Below the pieces are notes generated by a model. It had not been told where the DNA came from and ran no database searches. It saw nothing but the letters and a program-made list of their open reading frames with translations. Below, piece by piece: positions 1 to 46,298 of a stretch of DNA of 46,298 bases. Positions within the stretch are counted from its first letter, which is position 1; every line of letters begins with the position of its first letter. The stretch comes from Alphaproteobacteria bacterium MarineAlpha9_Bin3. GTDB lineage: Bacteria > Pseudomonadota > Alphaproteobacteria > TMED109. The position numbers and the translations under genes are program-made. The stretch covers positions 1-46,298 of the forward strand of contig PTKH01000008.1 in the NCBI GenBank assembly GCA_002937655.1, in the 5' to 3' direction.

Positions 1-58
<58 letters not shown>

Positions 59-69
59 CTCTAATATTT

Positions 70-97
70 AATCTATAAATTTTATAAATAGATTTTT
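70..97 (+). terminator. AT-rich hairpin terminator after tRNA-Asp
   Basis: AATCTAT (70-76) and ATAGATT (88-94) form a 7 bp stem, and a short T run continues to 97. It lies between the tRNA and the convergent pdxA. On the minus strand the hairpin is not followed by T residues, so it probably serves the tRNA transcript. The stem has only one G-C pair, which makes it weak. Confidence 0.4.
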
Positions 98-102
98 AAA
101 AG

Positions 103-1095
103 TTACTTTTTTATTAAATAGTAAGCTTTATTTATAGCATTTATCATATTTGTTTCTTTTGCAATACCTTTTCCAGAAATGTCAAAGGCGGTACCATGGT
201 CTACAGAAGTTCTAATTAATGGAAGCCCTACAGTAATATTTATTCCGTCATCTATACCCATAACTTTAACTGGCCCATGACCTTGGTCATGATACATAGC
301 TACAATTAAGTCAAACTTTTTAAGACCAGCTTGATAAAATAAACTATCTGTAGGAAGAGGGCCTTTTATGTTCCATTCAAAATTTAAGGCTTTATTAATG
401 GCTGGTAATATTTTTATCTCTTCCTCATTATTGCCAAATAATCCTTCTTCACCAGCATGAGGATTAATTGCACATACTCCAATTTTTGGATCTTTATTAA
501 TTAATTGTTTCGTAATATTTCTTCCTCTTTCTATAGTTCTAAATACTAAATCTGAGTTAATTTTTTTAATAGCTTCAATTAGTCCTATATGCGCTGTGAC
601 ATGAATTACATTCATTTTAGGAGTAGAAAGCATTAATGACACTTCTTTCGTGTTAGTTAAATATGCTAAAAGCTCAGTATGACCAGGAAAATTATGTCCT
701 GCCATTTGCAGAGCTTTTTTACTTATAGGAGCTGTACAAATAGCATTAATTTTTTTTGTTAATGCTAAATTTACAGCTTCACATATATATTGATAAGATG
801 CTTCACCATAAATATCTGAATGTATTCCATATTTTATATTACTTATTTTTTTTCCAATATTTAAACAATTGATAATATGCTTACCGCTGTTTTTTATATC
901 TTCTATGGAGGAACAAATATTTATATCTAAAACTAAGTTATTTTTTTTTATTTCATGTTCTAAACAGTTAGAGTCACCTATAACTAGTAATTGAAAATTA
1001 CCATATAGTTTATCATTCATTAATGACTTCACTATAATTTCAGGACCTATACCAGCGGGGTCTCCCATTGTAATACCTATTATTGGTAATGACAT
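103..1095 (-). CDS. pdxA: 4-hydroxythreonine-4-phosphate dehydrogenase PdxA
   Basis: The 330-residue protein has the usual PdxA length. PdxA oxidises 4-phosphohydroxy-L-threonine with NAD in the DXP-dependent pyridoxal 5'-phosphate pathway, in the cytoplasm. Visible family features are the N-terminal ITMGDPAGIGPEI, the metal/substrate His in VTAHIGL, and the C-terminal segment MYHDQGHGPVK with two more metal-site histidines. The ATG at 1095 is preceded by a short GGAA element. The gene converges on tRNA-Asp and has no close co-directional partner here. A PdxA2/four-carbon-acid-phosphate paralogue is possible, because such proteins share the fold. The motifs shown do not separate the two, but the stand-alone context fits vitamin B6 synthesis. 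Confidence 0.92.
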   Translation of the reverse strand: MSLPIIGITMGDPAGIGPEIIVKSLMNDKLYGNFQLLVIGDSNCLEHEIKKNNLVLDINICSSIEDIKNSGKHIINCLNIGKKISNIKYGIHSDIYGEASYQYICEAVNLALTKKINAICTAPISKKALQMAGHNFPGHTELLAYLTNTKEVSLMLSTPKMNVIHVTAHIGLIEAIKKINSDLVFRTIERGRNITKQLINKDPKIGVCAINPHAGEEGLFGNNEEEIKILPAINKALNFEWNIKGPLPTDSLFYQAGLKKFDLIVAMYHDQGHGPVKVMGIDDGINITVGLPLIRTSVDHGTAFDISGKGIAKETNMINAINKAYYLIKK

Positions 1096-1319
1096 TAACT
1101 TTCCAATTTTTATATTTTTAAGTGTGTTAGTTCTAACAAAAACCTTATTGTATGTACATAATATACTATTCTTGATTAGTATTAGTTTACATTTATTTAA
1201 GTATTAATTATAAAGGTATAGTAGTTATATTAATTTTATTACCATTGATAATATAATATTAATAATCAGTGTTTAATAAATATAATTTATATTTAATAAT
1301 TTTTTATTGGAGTTTGAAT

Positions 1320-1502
1320 ATGAAGTTAATAAAGATAATTTTTATTTTTAGTTTATGTTACAATGTTTTCACTGCTCATGCAGGTATTACTGGAACTCCA
1401 ACTCCAAAATCAGCTCAAACTGCAGCTAATACTGGAGATAGTCATACTGATTCGGATGATGATAAATCAGATGATCACAATCATGATCATGATGATCACT
1501 AA
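1320..1502 (+). CDS. small exported His/Asp-rich protein, probable metal binder
   Basis: The start chosen is the ATG at 1320, preceded by TTGGAG. An upstream in-frame ATG at 1269 would put extra hydrophobic residues before the signal peptide and has no good ribosome site. The 60-residue product has a signal peptide of about 21 residues ending in TAHA, then a short Thr/Pro/Ala segment, then an acidic tail full of Asp and His that ends DDHNHDHDDH. No domain is recognisable. The mature peptide is about 39 residues, probably disordered, and lies in the periplasm. Such tails commonly bind Zn, Cu, Ni or Co, so metal buffering is an inference. It stands 48 nt before the threonine ammonia-lyase gene and may be co-transcribed. 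A -10-like TATAAT lies at 1252-1257. Confidence 0.7.
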   Translation: MKLIKIIFIFSLCYNVFTAHAGITGTPTPKSAQTAANTGDSHTDSDDDKSDDHNHDHDDH

Positions 1503-1550
1503 ATTTTAAGTATATAAATTTAATATTAAATTTTTTAAGGAATATTCTCT

Positions 1551-2762
1551 ATGTCTATAAGTCATAGTGATGTAATTAATGCATTTGGATTAATTAAAAA
1601 TCACATATTAAATACAGAGTCATGCCATTCTAGTATTCTATCAGAAATGACTGGTTGTAATATTATAGTTAAATATGAAAATAAACAACTCACTGGTTCA
1701 TTTAAAATCAGAGGTGCTCTTAATAAATTACTATCTTTAAAAAGTGAAAAAAAAAGAAATGGCGTTGTTGCTATGTCTGCAGGTAATCATTCACAGGGAG
1801 TTGCGTATAGTGCAAAGATACTCGGAATTAAGTCCATTATTGTTATGCCTGATAATACACCTTTTGATAAAATTAGAAAAACCTCGGATTTAGGCGCAGA
1901 GGTAATCATTCATGGGGAAAATTTATATGAATCAGAAAAGTATGTAGATAATTTAGTAAAAAAAAATAATTATACTAAAATTCATCCTTTTAATGATGAA
2001 TTAGTTATAGCTGGTCAAGGAACTCTTGCTTTAGAGTTTTTAAAAGATCATCCTAATATTGATGTCTTATTAATCCCAGTTGGAGGAGGAGGTTTGATTG
2101 CGGGATGCTCCATAATTGCTAAATATTTAAATAAGAATATCGAAATTATAGGAGTTGAAACAGAATTATTTCCATCTTTATATAATCTTTACAATAAAAC
2201 TAACTATAAATGTGCAGGTACTACGTTAGCAGAGGGAATAGCTGTATCTAAAATAGGGGATATACCTTTATCAATAATTAGAGATAATGTTAATAAAGTT
2301 ATAAAAGTATCAGAAAGTTCTATTGAAAAAGCAGTTTCTACATTTTTATTAAAAGATAAGATCCTATCTGAAGGAGCAGGAGCAATAGGTTTATCTGCTA
2401 TTTTAGAAAATAAAGATAAATTTAAAGGAAAAACTTTAGGAATATTTGTGTGCGGAGGTAATGTTGATTCTAGAGTATTATCATCAATATTAATGAGAGA
2501 CTTAGTAAGAAAGGGGCAAATTATAACTTTATCTATTGCAATGGCAGATAAACCTGGACAGCTGGCAGCTATTTCTAAATTATGTGCAGACGAAAAAGTT
2601 AATATTTTAGGAGTTGAGCACAGTCGATTTGCTTTAGATTTATCAGTAAGTTCTGCACGACTTGAAATAACCTTAGAAACAAGAAATCAGGCTCATGCAA
2701 AAAATATTATTAAAAAAATAGAATTATTAGGTTATTCTGTCATTGTTAAGAATACTAAGTAA
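1551..2762 (+). CDS. ilvA: threonine ammonia-lyase with C-terminal ACT domain
   Basis: This is a PLP-dependent fold-type II enzyme of 403 residues that converts L-threonine to 2-oxobutanoate and ammonia. The Schiff-base Lys is K52 in GSFKIRGALNK, SAGNHSQG (76-83) is the substrate loop, and the phosphate-binding loop VGGGGLIAG is at 177-185. A single ACT regulatory domain occupies roughly 327-400. The protein is shorter than the long biosynthetic IlvA (about 510 residues, two ACT-like lobes) and longer than TdcB (about 330), matching the one-ACT type common in alphaproteobacteria. A serine/threonine racemase or dehydratase role is a weaker alternative. An AAGG element precedes the ATG. The next gene follows after 17 nt, so it is likely operonic with the 2-hydroxy-acid dehydrogenase and TRAP protein. 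Confidence 0.88.
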   Translation: MSISHSDVINAFGLIKNHILNTESCHSSILSEMTGCNIIVKYENKQLTGSFKIRGALNKLLSLKSEKKRNGVVAMSAGNHSQGVAYSAKILGIKSIIVMPDNTPFDKIRKTSDLGAEVIIHGENLYESEKYVDNLVKKNNYTKIHPFNDELVIAGQGTLALEFLKDHPNIDVLLIPVGGGGLIAGCSIIAKYLNKNIEIIGVETELFPSLYNLYNKTNYKCAGTTLAEGIAVSKIGDIPLSIIRDNVNKVIKVSESSIEKAVSTFLLKDKILSEGAGAIGLSAILENKDKFKGKTLGIFVCGGNVDSRVLSSILMRDLVRKGQIITLSIAMADKPGQLAAISKLCADEKVNILGVEHSRFALDLSVSSARLEITLETRNQAHAKNIIKKIELLGYSVIVKNTK

Positions 2763-2779
2763 TTTAAGGAGTTAAAACG

Positions 2780-3955
2780 TTGACTATTTTAGCTGATAAA
2801 TACCCTAGAATAGCAGATATGAAAAAACGAGCACTTAAAAGAATGCCTCATTTCGCTGCAGAATATTTATTTTCTGGAACCGGTTACGATAGAGCTATGG
2901 ATCATAATCAGGAAATTCTAAAAAATATATTTTTAACTCCAAGGTATTTAAAAGGAACAGTAGAAGCTAATTTAAAAACCAAGCTATTTAATATGGAATA
3001 TGACGCTCCTTTTGGAATAGCTCCGGTAGGAATGACAAGTTTAATATGGCCTGGTGCTGAAATTTCTTTAGCTAAAATTGCGAATAAAGTTAATATTCCT
3101 TATACATTATCAACTGTTGCATGTGCTTCTATTGAAAGTGTAGGTAAATATCTTGATAATAAAGGTTGGTTTCAATTATATCCTCCTCAGGATAAAAATA
3201 TTAGAGATGATCTATTAAAAAGAGCTAGTGATAGTGGTTATGAGGTTTTAGTTATAACTTCAGATATTCCTGCTTCAAGTAGACGCGAGCGTTTAAGAAT
3301 GGCTGGAGTTTCAGTGCCTCCTAAAATAAATTTAAGAACTATATACCAAGCAGCAATATCTCCATTTTGGTCAGTAGGAGTTTTAAGGCATGGTATGCCT
3401 CATTTTGCTACTATGGATAAATATCAAAAAAGTCAGGGTAATAAAAAAATAAAAAAAGGTTATGCTGGAAGTCAAATGAATAGATATTTAGATTGGAACT
3501 ATTTAGAAGAAGTTAGAAAAATTTGGAAAGGCCCAATAGTTCTTAAAGGTTTAATGGATAATAGAGATGCATTAAAAGCTAGAGATTATGTTGATGCTAT
3601 TTACTTATCTAACCATGGGGGTAGGCAGTTAGATCTAGCACCAAGTCCATTACAAGTACTGCCTCGCATAAGAAAAGATTTAGGGAATGAGTTTCCCATT
3701 TTAATAGATAGCGGTTTTTATTCAGGTCAAGATGTTGTTAAGGGTTTGATGTTAGGAGCAGACTTTGTAATGATTGGGAGACCATTTATGATTGGAATTG
3801 CAGCTTTAGGATCTAAAGGAGCAGCTCATGCACATTATATAATTAAAGATGAAATTGAAAATATTATGGAGCAAGTATGTGCAAAAAATATTGAAGATTT
3901 AAAAAAGGAAACAGTTAATTTGGGCAAAGATTTTTTTATGGGGTCTTTAGATTAA
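2780..3955 (+). CDS. lldD: FMN-dependent alpha-hydroxy-acid (L-lactate) dehydrogenase
   Basis: The 391-residue protein belongs to the FMN alpha-hydroxy-acid oxidase/dehydrogenase family (LldD, glycolate oxidase). These enzymes oxidise a 2-hydroxy acid to the 2-oxo acid and pass electrons to quinone or oxygen. The catalytic His is H279 in LSNHGGRQLD with the substrate-binding Arg at R282. K256 (VLKG) and Y134 (QLY) are the other expected FMN/substrate residues. The FMN phosphate segment is IDSGFYSGQDVVKG and the following GADFVMIGRPF. Translation starts at TTG 2780, supported by AAGGAG eight bases upstream. A TakP-like 2-oxo-acid/lactate TRAP binding protein follows 18 nt later, which favours lactate or a related hydroxy acid. 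The exact substrate is not decided by sequence. Confidence 0.85.
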   Translation: MTILADKYPRIADMKKRALKRMPHFAAEYLFSGTGYDRAMDHNQEILKNIFLTPRYLKGTVEANLKTKLFNMEYDAPFGIAPVGMTSLIWPGAEISLAKIANKVNIPYTLSTVACASIESVGKYLDNKGWFQLYPPQDKNIRDDLLKRASDSGYEVLVITSDIPASSRRERLRMAGVSVPPKINLRTIYQAAISPFWSVGVLRHGMPHFATMDKYQKSQGNKKIKKGYAGSQMNRYLDWNYLEEVRKIWKGPIVLKGLMDNRDALKARDYVDAIYLSNHGGRQLDLAPSPLQVLPRIRKDLGNEFPILIDSGFYSGQDVVKGLMLGADFVMIGRPFMIGIAALGSKGAAHAHYIIKDEIENIMEQVCAKNIEDLKKETVNLGKDFFMGSLD

Positions 3956-3973
3956 AAGATAAGAGAATTTATT

Positions 3974-5068
3974 ATGAGAAGAAGAAATTTTTTAAAAAAT
4001 ACCATAGGTCTTGGTACTGTAGCAGCATCATCTACACTATCTGCACCTGCTATAGCAAAAGGAAAAATACAATGGAAGATGGTCACCTGCTGGCCAAAAA
4101 ACTTTCCTGCTTTAGGTACTGGTGTACAAAGAATTGCCGATGCTATTTATGCAATGTCAGACGGTAGATTAGAAATAAAAGTTTACGGAGGAGGGGAATT
4201 AGTCCCTGCATTTGAGGTGTTTGATGCTGTTCGTGAAGGAATAGCAGAAATGGGTCACGATGCTCCATACTACTGGACAGCAAAACATACTGCAATGCCT
4301 TTTTTTACTTGCGTACCTGGGGGATTAACAGCTCAAGAACATGCTTCTTGGATATATTTTGGAGGTGGGCAAGAATTATGGGATGAGCTTTATAGTAAAT
4401 TTGGTTTGAAAGCATTTCTTGCTGGTACAGGAGGATGTAATGTTGGAGGTTGGTTTAAAAAAGAAATTAACAGTTTAAATGATTTAAAAGGATTAAGAAT
4501 GCGAATGCCTGGTTTAGGTGGCGAAATGCTATCTAGAATTGGAGCAATTCCTGTAAACCTACCTGGCGGAGAATTATTACCCGCACTCCAGTCTGGAGCA
4601 ATTGATGCTGTAGAATGGATAGCGCCATACAATGATTTGGCTTTTGGTTTTCATAAAATTGCCAAATACTACTATGCTCCAGGTATTCAAGAGCCTGGAA
4701 GCGCACTAGGACTAACAGTAAATTTAGAAGCTTATAATAATCTTCCTACAGATTTACAAAATATTATAAAATATGCTGCTGGTGATGAAGCTTTTAGAAT
4801 GTTATCTGAAATGACAGCAGGAAATGCTTATTCCTTAAATACATTATTAGAAAAACATAATGTTGTTCTAAAACAGTTTCCTAAAGATGTTACTGATGCA
4901 ATGTTTAAAGCAGCTGCTGAAATTTTACTTGAAAAAGCAGAAGAGAATGAGTTTACAAAAAAAGTTTATCAAAGCTGGTTTGATTATTGGTCTAAAGTAA
5001 CAAAGTTATCAAAACTAACAGAATTAGGGTATATGACTCTAAGGTCTAATTATGAGAGAAGTTCTTAA
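3974..5068 (+). CDS. TRAP transporter DctP-type binding protein, TakP-like, Tat-exported
   Basis: The 364-residue periplasmic solute receptor begins with a twin-arginine signal (RRRNFLK, then a hydrophobic stretch ending SAPAIA). This implies export in folded form, common in the TakP/DctP branch. The body carries family signatures such as GGGELVPAFEVFDAV, GLRMRMPGLGGEMLSRIGA and GAIDAVEWIAPYND. The TakP subgroup binds 2-oxo acids or lactate, often with a bound cation. No DctQ or DctM membrane subunit is present in this window, so the receptor depends on genes elsewhere or the operon has lost them. It follows the hydroxy-acid dehydrogenase by 18 nt. Its stop codon shares the tetranucleotide TTAA with the stop of the convergent peptidase gene. 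Confidence 0.87.
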   Translation: MRRRNFLKNTIGLGTVAASSTLSAPAIAKGKIQWKMVTCWPKNFPALGTGVQRIADAIYAMSDGRLEIKVYGGGELVPAFEVFDAVREGIAEMGHDAPYYWTAKHTAMPFFTCVPGGLTAQEHASWIYFGGGQELWDELYSKFGLKAFLAGTGGCNVGGWFKKEINSLNDLKGLRMRMPGLGGEMLSRIGAIPVNLPGGELLPALQSGAIDAVEWIAPYNDLAFGFHKIAKYYYAPGIQEPGSALGLTVNLEAYNNLPTDLQNIIKYAAGDEAFRMLSEMTAGNAYSLNTLLEKHNVVLKQFPKDVTDAMFKAAAEILLEKAEENEFTKKVYQSWFDYWSKVTKLSKLTELGYMTLRSNYERSS

Positions 5069-6450
5069 TCATAAACAAAATTTTCTATAATTTTCAAATG
5101 ATCATATATACTTGTTTTAAATGCATTTATATTTACTCTTTCATCATTGCCATGTATTCTTCTAAATTCAACTAAAGGAATTATTATAGGGTTGAATCCA
5201 TAACTATTTATGCCAATATCTCGAGTAAAATGACTATCAGTAAAACCAGTAGTAACTCTAGGAATGATATGAGCTTCTGGATATAAATTTAATAATGTAC
5301 TTCTAATAATTTTATAAAATTCTGTATCAATAGACGATGAAGCAGGAGTAAATGCCATTAATTTTTTAACTTTAATTCCGAAAGGCTCCATCATTTTTGT
5401 AATTTTAAAAATAAACTCCTCTGCAGGTTGATCAGGTAAAATCCTACAATCTATCTCAGCCCATGCAAGTGGAGGAACAACATTAATCTTATTAGATGCC
5501 CCTAATCTAGTAATAGAACATGTGTCTCTAGTAAGAGAGTGATGAAAAGGAGACCTTTTTTGAAGAGCTTTTATAAATTCTTCTTTTTTTATAGATTTTT
5601 TAATATCTTTATATTCATTTGAATACTCTTCATTCACAATTTTTGATAAACCTTGAAAATAATCTCCTACACTAGGTATTATTTTTGGAGGAAAAGGATT
5701 ATTCTTTAGATGCTGTAAACCATCTAATAATCTTGTTACTGAACTGCTTTCATATGGAGAAGATCCATGACCTGGTTTACCTTCAGACTCAAATCTAAGC
5801 CATACTGGCACTTTTTGAGTTAATTCAATTTCAAAAACCAATTTATCATTAACAATCCTTCCACTTCCTCCTTCATTTAATAAAAAACCTACATTTTTAA
5901 ATATTTCAGGATGCTTTTGTATTAACCATCCTACTCCATAATTACCACCTGCTTCTTCATCTGCTGTTGCTAGAAATATAATATCTCTGTTTAATTTTTT
6001 ACCCGCTCTTTTTAAGTGTAAAAAAGTAGCTAATTGAGATATTCCAGTTCCTTTCATGTCTAAAGTACCTCTACCATATAGATAGTTGTTTATTTCTGTT
6101 GGCTTAAAAGGGTCTACAGTCCAGTTTTCTTTATTAGCAGGAACAACATCAGTATGTTGCAGTAATATTAATGCAGGCTTATTTCCACCTTTTATTCTTG
6201 CCCAAATATTTCCTCTATTGGGTGAAGACTCAGCTTGATTAAAATCTATATTTTCTTTTATAAAAATATTTTTATAAAAATTTACTGCATTTATCTCATT
6301 ACCTGGTGGATTAACGGTATCAATTGAAATAAATTCTTTTAACCAGTTATATGCTTCTTCACTTAATTCAGTTGAAAAAGATTTATATGAATAAGATAAA
6401 ATTATAAAAAAAATAAATATATATATATTAACTTTCAAATACTTTAGCAC
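5065..6450 (-). CDS. M20 family metallopeptidase (exported or membrane-anchored)
   Basis: The 461-residue M20/M25/M40 di-zinc hydrolase has an N-terminal hydrophobic segment (about residues 8-22) that acts as a signal peptide or anchor. Expected metal and catalytic residues are H99 and D101 in LLQHTDVVP, D131 in GRGTLDMKG, and the E165-E166 pair in ATADEEAGG. A dimerisation domain follows, and then a C-terminal RRIHGNDERV with the last metal His. Likely activity is hydrolysis of a peptide or acylated amino acid in the periplasm; the substrate is unknown. The start is GTG at 6450, or possibly TTG at 6438. Either overlaps the upstream GST gene (by 23 or 11 nt), so the two are translationally linked. 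The stop overlaps that of the convergent TRAP gene. Confidence 0.83.
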   Translation of the reverse strand: MLKYLKVNIYIFIFFIILSYSYKSFSTELSEEAYNWLKEFISIDTVNPPGNEINAVNFYKNIFIKENIDFNQAESSPNRGNIWARIKGGNKPALILLQHTDVVPANKENWTVDPFKPTEINNYLYGRGTLDMKGTGISQLATFLHLKRAGKKLNRDIIFLATADEEAGGNYGVGWLIQKHPEIFKNVGFLLNEGGSGRIVNDKLVFEIELTQKVPVWLRFESEGKPGHGSSPYESSSVTRLLDGLQHLKNNPFPPKIIPSVGDYFQGLSKIVNEEYSNEYKDIKKSIKKEEFIKALQKRSPFHHSLTRDTCSITRLGASNKINVVPPLAWAEIDCRILPDQPAEEFIFKITKMMEPFGIKVKKLMAFTPASSSIDTEFYKIIRSTLLNLYPEAHIIPRVTTGFTDSHFTRDIGINSYGFNPIIIPLVEFRRIHGNDERVNINAFKTSIYDHLKIIENFVYD

Positions 6451-7066
6451 TCTCTCTTTTACTAACTAATTCTTTCCATTTTAATAGATTTTGATGTTCA
6501 TCATTAGGAATAACTTTAATCCAACTAGCAAAATCTAAAAAAACATATAAATTTATATCAGCCATTGAAAAATTTTCACCTGTAACATATTTAGATTCTG
6601 ATAACTTTTTATCTATATCTCCTAAGAATCTATTTCCTAGCATCTTACCTCTTTCAGCTAATTCAGGGATTTGTTTTGTTACTCTAGGATCAGGTACTGC
6701 TTTATCTTTAAATGCGTCTGATGAATTCCTCAAACATTCGCCAACTGGATTCATTCCTTCAATTTCAATTTTTCTATTCCACATTTCAACAAGACCTCGC
6801 TCTTCCGGTGAATTACCAAATATAAATGGCTCTGGTTGTATTGCATCGAAATATCTACATATTGCCATACTTTCTGATATTACATTACCATTATCTAATT
6901 GAAGAGCAGGTACTCCACTTTTAGGGTTAATAGCCAAATATTCACTTTCTCTATTTTCACCATTTCGAACATTAACTTGCACATATTCAATATCTATATT
7001 CTTTTCGACTAAGAACATTTGAACTCTTCTTGGATTAGGAGCTCTTCTAAATTCATATATTTTCAT
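6428..7066 (-). CDS. glutathione S-transferase family protein
   Basis: The 212-residue cytoplasmic protein has a thioredoxin-like N domain (about 1-80) and an all-helical C domain (about 90-205). The cis-Pro motif GVPALQLDNG and the following ISESMAICRYF are the glutathione gamma-Glu binding region typical of soluble GSTs. The N-terminal segment FRRAPNPRRVQ places Pro/Asn rather than Cys near the active site. The C domain carries FSMADINLYVFLDFA, the N-capping box region. The ATG is preceded by AAGGAT. It is the first gene of a two-gene unit with the M20 peptidase. Substrate is unknown; detoxification or a specialised conjugation or lyase role are both possible. Confidence 0.85.
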   Translation of the reverse strand: MKIYEFRRAPNPRRVQMFLVEKNIDIEYVQVNVRNGENRESEYLAINPKSGVPALQLDNGNVISESMAICRYFDAIQPEPFIFGNSPEERGLVEMWNRKIEIEGMNPVGECLRNSSDAFKDKAVPDPRVTKQIPELAERGKMLGNRFLGDIDKKLSESKYVTGENFSMADINLYVFLDFASWIKVIPNDEHQNLLKWKELVSKRESAKVFES

Positions 7067-7223
7067 TAAATAATCCTTAATTTTATAATTTTTTAATACT
7101 AAACATATAAATACATATAAACAATACTTTTATTTTTATTAATTAGTTACACATTGTATTATATTCTTGACTATAAATGATAAATTATGAAATGATAAAT
7201 TTTTAATTATAAAGGAGAAAAAA

Positions 7224-7712
7224 ATGAAATATATTAGAAATATATTTATAACTTTAGCATTATCATTATTTATTATTGGACCTACATTATCAGCTGAAAA
7301 AGCAGTTGGATATTTTGGTTGGCATGCAACTGGAAAATTTCATCCAATGGGTGAAGGTGCAGGCTGGTGGTCAGGAGAATTTAGTGGTTCTTTTGAGAGT
7401 GATGCAGGTGATGGAGGGTTATTTCATAAAATGTCCGTAAGATGTCCTGCTTGGCAAAAATTTAATTTTGTTGAAGGAACATATGAGGCAGCTGGTGTAT
7501 GTTATGGCAAAGACTTAGATGGTGATGAAGTGTATTTTGAATGGGGAGATTTTGCTGGAAAAATAGGTCAACCAGATAAAGGTACTTTTAGTTATACAGG
7601 TGGAACTGGCAAGTATGAAGGAATGTCTGGCTCAGGCGGATATTTTATTGGTCATACTGTTACTAATTGGTCTGATGGTTCAGCTGGCGGATACGCTACT
7701 TGGAATAAATAA
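7224..7712 (+). CDS. exported protein of unknown function, beta-barrel-like repeats
   Basis: I do not recognise a named family with confidence. The product has 162 residues: a signal peptide of about 24 residues (ends TLSA), then a Gly-, Trp- and aromatic-rich mature chain of about 138 residues with two Cys (CPAWQ and GVCYG) that could form a disulphide. The segment GTFSYTGGTGKYEGMSGSGG resembles the signature of small bacterial AOC/dirigent-like barrel proteins, in which an alternating aromatic/Gly pattern builds a small barrel. That assignment is inference. The start is well supported by AAAGGAG. A perfect hairpin ends the gene before the GYD-domain gene. A TTGACT element lies at 7167 with only a weak -10. 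Confidence 0.7.
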   Translation: MKYIRNIFITLALSLFIIGPTLSAEKAVGYFGWHATGKFHPMGEGAGWWSGEFSGSFESDAGDGGLFHKMSVRCPAWQKFNFVEGTYEAAGVCYGKDLDGDEVYFEWGDFAGKIGQPDKGTFSYTGGTGKYEGMSGSGGYFIGHTVTNWSDGSAGGYATWNK

Positions 7713-7718
7713 AATAAA

Positions 7719-7750
7719 TACGAGAGTAATAATAATTACTCTCGTAAATT
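7719..7750 (+). terminator. perfect 12 bp hairpin between two co-directional genes
   Basis: TACGAGAGTAAT (7719-7730) pairs perfectly with ATTACTCTCGTA (7735-7746) around a 4-base loop, starting 7 bases after a stop codon. Only a short AATTT follows, so it may be an attenuator or an mRNA 3'-end stabiliser as much as a full terminator. Confidence 0.7.
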
Positions 7751-7764
7751 TAAAGGAGATTAAT

Positions 7765-8097
7765 ATGATAACTATGATGATAAAATTTAAGTATACACCT
7801 GAAGCTATGAAAGCAATTTTTCTCAGTGGTGACGATAGAAAAGAAGCTATGAAAAAAATGATTGAACCATTAGGTGGAAAGTTTATTAGTTCATATGGGA
7901 TGCAGGGCCAGTATTATCATATGATGATGATAGCAGAATTTCCTTCGATGACTGAATATCTTGCTGTTGCTGCTAAAGGAATATTTTTAGGTGGTGCAAT
8001 AGCAGATTATAAAGCTATACAATTAATACCTACTGATACATTGCAAGCGGCTTCTAAGTTAATTGATAATATAGAATATAAGGCTCCTAGTAATTAA
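7765..8097 (+). CDS. GYD-domain protein
   Basis: The start is ATG 7765 with AAAGGAG nine bases upstream. Longer in-frame versions run into the preceding gene and hairpin and are not credible. The 110-residue protein matches the small GYD family (ferredoxin-like, dimeric alpha/beta-barrel type). It has an N-terminal beta strand (ITMMIKFKYTPEAMKAI), a central GGKFISSYGMQGQYYHMMMIAEFP and a C-terminal helix. The YGMQGQYYHMMM strand stands where the family name motif lies, with an altered sequence. Function of GYD proteins is largely unknown. It is separated from the exported protein upstream by a hairpin, so expression may be partly uncoupled. Confidence 0.75.
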   Translation: MITMMIKFKYTPEAMKAIFLSGDDRKEAMKKMIEPLGGKFISSYGMQGQYYHMMMIAEFPSMTEYLAVAAKGIFLGGAIADYKAIQLIPTDTLQAASKLIDNIEYKAPSN

Positions 8098-8119
8098 TAT
8101 TTATGCATTAAGTTAGATA

Positions 8120-9280
8120 TTAATAAGATTTTGGGAGTCCAAGAGCTTTTTCTGCTATATAGCTTAGAACTAACTGTTGGCTAACTGGAGCTAGATAAGG
8201 AATCATCATTTCTCTAAATAATCTCTCGACATGATATTCCTTTGCGTATCCCATACCACCATGAGTTGCAATAGCTTGTTTACATATTTCCATACCATAT
8301 TCAGCCGCAAGAAATTTAGCAGCATTAGCTTCAACTCCGCAGGATTTATTATTATCATATAAATTAGCAGCTTTTAAAATTAGTAGCTTAACAGATTCTA
8401 ACTTAGCCCAAGCTTCTGCCAAAGGATGTTGTATACTTTGGTTTTTACCAATTAATCTATCAAAAACACTTCTTTCATTAGCATAATTTACAGCTCGTTC
8501 TAGAGCATTTTTTGCAATGCCATAAGCTTCTGCTGCAACAAGAATTCTTTCTGGATTTAAGCTATGAATTAAATATGAAAAACCTTTCCCTTCTTCACCA
8601 ATTATATCTTCTATTGGTGCTTTTAAGTCATCAATAAATAATTCGTTAGTATCTACAGCAGCTCTCCCCATTTTATTTATAATTCTTGCCTCGATGGAAT
8701 CTCTATTAAAATCAGTATAAAATAGGCTAAGGCCATTTGTAGGGTTACCATTTTCTCTTTTAGATGTTCTTGCAATGATCATTATTTTATTTGTAATTTG
8801 GGCTGTTGAAGTCCAAATTTTTCTTCCATTTATTAAATAATAATTTTCGTTTCTTTCTGCTTTTGTTTTTAATCTTGTTGTGTCTAGCCCAGTATCAGGT
8901 TCAGTTACTGCAAAACACATTTTAGTTTTACCGCTAATAATATTTGGTAACCAACGTTCTTTTTGCTCTTTAGTACCAAATTTAACTATAGAACTAGGTC
9001 CAAAAATATTCATATGTATAGAAGATGCTGCAGTCATACCTCCTTTTTCTGAAATAAGCATCATCATTAATGCTGCTTCTGTTACTCCTAAATTACTTCC
9101 ACCAAATTCAGTTGGCATTGCTATACCAAGCCATCCCCCTTCTGCAATTGTATTGACAAATTCTATTGGATACTTAGAAGTATTGTCACAATGTAGCCAA
9201 TAATTATCATCATAATCATGTATAGTATTATTAAGTGAGTTAAGTAGATCATTCTGTTCGTTTGATAGAGAAAAATCCAT
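8120..9280 (-). CDS. acyl-CoA dehydrogenase
   Basis: The 386-residue flavoprotein oxidises an acyl-CoA to the 2-enoyl-CoA and passes electrons to ETF. The FAD/substrate loop CFAVTEPDTGLDTTRLKT is in the middle, with GRKIWTS following. The C-terminal GGMGYAKEYHVERLFREMMI is the family signature. The usual MCAD-type catalytic Glu in the YEG segment is absent (APVSQQ follows). A Glu in LNPERILVA matches the position used by isovaleryl- and long-chain-type enzymes, so the protein should still be active. SD GGAG lies within the end of tenA, and only 4 nt separate the two genes, so they form one transcript. Chain length or branching preference cannot be read from sequence. Confidence 0.88.
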   Translation of the reverse strand: MDFSLSNEQNDLLNSLNNTIHDYDDNYWLHCDNTSKYPIEFVNTIAEGGWLGIAMPTEFGGSNLGVTEAALMMMLISEKGGMTAASSIHMNIFGPSSIVKFGTKEQKERWLPNIISGKTKMCFAVTEPDTGLDTTRLKTKAERNENYYLINGRKIWTSTAQITNKIMIIARTSKRENGNPTNGLSLFYTDFNRDSIEARIINKMGRAAVDTNELFIDDLKAPIEDIIGEEGKGFSYLIHSLNPERILVAAEAYGIAKNALERAVNYANERSVFDRLIGKNQSIQHPLAEAWAKLESVKLLILKAANLYDNNKSCGVEANAAKFLAAEYGMEICKQAIATHGGMGYAKEYHVERLFREMMIPYLAPVSQQLVLSYIAEKALGLPKSY

Positions 9281-9284
9281 TAAA

Positions 9285-9974
9285 TTACTCCAATCTTAAA
9301 CTCATTTCCCAAAAATTTATCTCTAATTTAGTAGCTGTTAGAAATATTTTATTTAATTTAGGCCATATAATATTATTTTCAAAATTATTTCCTAATCTGT
9401 CTAGAATAGCTTTATCTAATAAATTACCTACTGATATACACAATTCTTGGTATTCCTTACAAAAATAAGTATCTATCCAGCTAATATATTGATTATTATT
9501 TTTTGATATTGGTTTTAATTTTAATCCAATTTCTCCATAACCAAAAACGCAAGGAGATAATGCTACTAATAAATCAAGAAATTCTCCTGAATAACCAGAT
9601 TCAAGAACAAATCTAGTGTATGCTAAATTATTTAATTCTTCTTCCGTTTTAATTAATTGTTCTTCTGATATTCCTTCAGCTTTACAAGTTTTAATATGTA
9701 ATTGAATTTCTTCATTTACTAATGAATTCAATGTCTTACTAGCTAATCTCATTTCATTTATTGAATTAGTTTTTGCAATTAGTAATGCCCAAGCCCTAGA
9801 AAAATGTATCAAAAAAACATAATCTTGCATCAAATATTTTATATACAACTTTCTATCTAAACTCCCATTACCAATTCTTTCAACAAATTGATGCTGAGTG
9901 TATTTTTTCCAATCATCTAATGCATTAGATTTCATTGCATTAAATACTATTCCATATTTATCTGTTTTTATCAT
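9285..9974 (-). CDS. tenA: TenA-type aminopyrimidine aminohydrolase / thiaminase II family
   Basis: The 229-residue all-helical protein has the TenA/PQQC fold. The putative nucleophile is C142 in ALSPCVFGYGEIG, and D51 in YLMQDYVF fits the substrate-binding acid, which places it in the Cys-containing TenA_C type. TenA hydrolyses aminomethyl-pyrimidine or thiamine to give HMP for thiamine salvage. No TPP riboswitch or clear ribosome-binding site is visible before the ATG. The acyl-CoA dehydrogenase gene follows in the same transcript. The window also carries a TPP-riboswitch-controlled NMT1/THI5-type transporter at 25488-27997, which makes pyrimidine salvage the likely role. Confidence 0.85.
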   Translation of the reverse strand: MIKTDKYGIVFNAMKSNALDDWKKYTQHQFVERIGNGSLDRKLYIKYLMQDYVFLIHFSRAWALLIAKTNSINEMRLASKTLNSLVNEEIQLHIKTCKAEGISEEQLIKTEEELNNLAYTRFVLESGYSGEFLDLLVALSPCVFGYGEIGLKLKPISKNNNQYISWIDTYFCKEYQELCISVGNLLDKAILDRLGNNFENNIIWPKLNKIFLTATKLEINFWEMSLRLE

Positions 9975-9983
9975 TTTTATTTT

Positions 9984-10012
9984 ATGTTAGTTTGAAAATA
10001 TAATTCTAACAT
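9984..10012. promoter_or_regulatory. inverted repeat and -10 in divergent promoter region
   Basis: Between divergent tenA and the small gene at 10037, ATGTTAG (9984-9990) and CTAACAT (10006-10012) form a 7 bp dyad with a 15-base spacer. A consensus TATAAT lies at 9999-10004 on the plus strand inside it. A dyad over a -10 box could be a repressor site for either direction. AT-rich sequence gives such dyads by chance, so support is modest. Confidence 0.35.
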
Positions 10013-10036
10013 TATTTTAATAAAATGTAATTAAAT

Positions 10037-10222
10037 ATGATCAAATATTATATTATTTTAATTTTTTTAAGTTCCTCTTTTTTAATAGCTGGCCCATTAG
10101 ATATAGAGTCAATAAAAAATGAATGCTTAAAGAAATATAAAAACGAAAGTTCAGAGGAATATACTGAATGCTTAAAAATTAAAATTAATAACATTTTATA
10201 TAAAAAAGAAGAAAATTTATAA
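10037..10222 (+). CDS. small exported two-cysteine protein, unknown
   Basis: The 61-residue product has an N-terminal signal-like hydrophobic segment (about 3-18, ending LIAG) and a short helical, charged mature part with two Cys 15 residues apart (NECLKKY and TECLKIK). This would suit a disulphide-linked helical hairpin in the periplasm. No lipobox and no family is recognised. The ribosome site is poor. It lies 79 nt before the phosphonate operon and points the same way, so it could be its first gene or an independent one. The coding call rests on the clean signal-peptide pattern and the Cys pair. Confidence 0.5.
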   Translation: MIKYYIILIFLSSSFLIAGPLDIESIKNECLKKYKNESSEEYTECLKIKINNILYKKEENL

Positions 10223-10301
10223 ATATTTTAGTATTCTTAATATCTTGTAAAACTGTTTTTATTTTATATACTTTATAAATGTTATTTATAAGAGGTTGTT
10301 T

Positions 10302-11123
10302 ATGGAAAATAAGGTAGAAGCTAATTTAAAATTTATAGTTCCGCAAGATAGTAAGCCCTTTTTTGAAAGCTCAGAATATACGGGAACAGTTCCTAAAATT
10401 CATTTTAAAACTGAATACAGATCTGTGAATATATTAGATATAAGAAAAAGTATATCGAAATTTACGTTTGAGAAAAATGGTTTTGAGTTATTAAACCATA
10501 AATCTTCAATAAAAGATTTTTATAATCATAACGAAGTAAAAAAAATATATGGTAATGAATTAAAAATTTTTTTAATTGAACGTTTTAATGCAAACGAAGT
10601 GTTTATCTTTGATTATACTAGAAGATCAGATGGAACAAAAGGAGCTAAAAATCCAGATGGTCTCAGAGGTCCTGCAGATAGACTTCATGCTGATTATACA
10701 GATATTTCAGGTCCACAAAGAGCTAAAGATGTTTTAGGCGTTGATTCATATAATAAAATAATCGATCAAGGCGGAAGAATTGTGCAGTTAAATATTTGGA
10801 GGCCTATAAATGGTCCTATAAAGAGATCTCCATTAGCTTTTGCAGATGCAGCTTCAATACCTAAAAGTGATTTAGTTGAAACAGATCAAATTTTTACTAA
10901 TCGTACCGGAGAAATATACCACATATCATACTCTAAGAAACATAAATGGTATTGGGTTCCCAATATGACTGATGATGAGATTCTACTTTTAAAAGGATGG
11001 GACAGTCATGATGAAGAAGTGATAAAGTATACGCCTCACGGAGCATTTGAATTACCTAATCAATCTGAAAGTCATCCTCCAAGAGAAAGTATTGAGGCAA
11101 GGATTTTTCTTGTTTTTAATTAA
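10302..11123 (+). CDS. CmcJ/NvfI-like non-heme Fe(II)/2-oxoglutarate oxygenase family protein
   Basis: The start is ATG 10302 with AGAGG six bases upstream; an in-frame TTG lies two codons earlier. The 273-residue protein matches the CmcJ/NvfI/GA4-desaturase-like family known mainly from fungal and actinobacterial secondary metabolism. Signatures are LHADYTD (putative iron ligands H129 and D131), VQLNIWRPINGP, a central GEIYHISYSKKHKWYWVPNM, DSHDEEVIKYTPHGAFELP (third ligand H246), and PRESIEAR with R261 or R267 as the likely 2-oxoglutarate-binding Arg. It starts an eight-gene operon that contains PhnDCE and PhnY/PhnZ homologues. Hydroxylation or desaturation of an organophosphonate or its carbon moiety is therefore plausible but inferred. 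This family is unusual in a streamlined marine genome. Confidence 0.75.
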   Translation: MENKVEANLKFIVPQDSKPFFESSEYTGTVPKIHFKTEYRSVNILDIRKSISKFTFEKNGFELLNHKSSIKDFYNHNEVKKIYGNELKIFLIERFNANEVFIFDYTRRSDGTKGAKNPDGLRGPADRLHADYTDISGPQRAKDVLGVDSYNKIIDQGGRIVQLNIWRPINGPIKRSPLAFADAASIPKSDLVETDQIFTNRTGEIYHISYSKKHKWYWVPNMTDDEILLLKGWDSHDEEVIKYTPHGAFELPNQSESHPPRESIEARIFLVFN

Positions 11124-11141
11124 AACTAATAAGGATAAATA

Positions 11142-12347
11142 ATGATAATTAATAATGTATCTCTTATTAGATACACTGGTTTAATGGAAGTAGACGGGCT
11201 TTTATGGGAAGATAGGCTCGCAACTCCATTAGATATTTATGAAGAGTATGCAAATTCATTAAATGCCACAGCAGATTTTGTTCAGTCTAAAAATGGTAAA
11301 TTAGCTTTGGATCATATATTTGTAAAAATAGAAACTGAAGATAAAATTACAGGCTTAGCAGGCCCCATGAATAGTAATGTAGCATTTATAATAGCTAAGC
11401 AATTAAAACAGATTCTAATCGGTAAAAATGTTTTTGCCACAGAGTTAATATGGGATCAAATGTATAGAAAATTAGTTCATGGTCGACAAGGAGAACCTAT
11501 TTGGGCAATAAGCTTTATTGACTGTGCCTTATGGGATTTAAAAGGTAAAATTTTAAATCAACCAGTTTATAAATTATTAGGAGGAGCTACAGTTCAAAAA
11601 ATTCCTGCTTATGCAAGTATGCTGGGTTTCAATGTTTTAGATATGGAGTTAGTTAAAAAGAGAGCTTTAGAATATAAATCAAAAGGATTTAAAGCGCAAA
11701 AATGGTTTTTTAGATATGGTCCTGCAAAAGGCCTTGAGGGACTTAATAAAAATATAGAACTAGTAAAAAATTTGAGAGAGACATTAGGAAATGATTATGA
11801 ACTTATGTTTGATTGTTGGCAAAGTATGGATGTTCCATATGTTTTATCCTTAATAAATTCTATCAAGAAATATAATCCTAAATGGTTAGAAGAATGCGCT
11901 ATGCCAGATAGAATAGATAGTTATATAAGAATAAAAGAAAAAACTAATATTCCTCTCGCTGGAGCGGAACATCACTATACTAGATGGGGAATCAATCAAT
12001 TTATTTCGAAAGGTGCATTAGATATCATTCAAGCTGACGCACATTGGTGTGGAGGTATTTCTGAAATGATTAAAATTAGTGCTTTATGTACTACTCATGA
12101 CTTAATATTCATTCCGCATGCTGGTGCTATGCATTCTGGTGTACATTTTTCATTTAGTCAGTCTCCTGCACATACTCCAATGATAGAATACTTAGTTAAA
12201 TGGATGCCCATACTGCAACATTTTAGTGAAGATCAAATTAAAGTTGAAAATGGATATATCCATTTACCTGAAAACACAATTGGACTTGGGGTAAATATAG
12301 ATAATAATAAAATTATAAACCAAGAATATATATATGATAAGGAATAA
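11142..12347 (+). CDS. enolase-superfamily protein, L-rhamnonate-dehydratase-like
   Basis: The 401-residue protein belongs to the mandelate racemase/muconate lactonizing enzyme group. The capping domain is about 1-130, and the barrel follows. Metal ligands are visible as D224 (MFDCW), E250 (LEECAMP) and E276 (AGAEHHYTRWG). IIQADAHWCGG carries the Asp of the His-Asp dyad (D299), and IPHAGAMHSG the catalytic His (H326). KAQKWFFRYGP and TRWGINQF are most like the L-rhamnonate dehydratase branch, which removes water from acid sugars. It is 18 nt after the oxygenase gene and only 2 nt before phnD. This context suggests an acid-sugar or hydroxy-acid moiety attached to, or released from, the imported phosphonate. 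The substrate is not determinable by reading. Confidence 0.82.
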   Translation: MIINNVSLIRYTGLMEVDGLLWEDRLATPLDIYEEYANSLNATADFVQSKNGKLALDHIFVKIETEDKITGLAGPMNSNVAFIIAKQLKQILIGKNVFATELIWDQMYRKLVHGRQGEPIWAISFIDCALWDLKGKILNQPVYKLLGGATVQKIPAYASMLGFNVLDMELVKKRALEYKSKGFKAQKWFFRYGPAKGLEGLNKNIELVKNLRETLGNDYELMFDCWQSMDVPYVLSLINSIKKYNPKWLEECAMPDRIDSYIRIKEKTNIPLAGAEHHYTRWGINQFISKGALDIIQADAHWCGGISEMIKISALCTTHDLIFIPHAGAMHSGVHFSFSQSPAHTPMIEYLVKWMPILQHFSEDQIKVENGYIHLPENTIGLGVNIDNNKIINQEYIYDKE

Positions 12348-12349
12348 GC

Positions 12350-13267
12350 ATGAGTATATATATAAAAATTTTAATAGTTTTTATTTTTTTTACTATTAAA
12401 TTTTCTAATGCTGCTGATGGTACAAAATCAAATCCATTCAATGTACTGCTTGTGCCAGCAGATGGAGGTACAGAAGAGGGGACAATCGCAGATTTTAAAC
12501 CTATTTTTAATGCATTAACAAAAGCCACAAAATATTCATTTAATATAATTGTTGGTCAAAGTTATAGTGCTGTAGTTGAGGGAATATGTTCTGGACTTGC
12601 AGATTTTGCTTGGTTTGGTCCTGTAACATATGTTCAGGCAAGAGAGCGAGGATGTGTAGAACTCTTAGCTGTAGAAGTAAGAAAAGGTAGCTCTGTATAT
12701 TATTCAGGTATATTTACTAAAAAAGATAATATACATATTAGTTCATTAGAAGATTTAAAAAATAAAAAAGTTGCTTTTGGGGATATTAATTCTACTTCGA
12801 GTTTTGTTTTTCCCATGGCAATGTTATTAGAAGCAGGTATTGATCCTATTATAGACTTATCTAAATCTCAACTTACTGGTAGCCATGCAAATAGTCTGAA
12901 AGCTTTACAAGCAGGAATTGTTGATGCAGCAGCATCTTCTTTTAATTCTTATGAAAAAGCAGTAAGACAGGGTTCAATAGATAAAGATGATTTTAAGGTT
13001 ATTGCCAAATCAGATCCTATACCAAATCCTCCATTAGCTATGTCTATTAAACTTCCTGATTTGGTAAAAATAGCAATAAAAAATGAGGTAGCTAACCTAC
13101 ATAATAATCCAAATATAAAAGAAGGCATGCTTAGAGGTTATGGAGGTAAAAAGGTAGATTATTATGACACAAATATATCAGATGCAGATATGTTGCCTGC
13201 TTTAAAAAAAATGGCATTAATAGATAATAATTTTAAACTATCTATCATTGAAGCTAATAATAAATAA
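12350..13267 (+). CDS. phnD: phosphonate ABC transporter, periplasmic binding protein PhnD
   Basis: The 305-residue protein has a signal peptide of about 21 residues (ends KFSNA). It then shows the PhnD-type receptor pattern: FNVLLVPADGG near the N terminus, VVEGICSGLADFAWFGPVTY (the anion-binding loop region), and DLKNKKVAFGDINSTSSF. The family binds phosphonates, phosphite or related oxyanions. The acidic extension GGTEEGTIADFKP near the first strand sits where the aminoalkyl or alkyl group contacts occur and may tune specificity. SD AAGGA precedes the ATG, and the gene overlaps phnC by one base (TAATG). Position between a dehydratase and phnC makes phosphonate uptake very likely. Confidence 0.9.
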   Translation: MSIYIKILIVFIFFTIKFSNAADGTKSNPFNVLLVPADGGTEEGTIADFKPIFNALTKATKYSFNIIVGQSYSAVVEGICSGLADFAWFGPVTYVQARERGCVELLAVEVRKGSSVYYSGIFTKKDNIHISSLEDLKNKKVAFGDINSTSSFVFPMAMLLEAGIDPIIDLSKSQLTGSHANSLKALQAGIVDAAASSFNSYEKAVRQGSIDKDDFKVIAKSDPIPNPPLAMSIKLPDLVKIAIKNEVANLHNNPNIKEGMLRGYGGKKVDYYDTNISDADMLPALKKMALIDNNFKLSIIEANNK

Positions 13268-14004
13268 TGGTTTATCCATTATTGAAAATTGAATCAGTTA
13301 GCAAAATTTATCCTGGGAATGTATTAGCTTTAAATAACGTTAATATAAATATTGATGATAATGAAATAATTGCTATTTTAGGATCTTCAGGTTCAGGAAA
13401 GTCGACATTAATTAGAACAATTTTAGGTTTAACTGCTTTAAATTATGGAAATATATTTTTTAGAAATAATAATTATAAAGATAAAAACTATAAAATGATT
13501 AGAAACTCTGTAGCTACAATCTATCAAAATTTTAATTTAGTAACTCGTTCCTCCATTATAAAAAATATTATATTAGGAGATATAGCAAAAGTTTCGTCTT
13601 GGAGAGTATTATTTAATTTATGGCCTAAAGAGACTATAAATAAAGCTATAGATATAATAGAAGAAGTAGGTTTAAATAATATTGATTGTAATAAAAGAGT
13701 AGAAAATTTATCAGGAGGACAACAGCAAAGAGTAGGGATAGCTAGAGCTTTAATAAGCGCACCTGATATAATTTTAGCTGATGAACCTGTCTCAAACCTC
13801 GATCCACAAACTGCTAGAGATATATTGAGATTAATAAGAGAAACAGCAAAAAAAAATAAAATTAGTGTTTTATGCAGTCTTCATCAGGTCGATTTTGCTA
13901 AGAATTTTGCAGATAGAATTATAGGTATGAAAGAAGGGAATATATTGTTTGATAAGCCTGCTAAAAAAATACTTAAATTTGATTTAAACAAATTATATAA
14001 ATAA
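13267..14004 (+). CDS. phnC: phosphonate ABC transporter ATPase PhnC
   Basis: The 245-residue ABC ATPase has Walker A GSSGSGKST, Q-loop in TIYQNFNLV, signature LSGGQQQR, Walker B IILADEP followed by SNLDP, and an H-loop in SLHQVDFA. The segment NIILGDIAKVSSWRVLFNLWPKE is characteristic of PhnC, distinguishing it from other import ATPases. It energises import with the neighbouring PhnE. Translation is coupled to phnD through a one-base stop/start overlap, and phnE begins 11 nt later. Confidence 0.93.
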   Translation: MVYPLLKIESVSKIYPGNVLALNNVNINIDDNEIIAILGSSGSGKSTLIRTILGLTALNYGNIFFRNNNYKDKNYKMIRNSVATIYQNFNLVTRSSIIKNIILGDIAKVSSWRVLFNLWPKETINKAIDIIEEVGLNNIDCNKRVENLSGGQQQRVGIARALISAPDIILADEPVSNLDPQTARDILRLIRETAKKNKISVLCSLHQVDFAKNFADRIIGMKEGNILFDKPAKKILKFDLNKLYK

Positions 14005-14015
14005 TAAATATTTTT

Positions 14016-15020
14016 ATGTTAGCTAATAATAAAAAATTAAAACCACCATTTAATTATAAAACTATTGTTTTAGTTTTATTAATATTCTTTATATTTATTT
14101 TTTCTTTTCAACGAGTTGGCATGCCCGATATAGTAGATAGGTTATATGAAGTTACACTAGATGTCATTGGGCTAAAAGAGACGTCAAAAATAAGTGAAGG
14201 ATTATCCAGAATTTCCGATGAAATGTGGCCTCCTGCAATAGAAACTAAAAAAGATATAAATTTAATTTTAAATTTTGATGCATCAAATTTACCTTTTTAT
14301 TCATATATAGAAAACCAAAAAGTTCAATTATATGAGACGAATATTGAAACTTTAGAATTAGAATCAAGAGAAGAAGAAGTATTATTTTTAGTAGAGCCTT
14401 TTGGATATTTAAAAGTAGTTATTATAAAGATAATAGAAAGCATTGAAATAGCTTTTTGGGCAAGTTTCATAGCTTTAATTATTTCTATACCTTTAGCTTT
14501 TTATTCTGCTAAAAATTATACACCGAATAGGATAGTTTATTATTTAAGTAGAAGTATAGTATCTGGTTTAAGAGCAATTCCAGAATTAATAAGTGTATTA
14601 TTTATGGTTTTAGCTTTTGGCTTTGGTCCAGCAGCTGGTATTATGGCTCTAGGGCTTCATAGTGCTGGTTTTTTAGGTAAATTTTTTGCTGAAGATATAG
14701 AAAATGCTGATAAAGGCCCTCAGGAAGCATTACAAGCGCTGGGTTCATCAAGATGGAGGATAATAAAAGAGGCTGTTTTACCTCAGATTATGCCTCAGTA
14801 TATAGCGTATATTTTATATATTCTTGATAGAAATTTGAGAATGGCTACTGTTATTGGTTTGGTAGGTGGTGGAGGAATAGGTCAGGAACTAAAAGGTCGT
14901 TTTGATTTATTTGAGTACGGACATGTAACAACAATAATTATTGTAATATTTATAGTTGTATTTATATTCGATCAAATTTCTGCTAAATTAAGAAATAAAC
15001 TGATAGGGAATTCTTCTTGA
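14016..15020 (+). CDS. phnE: phosphonate ABC transporter permease PhnE, with N-terminal extracytoplasmic insert
   Basis: This is an inner-membrane permease of the BPD type with the EAA loop EALQALGSSRWRIIKEAVLP and downstream GLVGGGGIGQEL. At 334 residues it is longer than a typical PhnE (about 260-280). The first membrane segment (about 14-33) is followed by roughly 90 polar residues before the next membrane segment near residue 135. This makes a soluble loop probably in the periplasm. The gene follows phnC by 11 nt with a poor ribosome site, so coupling is likely. Its stop overlaps the TTG start of phnY in TTGA. Only one permease gene is present, so it should act as a homodimer. Confidence 0.9.
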   Translation: MLANNKKLKPPFNYKTIVLVLLIFFIFIFSFQRVGMPDIVDRLYEVTLDVIGLKETSKISEGLSRISDEMWPPAIETKKDINLILNFDASNLPFYSYIENQKVQLYETNIETLELESREEEVLFLVEPFGYLKVVIIKIIESIEIAFWASFIALIISIPLAFYSAKNYTPNRIVYYLSRSIVSGLRAIPELISVLFMVLAFGFGPAAGIMALGLHSAGFLGKFFAEDIENADKGPQEALQALGSSRWRIIKEAVLPQIMPQYIAYILYILDRNLRMATVIGLVGGGGIGQELKGRFDLFEYGHVTTIIIVIFIVVFIFDQISAKLRNKLIGNSS

Positions 15021-15784
15021 GGATAGATACAGGGCAAATAACTGATAAACAAATAAAAAGTTGGAATACTTATGGTTATGTTTATTGTTTTAGTCATTTA
15101 AAAAAAAATATATCTCAATATATACAATCAGTTAAAGAAATAGAAAGTTTAAATAAAAAAAATAGAAAAAGTTTATTTTATTATGAAGAAGTTGAAGGAT
15201 TACCAAAACTATGCCGTATAGAAAAATTTTTAGAAGATAATAAATTTTTAAAAAAACAAATACTAGGTGAAGATATTTTAGGATATATAAATAAACTTAA
15301 TTCCAAGTCTTTCTATTTGTATAAAGAAAAGATAAATATTAAATTTCCTGGCGGTTCTGGGTATTCAGCACATCAAGATGCAACAGCTTATCATAAATTA
15401 AAAGGCCATATTACTTGTTTAATAGCTTTAACTGAAATGAACCAAGAAAATGGATGTTTATATATTTCTAAATTAAAAAATAACAATGAGTTATTATCTT
15501 ATGATAAAAATGGCTGTATAGAAAAAAGTCTAGATAAAAAGCTTTTATGGCAGCCAATCATAATGTCTAAAGGTGATTGTCTATTTTTTAATTCATATTT
15601 ACCTCATAAGAGTGAAAAGAATATATCCAATAAGGAGAGAAAAGCAATATATCTTACTTTTAATTTACGTTCAGAAGGCAATTTAAGAGATAAGTATTAT
15701 CAAAGTAGAGAGAAGTCTTTAAATTTAAATACAGATAGAATTAGTACTATTGGACACTTTAAAGGAAAAAAATTATTTAGGTAA
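15017..15784 (+). CDS. phnY: PhnY-like Fe(II)/2-oxoglutarate phosphonate dioxygenase
   Basis: The 255-residue protein belongs to the PhyH (phytanoyl-CoA dioxygenase) family. Iron ligands are H119 and D121 in YSAHQDATAYH, and H197 in YLPHKSEKN. R208 in KERKAIYLTFN binds 2-oxoglutarate. PhnY hydroxylates C1 of a phosphonate (2-aminoethylphosphonate in the founding case, methylphosphonate or its N-trimethyl analogue in relatives) so that PhnZ can cleave it. The TTG start at 15017 overlaps the phnE stop and has TAGGGA seven bases upstream. Lying directly between phnE and a phnZ homologue, it is the expected first enzyme of oxidative C-P cleavage. The actual substrate may differ. Confidence 0.85.
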   Translation: MRIDTGQITDKQIKSWNTYGYVYCFSHLKKNISQYIQSVKEIESLNKKNRKSLFYYEEVEGLPKLCRIEKFLEDNKFLKKQILGEDILGYINKLNSKSFYLYKEKINIKFPGGSGYSAHQDATAYHKLKGHITCLIALTEMNQENGCLYISKLKNNNELLSYDKNGCIEKSLDKKLLWQPIIMSKGDCLFFNSYLPHKSEKNISNKERKAIYLTFNLRSEGNLRDKYYQSREKSLNLNTDRISTIGHFKGKKLFR

Positions 15785-15788
15785 ATTA

Positions 15789-16379
15789 ATGCGTATTGAC
15801 ACAGAAAATATAAATATAAACCAATTTACTAATAAATTATTTAACTGGATGAAAGGTCAAGGAAAGACAAAGTATGATGAAAGTGTTACACAACTAGAAC
15901 ATAGTATTCAAACTGCAATGTTAGCTAAAAAATTTAATGCTAAATCTAGTTTAATTGTAGCATCATTATTACATGATATTGGCCATTTAATATTAAATGA
16001 AAATGAATCTAAAATAGATTTTTTAAACTATGATTTAAATCATGAAATGGTAGGAGCAAAATGGCTAGAAAAAAAATTTCCAAAATCTGTGACAGAACCA
16101 ATTAAACTTCATGTGCCTGCTAAGCGCTATTTATGTACTATTAAAAAAAACTATTATGAAAAATTATCTTTTTCTTCTAAAAAGAGTTTTAATCTTCAAG
16201 GGGGAATAATGAACGCTGAAGAAAAAAATGAATTTATTAATAATAAATATTATAAGGATGCATTAAAACTTAGGACATGGGATGAAAAAGCAAAAAGAAA
16301 AAATATGATTTTAACCCCTATTAATGACTTTAAAAAAGATATATTAAGAGTAATAAAAAAGGAAAGTATTAATGACTGA
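15789..16379 (+). CDS. phnZ: PhnZ-like HD-domain mixed-valent diiron phosphonate oxygenase
   Basis: The start chosen is ATG 15789, four bases after phnY stops; an in-frame ATG at 15750 would overlap phnY by 35 nt. The 196-residue protein has every expected diiron ligand of the PhnZ/MIOX-like HD group: H38 (QLEHS), H62-D63 (LLHDIGHL), H85 (NHEMVG), H108 (KLHVPAKRYL) and D165 (LRTWDEKAK). PhnZ oxidatively splits a 1-hydroxyphosphonate into phosphate and a carboxylate. The substrate-lid Glu is kept (E31). The position matching Tyr24 of the 2-aminoethylphosphonate enzyme is Lys28 with Tyr at 29, by my hand alignment, which hints at a different substrate. The gene overlaps the CitE-like gene by 8 nt. 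Confidence 0.88.
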   Translation: MRIDTENININQFTNKLFNWMKGQGKTKYDESVTQLEHSIQTAMLAKKFNAKSSLIVASLLHDIGHLILNENESKIDFLNYDLNHEMVGAKWLEKKFPKSVTEPIKLHVPAKRYLCTIKKNYYEKLSFSSKKSFNLQGGIMNAEEKNEFINNKYYKDALKLRTWDEKAKRKNMILTPINDFKKDILRVIKKESIND

Positions 16380-17220
16380 TAATGAGTATATTCAGAAAAG
16401 AAGAAGTTTTATTTTTTGTCCTGGAAATAAACCTGATATGATTCCAAAAGCTTTATCATCGGGCGCAGATATGGTTTGTATAGACCTTGAAGATGCAATA
16501 ATTCCTGATCATAAAGATATTTCTAGATTGTCAACTATAAAAGCATTTGAAAATATATCTATTCCAAGCGGGGTAGAGACACTTATAAGAATTAATGATG
16601 TTAATAGCAAAGATGGCAAAGAAGATATAAAAGCTATTTTAAATAGCTCGGAAACAGCATCTGGTTTGATGTTACCTAAAATACAAAGTGTTGATGAGGT
16701 AATAGATTTAGAAAATCAAATTAAATTATCTAACAAAGATTTAAATCTGCATATTATAATTGAAACTAATAAAGCTCTAGAAAATGCGTGGAATATTGCT
16801 CATTCAAGCCCTCTAATTAAATCTTTATTATTTGGTGGAGTAGATATGAGTGCGGATTTAGGGTGTAACGGTGATTGGATGTCTTTACTATATGCTAGGT
16901 CTAGGGTAGTGCATGCAGCTGCAGGAGCAGGATTAGATGCTATTGATGTTCCTTTTCTAAATTTAGAAGATATGCAAGGTATGCAAGATGAAGCACAAAA
17001 ATCAAAAAATTTAGGTTTTTCTGGAAAAGGTTCAATCCATCCTAAACAAATTGCAATATTAAATAATGTATTTACCCCTTCGGAAGAAGAGGTTGAGTAT
17101 GCAAACAAGGTAATTAATGCTTTCAGAGATGCTAGCGATGGTTTGGTTGTAGTTGATGGTAAATTAATTGAAAAGCCTGTACTAAGAACTGTTTTAAAAA
17201 TTATTGCAAACAGCAAATAG
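16372..17220 (+). CDS. CitE-like / HpcH-HpaI aldolase family lyase
   Basis: The 282-residue TIM-barrel protein is of the citrate lyase beta/malyl-CoA lyase family. Signatures are RRSFIFCPGNKPDMIPKAL, the metal-site CIDLEDAI, IRINDVNSKDG with the CoA-contact Arg, IIETNKALENAW with the second metal acid, FGGVDMSADLG, and GKGSIHPKQI. Members cleave or hydrolyse malyl-CoA-type thioesters or catalyse aldol reactions with Mg2+. The ATG overlaps the end of phnZ by 8 nt, so it is part of the phosphonate operon and is its last gene. It may process the carbon product left after C-P cleavage or dehydration. The stop is directly adjacent to the convergent crotonase stop, with no room for a terminator. 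Confidence 0.85.
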   Translation: MTDNEYIQKRRSFIFCPGNKPDMIPKALSSGADMVCIDLEDAIIPDHKDISRLSTIKAFENISIPSGVETLIRINDVNSKDGKEDIKAILNSSETASGLMLPKIQSVDEVIDLENQIKLSNKDLNLHIIIETNKALENAWNIAHSSPLIKSLLFGGVDMSADLGCNGDWMSLLYARSRVVHAAAGAGLDAIDVPFLNLEDMQGMQDEAQKSKNLGFSGKGSIHPKQIAILNNVFTPSEEEVEYANKVINAFRDASDGLVVVDGKLIEKPVLRTVLKIIANSK

Positions 17221-17985
17221 TTATCTTAGTTTTTGTAAAAACTCTTTAACTCTCTCTTTTACTTCAGGTATATCATAGGAAGTATTGGCTTCATATTGTA
17301 ATCCTTCTGTAAGTCCATTATTACAAGCGGCATAATAAAGGTCTTTATATGCTTTAATAGAGTTAGGGCTGTTTTTAGAAATTTTTAGAGCTATTTCATA
17401 AACTTTTGTATTTAATTCTTCTATAGGGTATGAGGCCAATGCAATACCATATTCAACAGCTTCAATACCTGATATAGTATTAGCTGTAAATGAAAGTTCT
17501 TTGGCGCGAGATATGCCAACATATTGAGGTAACCTTTGGGTAAGCCCCCATGAAGGCCTAAAGCCTAAAACTGCATGGGTATCTCCTAATTTAGCCTCAT
17601 TAGCGATATATATTAGGTCAGCTGATAAAGCTAATTCAAGTCCACCTGTAAAACAGAAGCCGTTAATTTTTGATATTACTGCTTTAGGTGAATCCTCTAA
17701 TAACTTTATTACTTCATTGGCGTGCTGGTCTAATTCAGATCCCACACCTCCACTAGAAACATCCGTACCATTTGCTTCTAATTGTCTTAAATCTACTCCT
17801 GCAGAGAATGCTTTCCCTGCACCAGTTAGTATAATAACAGAAATGGACTCATTATTATTAATAGAAATCAATTCACTTTTTAATTCTTTTAAAAGGTCTA
17901 CTGTAATAGCATTCATTCTCTCCGGCCTATTGAGAGTTATTTCAGCAATTTTATCATTTATTTGAATTGTAATATTTTGAGACAT
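17221..17985 (-). CDS. enoyl-CoA hydratase/isomerase family (crotonase)
   Basis: The 254-residue crotonase has AGKAFSAGVDLRQLE (first oxyanion/CoA loop) and NGFCFTGGLELALSADLI (second). The first catalytic Glu of hydratases is kept (GLELAL). The position of the second Glu reads DTHAVLG instead of the usual QPEILLG, so classical syn-hydration is doubtful. An isomerase, hydrolase or lyase activity is possible. SD AAGGAT precedes the ATG. It is third in a unit with an acyl-CoA synthetase (13 nt upstream) and a CoA transferase, so it probably works on a CoA-activated carboxylic acid of unknown identity. Confidence 0.85.
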   Translation of the reverse strand: MSQNITIQINDKIAEITLNRPERMNAITVDLLKELKSELISINNNESISVIILTGAGKAFSAGVDLRQLEANGTDVSSGGVGSELDQHANEVIKLLEDSPKAVISKINGFCFTGGLELALSADLIYIANEAKLGDTHAVLGFRPSWGLTQRLPQYVGISRAKELSFTANTISGIEAVEYGIALASYPIEELNTKVYEIALKISKNSPNSIKAYKDLYYAACNNGLTEGLQYEANTSYDIPEVKERVKEFLQKLR

Positions 17986-17998
17986 GAAAAATCCTTAA

Positions 17999-19564
17999 TT
18001 AACTAACTTGTTTATCATGACCTTTCCAGAAAGGTTCTCTTAATGTTGTCTTTAAAATTTTTCCTGCACCAGAAAGAGGCATTGGTTCGTCTCTAAATGA
18101 TACAGACTTAGGGCATTTAAATCCTGCAATTAAATCTTTACTATGAGAAATTACTTCATCTTCATTTATATTTTTATTGGGATCTTTTCTAACTATTGCA
18201 TGAACTGTCTCTCCCCATTCTTCATTAGGAATACCTATTACAGCACACTCTATAACTCCATCTAGTTGATAAATTGCATTTTCAACTTCTGCTGAATATA
18301 TATTCTCACCGCCTGATATAATCATATCTTTTACTCTATCAACTATATAAACGTAACCTTCTTCATTCATATATCCTCCATCACCAGTATGCATCCAACC
18401 GTTTAAAAGTGCTTTATCACTTAATTCTTTTTGTCTCCAGTAGCCGAGCATGACATTAGGCCCTCTTGCAGCAACTTCTCCTACTTCACCTCTTGGAACT
18501 TCATTATCATTTTCGTCAATAATTTTTACTTCAACACCTGGAACAGCCACCCCAGTAGACTTAAATAAATTTGCTTTAGGTCCATCAAAAACATGACAAT
18601 CAGGTCCTGCAGATGTTATTAATGGAGCACATTCCGTCATACCATATGCATGAGTAAATTTGCATTTAGGTATAACTTCCATTGCTTTAATTATTACAGA
18701 TTCTGGCATAGGAGAAGCACCATAAGCAATTTGTCTTAATGATGATAAGTCATATTTATTAATATCTGGGTGATGAACTAGCATATTTATCATTGTAGGA
18801 ACTAAAAGTGTGTCTGTAATAGAGTAATCTTGAAAAGATCTTAAAACACCTTCTGGAGTATAAGAAGGAATAAAATAATGTTGTCCAGCAATATGAGTTA
18901 TAGCAATTGCGCCAGTTACATCTGCAATATGAAACATTGGAGCAGCATGAAGCCAACGAGCATTTGTTGGAATGTTTAGAGCTGTTATGGTGTTAAAAGA
19001 GTTAGAAACTAAATTTGTGTGACTAAGCATAACTCCTTTTGATCTGCCAGTTGTTCCTCCAGTATAAAATAAACCAGCTATATCATCTTTGCATCTTAGT
19101 TTATCTTCTATTTTAGAGGATTCTTTTAATATATTCTCATAATTATGCATATTTTTAGGACAATCTCCGTCTGACATATATATGATTTCTTTCACTGATG
19201 GTATTTTACCTTCTGACCTTAATTTTTCGACAATTTCTGCAAAGGCTTTATCTACAAATAATATAGAACTCTCACTATCGTTTAACCAAAATTCTATTTC
19301 AGGTGGTGCCAGTCTTGTATTTATGGGAACAAAAATACCGCCAGCCCATACTGCTGCATACAAAGCTTCAAAATAACGATCGCTATTTAGAGATAAAATA
19401 GCTGATCTGTCATTATCAGAAAAACCTAATTTTTCCATAGCCCCCGCAAGCTTACTTATTCTTTCGATTGATTCTGACCATGTTCTTATTCTATCTCCAT
19501 CTTGAGTAGCTATTTGTTTTCCGTTAATTTGATCAGCTCTTTTTAGCGCTTGAGTTAAATACAA
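17999..19564 (-). CDS. acyl-CoA synthetase (AMP-forming)
   Basis: The 521-residue ANL-superfamily ligase activates a carboxylic acid through an acyl-adenylate to the CoA ester. Core motifs are FYTGGTTGRSKGVMLSH (P-loop, A3), HAYGMTECAPL (A5), GWMHTGDGGYMNEEGYVYI (A7), and SGGENIYSAEVE. The catalytic Lys is in the C-terminal GAGKILKTTLRE (A10). It starts at TTG 19564, with GGAGA six bases upstream. The overall pattern is of the FadD3/FadD13-like medium- or long-chain class; substrate specificity cannot be read. It is followed 13 nt later by the crotonase gene. Confidence 0.88.
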   Translation of the reverse strand: MYLTQALKRADQINGKQIATQDGDRIRTWSESIERISKLAGAMEKLGFSDNDRSAILSLNSDRYFEALYAAVWAGGIFVPINTRLAPPEIEFWLNDSESSILFVDKAFAEIVEKLRSEGKIPSVKEIIYMSDGDCPKNMHNYENILKESSKIEDKLRCKDDIAGLFYTGGTTGRSKGVMLSHTNLVSNSFNTITALNIPTNARWLHAAPMFHIADVTGAIAITHIAGQHYFIPSYTPEGVLRSFQDYSITDTLLVPTMINMLVHHPDINKYDLSSLRQIAYGASPMPESVIIKAMEVIPKCKFTHAYGMTECAPLITSAGPDCHVFDGPKANLFKSTGVAVPGVEVKIIDENDNEVPRGEVGEVAARGPNVMLGYWRQKELSDKALLNGWMHTGDGGYMNEEGYVYIVDRVKDMIISGGENIYSAEVENAIYQLDGVIECAVIGIPNEEWGETVHAIVRKDPNKNINEDEVISHSKDLIAGFKCPKSVSFRDEPMPLSGAGKILKTTLREPFWKGHDKQVS

Positions 19565-19637
19565 TGTAAATCTCCAAAAAATATTTATATGCTATCTTAT
19601 CTTAACCTTATTCTTATAATTAAAATACAGATTATGT

Positions 19638-20852
19638 TTATAGAACAATCTTTTTATTTTGCAAAATTTTAATTTCTTCATTTGTATAACCTAATTCTTT
19701 TAAAATTTCTACATTGTGCTCACCTAATTTTGGAGCTTTTGTAGCATTTTTTCTAGGAGCATTTTCAATATTTAAAGGGGGTGAAATTATTTTTAAATCT
19801 TTAATGCTTTCACCAGTTATATTCATAAACATATTATTTAAATTTGTTTGTGGGTCGCTAATGGTATTCTCTGTTTGGGTTATTTTAGTAAATACTATTC
19901 CTGTATCAATAAGTTTTTTTCTTACATCATCATAAGAATATTTTAAGAATTCTTTTTGTAAAATTTTCTTTAACTCTTTTTTATTATTTTGTCTGTTATT
20001 TTTTGTATTGAATTTGGAACTTTCATTTAGAGACTCTAAATTTAAACTTCTCAAGAATGGTTGCCAATGTTTTTCTTCGTTAGTAAGAAGCATAAAAAAT
20101 AAAGATTTATCTTTAAGATTATAAATATTTCTCATAGCGCTTAATGTGTCCCAATGAAAAGTATCTATTGGTTTGTGACCAGATAATACAGCCTGAATTA
20201 ACATAGCGTTTGACCATATACCATTTGCTAAGAGGGACGTGGTAACAGTTGTACCTAATCCAGTTTTATCTCTATTCATTAATGCTAACAAAATAGAAGT
20301 AAATAGAGATAATCCAGTTGGGTGATCTCCTCCGCCTGGAATAGGAAAAGGAGGTATTTTATCTAACTCATTTATTTTTGACCAATCCATTAAACCTGAT
20401 CTAGCAAAATATGCTGTAGAATCTAAACCTGTTCTATCTGAGTCAGGACCATTTTCTCCAAAAGCTGATAGTGAAGCATATATTATTCTAGAATTTATCT
20501 TTCTTATAACCTTATCTGTTAATCCAAGTTTTTTTCTAGGTGTTTTAGGAAGGTTAGTAACAAAAACGTCAGCTTCTAATATTAATTTATTTAATATCGC
20601 TTGTCCTTCTTTTGATTTAAGATCAATAGATAGGCTTCTTTTATTTCTATTTTCTAGTATAAATGCCCAATCAATATCACTTTCTGGCCAAACATGCCCT
20701 CCAATTACAGCTTCCCTATATGTATCTCCTGTAAGCGGTTCAATTTTAATTACTTCCGCACCGTAATCAGACATAAGTGCGCTCACTAAGGGAGCAGCTA
20801 TAAAACTTGCGGCGTCAATTACTTTTATTCCTTTAAGAGGTAAGTTTTCCAA
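19638..20852 (-). CDS. family III CoA transferase (CaiB/BaiF type)
   Basis: The 404-residue protein is of the CaiB/BaiF/formyl-CoA transferase family, which moves CoA between carboxylic acids. It has the N-terminal LPLKGIKVIDAASFIAAPL, YGAEVIKIEPLTGD, NRNKRSLSIDLKSKEG, and the likely catalytic Asp in TGLDSTAYFARSG. The C-terminal LGEHNVEILKELGYTNEEI is the usual end signature. The start appears to be TTG 20852 with a loose AGGG upstream; start confidence is moderate. It leads the minus-strand unit with acyl-CoA synthetase and crotonase (73 nt gap) and is divergent from the monooxygenase gene at 20946. Confidence 0.87.
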   Translation of the reverse strand: MENLPLKGIKVIDAASFIAAPLVSALMSDYGAEVIKIEPLTGDTYREAVIGGHVWPESDIDWAFILENRNKRSLSIDLKSKEGQAILNKLILEADVFVTNLPKTPRKKLGLTDKVIRKINSRIIYASLSAFGENGPDSDRTGLDSTAYFARSGLMDWSKINELDKIPPFPIPGGGDHPTGLSLFTSILLALMNRDKTGLGTTVTTSLLANGIWSNAMLIQAVLSGHKPIDTFHWDTLSAMRNIYNLKDKSLFFMLLTNEEKHWQPFLRSLNLESLNESSKFNTKNNRQNNKKELKKILQKEFLKYSYDDVRKKLIDTGIVFTKITQTENTISDPQTNLNNMFMNITGESIKDLKIISPPLNIENAPRKNATKAPKLGEHNVEILKELGYTNEEIKILQNKKIVL

Positions 20853-20945
20853 AGTTTTATAAGCCCTATAATAAATATATTTAAAATATGATTGTAATAA
20901 AGTATTATAATAATTTAAAGAAAATATTTATTAATTGGAATTTTA

Positions 20946-22865
20946 ATGAAATTAAATTTGTATGATGCTCTCCAGCAACCGAGTGAAATAATTGAAGTAT
21001 TGAATGAAGCTGATATTGCAACTCTTACACTTGTATTATCATACATTACATCAGACCTTAGTTATATAGATAAAATAAGACCATTTGTTAAAGGAGCATT
21101 TGATTACTCTGTAAATGTACCAAGAGAAATATCAAGAGAAATCATTATTAAGTTAATTAAAGAATTAAAAAATAAAGTAAATAAAAACAATAATTTAACT
21201 AAAATAAATATGATTGAAGATAAATATCTATCACAATTAATGAGTGTCGGGGTAGGTACAGAAGTGCCAAATGAATATATACCTATGATGAAAGAAGAGT
21301 TAAATTTTGGTAATAATTCCCCAAGAGATTCATATATAGAAAATATTAAGAAATACAACTCTAAGCCAGATGTAGTTATTATTGGAAGTGGATTGTGTGG
21401 AATTTTAGCAGGTATAAAACTTTCTAAAGCAAAAATTCCATTCACAATAATTGAAAAAAATGACTCAATTGGAGGAACTTGGTATGAAAATACTTATCCA
21501 GGATGCGGAGTAGATACACCAAACCATGTTTATGCTTATTCATTTGAACCTTCTTATGAATGGGAAGAATTTTATTCAAAGAGAGACTCTATTTATAAAT
21601 ATTTAAAGCATTGTGTTAATAAATATAATTTAAATAATAATATAAAGTTTAACACTACTGTAAAAAGTATTGAATATAATGAAAAATTAAAAAAATGGAA
21701 AACCTTAATTATACATGATGATAAAATAAGTACATTAGATTCCAGTATAATAATTAGTGCAGTAGGACAACTAAATAAACCTTCGTTACCTGATATTCAA
21801 GGAATAAGAAATTATAATAAGCCAATTATTCATACAGCTAAATGGGATAAAAATTATAATTTTAAAAATAAGAATATAGCATTAATTGGGACAGGAGCTA
21901 GTGGTATGCAAGTGGCGCCGGAGCTTGCAAAAATTACAAAAAAATTAACTATTTTTCAAAGAACACCGCATTGGATTATCTCTAATCCCAATTATCATCG
22001 TAAATTGACTGATGGTAAAAAATGGGTTTTAGAAAATATACCATATTATGCTAGATGGTATCGCTTACAATTATTTTGGGGTTTTTGTGATGGAATTCAT
22101 GAGTCACTATGTAAAGACCCTAATTGGAATTTCTCTGAAAGATCTATAAATCAAACTAATGATCGCTTTAGAAATAATATGATAAAGCATATAGAGTCTT
22201 TAATAGGATCAAATAAAGAACTCTTAAATAAAGTTATACCTAATTATCCACCTTACGGAAAGAGAATGCTTATGGATAATAATTGGTTTGAAATGTTAAA
22301 TAGAAATAATGTTGCTCTGATAACTGATAAAATAAATTTTATAAATTCTAAAGGAATAACTACAAATAAAAATACTTATGACTTTGATGCAATTGTTACT
22401 GCAACTGGTTTTAATGCTAGTAAAATGATTTGGCCTATTGAGGTTATAGGTAAAAAAGGTATAAATTTACAGGACTACTGGGAAAAAGATAACCCGAAAG
22501 CTAATTTAGGTATTACAGTTCCAAATTTTCCAAATTTTTTTATTATGTACGGTCCTAATACTAACCTTGCTCATGGAGGTAGCATTGTTTTTCATGGAGA
22601 ATGCCAAATAAGGTACATATTAGGTTGTATAAATCTATTACTAGAAAATAAATATAGTATTATGGATTGTAAAACTGAAGTGTATGAAAAGTATAATTCA
22701 AAGTTAGATAAGCAACATGCACAGATGGTATGGACTCATCATAAAGTTGATAGTTGGTATCGAAATAAATCAGGACGAGTCACAACAAATTCGCCTTGGA
22801 GATTAGTTGATTATTGGAGTTTCACAAAAGAACCAAAAGAGAAAGATTATATATTTAGTAAATAA
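20946..22865 (+). CDS. HAPMO-like Baeyer-Villiger / flavin-containing monooxygenase
   Basis: The 639-residue flavoprotein has an N-terminal extension of about 135 residues before the FAD Rossmann motif VVIIGSGLCGILAG. That extension and total length match 4-hydroxyacetophenone monooxygenase-type BVMOs (about 640 residues). The second (NADPH) Rossmann motif is ALIGTGASGMQVAPELA. GGTWYENTYPGCGVDTPNHVY is typical of class B enzymes. The BVMO fingerprint (F-x-G-xxx-H-xxx-W-P/D) reads Y-N-K-P-I-I-H-T-A-K-W-D, so its Phe and Gly are replaced. It probably inserts oxygen next to a ketone or oxidises a heteroatom; substrate unknown. A NIPSNAP-type gene follows 10 nt after. Confidence 0.85.
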   Translation: MKLNLYDALQQPSEIIEVLNEADIATLTLVLSYITSDLSYIDKIRPFVKGAFDYSVNVPREISREIIIKLIKELKNKVNKNNNLTKINMIEDKYLSQLMSVGVGTEVPNEYIPMMKEELNFGNNSPRDSYIENIKKYNSKPDVVIIGSGLCGILAGIKLSKAKIPFTIIEKNDSIGGTWYENTYPGCGVDTPNHVYAYSFEPSYEWEEFYSKRDSIYKYLKHCVNKYNLNNNIKFNTTVKSIEYNEKLKKWKTLIIHDDKISTLDSSIIISAVGQLNKPSLPDIQGIRNYNKPIIHTAKWDKNYNFKNKNIALIGTGASGMQVAPELAKITKKLTIFQRTPHWIISNPNYHRKLTDGKKWVLENIPYYARWYRLQLFWGFCDGIHESLCKDPNWNFSERSINQTNDRFRNNMIKHIESLIGSNKELLNKVIPNYPPYGKRMLMDNNWFEMLNRNNVALITDKINFINSKGITTNKNTYDFDAIVTATGFNASKMIWPIEVIGKKGINLQDYWEKDNPKANLGITVPNFPNFFIMYGPNTNLAHGGSIVFHGECQIRYILGCINLLLENKYSIMDCKTEVYEKYNSKLDKQHAQMVWTHHKVDSWYRNKSGRVTTNSPWRLVDYWSFTKEPKEKDYIFSK

Positions 22866-22875
22866 GGAATTTAAT

Positions 22876-23514
22876 ATGATAAATGAATTACGAATGTATA
22901 CAACGAGGCCTGGTAAAATGTTACACGTAGTGAATTCTAGTGCAACTGTAGCTCAGCAAATTAGAAATGGTGATACCTATGGAAAACTAGTAGGTCATTG
23001 GTCGAGTGTAACTGGAAGAATGAATCAGTATATCCATATGTGGGAATATAAAGATGTGGAAGAAATGAGAAAACTTAGATCTGAACTTGCTGCTAAGGAA
23101 GAATGGAAAAATAAGTTCGTTCCACTAGTAGCTCCTTATATTTTAAAACAGGAAATAAGATTATTAAAACCCTTGATAAAGAGGAAAATGCCCTTAAATA
23201 AAATTAACATTTATGAATTAAAAATAATTAAACTTAACATTGGGCAGGTTAATAATTGGAAAAGTAAGTTTGAAGATATTATTTCATTTATTGAGGGAAA
23301 ATCGTTAAATATAGGGTTATGGAATACTGAACTTCAAGATCCAAATGAAATTATTTCTTTATGGAGTCATCCAAATATAGAGAGTATGAGTAAATTTTGG
23401 TGTGAATTAAATGATAATGAAAGTTGGGTAAGTTTTAATGCATTTCAAGAAAATGCTGTAAAATATGAAGAATCAATTATTCTTAGCCCATCAACATGTT
23501 CACCATTACAGTAA
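22876..23514 (+). CDS. NIPSNAP family protein, two-domain
   Basis: The start is ATG 22876 with AAGGAAT upstream; longer in-frame starts lie inside the monooxygenase. The 212-residue protein shows two related halves, beginning INELRMYTTRPGKM and INIYELKIIKLNIGQ, each resembling the NIPSNAP ferredoxin-like fold. HMWEYKDVEEMRKLRSELA is typical of the first half; the second half is more divergent. The biochemical role of bacterial NIPSNAP proteins is poorly known, and several occur beside oxygenases. Spacing of 10 nt to the BVMO gene argues for a shared transcript and perhaps a linked function. Confidence 0.8.
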   Translation: MINELRMYTTRPGKMLHVVNSSATVAQQIRNGDTYGKLVGHWSSVTGRMNQYIHMWEYKDVEEMRKLRSELAAKEEWKNKFVPLVAPYILKQEIRLLKPLIKRKMPLNKINIYELKIIKLNIGQVNNWKSKFEDIISFIEGKSLNIGLWNTELQDPNEIISLWSHPNIESMSKFWCELNDNESWVSFNAFQENAVKYEESIILSPSTCSPLQ

Positions 23515-23533
23515 ATAGAGAAAGGAAAGATAA

Positions 23534-23983
23534 GTGAAATTTATTATAATATTATTAATTACATTTTATAGCGTAATAGCATACTCACATAAATACGAGT
23601 TAGATAATATGCTAGTTGATCATCCTTGGATGAAGGTAATAAATAAAAATGGCGCAGGGTACTTTAAAATAAAAAATACAGGCGACCATGATATCCATTT
23701 GTTAGAAGTAGTATCTGATAGTGTTAGAAAAATAGAATTACATACTATAGTAACTGAAGATGGTGTATCCAAAATGAGGCCTGTAAAAAATGGAGTTATT
23801 ATAAAAGTTGGTGATTCAATAGAATTTAAACCTGGTGGATATCACTTAATGTTTTTTGAAATTAACAAAGACTTAAATGAAGGAGAACTATTGAACGCAA
23901 CATTTAAATTTAAGGATTCAAAAAATTTATTAGTTAAGTTTAAGGTTGAGTCAAATAAATCTTCTCACAATCACGATCATTAG
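23534..23983 (+). CDS. periplasmic copper chaperone PCu(A)C
   Basis: This is a 149-residue exported protein starting at GTG 23534 with AAAGGA upstream. The signal peptide is about 18 residues. Copper ligands of the PCuAC domain are all visible: the His in KIELHTIV, the Met in VSKMRPVKN, and the H-x-M pair in GGYHLMFFE. The family delivers Cu(I) to the CuA site of cytochrome c oxidase or buffers periplasmic copper. The C-terminal tail ends SSHNHDH, an additional metal-binding His cluster. It follows the NIPSNAP gene by 19 nt and is closed by a strong hairpin terminator. No SCO gene is adjacent. Confidence 0.88.
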   Translation: MKFIIILLITFYSVIAYSHKYELDNMLVDHPWMKVINKNGAGYFKIKNTGDHDIHLLEVVSDSVRKIELHTIVTEDGVSKMRPVKNGVIIKVGDSIEFKPGGYHLMFFEINKDLNEGELLNATFKFKDSKNLLVKFKVESNKSSHNHDH

Positions 23984-23986
23984 ACT

Positions 23987-24021
23987 ATGAGAGAGGTTTA
24001 ATTTTTAACCTCTCTCATTTT
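23987..24021 (+). terminator. rho-independent terminator
   Basis: ATGAGAGAGGTT (23987-23998) pairs perfectly over 12 bp with AACCTCTCTCAT (24007-24018) around an 8-base loop, then TTTT to 24021. It ends the plus-strand unit that finishes with the copper chaperone. The minus-strand side lacks a T tract, so it is weaker for the convergent aldehyde dehydrogenase. Confidence 0.85.
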
Positions 24022-24025
24022 GAAA

Positions 24026-25462
24026 TTAGGCTGTTTTTGGAATAGCTCCCATTACAGATTTTATTTCTAGAAAATCTTCTAAGCCGAATTCTCCCCATTC
24101 TCTTCCATTACCTGACATTTTATAACCACCGAAAGGCGCAGATTGGTCGCCAGGAGCGTTATTAATGTGCACCATACCTGTTCTTAACTTAGAAGCTACG
24201 GCTTTTGCATTATCTATATTTTCAGAGGAAACGTATCCAGATAAACCATATATGGTTTCATTAGCTATTTTAATAGCATCTTCCTCGTCCTTATAACCCA
24301 AAATACTTAAGACTGGTCCAAAAATTTCTTCTTTAGCAATGGTCATATCATTTGTAACATTAGCAAAAATAGTAGGTTCAATATAATATCCTTTGTTATA
24401 ACCCTCAGGAGCATTTGTTCCGCCAGCAACCAATGTTGCTCCTTCTTTAATTCCAGCTTCTATTAAATTTTTAATTTTGTTATATTGAACTTCACTAACC
24501 ACAGGTCCAATAGTAGTATTTTCAGATTCTGGGTTACCAACAATAATTTTCTCTAATGCATTTTTTGCAATTTCTATTACTTCTTCCATTTTTGAGTTTG
24601 GTACCAGCATTCTTGTAGGCGCATTGCAGGATTGTCCTGAATTATTCATACAATGCATTACACCTTTTGTAACAGCTTTGTTAAAATTAGCATCATCTAA
24701 TAAAATATTTGCAGATTTACCACCTAATTCTTGTGTAACTCTTTTTACAGTATCTGCTGAAGATTTCGCTACAGATATTCCAGCACGGGTAGAACCAGTA
24801 AATGACATCATATCAATATCAATATGTTTACTCATTGCTTCTCCTACTGTTGGCCCATCACCATTAATCATGTTATATACACCTTTAGGGACTCCTGCTT
24901 CATCTAAAATTTCAGTGAACACAATAGCACTTAGAGGTGCAACTTCACTTGGCTTTAATATCATTGTACAGCCAGCTGCTAATGCAGGACCAACTTTACA
25001 AGCTATTTGATTAATTGGCCAATTCCATGGAGTGATTAGTCCACAGACTCCCACTGGCTCTTTTCTAATTATTGTAGTATTCATTTCAAATTCAAAATTA
25101 TATTCTTTGAGTGTTTTATATGCTTTACTTAAATGGCCTAAACCTGCTGGAGCTTGTGCAGCATTCGCTAAATTTACTGGAGCTCCCATTTCACTTGTAA
25201 TTGCCTTAGCTAAGTCTGGCATTCTTTTTTTATAAACTTCCATGATCCTTTCAAATAAATCTAAACGTTCCTCGCGTGAAGTATGAGAAAATGAAGAAAA
25301 TGCATTTTTTGCTGCTAATACTGCTATATTTACGTCTTCTTCTGACCCCATACTAATTTCAGATATTACTTCTTCATTCGCAGGGTTTATTACTTCAAGA
25401 GTTTTTGGTGATATAGGATCAACCCATTCACCATTGATATAAAATCTTTTATTATTTTCCAT
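24026..25462 (-). CDS. NAD(P)-dependent aldehyde dehydrogenase
   Basis: The 478-residue enzyme is of the ALDH superfamily and oxidises an aldehyde to the acid. Visible parts are TPWNWPINQIACK (cofactor/oxyanion Asn), SFTGSTRAG (Rossmann loop), general-base Glu in TQELGGKSANI, and nucleophile Cys in NSGQSCNAPTR. The C-terminal EEIFGPVLSI and PFGGYKMSGNGREWG are standard. Substrate class is undecided. The gene begins 25 nt after the end of the thiX-like permease gene with its own GAGGAT ribosome site and no visible terminator between, so it may share the TPP-riboswitch transcript. Confidence 0.9.
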   Translation of the reverse strand: MENNKRFYINGEWVDPISPKTLEVINPANEEVISEISMGSEEDVNIAVLAAKNAFSSFSHTSREERLDLFERIMEVYKKRMPDLAKAITSEMGAPVNLANAAQAPAGLGHLSKAYKTLKEYNFEFEMNTTIIRKEPVGVCGLITPWNWPINQIACKVGPALAAGCTMILKPSEVAPLSAIVFTEILDEAGVPKGVYNMINGDGPTVGEAMSKHIDIDMMSFTGSTRAGISVAKSSADTVKRVTQELGGKSANILLDDANFNKAVTKGVMHCMNNSGQSCNAPTRMLVPNSKMEEVIEIAKNALEKIIVGNPESENTTIGPVVSEVQYNKIKNLIEAGIKEGATLVAGGTNAPEGYNKGYYIEPTIFANVTNDMTIAKEEIFGPVLSILGYKDEEDAIKIANETIYGLSGYVSSENIDNAKAVASKLRTGMVHINNAPGDQSAPFGGYKMSGNGREWGEFGLEDFLEIKSVMGAIPKTA

Positions 25463-25487
25463 TATTTTTATCCTCAGTAATTTTAAA

Positions 25488-26240
25488 TTAATTTATATGA
25501 GATTTTGGATCCCACCTAGTTATATAATTAGATACATATGAAACTATATTGTATAATAATATTGTAAAAAATGCTAAAATTATTATTGATGAAAACATTA
25601 AGTCAATTTGAACCCTTCCACTAGCGTAAAGCATTAAATATCCTAGTCCTTCAGATGATCCTACCCATTCTCCTATAACAGCTCCCATTGGAGCAAATGC
25701 TGCAGCTAATTTTAGTCCGGAGGAGAGTTGTGGTAATGCATAAGGAATCCTTATTTTTAAAAGCATACTGAATGTATTTGCACCCATCATTTTAGCTAAA
25801 TTAATAATCATAGGATCGATTCTTTTTAAACCGTCATAAAATGCTATAGTAATTGGAAAATATATGATTAATATTGTCATTATTATTTTAGACCATATTC
25901 CATATCCTACCCATAGAGTTAATACAGGAGCTATTGCAAATATAGGAATTGCTTGAGTAAGTATTATAAATGGCAGCATCCATTTTCTCATACTTTTAGA
26001 TATAATGAATAATATGCCAGTATACATTCCTAGGATTAATCCTAAAACAAATCCTACTAAAATTTCAAAAAAAGTAATCATCGAATGATAGGCAAGTAAG
26101 TATAAATTATCTTTCATTGATAAAAAAACTTCATAAGGGTTGGGTAAAATATAAGATGGGCTATTAGTTAAATATTGAATTAACCACCAAATAATTAAAA
26201 AAATTATAAAACTAGATATATATTTAAAAATATAATTCAT
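25488..26240 (-). CDS. thiX: ABC transporter permease for thiamine pyrimidine precursor (ThiX-like)
   Basis: The 250-residue inner-membrane permease has about six hydrophobic segments and the SsuC/TauC-type BPD loop AKMMGANTFSMLLKIRIPYALPQ. PMGAVIGEWVGSSEGLGYLM is the typical downstream signature. Alone it would be called a generic nitrate/sulfonate/taurine-type permease. The TPP riboswitch and the NMT1/THI5-type receptor in the same operon identify it as the pyrimidine-precursor (HMP or formylaminopyrimidine) importer. It begins 5 nt after the ATPase gene. Confidence 0.85.
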   Translation of the reverse strand: MNYIFKYISSFIIFLIIWWLIQYLTNSPSYILPNPYEVFLSMKDNLYLLAYHSMITFFEILVGFVLGLILGMYTGILFIISKSMRKWMLPFIILTQAIPIFAIAPVLTLWVGYGIWSKIIMTILIIYFPITIAFYDGLKRIDPMIINLAKMMGANTFSMLLKIRIPYALPQLSSGLKLAAAFAPMGAVIGEWVGSSEGLGYLMLYASGRVQIDLMFSSIIILAFFTILLYNIVSYVSNYITRWDPKSHIN

Positions 26241-26245
26241 TATAT

Positions 26246-26962
26246 CTATGACTTTTCTAATTTATTAAATATAAATTTATGACTATAAAGTAAGCTTTTA
26301 TCATTAATTTTTCTAAATGGTTCACTATTAGGAAGTTTTATAGGATTTAATTTATGTTTGGTTATATAATATAAATCATTACTTAATAATAAAGCTTCAA
26401 GCGGATCGTGTGTAACCATAATAACAGTTTTATCTTTTAATAATTCCCAAGTTAATTTTTGCATTTCTGATCTAGTGATACTGTCTAATGCAGAAAATGG
26501 TTCATCCATTAATATTATATTTTTATTTTCCATTATTGTTCTTGCAAGAGCAACTCTTTGCCTCATTCCGCCAGATAAAGTAGAGGGTAAGGCATTTACC
26601 TTATTTATAAGTCCAACTTGTTTTAATAAGTTAAGTGCTCTTTCTAAATCTAATTTCTCTCTTCTTAGTTTTTGTCCTAAAGTAATATTATCAATTACGG
26701 AAGCCCAAGGTAATAAGAGGTCATTTTGAGCCATCCATGAAAAAGAGAAATTTTTATTTGAACTTTTTATGGTATTTATAAATACTTCTGGAAGATCCAT
26801 TCCTGCCATTACTTTTAATAATGTGGATTTTCCAGAACCAGATTTACCTATTATTGATGTCCATTTATTAAAATTAATTTTTAATTTTATATTAGAAAAA
26901 ATAGTTTCTTCATCATTTTTTAATGAACCTTGAAGTGAAAAAGATAAAGTTTTTCTTTTCAT
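26246..26962 (-). CDS. thiZ: ABC transporter ATPase for thiamine pyrimidine precursor (ThiZ-like)
   Basis: The 238-residue ATPase has Walker A GKSGSGKST, Q-loop in SWMAQNDLLLPW, signature LSGGMRQR, Walker B IILMDEP followed by FSALD, and H-loop in MVTHDPLEA. It is of the SsuB/TauB/ThiZ type. It lies 7 nt after the receptor gene and 5 nt before the permease gene in one operon. Its specificity is set by the TPP riboswitch and receptor rather than by its own sequence. Confidence 0.88.
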   Translation of the reverse strand: MKRKTLSFSLQGSLKNDEETIFSNIKLKINFNKWTSIIGKSGSGKSTLLKVMAGMDLPEVFINTIKSSNKNFSFSWMAQNDLLLPWASVIDNITLGQKLRREKLDLERALNLLKQVGLINKVNALPSTLSGGMRQRVALARTIMENKNIILMDEPFSALDSITRSEMQKLTWELLKDKTVIMVTHDPLEALLLSNDLYYITKHKLNPIKLPNSEPFRKINDKSLLYSHKFIFNKLEKS

Positions 26963-26969
26963 TATTACT

Positions 26970-27917
26970 TTAATAAATTTCTATTGCCATTTTATCAAAA
27001 GAAAATATTTCCTTTATCAGGCCTTCTTCATACAAAAAGTTTTCAAATCTATCATATCTTCTTTTGTCTAATGCTGCGGGTCTTAAAGCAAACCTGGGAA
27101 TTGTATCATACCAAGCCATCTTATTTAAATCATTATTCAACTCTTTTGAGTAATTAGAAAAAATTTTCCAGCTTTCTGTTGGATGATTAATTATATATTG
27201 TGTAGCTTTCTCTATAGAATCTAAAAATTTTGTTAGCATTTCTTTATCAATATTTTTATTATTAACTATAAATATTAGCTCATCATAAGGCGGTACGCCT
27301 TCTTCTTCAATATAAAAACATCGTCCTTTGACACCTTCAATCTTCATTTGATTTAGTTCAAAATTTCTATATGCACCTATAACTGCATCTACTTGTTTGC
27401 TCATTAAGGAAGGAGATAATGACCAATTAACATTTATATATTCTACATCATTCTTATTAACTTTAGCTTTTTTTAGTATCGCACTGAGTAAAGCTTGCTC
27501 CATTCCTGATATAGAATAACCAATTTTTTTTCCTTTTAAATCAGATAAATTTTTAATAGGTCCGTCTTCTAAAACTAATAAACAATTTAATGGAGTTGCA
27601 ACTAATGTTCCTATTCGGGTAACAGGAAGACCTTCATGTATTTGCATATGCAATTGAGGTTGATAAGAGATAGCTATATCTGCTTTTCCTGCAGCCACTA
27701 ATTTTGGAGGATCTGCGGGATTAGCTGGTGGAATAATTTCTATTTCTAGCCCTTCTTCTTTAAATATACCTTTTTCATTCGCAATTATTATTGGTCCATG
27801 ATCTGGATTGATAAACCAATCTAATAATAAGGTTATTTTATCATTAGCAAAAACATTATTTGAAGAGATTAAAGAAACAATTAGAATAATAATTATATTG
27901 TTAAGTCTTTTTATCAT
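26970..27917 (-). CDS. thiY: thiamine pyrimidine precursor binding protein (NMT1/THI5-like, ThiY)
   Basis: The 315-residue periplasmic receptor has a signal peptide of about 24 residues (ends NNVFA), then ITLLLDWFINPDHGPIIIA, the hallmark opening of NMT1/THI5-like proteins. Further family segments are EGLEIEIIPPANPADPPKLVAAGKA (in part), ADIAISYQPQ and LKGKKIGYSISGMEQALLS. Such receptors bind formylaminopyrimidine or HMP and resemble the yeast HMP synthase fold without its catalytic role. The ATG sits 7 bases after GGGAG, which is the 3' end of the TPP riboswitch, so ligand binding should hide the ribosome site. It is the first gene of thiYZX. Confidence 0.92.
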   Translation of the reverse strand: MIKRLNNIIIILIVSLISSNNVFANDKITLLLDWFINPDHGPIIIANEKGIFKEEGLEIEIIPPANPADPPKLVAAGKADIAISYQPQLHMQIHEGLPVTRIGTLVATPLNCLLVLEDGPIKNLSDLKGKKIGYSISGMEQALLSAILKKAKVNKNDVEYINVNWSLSPSLMSKQVDAVIGAYRNFELNQMKIEGVKGRCFYIEEEGVPPYDELIFIVNNKNIDKEMLTKFLDSIEKATQYIINHPTESWKIFSNYSKELNNDLNKMAWYDTIPRFALRPAALDKRRYDRFENFLYEEGLIKEIFSFDKMAIEIY

Positions 27918-27923
27918 TTAGAT

Positions 27924-27997
27924 TCTCCCTACGCTGGTACTAACCAACAGGTTCAAAGGGTATATATCTCAGCCTATAAAATACAGGCACCCCTGTT
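27924..27997 (-). promoter_or_regulatory. TPP riboswitch (THI element)
   Basis: On the minus strand the order of conserved segments is complete: ACAGGGGTGCC (27986-27996), GGCTGAGAT (27966-27974), ACCCTTTGAACCTG (27948-27961), TACCAGCGTAGGGAG (27925-27939). These are the pyrimidine-sensing (CTGAGA) and pyrophosphate-sensing (ACCTG...GCGTAGGGA) arms of the thi box. The final GGGAG is also the ribosome site of thiY, so control is most likely at translation start. No terminator hairpin lies between it and the ATG. Confidence 0.97.
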
Positions 27998-28001
27998 AAA
28001 A

Positions 28002-28007
28002 ATTATA
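28002..28007 (-). promoter_or_regulatory. -10 element for the thiYZX transcript
   Basis: A perfect TATAAT on the minus strand lies just before the riboswitch, placing the transcript start near 27995, the first base of the aptamer. No good -35 is seen at the normal distance. The compact fit supports the assignment. Confidence 0.5.
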
Positions 28008-28153
28008 CTATATAGTTAATAAATTTATTTGTTAAGTCTTTTTAATCTTTTAATTTGATTAAATTTTAAACATTTTATTTTTTAATTGTCTATATATTAA
28101 TCATATATAATTATGTTTTTATTATAACTGTATACTTTAAAAGCATTCATAGG

Positions 28154-28169
28154 TGGCATGAATCATGCT
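28154..28169 (+). promoter_or_regulatory. sigma-54 promoter of amtB
   Basis: TGGCATGAATCATGCT matches the -24/-12 consensus TGGCACG-N4-TTGCW at 12 of 12 informative positions except two. The invariant GG (28155-28156) and GC (28167-28168) are exactly 10 bases apart. Predicted start of transcription is near 28180, giving a leader of about 42 bases before the amtB ATG. No clear NtrC site was found upstream. Confidence 0.8.
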
Positions 28170-28221
28170 TATAAATATAAGAATAAAGATAGTTATGTTT
28201 AATAAATATGAAGGAAAAAAA

Positions 28222-29442
28222 ATGGAATCTCAAGATATAGCATTTATATTTAACACTTTCTCATTTTTAGTTAATGGCATATTAGTTATGTTAATGGCAG
28301 CAGGTTTTTGTATGCTTGAAGCAGGTATGGTAAGAACTAAAAGTGTTGCCACAATATGTACTAAAAATATAGTATTATATTCAGTAGCTGGAATTTTGTA
28401 CTTTCTAGTAGGCTATAATTTAATGTATTCAGGAGTAGATGGAGGCTTTATTGGTAGCTTAAGTTTATTTGAAGTTACAAACCCTGCTATTGAAACATCA
28501 GAGGGTGGTTATGCAGGCGCATCAGATTGGTTTTTTCAAATGGTTTTTGTTGCTACTGCAGCATCAATTGTATCAGGTGCAGTTGCTGAAAGAGTAAAAT
28601 TATGGTCATTTTTAGCAGTGGTAGTTGTTTTAACAGCATTCATTTATCCAATTCAAGGATCATGGACTTGGGGAGCAGGGTGGTTATCTGAGATAGGTTT
28701 TAGTGATTTTGCTGGTTCTACTATAGTTCACTCAGTTGGAGGTTGGTGTGCACTTGTTGGTTGTATTGTATTGGGCGCAAGGAAAGGTAAATATTCTAAA
28801 GAGGGAAAAGTAAATCCTATGCAAGCTTCAGCTTTGCCTCTTGCAACTTTAGGTACATTTTTGTTATGGTTTGGATGGTTTGGCTTTAATGGTGGATCCC
28901 AACTAGCATTGGGATCCGTAGCTGATGCAAGCTCTATGGCAAGAATATTTTCTAATACTAACTTAGCTGCTGCGGGTGGCGTTATAACAGCGCTAATACT
29001 AGCCCAATTACTATATAAAAAAGTAGACCTTACCTTTATTTTAAATGGAGCATTAGGCGGTTTAGTTTCTATAACTGCTGAACCTTTAACTCCAAACTTC
29101 TTATCTGCAGTTTTAATTGGTGGAGTAGGAGGTGCGTTAGTTATATTTACTATTCCCCTTTTAGATAAATTTAAAATTGATGATGTAGTTGGTGCTATTC
29201 CTGTTCATCTAGTTTGTGGTATATGGGGTACATTGGCTGTGCCTATCACAAACGATGATGCTAGTTTTTTTATTCAGTTAATTGGCATAATATCAATAGG
29301 ATTATTTGTTCTTATTTTAAGTTTTATTCTCTGGTACTCTGTTAAAAAATTATTTGGAATTAGGTTATCTGAAAGTGAAGAAAAAGATGGTGCTGATAAG
29401 TCTGAAATAGGTTTAAGTAGTTATCCTGAATTTATTCAATAA
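28222..29442 (+). CDS. amtB: ammonium transporter Amt/AmtB
   Basis: The start is ATG 28222 with AAGGA upstream; an in-frame ATG at 28165 would lie before the predicted transcript start from the sigma-54 promoter. The 406-residue membrane protein has about 11 transmembrane helices. Family marks are AAGFCMLEAGMVRTK, the twin conduction-pore His H170 (TIVHSVGGW) and H329 (AIPVHLVCGIWG), and FGWFGFNGGS. It conducts ammonium or ammonia across the inner membrane. No glnK lies beside it, which is unusual, since the two are normally paired. A rho-independent terminator follows the stop. Sigma-54 control suggests induction under nitrogen limitation. Confidence 0.95.
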   Translation: MESQDIAFIFNTFSFLVNGILVMLMAAGFCMLEAGMVRTKSVATICTKNIVLYSVAGILYFLVGYNLMYSGVDGGFIGSLSLFEVTNPAIETSEGGYAGASDWFFQMVFVATAASIVSGAVAERVKLWSFLAVVVVLTAFIYPIQGSWTWGAGWLSEIGFSDFAGSTIVHSVGGWCALVGCIVLGARKGKYSKEGKVNPMQASALPLATLGTFLLWFGWFGFNGGSQLALGSVADASSMARIFSNTNLAAAGGVITALILAQLLYKKVDLTFILNGALGGLVSITAEPLTPNFLSAVLIGGVGGALVIFTIPLLDKFKIDDVVGAIPVHLVCGIWGTLAVPITNDDASFFIQLIGIISIGLFVLILSFILWYSVKKLFGIRLSESEEKDGADKSEIGLSSYPEFIQ

Positions 29443-29451
29443 GTTTATAAA

Positions 29452-29495
29452 AGCAGAAAGGAATTAAAAGTTACTTTCCTTTCTGCTATTTTTTA
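29452..29495 (+). terminator. rho-independent terminator after amtB
   Basis: AGCAGAAAGGAA (29452-29463) pairs over 12 bp with TTCCTTTCTGCT (29476-29487) around a 12-base loop, followed by ATTTTTTATTT. It makes amtB a single-gene transcript. Confidence 0.88.
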
Positions 29496-29546
29496 TTTAA
29501 TCTAATATATACAAATTTTTAAGATTATTAAACAAAGGGTAATAAT

Positions 29547-30236
29547 ATGTCAGAACTTTTAACTGGTGATTTAATCAAACTTCAGACTTGGGACACTCCG
29601 ACAATTTGTAATGCTCTAGATATAGCTGCTCCTAATAGAAGATTATGTGGTTTTACATCAAAACCACTAGTTTCTGTAGGAACTCACGGTTCAGTTTGTG
29701 GTTATGTAAAAACAGCAAAAATAAGTGGAAAAAATAAACCTATAGAAAATGCAAAGAAAGTTAGGCAGGATTATTATGAATATATTGCTAATAATCCAAA
29801 GCCATCTGTAGTTTTAATTGAAGATATTGATAATCCTGAGGGTTTTGGAGCATTTTGGGGCGAAGTAAATAGTGCCATACATTTAGGTTTAGGAGTTAAA
29901 GGTTTAGTAACCAATGGAGTAATAAGAGATTTAGATCAGTGGGCGAATGGTTTCTCTGCATTAGCTGGATCAATAGGACCTAGTCATGCATTTACTCAAG
30001 TATTAGAGTTTTCATCTAAGGTAGATATCTACGGCATGGAAGCAAATGATTCAGATATAGTTCATTTTGATAAACATGGGGCTGTAATAATTCCTCATGA
30101 TGTTGTTAAGATTATACCTGATATTATTAAAAAGCAGATGGATAAAGAAGCTATTATACTTGAAGCAGCAAGGTCACCCAATTTTAACATTAATAAACTT
30201 TTATCAGCCATGAAAAATGCAGATGAAATACATTAA
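29547..30236 (+). CDS. RraA-like / HMG-aldolase family protein
   Basis: The 229-residue protein is of the RraA / 4-hydroxy-4-methyl-2-oxoglutarate (HMG) aldolase / former menaquinone-methyltransferase-like family. It opens with WDTPTICNALDIAAPNRR and has FWGEVNSAIHLGLGVKGLVTNG followed by VIRDLDQW. The Arg-Asp pair of the aldolase active site is present (IRDLD). The Asp normally two to three residues before it reads Asn (TNGVIRD rather than the common DGxxRD), so metal-dependent aldol activity is uncertain. Likely a lyase or decarboxylase for a 2-oxo acid, or a regulator-type homologue. It is single-gene between the amtB terminator and a convergent reductase. Confidence 0.8.
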   Translation: MSELLTGDLIKLQTWDTPTICNALDIAAPNRRLCGFTSKPLVSVGTHGSVCGYVKTAKISGKNKPIENAKKVRQDYYEYIANNPKPSVVLIEDIDNPEGFGAFWGEVNSAIHLGLGVKGLVTNGVIRDLDQWANGFSALAGSIGPSHAFTQVLEFSSKVDIYGMEANDSDIVHFDKHGAVIIPHDVVKIIPDIIKKQMDKEAIILEAARSPNFNINKLLSAMKNADEIH

Positions 30237-30238
30237 GA

Positions 30239-31210
30239 CTAGGGCTTTAAAACTAATCTTCCTATAACCTCTCTATTTTCAATTTTTTTAAGAGCTTTAA
30301 CAGCATCCTTTAAATTTAAAGCATCATATATTATGGGTGTAATTAAACCTTTATTTGCAATACTTAATAATTTATTCATTGAATTTGTTTTTAGTGTAGG
30401 AAATTTTCTGTAATATTCTCCAGCTCTAACACCAATTATTGAAATCCCTTTAATTAATGCAATATTTACTGCAAGAGTAGGGATAGATCCTGATGCAAAT
30501 CCTATCACTAATAATTTACCTCCCCATTTAATAACTTTTAATGATTTTTTAAAATATTCACCTCCTATAGGGTCATATATAATATCAACACCCTCATTTT
30601 GGGTAATTTCTTTTACTTTATTAACCATGTCTTTATATCCGATAGCAAATTTTGCTCCCGCTTTTATTGCCTCATTTTGTTTTTTTTTAGTACTACAAAC
30701 AGCAATGGGTAAAGCACCTATTGCTTTTGCCAATTGAACTGCAGCTAGTCCTACACCGCCAGCTGCTCCCATTATAAGAATTGTTTGTCCCTTCATAATA
30801 TTAGCTCTCTCAATAAGAGAAACATAAGCTGTTTGAGAAGCAATACTAAAACTTGCTGCTTCTTCATAAGAAAAATTTTTAGGAAATTCTTTAAGGTCAT
30901 TAGAATTAGCTATTACTTCTTCAGAATATGCGCCATATCGCATTTGGTAAATTACTTTTTTTCCTATTGGATATTTATTATCATTTGACTCAGAAATCAC
31001 ACCTGATAATTCCATTCCAGGTATAAAAGGAAGAGATGGCTTTAACTGGTACTTTCCTTCTATCATGAGTTTATCTGGAAAATTTATTCCGCAGGCTTTA
31101 ACATCTAATCTTACTTCACTCTTCTTGATTGGAAGAGAGTTAAAACTTGTATATTTTAAGTTTTCTATAGGTCCAAAACTATTACATAAAATTGCATTAT
31201 ATTTTGACAT
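30239..31210 (-). CDS. zinc-independent medium-chain reductase (quinone oxidoreductase type)
   Basis: The start is ATG 31210 (MSKYNAILC); an upstream in-frame start would overlap the previous gene. The 323-residue MDR protein has GMELSGVISE in the catalytic domain, the NADPH Rossmann motif IMGAAGGVGLAAVQLAKAIGA, and YDPIGGEYFKKSL. The Cys ligands for structural zinc are absent, as in NADPH:quinone oxidoreductases. It is last in the seven-gene minus-strand operon that starts with glpK, 10 nt after the amidohydrolase gene. Substrate probably an enone or quinone; not defined. Confidence 0.85.
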   Translation of the reverse strand: MSKYNAILCNSFGPIENLKYTSFNSLPIKKSEVRLDVKACGINFPDKLMIEGKYQLKPSLPFIPGMELSGVISESNDNKYPIGKKVIYQMRYGAYSEEVIANSNDLKEFPKNFSYEEAASFSIASQTAYVSLIERANIMKGQTILIMGAAGGVGLAAVQLAKAIGALPIAVCSTKKKQNEAIKAGAKFAIGYKDMVNKVKEITQNEGVDIIYDPIGGEYFKKSLKVIKWGGKLLVIGFASGSIPTLAVNIALIKGISIIGVRAGEYYRKFPTLKTNSMNKLLSIANKGLITPIIYDALNLKDAVKALKKIENREVIGRLVLKP

Positions 31211-31220
31211 TATAAAAAAA

Positions 31221-32234
31221 CTATAATTTGTATATTCTAGTTGCATTATCATGAAAAAGTTTAGCTCTTTCATTAGCTGAATAATTCTTAGTTAGTAGTT
31301 TAAATCCATTCCATAAGTTTACATAACTGCAGCTTATTTTATCTACTGGAAAATTAGATTCAAACATACATCTATCAACTCCGAATAATTCTAAAGTTTT
31401 TTCATAATATCTTTTAGTTCTATTTATGAGCTCACTTCCAGACGGGGCAATTTCATTTTTATGCCATTCAAAACCGTTTATTTCCATGGCTATTCCTCCG
31501 AGTTTGGCAACTACATTATCACATTTAGATAGCTCAGTAATTTCTCTTTCCCAAAAAGAATAAGTTTCCTCCTCTTTTCCTTTAAATGAACCTATACCTA
31601 AAGGCCCTCCAAAATGATTAAGTATTATTGTTGTGTTACAAAATTTTCTAGCTAATTTAACTAGTTGAGGTAACTGAGGGTGATAACACCAAGCCTCAAA
31701 TGACAAGTTTCTTGGCTCTAAATGGGCAAATCCTTCGTGGAACATATCATTAATATATACGCCTTCTATAGGTCGAGCTCTAGTACTTGGAATTGTTCCA
31801 TCAGGATGCATGGCAGCTTGAGATCTAATACCTTTAAACCTTGAAGGAGCTATATTTAAATGTTTATCTAAAATTTCGGCAACTTTATCTCCAATTAGAA
31901 GTGGCGCACTTCCCACTATGCCAGCAGCTATTTTTGTTTTACCATATAAACCAGAATTGCTCATTGCGGCGATACCATTAACAAACTCAGTTTCATTAAT
32001 TACTTGTTCTTCTATAGAATGTTTTTGATTATACATTGCTCCACATTCGATAAATACTGTAGAGATAATGTTATGACCTGAGTTTATATCTTTTAGAATA
32101 TCTGGTAATAGGTAGGTTTCTTCAATGTAGGTTTTGTTGAAATCCCATAAATGATGATGAGGATCACATATTGGTAAATTTGGTTCTAAAGCTTCTTCTT
32201 TATTTGTTAATAACCATTCTTCATTCGAATTCAT
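31221..32234 (-). CDS. amidohydrolase-2 family metal hydrolase
   Basis: The 337-residue TIM-barrel hydrolase belongs to the amidohydrolase-related (PF04909-type) family. It has the opening metal motif CDPHHHLWDF, a middle His in TIILNHFGGPLG, and a C-terminal Asp in FESNFPVDK. Relatives include 2-pyrone-4,6-dicarbaxylate lactonase, lactone hydrolases and decarboxylases. The AGGAAA site precedes the ATG. Neighbours are two medium-chain reductases, so hydrolysis of a lactone or cyclic intermediate is a fair guess, but the substrate is unknown. Confidence 0.83.
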   Translation of the reverse strand: MNSNEEWLLTNKEEALEPNLPICDPHHHLWDFNKTYIEETYLLPDILKDINSGHNIISTVFIECGAMYNQKHSIEEQVINETEFVNGIAAMSNSGLYGKTKIAAGIVGSAPLLIGDKVAEILDKHLNIAPSRFKGIRSQAAMHPDGTIPSTRARPIEGVYINDMFHEGFAHLEPRNLSFEAWCYHPQLPQLVKLARKFCNTTIILNHFGGPLGIGSFKGKEEETYSFWEREITELSKCDNVVAKLGGIAMEINGFEWHKNEIAPSGSELINRTKRYYEKTLELFGVDRCMFESNFPVDKISCSYVNLWNGFKLLTKNYSANERAKLFHDNATRIYKL

Positions 32235-32245
32235 TAATTTGTTTC

Positions 32246-33259
32246 CTATTTATTAATCCTGACCATTCTTTTACCTTTGTTATCTCCATTTAATAATCCA
32301 ATTAGTGCATTAGGAGTATTTTGAAGCCCTATAACGATATCTTCTGCAGGTTTTATCTGCTTTTTTTCTATCCAATCCATAAGTTGTTTCTCTGCCTCTT
32401 TCTTTCTGTCTTCAAAATCCATAACTATAAATCCTCTAAGAGTGAGTCTTTTAGTGACAATTAAACCTGGAACTCCTCGTGGCCCACTTTCTGGGGCTGC
32501 TTGATCATATTGTGAAACTGCCCCACAACAAATTATTCTTCCAAAATTATTCATAGCAAATAAAACAGACTCAAATATTGGCCCGCCAACATTATCAAAA
32601 TAGACATCAACTTTTTCAGGACATAGCTTTCTTAAATCTTTCACAAAATTATTATTTTTATAGTTTACAACAGCGTCAAACCCTAATTCATTTATTAACC
32701 AATTTGCTTTTTCATCAGAACTAGTTATGCCTATAACTTTACAGCCATATATTTTAGCTATTTGGCCAGCAACATTCCCAACTGCTCCAGCTGCAGCTGA
32801 TATTAATACTGTTTCTCCTTTTTTTAGTTTTGCGAGATCTAATCCAAAATAAGCAGTTTTACCAGTTATTCCCAATACGCTCATATGAAGATTTTCAGAA
32901 GATCTTATTGAAGCTCTAATCAGTTCTTTTTCATCACGAATAGCATAATTTTGCCATCCTAAATCTCCCTCGACATAATCACCTATTTTGAACTTTTCAC
33001 TTCTAGACTCTATAACTTTACCTAAAGCGTATCCTCCCATTACATCTCCAGGAAGAATTTGACTTCTATATGTTCGGCCTTGCATCCAAGCTCTATTTGC
33101 AGCATCGATAGAAATATAAATTATTTCAATTAAAACTTGATTATCAATTATTGGAGTAAGCTTTGTTTCTTTAAGCTCAAAATTTTCTTGTAATAATTTT
33201 TCTTTAGGAGAACTCTTTAAAAAAATTTGTGTATTAACTAATGCATTAGTATCTAACAT
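32246..33259 (-). CDS. NADP-dependent reductase of the CurA / LTB4-dehydrogenase type
   Basis: The 337-residue MDR protein has the N-terminal alcohol dehydrogenase-like capping domain of the CurA/PTGR family, and the central VLISAAAGAVGNVAGQIAK (NADPH Rossmann). VDVYFDNVGGPIFESVL and GRIICCGAVSQYD are typical of this branch. Relatives reduce conjugated double bonds of enones. Its start overlaps the end of the HAD hydrolase gene by 7 nt, so translation is coupled. Substrate unknown. Confidence 0.86.
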   Translation of the reverse strand: MLDTNALVNTQIFLKSSPKEKLLQENFELKETKLTPIIDNQVLIEIIYISIDAANRAWMQGRTYRSQILPGDVMGGYALGKVIESRSEKFKIGDYVEGDLGWQNYAIRDEKELIRASIRSSENLHMSVLGITGKTAYFGLDLAKLKKGETVLISAAAGAVGNVAGQIAKIYGCKVIGITSSDEKANWLINELGFDAVVNYKNNNFVKDLRKLCPEKVDVYFDNVGGPIFESVLFAMNNFGRIICCGAVSQYDQAAPESGPRGVPGLIVTKRLTLRGFIVMDFEDRKKEAEKQLMDWIEKKQIKPAEDIVIGLQNTPNALIGLLNGDNKGKRMVRINK

Positions 33260-33969
33260 TCTAACTTCTCCGTTAATTCCTTAAAATTATCTACTATTAA
33301 ATCATGATGAGGGTTAGCATCAGGATCTGGTGGTTCTTCATTGCCCCATTCTGAAGGCCTTTTAACAAATATAGTTTTAAAACCAACTTCTTTAGCTGCA
33401 TTTAGATCAAAATTATGACAAGCAACCATACCACACTCGCTTGGATCTAATTGTAACCATTTTGCTGTTGTTTCATATGCCTCAGGTAGAATCTTATATT
33501 TTCCTATACCTTCACAAGAAAATACTGCATCCCATGATAAATTATTTTTTCTTGCTGTATCTATGATTAATTTAAAACTTAATAATGTAAAAGAAACACA
33601 TAAAAACTTCTCTTTAAGTTTAGGCAGTGCATTTGGAAAGTCATCCCAGACTATGAAATTATGTGGAGCATTATAAGAAATATCATGAATGTTTTTTTCG
33701 GTAAATTGACTTAAATCATATTCAGAAATAATTTCTCTTAGAGCCTTTTTGTGGCCGCCATCAAAATTGTAAGTTGGGGGAGAATGCTCACCCAAATTTA
33801 ATACTGATTTTAGAGACTTTCTTCTTAATTCATTAGTAATACTAGCCCAATCTCTATTTATATTATGTTCTTTTCCAGCTTTTTCAAAGGCGCATCTAAA
33901 GCCAGTATGCCAATCTAAGATCGTTCCACCAGTATCAAATGTTAATGCTTTTATTTCCTTTATAGACAT
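33253..33969 (-). CDS. haloacid dehalogenase type II-like HAD hydrolase
   Basis: The 238-residue HAD-superfamily protein has the nucleophile Asp in ALTFDTGGTILDWHTG, the Lys in KYKILPEAYE and the acidic motif in CHNFDLNAAKEVGFKT. This arrangement, with a cap after the first motif, fits the L-2-haloacid dehalogenase branch, many of which have other or unknown substrates. SD AAGGAT precedes the ATG. It lies inside the glpK-led operon, overlapping the CurA-like reductase gene by 7 nt. Dehalogenase activity should not be assumed from this alone. Confidence 0.82.
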   Translation of the reverse strand: MSIKEIKALTFDTGGTILDWHTGFRCAFEKAGKEHNINRDWASITNELRRKSLKSVLNLGEHSPPTYNFDGGHKKALREIISEYDLSQFTEKNIHDISYNAPHNFIVWDDFPNALPKLKEKFLCVSFTLLSFKLIIDTARKNNLSWDAVFSCEGIGKYKILPEAYETTAKWLQLDPSECGMVACHNFDLNAAKEVGFKTIFVKRPSEWGNEEPPDPDANPHHDLIVDNFKELTEKLEC

Positions 33970-33995
33970 TCTTTAATCCTTAAAAAATTAATTTT

Positions 33996-34787
33996 TTATC
34001 TACCTGTAAATACTGGTTTTTTCTTTGCTACAAATGATTTTGCAGCATTCTGATGATCTTCAGTATCTCTACATAATGTCTGATACAAAGCTTCACTATC
34101 CAGCGACGCACTTAAAATACCTTCCTCGGCTAAATTCATATTATATTTCATATATCTTAGTGCTGTAGATGGTCCGTTTGCTATTTGATCAATAATTTCT
34201 TTTGCTGTATTTTGAAGATCCTCGTCTCTTGCCACTCTATTTATTATACCGAGTTCTTTTGCTTCATTGGCAGTAAGTATACTGGATAGATAATATAGCT
34301 CTCTTGCTTTAGCGGTTCCTACCATTTGTGTAAGAAAAAATGTACCTCCAAAATCACCTGGAAATCCTGCTTTTGCAAATGCAGTTGTTATTTTAGCATT
34401 TTCACTAGCAATTCTTATGTCGCAGGCTAATGCTAAAGATAATCCTGCCCCTGCTGCGGCACCAGGTAATACAGCAATTGTAGGGGTAGGCATTTCATGA
34501 AGTATTCTTGATGTTTCCATCATACGTCTCAGGTTATTAGTTTTTTCTTGTGTAGTCTCTTTATCATTATCTCTCTCTGCCATATCTTTTAAGTCACCTC
34601 CTGCACAGAAGGCATTACCGGCGCCTGTAATTACAACTGCTCTAATAGTGCTATCATTCTCTATTTTTATTAATTCGTGATAAAAATTATTTAACATATC
34701 ATGGCTTAGAGCATTTCGTCTTTCTGGTCTATTAAAAGTAATAGTTACTATAGAGCCTTCTTTATTTACAATTAAGTCATCACCCAT
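33996..34787 (-). CDS. enoyl-CoA hydratase/isomerase family (crotonase), non-canonical active site
   Basis: The 263-residue crotonase has TGAGNAFCAGGDLKDMAE and GAAAGAGLSLALACDIRIA, the two oxyanion-hole segments. The first hydratase Glu position reads Ser (GLSLAL), and the second Glu is also not seen. An Asp in AGFPGDFGGTFFL lies where isomerase-type members such as PaaG or ECI carry theirs. The protein is therefore more likely an isomerase or hydrolase than a hydratase. SD AAGGAT precedes the ATG. It is 15 nt after the D-aminoacylase-like gene in the same operon. Confidence 0.85.
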   Translation of the reverse strand: MGDDLIVNKEGSIVTITFNRPERRNALSHDMLNNFYHELIKIENDSTIRAVVITGAGNAFCAGGDLKDMAERDNDKETTQEKTNNLRRMMETSRILHEMPTPTIAVLPGAAAGAGLSLALACDIRIASENAKITTAFAKAGFPGDFGGTFFLTQMVGTAKARELYYLSSILTANEAKELGIINRVARDEDLQNTAKEIIDQIANGPSTALRYMKYNMNLAEEGILSASLDSEALYQTLCRDTEDHQNAAKSFVAKKKPVFTGR

Positions 34788-34802
34788 TTTATTTATCCTT
34801 TC

Positions 34803-36509
34803 TTAGTTAATAGATTGACTGCCTCTTATAAGTTTTCCAGGAAGCTCGCCAGTAAATTCACCATTTTGTGATACTTCGATACCTTTAACGAAAGTATGAT
34901 TATATCCATTAGACTTTTGTATAAGTCTTTTTCCGCCTGCAGGTAAATCGTAGCTTAAGCAAGGTTTAGTTAGTCCTATATTCTCATAATCTATAATATT
35001 AATATCTGCTCTCATACCTTCAATCAATGCTCCCCTATCATTAAGACCATAAGTTTGTGCAGTTTTTAAGGTTTGTTTTGATATTAGGTATTCTAAGTTC
35101 AGCAACTTTCCTCTTTTACGGTCTCTAGACCAAAATGGTACCATAAAAGTTGGATAACTAGCATCACAAATAGTTGCCACATGCGCGCCGGCATCACCTA
35201 CTCCACATATTGTATATTTGGATTCGAGCATTTCGGCTATAACATCTAAACTATTGTGTGTATAATTTTCAAAGGTATGCATTAAAAATTCATCATCATT
35301 AGAAGAGATAAAATGATCAAGAATAATTTCCCATGGACTTTTATTTAAACTTGAAGCTATTGATGTAATACTCATCTCCTTTGTAGGTTCATAGTTCAAT
35401 GGCTCTTTTAATAAATAAGTTAATGGAAAAGTTTTTTTGATCCATTTTGTATGAGCATTTTCTGGCACATTATTGATCAAAGTATTTCTAATATTCATAT
35501 CATTCTTTAATATTTTATTTCTTTCATTATTTGATAAATTTTTTATTTTTTTCCAATCTTCATGGCTAGAGAATGGATTAACGCTAGTATTAAATCCCAT
35601 TAGTACACCAATTGGTCGACTTCCAACTTGTCCAGTTGTTATAATTCCATTTTTGTTAGCTTTAGAAATATAATTTAGAGTTTCTCTCCATCTTTCCGGA
35701 AAATCATTATATTGTATCAGTAAAACTGATAGAGGTTGCCCTGAGTATTTCGATGCTTGAATTAATAATTCCATTTCTCCGGGACCCATGTCAGAATTAC
35801 ATTGTAGAAGTCCTTTCTTAGTATTTTTTAAAGCCTCAGCTATTCCAGCTAATTCTTTATCATCTGCATTTAAACTTGGAACTAAATTACCATCCGCAGA
35901 TTTATGCTTAGTAGTTCTAGAAGTTGAAACTCCCAAAGCTCCTGCATTTAAAGCATCCTCTAATAAATCTCTCATAGTAATAATTTGGTTTTCATTTGGT
36001 TTATACAAGTGGTTTGCTCCATCCTCTCCCATTACAAAAAACCTAAGGGCTGAATGAGGTACTTGTGTTCCGATATCCATAATTCTTTTAGAACTTTCAA
36101 GAGCATTTAAATATTCAGGAAATGTTTCCCAGCAAAAATCTATACCTTCTGATAATACTGTTTCAGGAATATCTTCTACACCTTCCATTAAATTTATTAG
36201 GAAATTCTCTTTGCCTTTTTTTACTGGAGCAAAACCAACACCACAGTTTCCAAATACACATGTTGTTACTCCATGCCATGAAGAAGGAGTAAGATATGGA
36301 TCCCATGTAGCTTGTCCATCATAATGAGTATGAATATCTACCCATCCTGGAGTAACAAATTTATTCTCTGCATTTATTACTCTATTACTAGCTCCTGATA
36401 TTTTTCCGATTTCACATATTTTCCCATCCTTTATAGCTATATCAGATATTTTTTTAGGAGCACCTGTTCCATCAATAATATTGCCATTTTTAATTATTAA
36501 ATCGTACAT
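34803..36509 (-). CDS. D-aminoacylase / N-acyl-D-amino-acid deacylase family amidohydrolase
   Basis: The 568-residue protein is of the amidohydrolase superfamily. It opens with YDLIIKNGNIIDGTGAP and has the metal motif VTPGWVDIHTHYDGQATWDP and the family-specific VTTCVFGNCGVGFAP with a metal-binding Cys. GVGDAGAHVATICDAS gives the catalytic Asp. The length is slightly above classical D-aminoacylases (about 480-500), as in the N-acyl-D-glutamate/-aspartate-type and uncharacterised branch. It may hydrolyse N-acyl-D-amino acids or a cyclic amide. It is the second gene of the glpK-led operon, 28 nt after glpK. Confidence 0.85.
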   Translation of the reverse strand: MYDLIIKNGNIIDGTGAPKKISDIAIKDGKICEIGKISGASNRVINAENKFVTPGWVDIHTHYDGQATWDPYLTPSSWHGVTTCVFGNCGVGFAPVKKGKENFLINLMEGVEDIPETVLSEGIDFCWETFPEYLNALESSKRIMDIGTQVPHSALRFFVMGEDGANHLYKPNENQIITMRDLLEDALNAGALGVSTSRTTKHKSADGNLVPSLNADDKELAGIAEALKNTKKGLLQCNSDMGPGEMELLIQASKYSGQPLSVLLIQYNDFPERWRETLNYISKANKNGIITTGQVGSRPIGVLMGFNTSVNPFSSHEDWKKIKNLSNNERNKILKNDMNIRNTLINNVPENAHTKWIKKTFPLTYLLKEPLNYEPTKEMSITSIASSLNKSPWEIILDHFISSNDDEFLMHTFENYTHNSLDVIAEMLESKYTICGVGDAGAHVATICDASYPTFMVPFWSRDRKRGKLLNLEYLISKQTLKTAQTYGLNDRGALIEGMRADINIIDYENIGLTKPCLSYDLPAGGKRLIQKSNGYNHTFVKGIEVSQNGEFTGELPGKLIRGSQSIN

Positions 36510-36537
36510 AGATAAATTTCCTTAACTAAAATCAGTT

Positions 36538-38016
36538 TCATATAGTAGTTTGTTTTATTGCTTTGTTCCAGCCATTTCTATAATTTTTAATCTCTGAAGT
36601 TTCCATTTTAGGATTAAAACTTTTATTTAATTTCCAAAACTTACTGGAGTCTTCTAAAGAACTTAGTATTCCAGACCCAATAGAAGATAATATTGCTGCA
36701 CCTTGAGAAGTAGTTTCAGAATTATAGGATCTCTCAATTTTAGTTTTACTTATACTTGATAAAAACTGAATTAACCAATCGTTATTACTCATAGCTCCAT
36801 CCACTCGCAAAATATTTGGTTTTTGTCCATCTAAAGTCATTGCGTCAAATAAATCTACACTTTGATAGGCAACAGCCTCTAAAGCTGCTCTAACAATTTC
36901 AGCTTTGCCGGATGAGGCAGTTAATCCTACTATTGTACCTCTGGCATCTGATTTCCAATGAGGGGCACCCAGACCAGTAAATGCTGGAACAAAATAGACT
37001 CCATTATTGTTCTTAATAGTTGAAGCTAATAATTGACTGTCATTTACATTCTTAATAATACCAAGTTCGTCTTTTAACCATTTCATGGAAGCTCCAGATA
37101 TAAAAATTGATCCTTCGAGCGCATAAGATGTATTATTCTTTATTTTGTAAGCAATTGTACTTAATAATTTATTTTTACTAATTAAAGCTGTATCTCCGGT
37201 ATTTAACAATATAAAACATCCAGTGCCAAATGTTGCTTTAATATCTCCGGATTTCAAACAGTTTTGACCAATTGCAGCAGCTTGTTGATCCCCAATCATT
37301 GCATTAATTGGTATGTTATAATCGACTAAATTTTTATTGGTATTTCCATAATCAAAAATATTATCTGTAACTTCTGGTAAAATATTAATAGGAATTTTAA
37401 AGATATCTAATAAATCATCGTCCCATTTATTTTCATGTATGTTATATAAACTAGTTCTGGACGCATTTGTAGCATCTGTATAAAAACTTTTTCCGTCCGT
37501 TAATTTAAATAATAAAAAGGAGTCTATAGTTCCTACGGCAAGTTTCCCATTTAAGGATAACTTTTTTGCATTATCAATATTTTTAAGTATCCAAGAAATT
37601 TTAGTTGCAGAAAAATAAGGATCAATTAATAAACCAGTTTTAGCATTAATCTTTTCAGTTAGTCCTTTTTTAATTAAATTATCACATGTATCTTTTGTTC
37701 TTCTGTCTTGCCAGATTATAGCGTTATATAATGGTTCTCCAGTTATTTTATTCCAAGCAATTATAGTTTCTCTTTGGTTAGTTATACCTATTGATATGAT
37801 CTTAATGTTTTTTTCTTTAGCAAAAAATATAATGTCTTTTGTAACAGATAAAGTTTTATTCCAAATTTCATTTGCATCTTGTTCTACCCAACCATTTGAT
37901 GGATATGTAGTAGTAATATCTTTTTGTTCAATATGGATAATTGAGAAATCTAAATCAAATAAAACAGCTCTTGAAGATGAAGTTCCTTGATCAATTGCAA
38001 TAATAGCTTTCTTCAT
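36538..38016 (-). CDS. glpK: glycerol kinase
   Basis: The 492-residue FGGY-family kinase has the usual GlpK length. It has AIDQGTSSSRAVLFD (phosphate 1 loop), GWVEQDANEIW, NQRETIIAWNK, IIWQDRRT, and GDQQAAAIGQNCLKSGD (phosphate 2). The C-terminal VDGAMSNNDWLIQFLSSI is the adenosine motif. These match glycerol kinase, which makes sn-glycerol 3-phosphate. No glpD, glpF or glp transporter gene is in the window. The kinase leads a seven-gene minus-strand operon of otherwise unrelated hydrolases and reductases. SD AAGG lies before the ATG. Confidence 0.9.
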   Translation of the reverse strand: MKKAIIAIDQGTSSSRAVLFDLDFSIIHIEQKDITTTYPSNGWVEQDANEIWNKTLSVTKDIIFFAKEKNIKIISIGITNQRETIIAWNKITGEPLYNAIIWQDRRTKDTCDNLIKKGLTEKINAKTGLLIDPYFSATKISWILKNIDNAKKLSLNGKLAVGTIDSFLLFKLTDGKSFYTDATNASRTSLYNIHENKWDDDLLDIFKIPINILPEVTDNIFDYGNTNKNLVDYNIPINAMIGDQQAAAIGQNCLKSGDIKATFGTGCFILLNTGDTALISKNKLLSTIAYKIKNNTSYALEGSIFISGASMKWLKDELGIIKNVNDSQLLASTIKNNNGVYFVPAFTGLGAPHWKSDARGTIVGLTASSGKAEIVRAALEAVAYQSVDLFDAMTLDGQKPNILRVDGAMSNNDWLIQFLSSISKTKIERSYNSETTSQGAAILSSIGSGILSSLEDSSKFWKLNKSFNPKMETSEIKNYRNGWNKAIKQTTI

Positions 38017-38098
38017 AAAAAAACCTTACTTTTATTTGAAATACTATATATTATAAATAAAAAAATAACTAACTGTAAAATTAATAGGATTTCTCATT

Positions 38099-39076
38099 AT
38101 GACATTACCAAGTATACTAAATAAAAATAATTTTTCTCTTCCTGTAATAGCTGCGCCTTTATTTATTATATCAAATCCAAAGTTAGTTATAGCGCAATGT
38201 AAAGCAGGAGTGTTAGGTTCATTTCCAGCCTTAAATGCAAGACCTCAAGAAGTTCTTGATGATTGGTTATCAGAGATTACGGAAGAATTAGCATCTTTTA
38301 AATCAAAAAACCCGGATATTCCAGTTGCACCATTCGCTGTTAATCAAATTGTTCATAAATCTAACGATGTTCGTCTCGATAAAGATATGGAAATGTGTAT
38401 AAAATATAAAGTTCCGGTGGTTATAACTTCACTTGGAGCAAGGCCTGAAGTAAATGAAGCCATACATAGTTATGGTGGTATTGTTTTACATGATGTTATA
38501 AATAACCGCTTTGCACATAAAGCTATTGAGAAAGGGGCAGATGGTTTAATTGCTGTTGCAGCAGGGGCAGGGGGGCATGCGGGAGTAACATCTCCTTTTG
38601 CATTACTTCAAGAAATTAGAGAATGGTATGATGGTCCTTTAGCTTTATCTGGCTCTATAGCAACAGGAAGTGCTGTTCTTGCATCACAGGCTGCTGGTGC
38701 TGATTTTGGTTATATTGGTTCTGCTTTTATAGCTACAGAAGAAGCTAATGCTAATGAGGGGTATAAAGAAGCAATTACAAAATACGCTGCAGATGATATA
38801 GTTTATACTAATTTAGTAACAGGAGTACATGGTAATTATTTAAAACCTTCTTTAGCTAATGCGGGTTTTGATCCGGATAATTTACCAACAAGTGATCCGA
38901 GTAAAATGGACTTTGGACCTGAGGGTATGGAAAAGAAAAAAGCCTGGAAGGATATTTGGGGCTGTGGACAGGGTATAAATGCAATTAAAGATATATTATC
39001 TACTTCTGAATTAGTTAATAAATTAAAAAATGAATATGAAAATGCTAGAAATAAAATATTAAGTGATGCGGCATAA
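38099..39076 (+). CDS. nitronate monooxygenase / 2-nitropropane dioxygenase family
   Basis: The 325-residue FMN TIM-barrel protein is of the NMO family. It opens with LPVIAAPLFIISNPKLVIAQ and has AIEKGADGLIAVAAGAGGHAGVTS (FMN-binding), LALSGSIATGSAVLASQAAGADFGYIGSAF, and a C-terminal WGCGQGINAIKD. The class I motif with a catalytic His is likely near GGHAG. The enzyme oxidises propionate-3-nitronate or alkyl nitronates, or reduces enones in some branches. SD-like AGGA lies upstream. It is followed 30 nt later by the feruloyl-CoA-synthetase-like gene. Confidence 0.85.
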   Translation: MTLPSILNKNNFSLPVIAAPLFIISNPKLVIAQCKAGVLGSFPALNARPQEVLDDWLSEITEELASFKSKNPDIPVAPFAVNQIVHKSNDVRLDKDMEMCIKYKVPVVITSLGARPEVNEAIHSYGGIVLHDVINNRFAHKAIEKGADGLIAVAAGAGGHAGVTSPFALLQEIREWYDGPLALSGSIATGSAVLASQAAGADFGYIGSAFIATEEANANEGYKEAITKYAADDIVYTNLVTGVHGNYLKPSLANAGFDPDNLPTSDPSKMDFGPEGMEKKKAWKDIWGCGQGINAIKDILSTSELVNKLKNEYENARNKILSDAA

Positions 39077-39106
39077 TTTTAATGGTGATTAAATGGGAAA
39101 ATTATT

Positions 39107-40927
39107 ATGAAATTATCATATCCACCTCAAGAAATTAATGTTGAAGAAAGAAAAGATGGAACTTTAATTTTATCTTCCCCATTAGAACTTGAAAAAGTCG
39201 AAGTTAATATTCATAATAAATTTAAAAAAACCTGTAATGAATATCCAAAAAATATATGGTTAGCCGAAAGAAATGGTGATTCATGGAGAGAAGTAAACTA
39301 TGAAACGGCTTATAAATATATTTATTCAATATCTCAATATTTGATTAATATTAATTTAAATCAAAACAAAGGAATAATGATTTTATCTGGAAACAGTGTA
39401 GACCATGGTTTGCTAAATGTAGCAGGTTTATGTAGCGGTGTACCTGTCTCTCCAATATCTGTTGCTTATTCTTTAATGAGCAGCGATTACGCAAAATTAA
39501 AACATTGTTATGAATTAGTTATGCCAGGGCTAATTTATGTTGATGATGGGGTTATATTTGAGAAAGCATTAGAAAATTTACCATTAGATGACACTGTTGT
39601 GGTTTGTTCAAAAAACCCTAGTTTAAAAATACAAATGGAACTTTTTGAAGACATTTTATCTACAATACCAGATAAACAGGTAGATGAAATTTATAATTCT
39701 GTTAAACCAGAATACATTGCTAAATATTTATTTACATCTGGCTCAACCGGAATGCCAAAAGGAGTTATAAATACCCAAAAAATGCTATGTGTCAATATGC
39801 AGCAAGCGCAACAAGTTAGGCCACAAGAACTAGGGGAAACTATAATAATTGATTGGCTGCCATGGAACCATACTATGGGAGGAAATCATTCTTTTAATGG
39901 AATATTTTGGAATGGAGGCACTATGTATATTGATGGAGGTAAGCCAATTCCATCATTGTTTCCTATAACAGTTGAAAATTTAAAAAATATATCTCCTACA
40001 TATTACACTTCAGTTCCTGCCGGTCTAGCTATGTTATTAGAATCTTTAAAAGAAGATAAAGCTTTACGTCATAATTTTTTTAAAAATTTGGTTTATGTAG
40101 CTTATGGAGGTGCTTCTTTACCTCCTGAAATTTGGTATGGTATAAGAGACTTAGCTAAAGATACTACTGGAAGAGATTTAGAGTTAGTATGTGGTTGGGG
40201 TGCTACTGAAACAGCACCTTTAGCAACCTCTACTTATTTTAAAATTGATAAACCAGGTAATATTGGATTACCTATACCGGGTATGAAAATTAAGATGATT
40301 CCGGTAGGTAATAAAATGGAATTAAGAGTAAAAGGCCCCAATGTAACCCCTGGTTATCTAAAAAGGGATGATTTGACTAAAAAGGCGTTCGATGATGAAG
40401 GATATTATTTGATTGGAGATGCTGGAAGGTTAGTAGATAAGAATGATCCTAGTAGAGGTATAGATTTTGATGGAAGAGTTGTTGAAAACTTTAAACTTCT
40501 TACAGGCACATGGGTGGATGTAGGTAGTCTAAGATTAGCTGTTATTAATTCTTGTTCACCTTTATTTCAAGATGGACTAGTGACAGGACATGATAAAAAT
40601 TATTTAGGTTTTTTAGCTTGGCCAAATATTGAAGCGTGTAAAAATTTTTTAGGTATTCAAAATTTAGAATACAAACAAGTTATTAATCATCCGAAATTAA
40701 GAAAAGAGATTATTAATAAAATTATTATTCATAATCAAAATTTTCCCGGTTCTAGTACTAAAATTAAAAAAATAGCATTAATGGATAGTCCTCCTTCTTT
40801 CGATAATAATGAGATTACAGATAAGGGATATATTAATCAATCATCTGCATTAGAATCAAGATCAAATTTAGTGAATTTATTGTACGATGATAATGAGGTT
40901 CATGATGAAGTTATAAGTATAAGTTAA
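39107..40927 (+). CDS. feruloyl-CoA synthetase-like AMP ligase
   Basis: The 606-residue ANL ligase has the P-loop LFTSGSTGMPKGVINTQKM and the branch-specific IDWLPWNHTMGGNHSF then NGGTMYIDGGKP, typical of feruloyl/hydroxycinnamoyl-CoA synthetases. GWGATETAPL (A5) and YYLIGDAGRLVD (A7) follow. It activates an aromatic or other carboxylic acid to a CoA thioester. The classical hydroxycinnamate partners (Ech and Vdh) are not adjacent, though crotonases and an aldehyde dehydrogenase occur elsewhere in the window. A branched-chain-type ABC transporter lies convergent next door and could import the aromatic acid. Its stop shares TTAA with livF. Confidence 0.83.
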   Translation: MKLSYPPQEINVEERKDGTLILSSPLELEKVEVNIHNKFKKTCNEYPKNIWLAERNGDSWREVNYETAYKYIYSISQYLININLNQNKGIMILSGNSVDHGLLNVAGLCSGVPVSPISVAYSLMSSDYAKLKHCYELVMPGLIYVDDGVIFEKALENLPLDDTVVVCSKNPSLKIQMELFEDILSTIPDKQVDEIYNSVKPEYIAKYLFTSGSTGMPKGVINTQKMLCVNMQQAQQVRPQELGETIIIDWLPWNHTMGGNHSFNGIFWNGGTMYIDGGKPIPSLFPITVENLKNISPTYYTSVPAGLAMLLESLKEDKALRHNFFKNLVYVAYGGASLPPEIWYGIRDLAKDTTGRDLELVCGWGATETAPLATSTYFKIDKPGNIGLPIPGMKIKMIPVGNKMELRVKGPNVTPGYLKRDDLTKKAFDDEGYYLIGDAGRLVDKNDPSRGIDFDGRVVENFKLLTGTWVDVGSLRLAVINSCSPLFQDGLVTGHDKNYLGFLAWPNIEACKNFLGIQNLEYKQVINHPKLRKEIINKIIIHNQNFPGSSTKIKKIALMDSPPSFDNNEITDKGYINQSSALESRSNLVNLLYDDNEVHDEVISIS

Positions 40928-41619
40928 ACCTCAAGCCATTCTTTTCTTATTTTATTATTTTTTTCTAACTCTTTAGGAGTGCCTTCAAAAACTATTTTTC
41001 CGTGACCCATTAAATACACTCTAGCTGCTAATCTAAGCGCTATTGTTAATTTTTGTTCAACTAGTAAGATTGATATACCTTTACTTGCGATTTTTTTTAA
41101 TAATTCTGCGACAGTTTCAACCATTTGGGGAGATAGGCCTTCCGTTGGTTCATCTATCATCATAAATTCAGGATTACCCATTAAACATCTGCATATAGTA
41201 AGCATTTGTTGCTCTCCACCTGAAAGTGCTGAAGCACTTATATCTGCTCTTTCTTTTAAGTTAGGAAATAAAGTAAACATTTCATCAACAGTCCATTCTG
41301 CTTTTGCATTTTTATCTTTTACTCCTAATAATAAATTTTCTTTGACTGTTAATGTAGGGAAGACATCTCTATTTTCAGGAACATATCCAATTCCTTTTAA
41401 AGCTATATCATGAGTAGCATTACCTACTATTTCATCATTTTTATAATTAATAGATCCAGAAATAGGAACCAAACCCATTACTGATTTAACTAATGTGGAA
41501 CGCCCAACACCATTTCTTCCTAATAATGCTATAATTTCTCCTTTAGAAATATCTAAGTTAACACCTCTTAAAATATGAGATTTACCATAATATGCATGTA
41601 AGTCAGAAATTTTTAACAT
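40924..41619 (-). CDS. livF: branched-chain-type ABC transporter ATPase LivF
   Basis: The 231-residue ATPase has signature LSGGEQQM, Walker B FMMIDEPTEGLSPQMVE and the LLVEQ H-loop segment. The Walker A reads GRNGVGRST: the P-loop Lys is Arg, confirmed at codon level as CGT near 41505. The variant is known in some LivF/UrtE-type sequences, to my memory, and its effect is unclear. It starts 3 nt after livG stops. LivF works with LivG in the LivHM core. Substrate may be branched amino acids, or an aromatic acid given the neighbouring ligase. Confidence 0.88.
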   Translation of the reverse strand: MLKISDLHAYYGKSHILRGVNLDISKGEIIALLGRNGVGRSTLVKSVMGLVPISGSINYKNDEIVGNATHDIALKGIGYVPENRDVFPTLTVKENLLLGVKDKNAKAEWTVDEMFTLFPNLKERADISASALSGGEQQMLTICRCLMGNPEFMMIDEPTEGLSPQMVETVAELLKKIASKGISILLVEQKLTIALRLAARVYLMGHGKIVFEGTPKELEKNNKIRKEWLEV

Positions 41620-41622
41620 TTT

Positions 41623-42372
41623 CTAATGATCCTCGGTTCCCAAATACGCCTCTTGAACAGCTTTATTTTCTCTAATTTTTGTTGGAGTGTCAGTAGCAAT
41701 AATTTCGCCATAAACCAGCACTGAAATTCTGTCAGCAAGATCAAATACTACTCCCATATCATGTTCTACAACAACTAGTGTTCTGTTTTCTGAAATTTGT
41801 TTAATTAAATTTACTGCTCTCTCTGTCTCTGAATTTGACATACCTGCAGTTGGTTCATCTAACATGAGTGTATCTGCTCCTCCAGCAATAGTTATTCCTA
41901 TCTCTAATGCTCTTTGGTCAGCATAACTTAAAAGTCCTGCTGGAATATGAGCGCAATGTTTTAAATTAATTTCTTCTAAAATAGAGTCAGTTTTTTCATT
42001 TAATTTTTTGTCACCATTAACTAGTCTTATTATTGAATACTTAAAACCCATAGACCATAAAATACCACATCTAATATTTTCATATACAGACATTTTAGGA
42101 AAGATATTAGTTACTTGAAAGCTTCTAGCTAATCCTTTTCTATTTATTTCATGAGGTTCGAGGTTATTTATTTCTTTATTATTTAGAGTTATTCTGCCTG
42201 AAGTAAGTTTATAGTGGCCTGAAATTAGATGGAAAAGAGTTGATTTACCCGCTCCGTTTGGACCTATAATTGCATGTCTTTCATTTTTTCTAATTTCTAA
42301 ATTAAGGTTTTTTATAATCTTAGCCTCGCCAAATGATTTAGAAACATTTTTTAGTTGTAAAGCATTACTCAT
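41623..42372 (-). CDS. livG: branched-chain-type ABC transporter ATPase LivG
   Basis: The 249-residue ATPase has Walker A GPNGAGKST, Q-loop FQVTNIFP, the LivG-type signature LLSYADQRALEIG, Walker B TLMLDEPTAGM and VVEHDMGVVF (H-loop). The start overlaps the end of livM by 8 nt. It pairs with LivF for import through the LivHM permease. Confidence 0.9.
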   Translation of the reverse strand: MSNALQLKNVSKSFGEAKIIKNLNLEIRKNERHAIIGPNGAGKSTLFHLISGHYKLTSGRITLNNKEINNLEPHEINRKGLARSFQVTNIFPKMSVYENIRCGILWSMGFKYSIIRLVNGDKKLNEKTDSILEEINLKHCAHIPAGLLSYADQRALEIGITIAGGADTLMLDEPTAGMSNSETERAVNLIKQISENRTLVVVEHDMGVVFDLADRISVLVYGEIIATDTPTKIRENKAVQEAYLGTEDH

Positions 42373-43633
42373 TAGAAATCTCCGTTTTTACAACAGAAAT
42401 AGCATGATCCCAGCTTTCTTTTGCCATCGGAAAAGTCTTTTTAGATAAAAATATACCTACCAAAATTAGAGTAATAAATATTAGCCATGACATAATTCCA
42501 TTTGCATTAAATTCAGTCCAGAATATAACAACTTCACCTTCTCCTTTGGAAATTAAAGAACGAAAATAAAGCATTTCTATTATGCCTATTAATCCTATTA
42601 AACCAGTAACTACGCTACTTATAGCGAGAAAATAAGGTTTAATTAAGCTAATTAACAGTTTTTTATCTGTTCTTGCTATAGGGCCATGCATAACAATTAG
42701 TCCTGCCAGCCCTCCTGGTGCAAACATAACAATTCCAGAGAATGTTAATCCTAAGTAAAGAAGCCACGCTTCTGTAACATCGGCTAATGTTGAATCCAAA
42801 TAAGTGAGACCGATAGCTCCAACAATAGGTCCTAGAAAATGTCCAGCACCACCAATAAAAGCCATAAAAAGAACAGCCCCTGATTGCACTATACTTACAG
42901 ACTCAAATCCGATATGTTCATAATTTAATGCATGAAGGCTTCCTGCAGCTCCTGCAAACATTGAAGATAAAGCAAAAGCCTGCCATCTAACCCTTCTAAC
43001 ATTATATCCTATAAATGCTGCACGTTCTGGATTATCTCTTACTGCATTACTCATTCTACCAAATGGAGTTTTTGTTATAATGTACATTAAAGCTACAGCA
43101 ACTAAACACCAAAATAAGATTAAGTAGTAAATTTCTATTTGTGGTCCAAATGTAATACCAAATGGTTCCGGGCCAACCATTCTATCTGTTTGTATGCCGT
43201 CTTCACCATTAAAAAATATTACAAAAATAAGCGTCATTGCTGTAACCATTTCACAAAAACCAAGTGATATCATAGCAAAAGCTGTTCCTGCTCTTCTGGT
43301 TGATACGTAACCAACTAATGATCCAAAAAATAATCCTACGACTGCACCAATAAAAGGAAATAATACAGTAGGAAAGTAGGGAAGAGTTTCTTCGCCAATT
43401 CCATTTAAAATATGAATTGATGCATAGCCAGCAAGACCAAAATATATAGCATGACCAAAGGACAACATGCCCCCTTGGCCTAACAACATATTATAAGCTA
43501 CTGTAAAAATAATTAAAACGCCCATTTTTGATAGCAAAGTTAGAGCAAAAGATGAGTCGAATATTAAAGGTAAAATTGCAGCAATAAATGCTACAATAAT
43601 CCAAGTAGAAAAAGATTTAAAAAAATTTGTCAT
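42365..43633 (-). CDS. livM: branched-chain-type ABC transporter permease LivM
   Basis: The 422-residue inner-membrane protein has roughly ten or more hydrophobic segments and the LivM signatures LGQGGMLSFGHAIYFGLAGY, ERAAFIGYNVRRVRWQAF and FIGGAGHFLGPIVGAI. The C-terminal about 90 residues form an added membrane region beyond the core, longer than typical LivM (about 330-420). It overlaps livH by one base (TAATG) and livG by 8, so the operon is translationally coupled. Confidence 0.9.
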   Translation of the reverse strand: MTNFFKSFSTWIIVAFIAAILPLIFDSSFALTLLSKMGVLIIFTVAYNMLLGQGGMLSFGHAIYFGLAGYASIHILNGIGEETLPYFPTVLFPFIGAVVGLFFGSLVGYVSTRRAGTAFAMISLGFCEMVTAMTLIFVIFFNGEDGIQTDRMVGPEPFGITFGPQIEIYYLILFWCLVAVALMYIITKTPFGRMSNAVRDNPERAAFIGYNVRRVRWQAFALSSMFAGAAGSLHALNYEHIGFESVSIVQSGAVLFMAFIGGAGHFLGPIVGAIGLTYLDSTLADVTEAWLLYLGLTFSGIVMFAPGGLAGLIVMHGPIARTDKKLLISLIKPYFLAISSVVTGLIGLIGIIEMLYFRSLISKGEGEVVIFWTEFNANGIMSWLIFITLILVGIFLSKKTFPMAKESWDHAISVVKTEISNE

Positions 43634-44580
43634 TAAACGTCTCTATTTCCGAACAAACCACGCGGTCTGAATATAAGCATTAATACTAGAAGTAAATAAG
43701 GTAAAATTGGAGCAATCTGAGATATAGTTAAATCAATTAAAATTCTCCATAAACTTTCTATATCAACATTAAAACCAATAAATTCTATGAAATTATTTAT
43801 AGAATAATCTAATGATATTGCGGACGTTTGAACAATACCAATTAAAATAGATGCCACCAATGCACCTTTTAAAGAACCAAGTCCTCCTACTACTATAACA
43901 ACAAATACTATTGGACCTAAAGACAAGGCCATTGATGGTTCTGTTCCCAAAGTATTACCTGCTAATACTCCCGCTAAACCTGCAAGTGCACATCCTAAAC
44001 CAAAAACTAACATAAATACCCTAGGAACATTATGACCTAATGAAGAAACTATCTCTGGATGAGTAAGAGCTGCTTGAATAATAAGGCCAGCTCGAGTTTT
44101 TGTAAGAACACTAAATAAAACTATAAACATTGCTACGGATACAACGAGTGTGAACATAGCGTAGGCTTGATATCCCATTCCACTCATAGAAAATAAAGTG
44201 AAATCCATATACTCAGGAACATGATAACCTACCGGTACTTTTCCCCATATCATTTGGACTAATTCTTCTATTATATAAAATAGCCCGAATGTAAATAATA
44301 ATTCTGCAACATGGCCAAATTTATGAACTCTTCTCAAAGCATATTTTTCTACCATAGCTCCACAAAAAGCTATTATAAGTGGTGCAATAAATAAGGCAGG
44401 AATAAATCCTATATATTTACTAATTTGATATGCAAAATAGGCTCCCAACATAAAAAAGGATGCATGAGCAAAATTAAGTACTCCCATCATTCCAAATATC
44501 AAAGTTAGACCACTAGAAAGCATGAATAGTAGCATTCCATAAAGAAGACCATTAAATAATGTAAATAAAACTACATCCAA
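43633..44580 (-). CDS. livH: branched-chain-type ABC transporter permease LivH
   Basis: The 315-residue permease begins at TTG 44580, with GGGG-rich sequence just upstream. LivH signatures are LTLIFGMMGVLNFAHASFFMLG (in part), AALTHPEIVSSLGHNVPRVF and VVIVVGGLGSLKGALVASI. It forms the membrane core with LivM. It is 27 nt after the binding-protein gene. Confidence 0.9.
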   Translation of the reverse strand: MDVVLFTLFNGLLYGMLLFMLSSGLTLIFGMMGVLNFAHASFFMLGAYFAYQISKYIGFIPALFIAPLIIAFCGAMVEKYALRRVHKFGHVAELLFTFGLFYIIEELVQMIWGKVPVGYHVPEYMDFTLFSMSGMGYQAYAMFTLVVSVAMFIVLFSVLTKTRAGLIIQAALTHPEIVSSLGHNVPRVFMLVFGLGCALAGLAGVLAGNTLGTEPSMALSLGPIVFVVIVVGGLGSLKGALVASILIGIVQTSAISLDYSINNFIEFIGFNVDIESLWRILIDLTISQIAPILPYLLLVLMLIFRPRGLFGNRDV

Positions 44581-44607
44581 TTTATTACCCCATTAAGCTT
44601 CAAAAAA

Positions 44608-45870
44608 TTACTTTTTTGGTCTTTTCATTTTACATGTAGTAGGTAGTGTAATATCGGCCATATTTACCCAGCCATCTGTTACATATGCCATGCCATAATC
44701 TTCATTATTATAAATGAATGTTTTTTCTACATCAGTAGATATATGACTTAAAACCATATCAAAATGCATTTGATGGTCTTCAGGTCTCATATAAACATCT
44801 CCATGAGCACCTCTTGCTGTCATACCCTCCATGGCCCAAGCAACAGCAGTAGGGTCAGCTGTACCTGCTTTTTCCAAAGCTGCAGCAAACATTTCCATCA
44901 TAAATCTTTGCCTATCTGCATATGGACTTTTATTTGAAAAAGCCATGTATTCTGCATCTATCTCTTTTAACCAATCAGGATGAGATGGATCATTTTCATG
45001 AGCTTCTGTTACTTGAACAATAGGATTAAAAGTAGAAATTTTTACTCCCATTGAATTCATGGCAGCAGGAATTCCTGCATAAATTGTATAGAATTTAACT
45101 TTTAATTGAGAATTAGCTGTTGCAGTTATAAGTCTAGCTGCATCAGGTCCCCAGTTTCCTGTAAGAACAGTATCTGCTCCACTAGAAGTAATTTTTGATA
45201 CATATGGGTTGAAATCCAAAATTTTACCAAAAGGAACTATAAGTTCGTCACCTACAATTTCTATTTGAGGGGCTCTTTCTGCTAGCAATCTTCTTGCAGC
45301 GGCCTGAAAAGATTGCCCATAAGCATAATTCTGATTTAAAAGATATACTTTTTTAATACTAGGGTCTTTAGTCATTTGAGATACTAATGCAGCAACTTTC
45401 ATATCTACATTTGCATCAAATCTGAAATGATAAAAATTACAAAGTTCATTTGTAAATGATGTAGTTACAGCAGAGTGATTAAGAAACATAATTTCTTTTC
45501 CTGGGTTTCTTTTATTATGTTTACCTAAAGTTTTTATAATATTTAGGGCATGGTTTGAGCCAACTCCTTGAGTAACGTATCTGATATCTTCATCGATAAC
45601 TTTTCTCAACTGTTGAATAGTTTTTTCTGCCACCATTGCATTATCATAAGGAACTATTTCAATATGTTTGCCTCCTAAAACTCCTCCAGCCTTATTGATT
45701 CTTTCCGCATAAAACTCTAAACCTTCAATTAGGTCTAATCCTACAGAAGCTAATGGACCTGACATTGGTTCAATAATAGCAATTTTAATAGTATCTTCTG
45801 CTTTAACTGCAGAAGTATAATATGCAAATGCAATAGCAATTAAAAATATTTTAAAAAATTTGTTTAACAT
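44608..45870 (-). CDS. branched-chain-type ABC transporter periplasmic binding protein
   Basis: The start is ATG 45870 (MLNKFFKIF), with GTGAGG upstream on the minus strand; an in-frame ATG at 45888 would lie before the ribosome site. The 420-residue protein has a signal peptide of about 24 residues (ends AVKA), and the type I periplasmic receptor pattern IKIAIIEPMSGPLASVG, INKAGGVLGGKHIEI and VYLLNQNYAYGQSF. GVGSNHALNIIKTLG and HFRFDANVDMKVAALV are ligand-domain segments. The receptor is the first gene of the liv-type operon. Its length is above LivJ (about 367) and the substrate is not predicted; aromatic acids are an option given the convergent ligase. Confidence 0.88.
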   Translation of the reverse strand: MLNKFFKIFLIAIAFAYYTSAVKAEDTIKIAIIEPMSGPLASVGLDLIEGLEFYAERINKAGGVLGGKHIEIVPYDNAMVAEKTIQQLRKVIDEDIRYVTQGVGSNHALNIIKTLGKHNKRNPGKEIMFLNHSAVTTSFTNELCNFYHFRFDANVDMKVAALVSQMTKDPSIKKVYLLNQNYAYGQSFQAAARRLLAERAPQIEIVGDELIVPFGKILDFNPYVSKITSSGADTVLTGNWGPDAARLITATANSQLKVKFYTIYAGIPAAMNSMGVKISTFNPIVQVTEAHENDPSHPDWLKEIDAEYMAFSNKSPYADRQRFMMEMFAAALEKAGTADPTAVAWAMEGMTARGAHGDVYMRPEDHQMHFDMVLSHISTDVEKTFIYNNEDYGMAYVTDGWVNMADITLPTTCKMKRPKK

Positions 45871-45909
45871 TTGAAGTTCCTCACCCATAGTTGAAATTCA
45901 CAGAGGCTT

Positions 45910-45937
45910 ATATTACATTGGCCTAAACAAAGTTCAA
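45910..45937 (-). promoter_or_regulatory. sigma-70-type promoter of the liv-type operon
   Basis: On the minus strand TTGAAC (45932-45937) is followed after 16 bases by TAATAT (45910-45915), close to consensus. The leader would be about 33 bases before the binding-protein ATG. It lies in the divergent region with the SDR gene. Confidence 0.45.
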
Positions 45938-45967
45938 TATATTTTTTTTATTTAATTAGGATTTATA

Positions 45968-46298
45968 ATGTTTATTAATAATTTATTTTCAATTAAAAAT
46001 AAAGTTGCTCTTGTAACTGGTGGTTCAAGAGGAATAGGAGAAATGATTGCATCAGGATTTTGTGCTAATGGTGCTAAGGTTTATATTACCGCAAGGTCTA
46101 AAAACATAGTTTTAGATACAGCAAAAAGAATTTCAGATGCATACGATTCTGAGTGTATAGGAATAGAATCTGATATTTCTACACTTTCTGGAGTTAAAGA
46201 GTTATCAAAAATAATAGGCAATAGCGAGGATCAATTAGATATATTAGTGAATAATGCTGGGGCAGCCTGGGCAGCTCCTCTAGAGGATTTTCCTGAGG
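45968..46298 (+). CDS. short-chain dehydrogenase/reductase (partial, runs off window)
   Basis: ATG 45968 opens a frame to the window end (110 codons). It shows the SDR coenzyme motif TGGSRGIG near residue 18 and the NNAG motif near residue 96. After KVALV comes the cofactor strand, and YITARSK lies where the coenzyme 2'-phosphate or ribose contact occurs (Arg present, suggesting NADP). The catalytic Tyr-x-x-x-Lys is beyond the window. It is divergent from the liv-type operon with a 97-base gap. Confidence 0.85.
   Translation, partial: MFINNLFSIKNKVALVTGGSRGIGEMIASGFCANGAKVYITARSKNIVLDTAKRISDAYDSECIGIESDISTLSGVKELSKIIGNSEDQLDILVNNAGAAWAAPLEDFPE

Follow-up and report, generated by a model that had tools for sequence, protein, structure and literature searches.

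Oxidation of methylphosphonate has been described for PhnY*/PhnZ1 of Gimesia maris and PhnY/PhnZ of Prochlorococcus MIT9301 (PMC6581173, PMC10574752). In a different context, flexible genomic islands with phosphonate and phosphate genes have been described in HIMB59/AEGEAN-169 and SAR11 (PMC10734472). The locus analysed here lies in a window of 46,298 nucleotides, the whole of the stretch examined, from Alphaproteobacteria bacterium MarineAlpha9_Bin3. Like the G. maris and MIT9301 pathway, it encodes a PhyH-family Fe/2OG hydroxylase followed directly by an HD-domain di-iron oxygenase, beside an ABC importer of the PtxB/PhnD type. However, its oxygenase pair scores below both equivalog cut-offs, there is no adjoining ptxD, and the genes sit within a resident three-gene operon. 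We put at roughly 87% the probability that phnDCE-phnY-phnZ is a cassette nested in a resident cmcJ-enolase-citE operon, moved between species and probably used for methylphosphonate. What makes this locus of interest is the precise insertion within an operon, behind a resident candidate promoter.

Organization of the locus

The gene string at positions 10302-17220 comprises eight ORFs on the + strand, whose coordinates in the ORF list of the window agree with those of the sequence-only reading. The features of the region are as follows.

10037..10222, + strand: small ORF of 61 aa upstream of cmcJ, with an N-terminal hydrophobic stretch, apparently secreted
10245..10272, + strand: candidate host-operon promoter of the sigma-70 type, TTGTAA-16-TATACT
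10302..11123, + strand: cmcJ, CmcJ/NvfI-family Fe(II)/2OG-type oxygenase, host gene 1 (NF041278)
11142..12347, + strand: enolase-superfamily, acid-sugar-dehydratase-like protein, host gene 2 (PF13378/PF02746)
12338..12354, + strand: left border, TAAGGAA Shine-Dalgarno-like element plus ATG, host-derived and now used by phnD
12350..13267, + strand: phnD, phosphonate/phosphite ABC binding protein, cassette gene 1 (TIGR01098)
13267..14004, + strand: phnC, ABC ATPase (TIGR02315)
14016..15020, + strand: phnE, ABC permease (TIGR01097)
15017..15784, + strand: phnY (PhnY*-like), PhyH-family Fe(II)/2OG hydroxylase (PF05721, NF052437)
15789..16379, + strand: phnZ (PhnZ1-like), HD-domain di-iron oxygenase (NF052439)
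16358..16379, + strand: right border, last codons of PhnZ overlapping the citE Shine-Dalgarno (AAGGAA) and start codon
16372..17220, + strand: citE-like C-C lyase, final gene of the host operon (PF03328; HpcH_HpaI; RipC model)

From cmcJ to citE, the intergenic distances are 18, 2, -1, 11, -4, 4 and -8 nt (negative values denote overlaps). Three intrinsic terminators were predicted between genes versus 1.8 expected, with none at the cassette borders. The ORF list placed the phnZ start at a TTG at 15750; we rejected it for the ATG at 15789, which agrees with the related genome G014. The eight genes stand in the order given by the sequence-only reading; the same order recurs in G014, G013 and G012 and is therefore not due to chance.

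A TTGTAA-16-TATA(A/C)T block is recognizable 5' of cmcJ in G014, which carries the phn genes, and in G010, which does not. This conservation is the sole support for the candidate promoter, since promoter-like sites are no more common in the region than in shuffled sequences. As the cassette lies behind this conserved host promoter with gaps of only a few bases, it would need no promoter of its own. The best matches to a Pho box upstream of cmcJ or near phnD were no better than those in shuffled sequences. The 61-aa ORF had no match in a Pfam search, and orthologues occupy the equivalent position in G014, G013, G010, G001 and G008.

The cassette occupies an otherwise intact operon

We compared 28 genomes of the order, including that of the window (G000), G010 of the same genus, G001 of a sister genus, which served as outgroup, and G008 of another genus. 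Four genomes of the genus (G000, G014, G013 and G012) carry phnDCE-phnY-phnZ between the enolase gene and citE. The eight-gene order is found in G014 and G013 with ~78-96% protein identity, and in G012 across two contigs; PhnY and PhnZ of the latter, the basal carrier, are only ~56-63% identical to those of the other carriers. In G010 and G001, cmcJ, the enolase gene and citE are contiguous on continuous contigs, with identical flanking genes and no phn genes. PhnD and PhnZ had no match anywhere in these two genomes, each of which is ~88% complete, so that their absence is not absolute. Across the order, PhnD and PhnZ occur in the same four genomes (4/28), invariably at this site, and CitE orthologues occur in 15/28. 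An apparent in-frame stop in the enolase gene of G013 turned out to be the regular end of the gene, placed two codons early.

Comparison of both states suggests that a complete phosphonate-acquisition cassette inserted between the second and third host genes, with all host genes left undamaged. The empty site has a single AAGGAA-ATG unit, before citE; in the filled site, such a unit lies at both ends. The only other direct repeat found at the borders was a weak 30-nt match, possibly due to chance in AT-rich sequence.

These observations bear on the single eight-gene pathway that had been read from the gene order, in which the CmcJ-like oxygenase, the dehydratase and the lyase would process a sugar-acid or longer-carbon phosphonate before or after PhnYZ. 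Its appeal lies in the tight packing on one strand, an order kept in four genomes and purifying selection on all eight genes (dN/dS 0.06-0.32). Furthermore, an acid-sugar link is chemically thinkable because marine dissolved phosphonates occur as polysaccharide esters (PMC6581173). However, the trio stands alone in G010 and G001, and the five phn genes diverge separately (see below). A different cluster fills the gap in G008, and phnD, phnE, phnY and phnZ were found at none of 75 further loci (1.1 Mb) with more distant enolase relatives. Conversely, phnYZ pairs on Dietzia and Rhodococcus plasmids lack cmcJ, the enolase gene and citE. The unlinked occurrence of the trio, which the sequence-only reading had named as evidence against its own proposal, is thus what G010 and G001 display, with the same flanks. 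We consider such a pathway very improbable and rejected it because empty sites exist and the cassette has a history of its own. Because the trio occurs without phn genes and the cassette was transferred, the dehydratase, CmcJ-like oxygenase and lyase most likely belong to the host operon and act on a different substrate. A gene-order "pathway" can therefore be a nested insertion, which calls for caution in operon-based prediction of function.

The cassette and its host operon have different histories

The tree of the flanks was ((G000,G014),(G013,G010)),G012, with an empty outgroup. Between G000 and G014, pS was ~0.30-0.32 in cassette, module genes and flanks alike. Between G000 and G013, in contrast, pS was 0.374 (0.336-0.412) for the cassette versus 0.620 (0.587-0.667) for the module genes, and 0.528 (0.477-0.574) for the flanks. 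Identity between these two genomes steps at both borders of the cassette; at the right one, it falls from 89-93% to 75-77% within ~150 nt. A ratio test on conserved residues, comparing cassette and host history, gave 1.24 (1.06-1.47) against 1.89 (1.65-2.13). Since synonymous divergence steps at the borders, the cassette moved between species. Transfer to this constant site probably occurred by recombination through homologous flanks. The constant position in all four carriers could also reflect selection for coexpression with the host genes.

An ancestral eight-gene operon from which the five phn genes were precisely lost in G010 and G001, with no insertion, would also produce filled and empty sites. 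G010 lies inside the carrier clade, so that a loss or an additional transfer must have occurred at least once, and the cassette of G012 is as divergent as its host genes (pS 0.60 for both). Yet the outgroup G001 and all other genomes of the order lack PhnD and PhnZ, and the cassette of G013 is younger than its host operon, which shows transfer; we regard precise loss as improbable. With synonymous sites near saturation, the basal cassette of G012 may represent a separate gain, or an ancestral state with loss in G010 and G001. The nested-cassette reading accommodates a loss in G010.

No donor of the cassette was identified, because the best matches to PhnZ and PhnY elsewhere in the class reached only ~45% and 36-38% identity, and those on Dietzia and Rhodococcus plasmids 37% and 41-42%, respectively. 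PhnZ and CmcJ sought in viral contigs, and PhnY sought in phages, gave no hit. Whatever its source, the nested cassette offers a concrete, testable case of nutrient genes moving between species within a working operon.

The cassette most resembles a methylphosphonate oxidation system

Family matches supported the presence of an ABC importer of the PhnD type together with a PhnY/PhnZ pair for oxidative C-P cleavage, as first proposed. PhnD scored 166 bits with TIGR01098, the phosphate/phosphite/phosphonate binding-protein subfamily (cut-off 112), and 155 bits with the TIGR03431 equivalog, below its cut-off of 261. Its nearest relative in the PDB is Pm_PtxB (5lv1); based on the PtxB ligand residues (PMC5700983), PhnD retains the STS-H ligand motif, with the capping Tyr replaced by Pro. 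PhnE exceeded the cut-off of the TIGR01097 equivalog (250 versus 217 bits), and PhnC fell narrowly short of that of TIGR02315 (262.5 versus 266.1 bits).

The best model for PhnY was the methylphosphonate hydroxylase NF052437 (193 bits, cut-off 500), the sole match among phosphonate-oxygenase models. H119, D121, H197 and R208 are invariant in six sequences down to 35% identity, and correspond to the 2-His-1-Asp facial triad and 2OG-binding Arg of PhyH-family hydroxylases. PhnY had no match to NF049936, the model of TmpA-type (carnitine-dioxygenase-like) first enzymes; a TmpA of the same class, used as control, matched this model at 474 bits, above cut-off. PhnZ scored 201 bits with NF052439 (cut-off 300), 196 with TIGR03276 and 145 with TmpB, and was the only one of five tested to rank the PhnZ1 model first. 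Alignment with 4mlm and 6npa showed conserved His and Asp ligands of the HD domain; H38, H62, D63, H85, H108 and D165 are invariant, in keeping with an HD di-iron site. PhnZ also shares a YD-ES loop with the PhnZ of Dietzia, the partner of a PhnY*-like protein.

Judged by sequence, the closest counterpart of PhnY and PhnZ is the methylphosphonate pair PhnY*/PhnZ1 of G. maris, and not a pair of the type for 2-aminoethylphosphonate, the substrate with which the sequence-only reading had associated PhnY/PhnZ. Because the cut-offs of NF052437 and NF052439 were not reached, we do not file them among the curated methylphosphonate equivalogs and propose only that they would work like them. The cassette would serve a small alkylphosphonate, most likely methylphosphonate. 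PhnDCE would import it, PhnY would hydroxylate it at the alpha carbon with 2OG and O2, and PhnZ would cleave the C-P bond with O2 to give formate and phosphate.

We view as rather unlikely that the cassette serves 2-aminoethylphosphonate or another phosphonate through enzymes of the PhnY/PhnZ or TmpA/TmpB type. Such a substrate would fit the scores below the methylphosphonate cut-offs, the near-equal PhnZ scores (201 versus 196 bits) and the ability of G. maris PhnZ to cleave the 2-aminoethylphosphonate intermediate as well (PMC10574752). It does not fit the lack of PhnY matches to the other phosphonate-oxygenase models, one of which recognized its own TmpA, nor the loop shared with Dietzia PhnZ, nor a PhnD nearest to Pm_PtxB, given that MIT9301 PtxB prefers methylphosphonate over phosphite (PMC6581173). 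Methylphosphonate use would extend this type of oxidative phosphorus scavenging, which releases formate and not methane, to a further group of marine alphaproteobacteria with small genomes.

The host operon and its locus

CmcJ belongs to the CmcJ/NvfI oxidoreductase subfamily (NF041278, 252 bits, cut-off 80) and aligned with NvfI (7de2) over the HxD...H and PRES-R pattern. The enolase-like protein is a member of the MR_MLE superfamily whose top NCBIfam model is L-rhamnonate dehydratase (NF011968). Like that subgroup, it keeps the metal ligands (D224/E250/E276) and the His-Asp dyad (D299/H326), as aligned with solved relatives, but it scores far below the cut-off (234 versus 393 bits). Its closest relatives outside its family (50-55% identity) are mostly proteins of Chloroflexi/SAR202 and other marine MAGs. 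The CitE-like protein shares the HpcH_HpaI fold of RipC/CitE citramalyl-CoA-type lyases, with 3qll as best PDB match. It differs from them in scoring below the cut-offs of RipC (NF038242, 226 versus 375 bits) and TIGR01588 (186 versus 443 bits), and no adjoining itaconate-degradation set was identified. Directly 3' of citE, on the opposite strand, are CoA-pathway genes encoding an acyl-CoA synthetase, a CoA-transferase and an enoyl-CoA hydratase. The host operon most likely acts in unrelated acid-sugar or hydroxy-acid catabolism.

In related genomes, this locus also takes up genes for other nutrients or for energy. Since urt/ure/FCSD genes (urea transporter, urease and sulfide dehydrogenase) fill the cmcJ-citE gap in G008, we consider it a flexible nutrient site. 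With position and flanks fixed, its content differs, being empty, phn or urt/ure/FCSD, as in a flexible island. Of the classical marks of mobile islands, we found no tRNA in the window and no recombinase (integrase or transposase) among the annotated genes of the locus. Possibly, though we advance this tentatively, cmcJ-citE is a "plug-in" site in a resident catabolic operon for promoter-less nutrient cassettes, carrying phosphonate genes in one genus and urea/urease and sulfide-dehydrogenase genes in another. Species would exchange these cassettes through recombination in the operon genes on either side; genes so gained would be expressed at once, with the host genes left intact.

The locus resembles the islands of HIMB59/AEGEAN-169 and SAR11 in holding phosphorus-acquisition genes at a fixed position in some relatives only, without obvious mobility genes. 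It differs from them in encoding oxidative PhnYZ instead of C-P lyase, in lying between two genes of one operon instead of forming a separate island, and in holding urea or sulfur-oxidation genes in relatives. In G013, a molybdopterin-oxidoreductase/cytochrome-like insert lies 5' of cmcJ.

Gene order at filled and empty sites

The sequence-only reading had described eight co-directional, tightly packed ORFs, and the ORF listing of the window bears this description out.

Genes of the window and their families, assigned with Pfam and NCBIfam
Gene 1, + strand: CmcJ/NvfI-family oxygenase
Gene 2, + strand: enolase-superfamily protein, nearest to L-rhamnonate dehydratase
Genes 3-5, + strand: importer components of the PhnD, PhnC and PhnE type
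Gene 6, + strand: PhyH-family hydroxylase
Gene 7, + strand: HD-domain oxygenase
Gene 8, + strand: CitE/RipC-like lyase

We compared the window's genome (G000; 1.62 Mb, 96% complete) with others of its order, which has 28 searchable genomes. The eight-gene order recurs in G014 and G013 and, spread over two contigs, in G012. The sequence-only reading had also taken the eight genes as one linked set, and had named neighbourhoods lacking this linkage as evidence against it. Two genomes have just such a neighbourhood: in G010, a member of the same genus (on a 390-kb contig), and in G001, from the sister genus, cmcJ, enolase and citE are directly consecutive and free of phn genes. In both, as in the window, the left neighbours are tenA and an acyl-CoA dehydrogenase, and the right neighbours an enoyl-CoA hydratase, an acyl-CoA synthetase, a CoA-transferase and an FMO. 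PhnZ and PhnD were found in 4 of the 28 genomes, every time at the cmcJ-citE site, CitE orthologues in 15 and CmcJ homologues in 20. The eight genes are two units rather than one, a phnDCE-phnY-phnZ cassette and a cmcJ-enolase-citE host operon.

The empty site has a single TAAGGAA...ATG unit (Shine-Dalgarno and start codon) between enolase and citE, and filled sites have this unit at both ends of the cassette. The window's PhnZ extends across the citE Shine-Dalgarno into the citE start codon, resulting in the 8-nt overlap. No tRNA was found within the window, and no gene annotated at the locus codes for a recombinase. Filled and empty sites have the region upstream of cmcJ in common, including its TTGTAA-16-TATA(C/A)T element and a 61-aa ORF, suggesting that the phn genes probably use the candidate promoter of the host operon; Pho-box-like matches upstream were not above chance. 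The 61-aa ORF (10037-10222, +) has a hydrophobic N-terminus and no Pfam match, and is kept in G014, G013, G010, G001 and G008, a relative from another genus (37%).

Separate history of the cassette

Flank and module proteins gave the tree ((G000,G014),(G013,G010)),G012, with G001 outside. The synonymous difference between G000 and G013 was lower in the cassette (0.37) than in the module (0.62) or the flanks (0.53), and the bootstrap ranges did not overlap; between G000 and G014 it was 0.30-0.32 in all three. Because rates agree in other pairs, the low G000-G013 value reflects transfer of the cassette, not slower evolution. At positions with an identical amino acid across four genomes, the G013/G014 distance ratio was 1.24 [1.06-1.47] for the cassette vs 1.89 [1.65-2.13] for host genes, and sliding identity shifts close to the phnD start and at the phnZ/citE overlap. 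The cassette has a history separate from that of the host genes. Most likely, G013, whose sister G010 is empty, gained it from a relative of G000/G014. The G012 cassette is divergent, with synonymous sites near saturation, and may be an older gain. The cmcJ C-terminus of G013 is a further mosaic patch (88% identity to G012 vs 77-78% to G000, G014 and G010).

Other variable content at the locus

The cmcJ-citE gap of G008 (L251, 1667-13830) holds urtABCDE (urea ABC transporter) and ureDABCEFG (urease), along with genes for a cytochrome c and for the flavoprotein of a flavocytochrome-c sulfide dehydrogenase. In G013, a sulfite-dehydrogenase-like molybdopterin oxidoreductase and a small ORF resembling a cytochrome separate the 61-aa ORF from cmcJ (L263, 788-2279). 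These inserts mark the locus as a flexible one for nutrient and energy genes. HIMB59 has comparable islands for phosphate and phosphonate (PMC10734472), although here the variation lies partly within an operon. In G008, the ech gene adjoining citE remains only as a 39-codon match.

Predicted functions

The host operon is likely devoted to oxidative acid-sugar or hydroxy-acid catabolism unrelated to phosphonates. The enolase retains its metal and His-Asp residues, CmcJ its HxD...H pattern, and CitE aligns with CoA-type lyases; of 75 loci carrying more distantly related enolases, none had phnD, phnE, phnY, phnZ, cmcJ or citE nearby. An acyl-CoA synthetase, a CaiB-type CoA-transferase and a 639-aa FMO/BVMO-like protein (17999-22865), kept beside citE in relatives with citE here, could be partners of CitE. 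Beyond the family, the closest enolase relatives (L037-L058, Chloroflexi/SAR202 and alphaproteobacterial MAGs) are mostly from Chloroflexi (50-55% identity), a hint that the dehydratase passed long ago between SAR202-type Chloroflexi and marine Alphaproteobacteria. The window enolase query matched four enolase-superfamily proteins in G000 (C19, C21, C34, C71), many for a small genome, and five in G010.

In the cassette, PhnZ retains its HD-domain ligands, PhnY its triad and PhnD the STS-H motif; PhnD has lost the capping tyrosine, which restricts PtxB to phosphite (PMC5700983). Our best guess, to which we would give roughly two chances in three, is that the encoded pathway, like those of Gimesia maris and Prochlorococcus MIT9301 (PMC10574752, PMC6581173), would yield formate and phosphate from methylphosphonate. 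Among phosphonate-oxygenase models, PhnY matches only the one for methylphosphonate hydroxylase, at 193 bits against a cut-off of 500. The window PhnZ matches the PhnZ1 model first, by 5 bits over the general PhnZ model. PhnZ proteins of other Alphaproteobacteria adjoin TmpA (474 bits with its own model), PhnM or phosphonatase, and in three such controls the PhnZ1 model scored 43 to 54 bits below the general one; a Dietzia plasmid PhnZ was intermediate (10 bits below). In Dietzia and Rhodococcus plasmids (L239 and L240), within a phosphonate cluster that we recognise as no familiar type, a phnY*-like gene and phnZ overlap by 4 nt and adjoin a cobalamin-independent methionine-synthase-II-like gene, a second 2OG oxygenase and a GPR1/FUN34/YaaH transporter.
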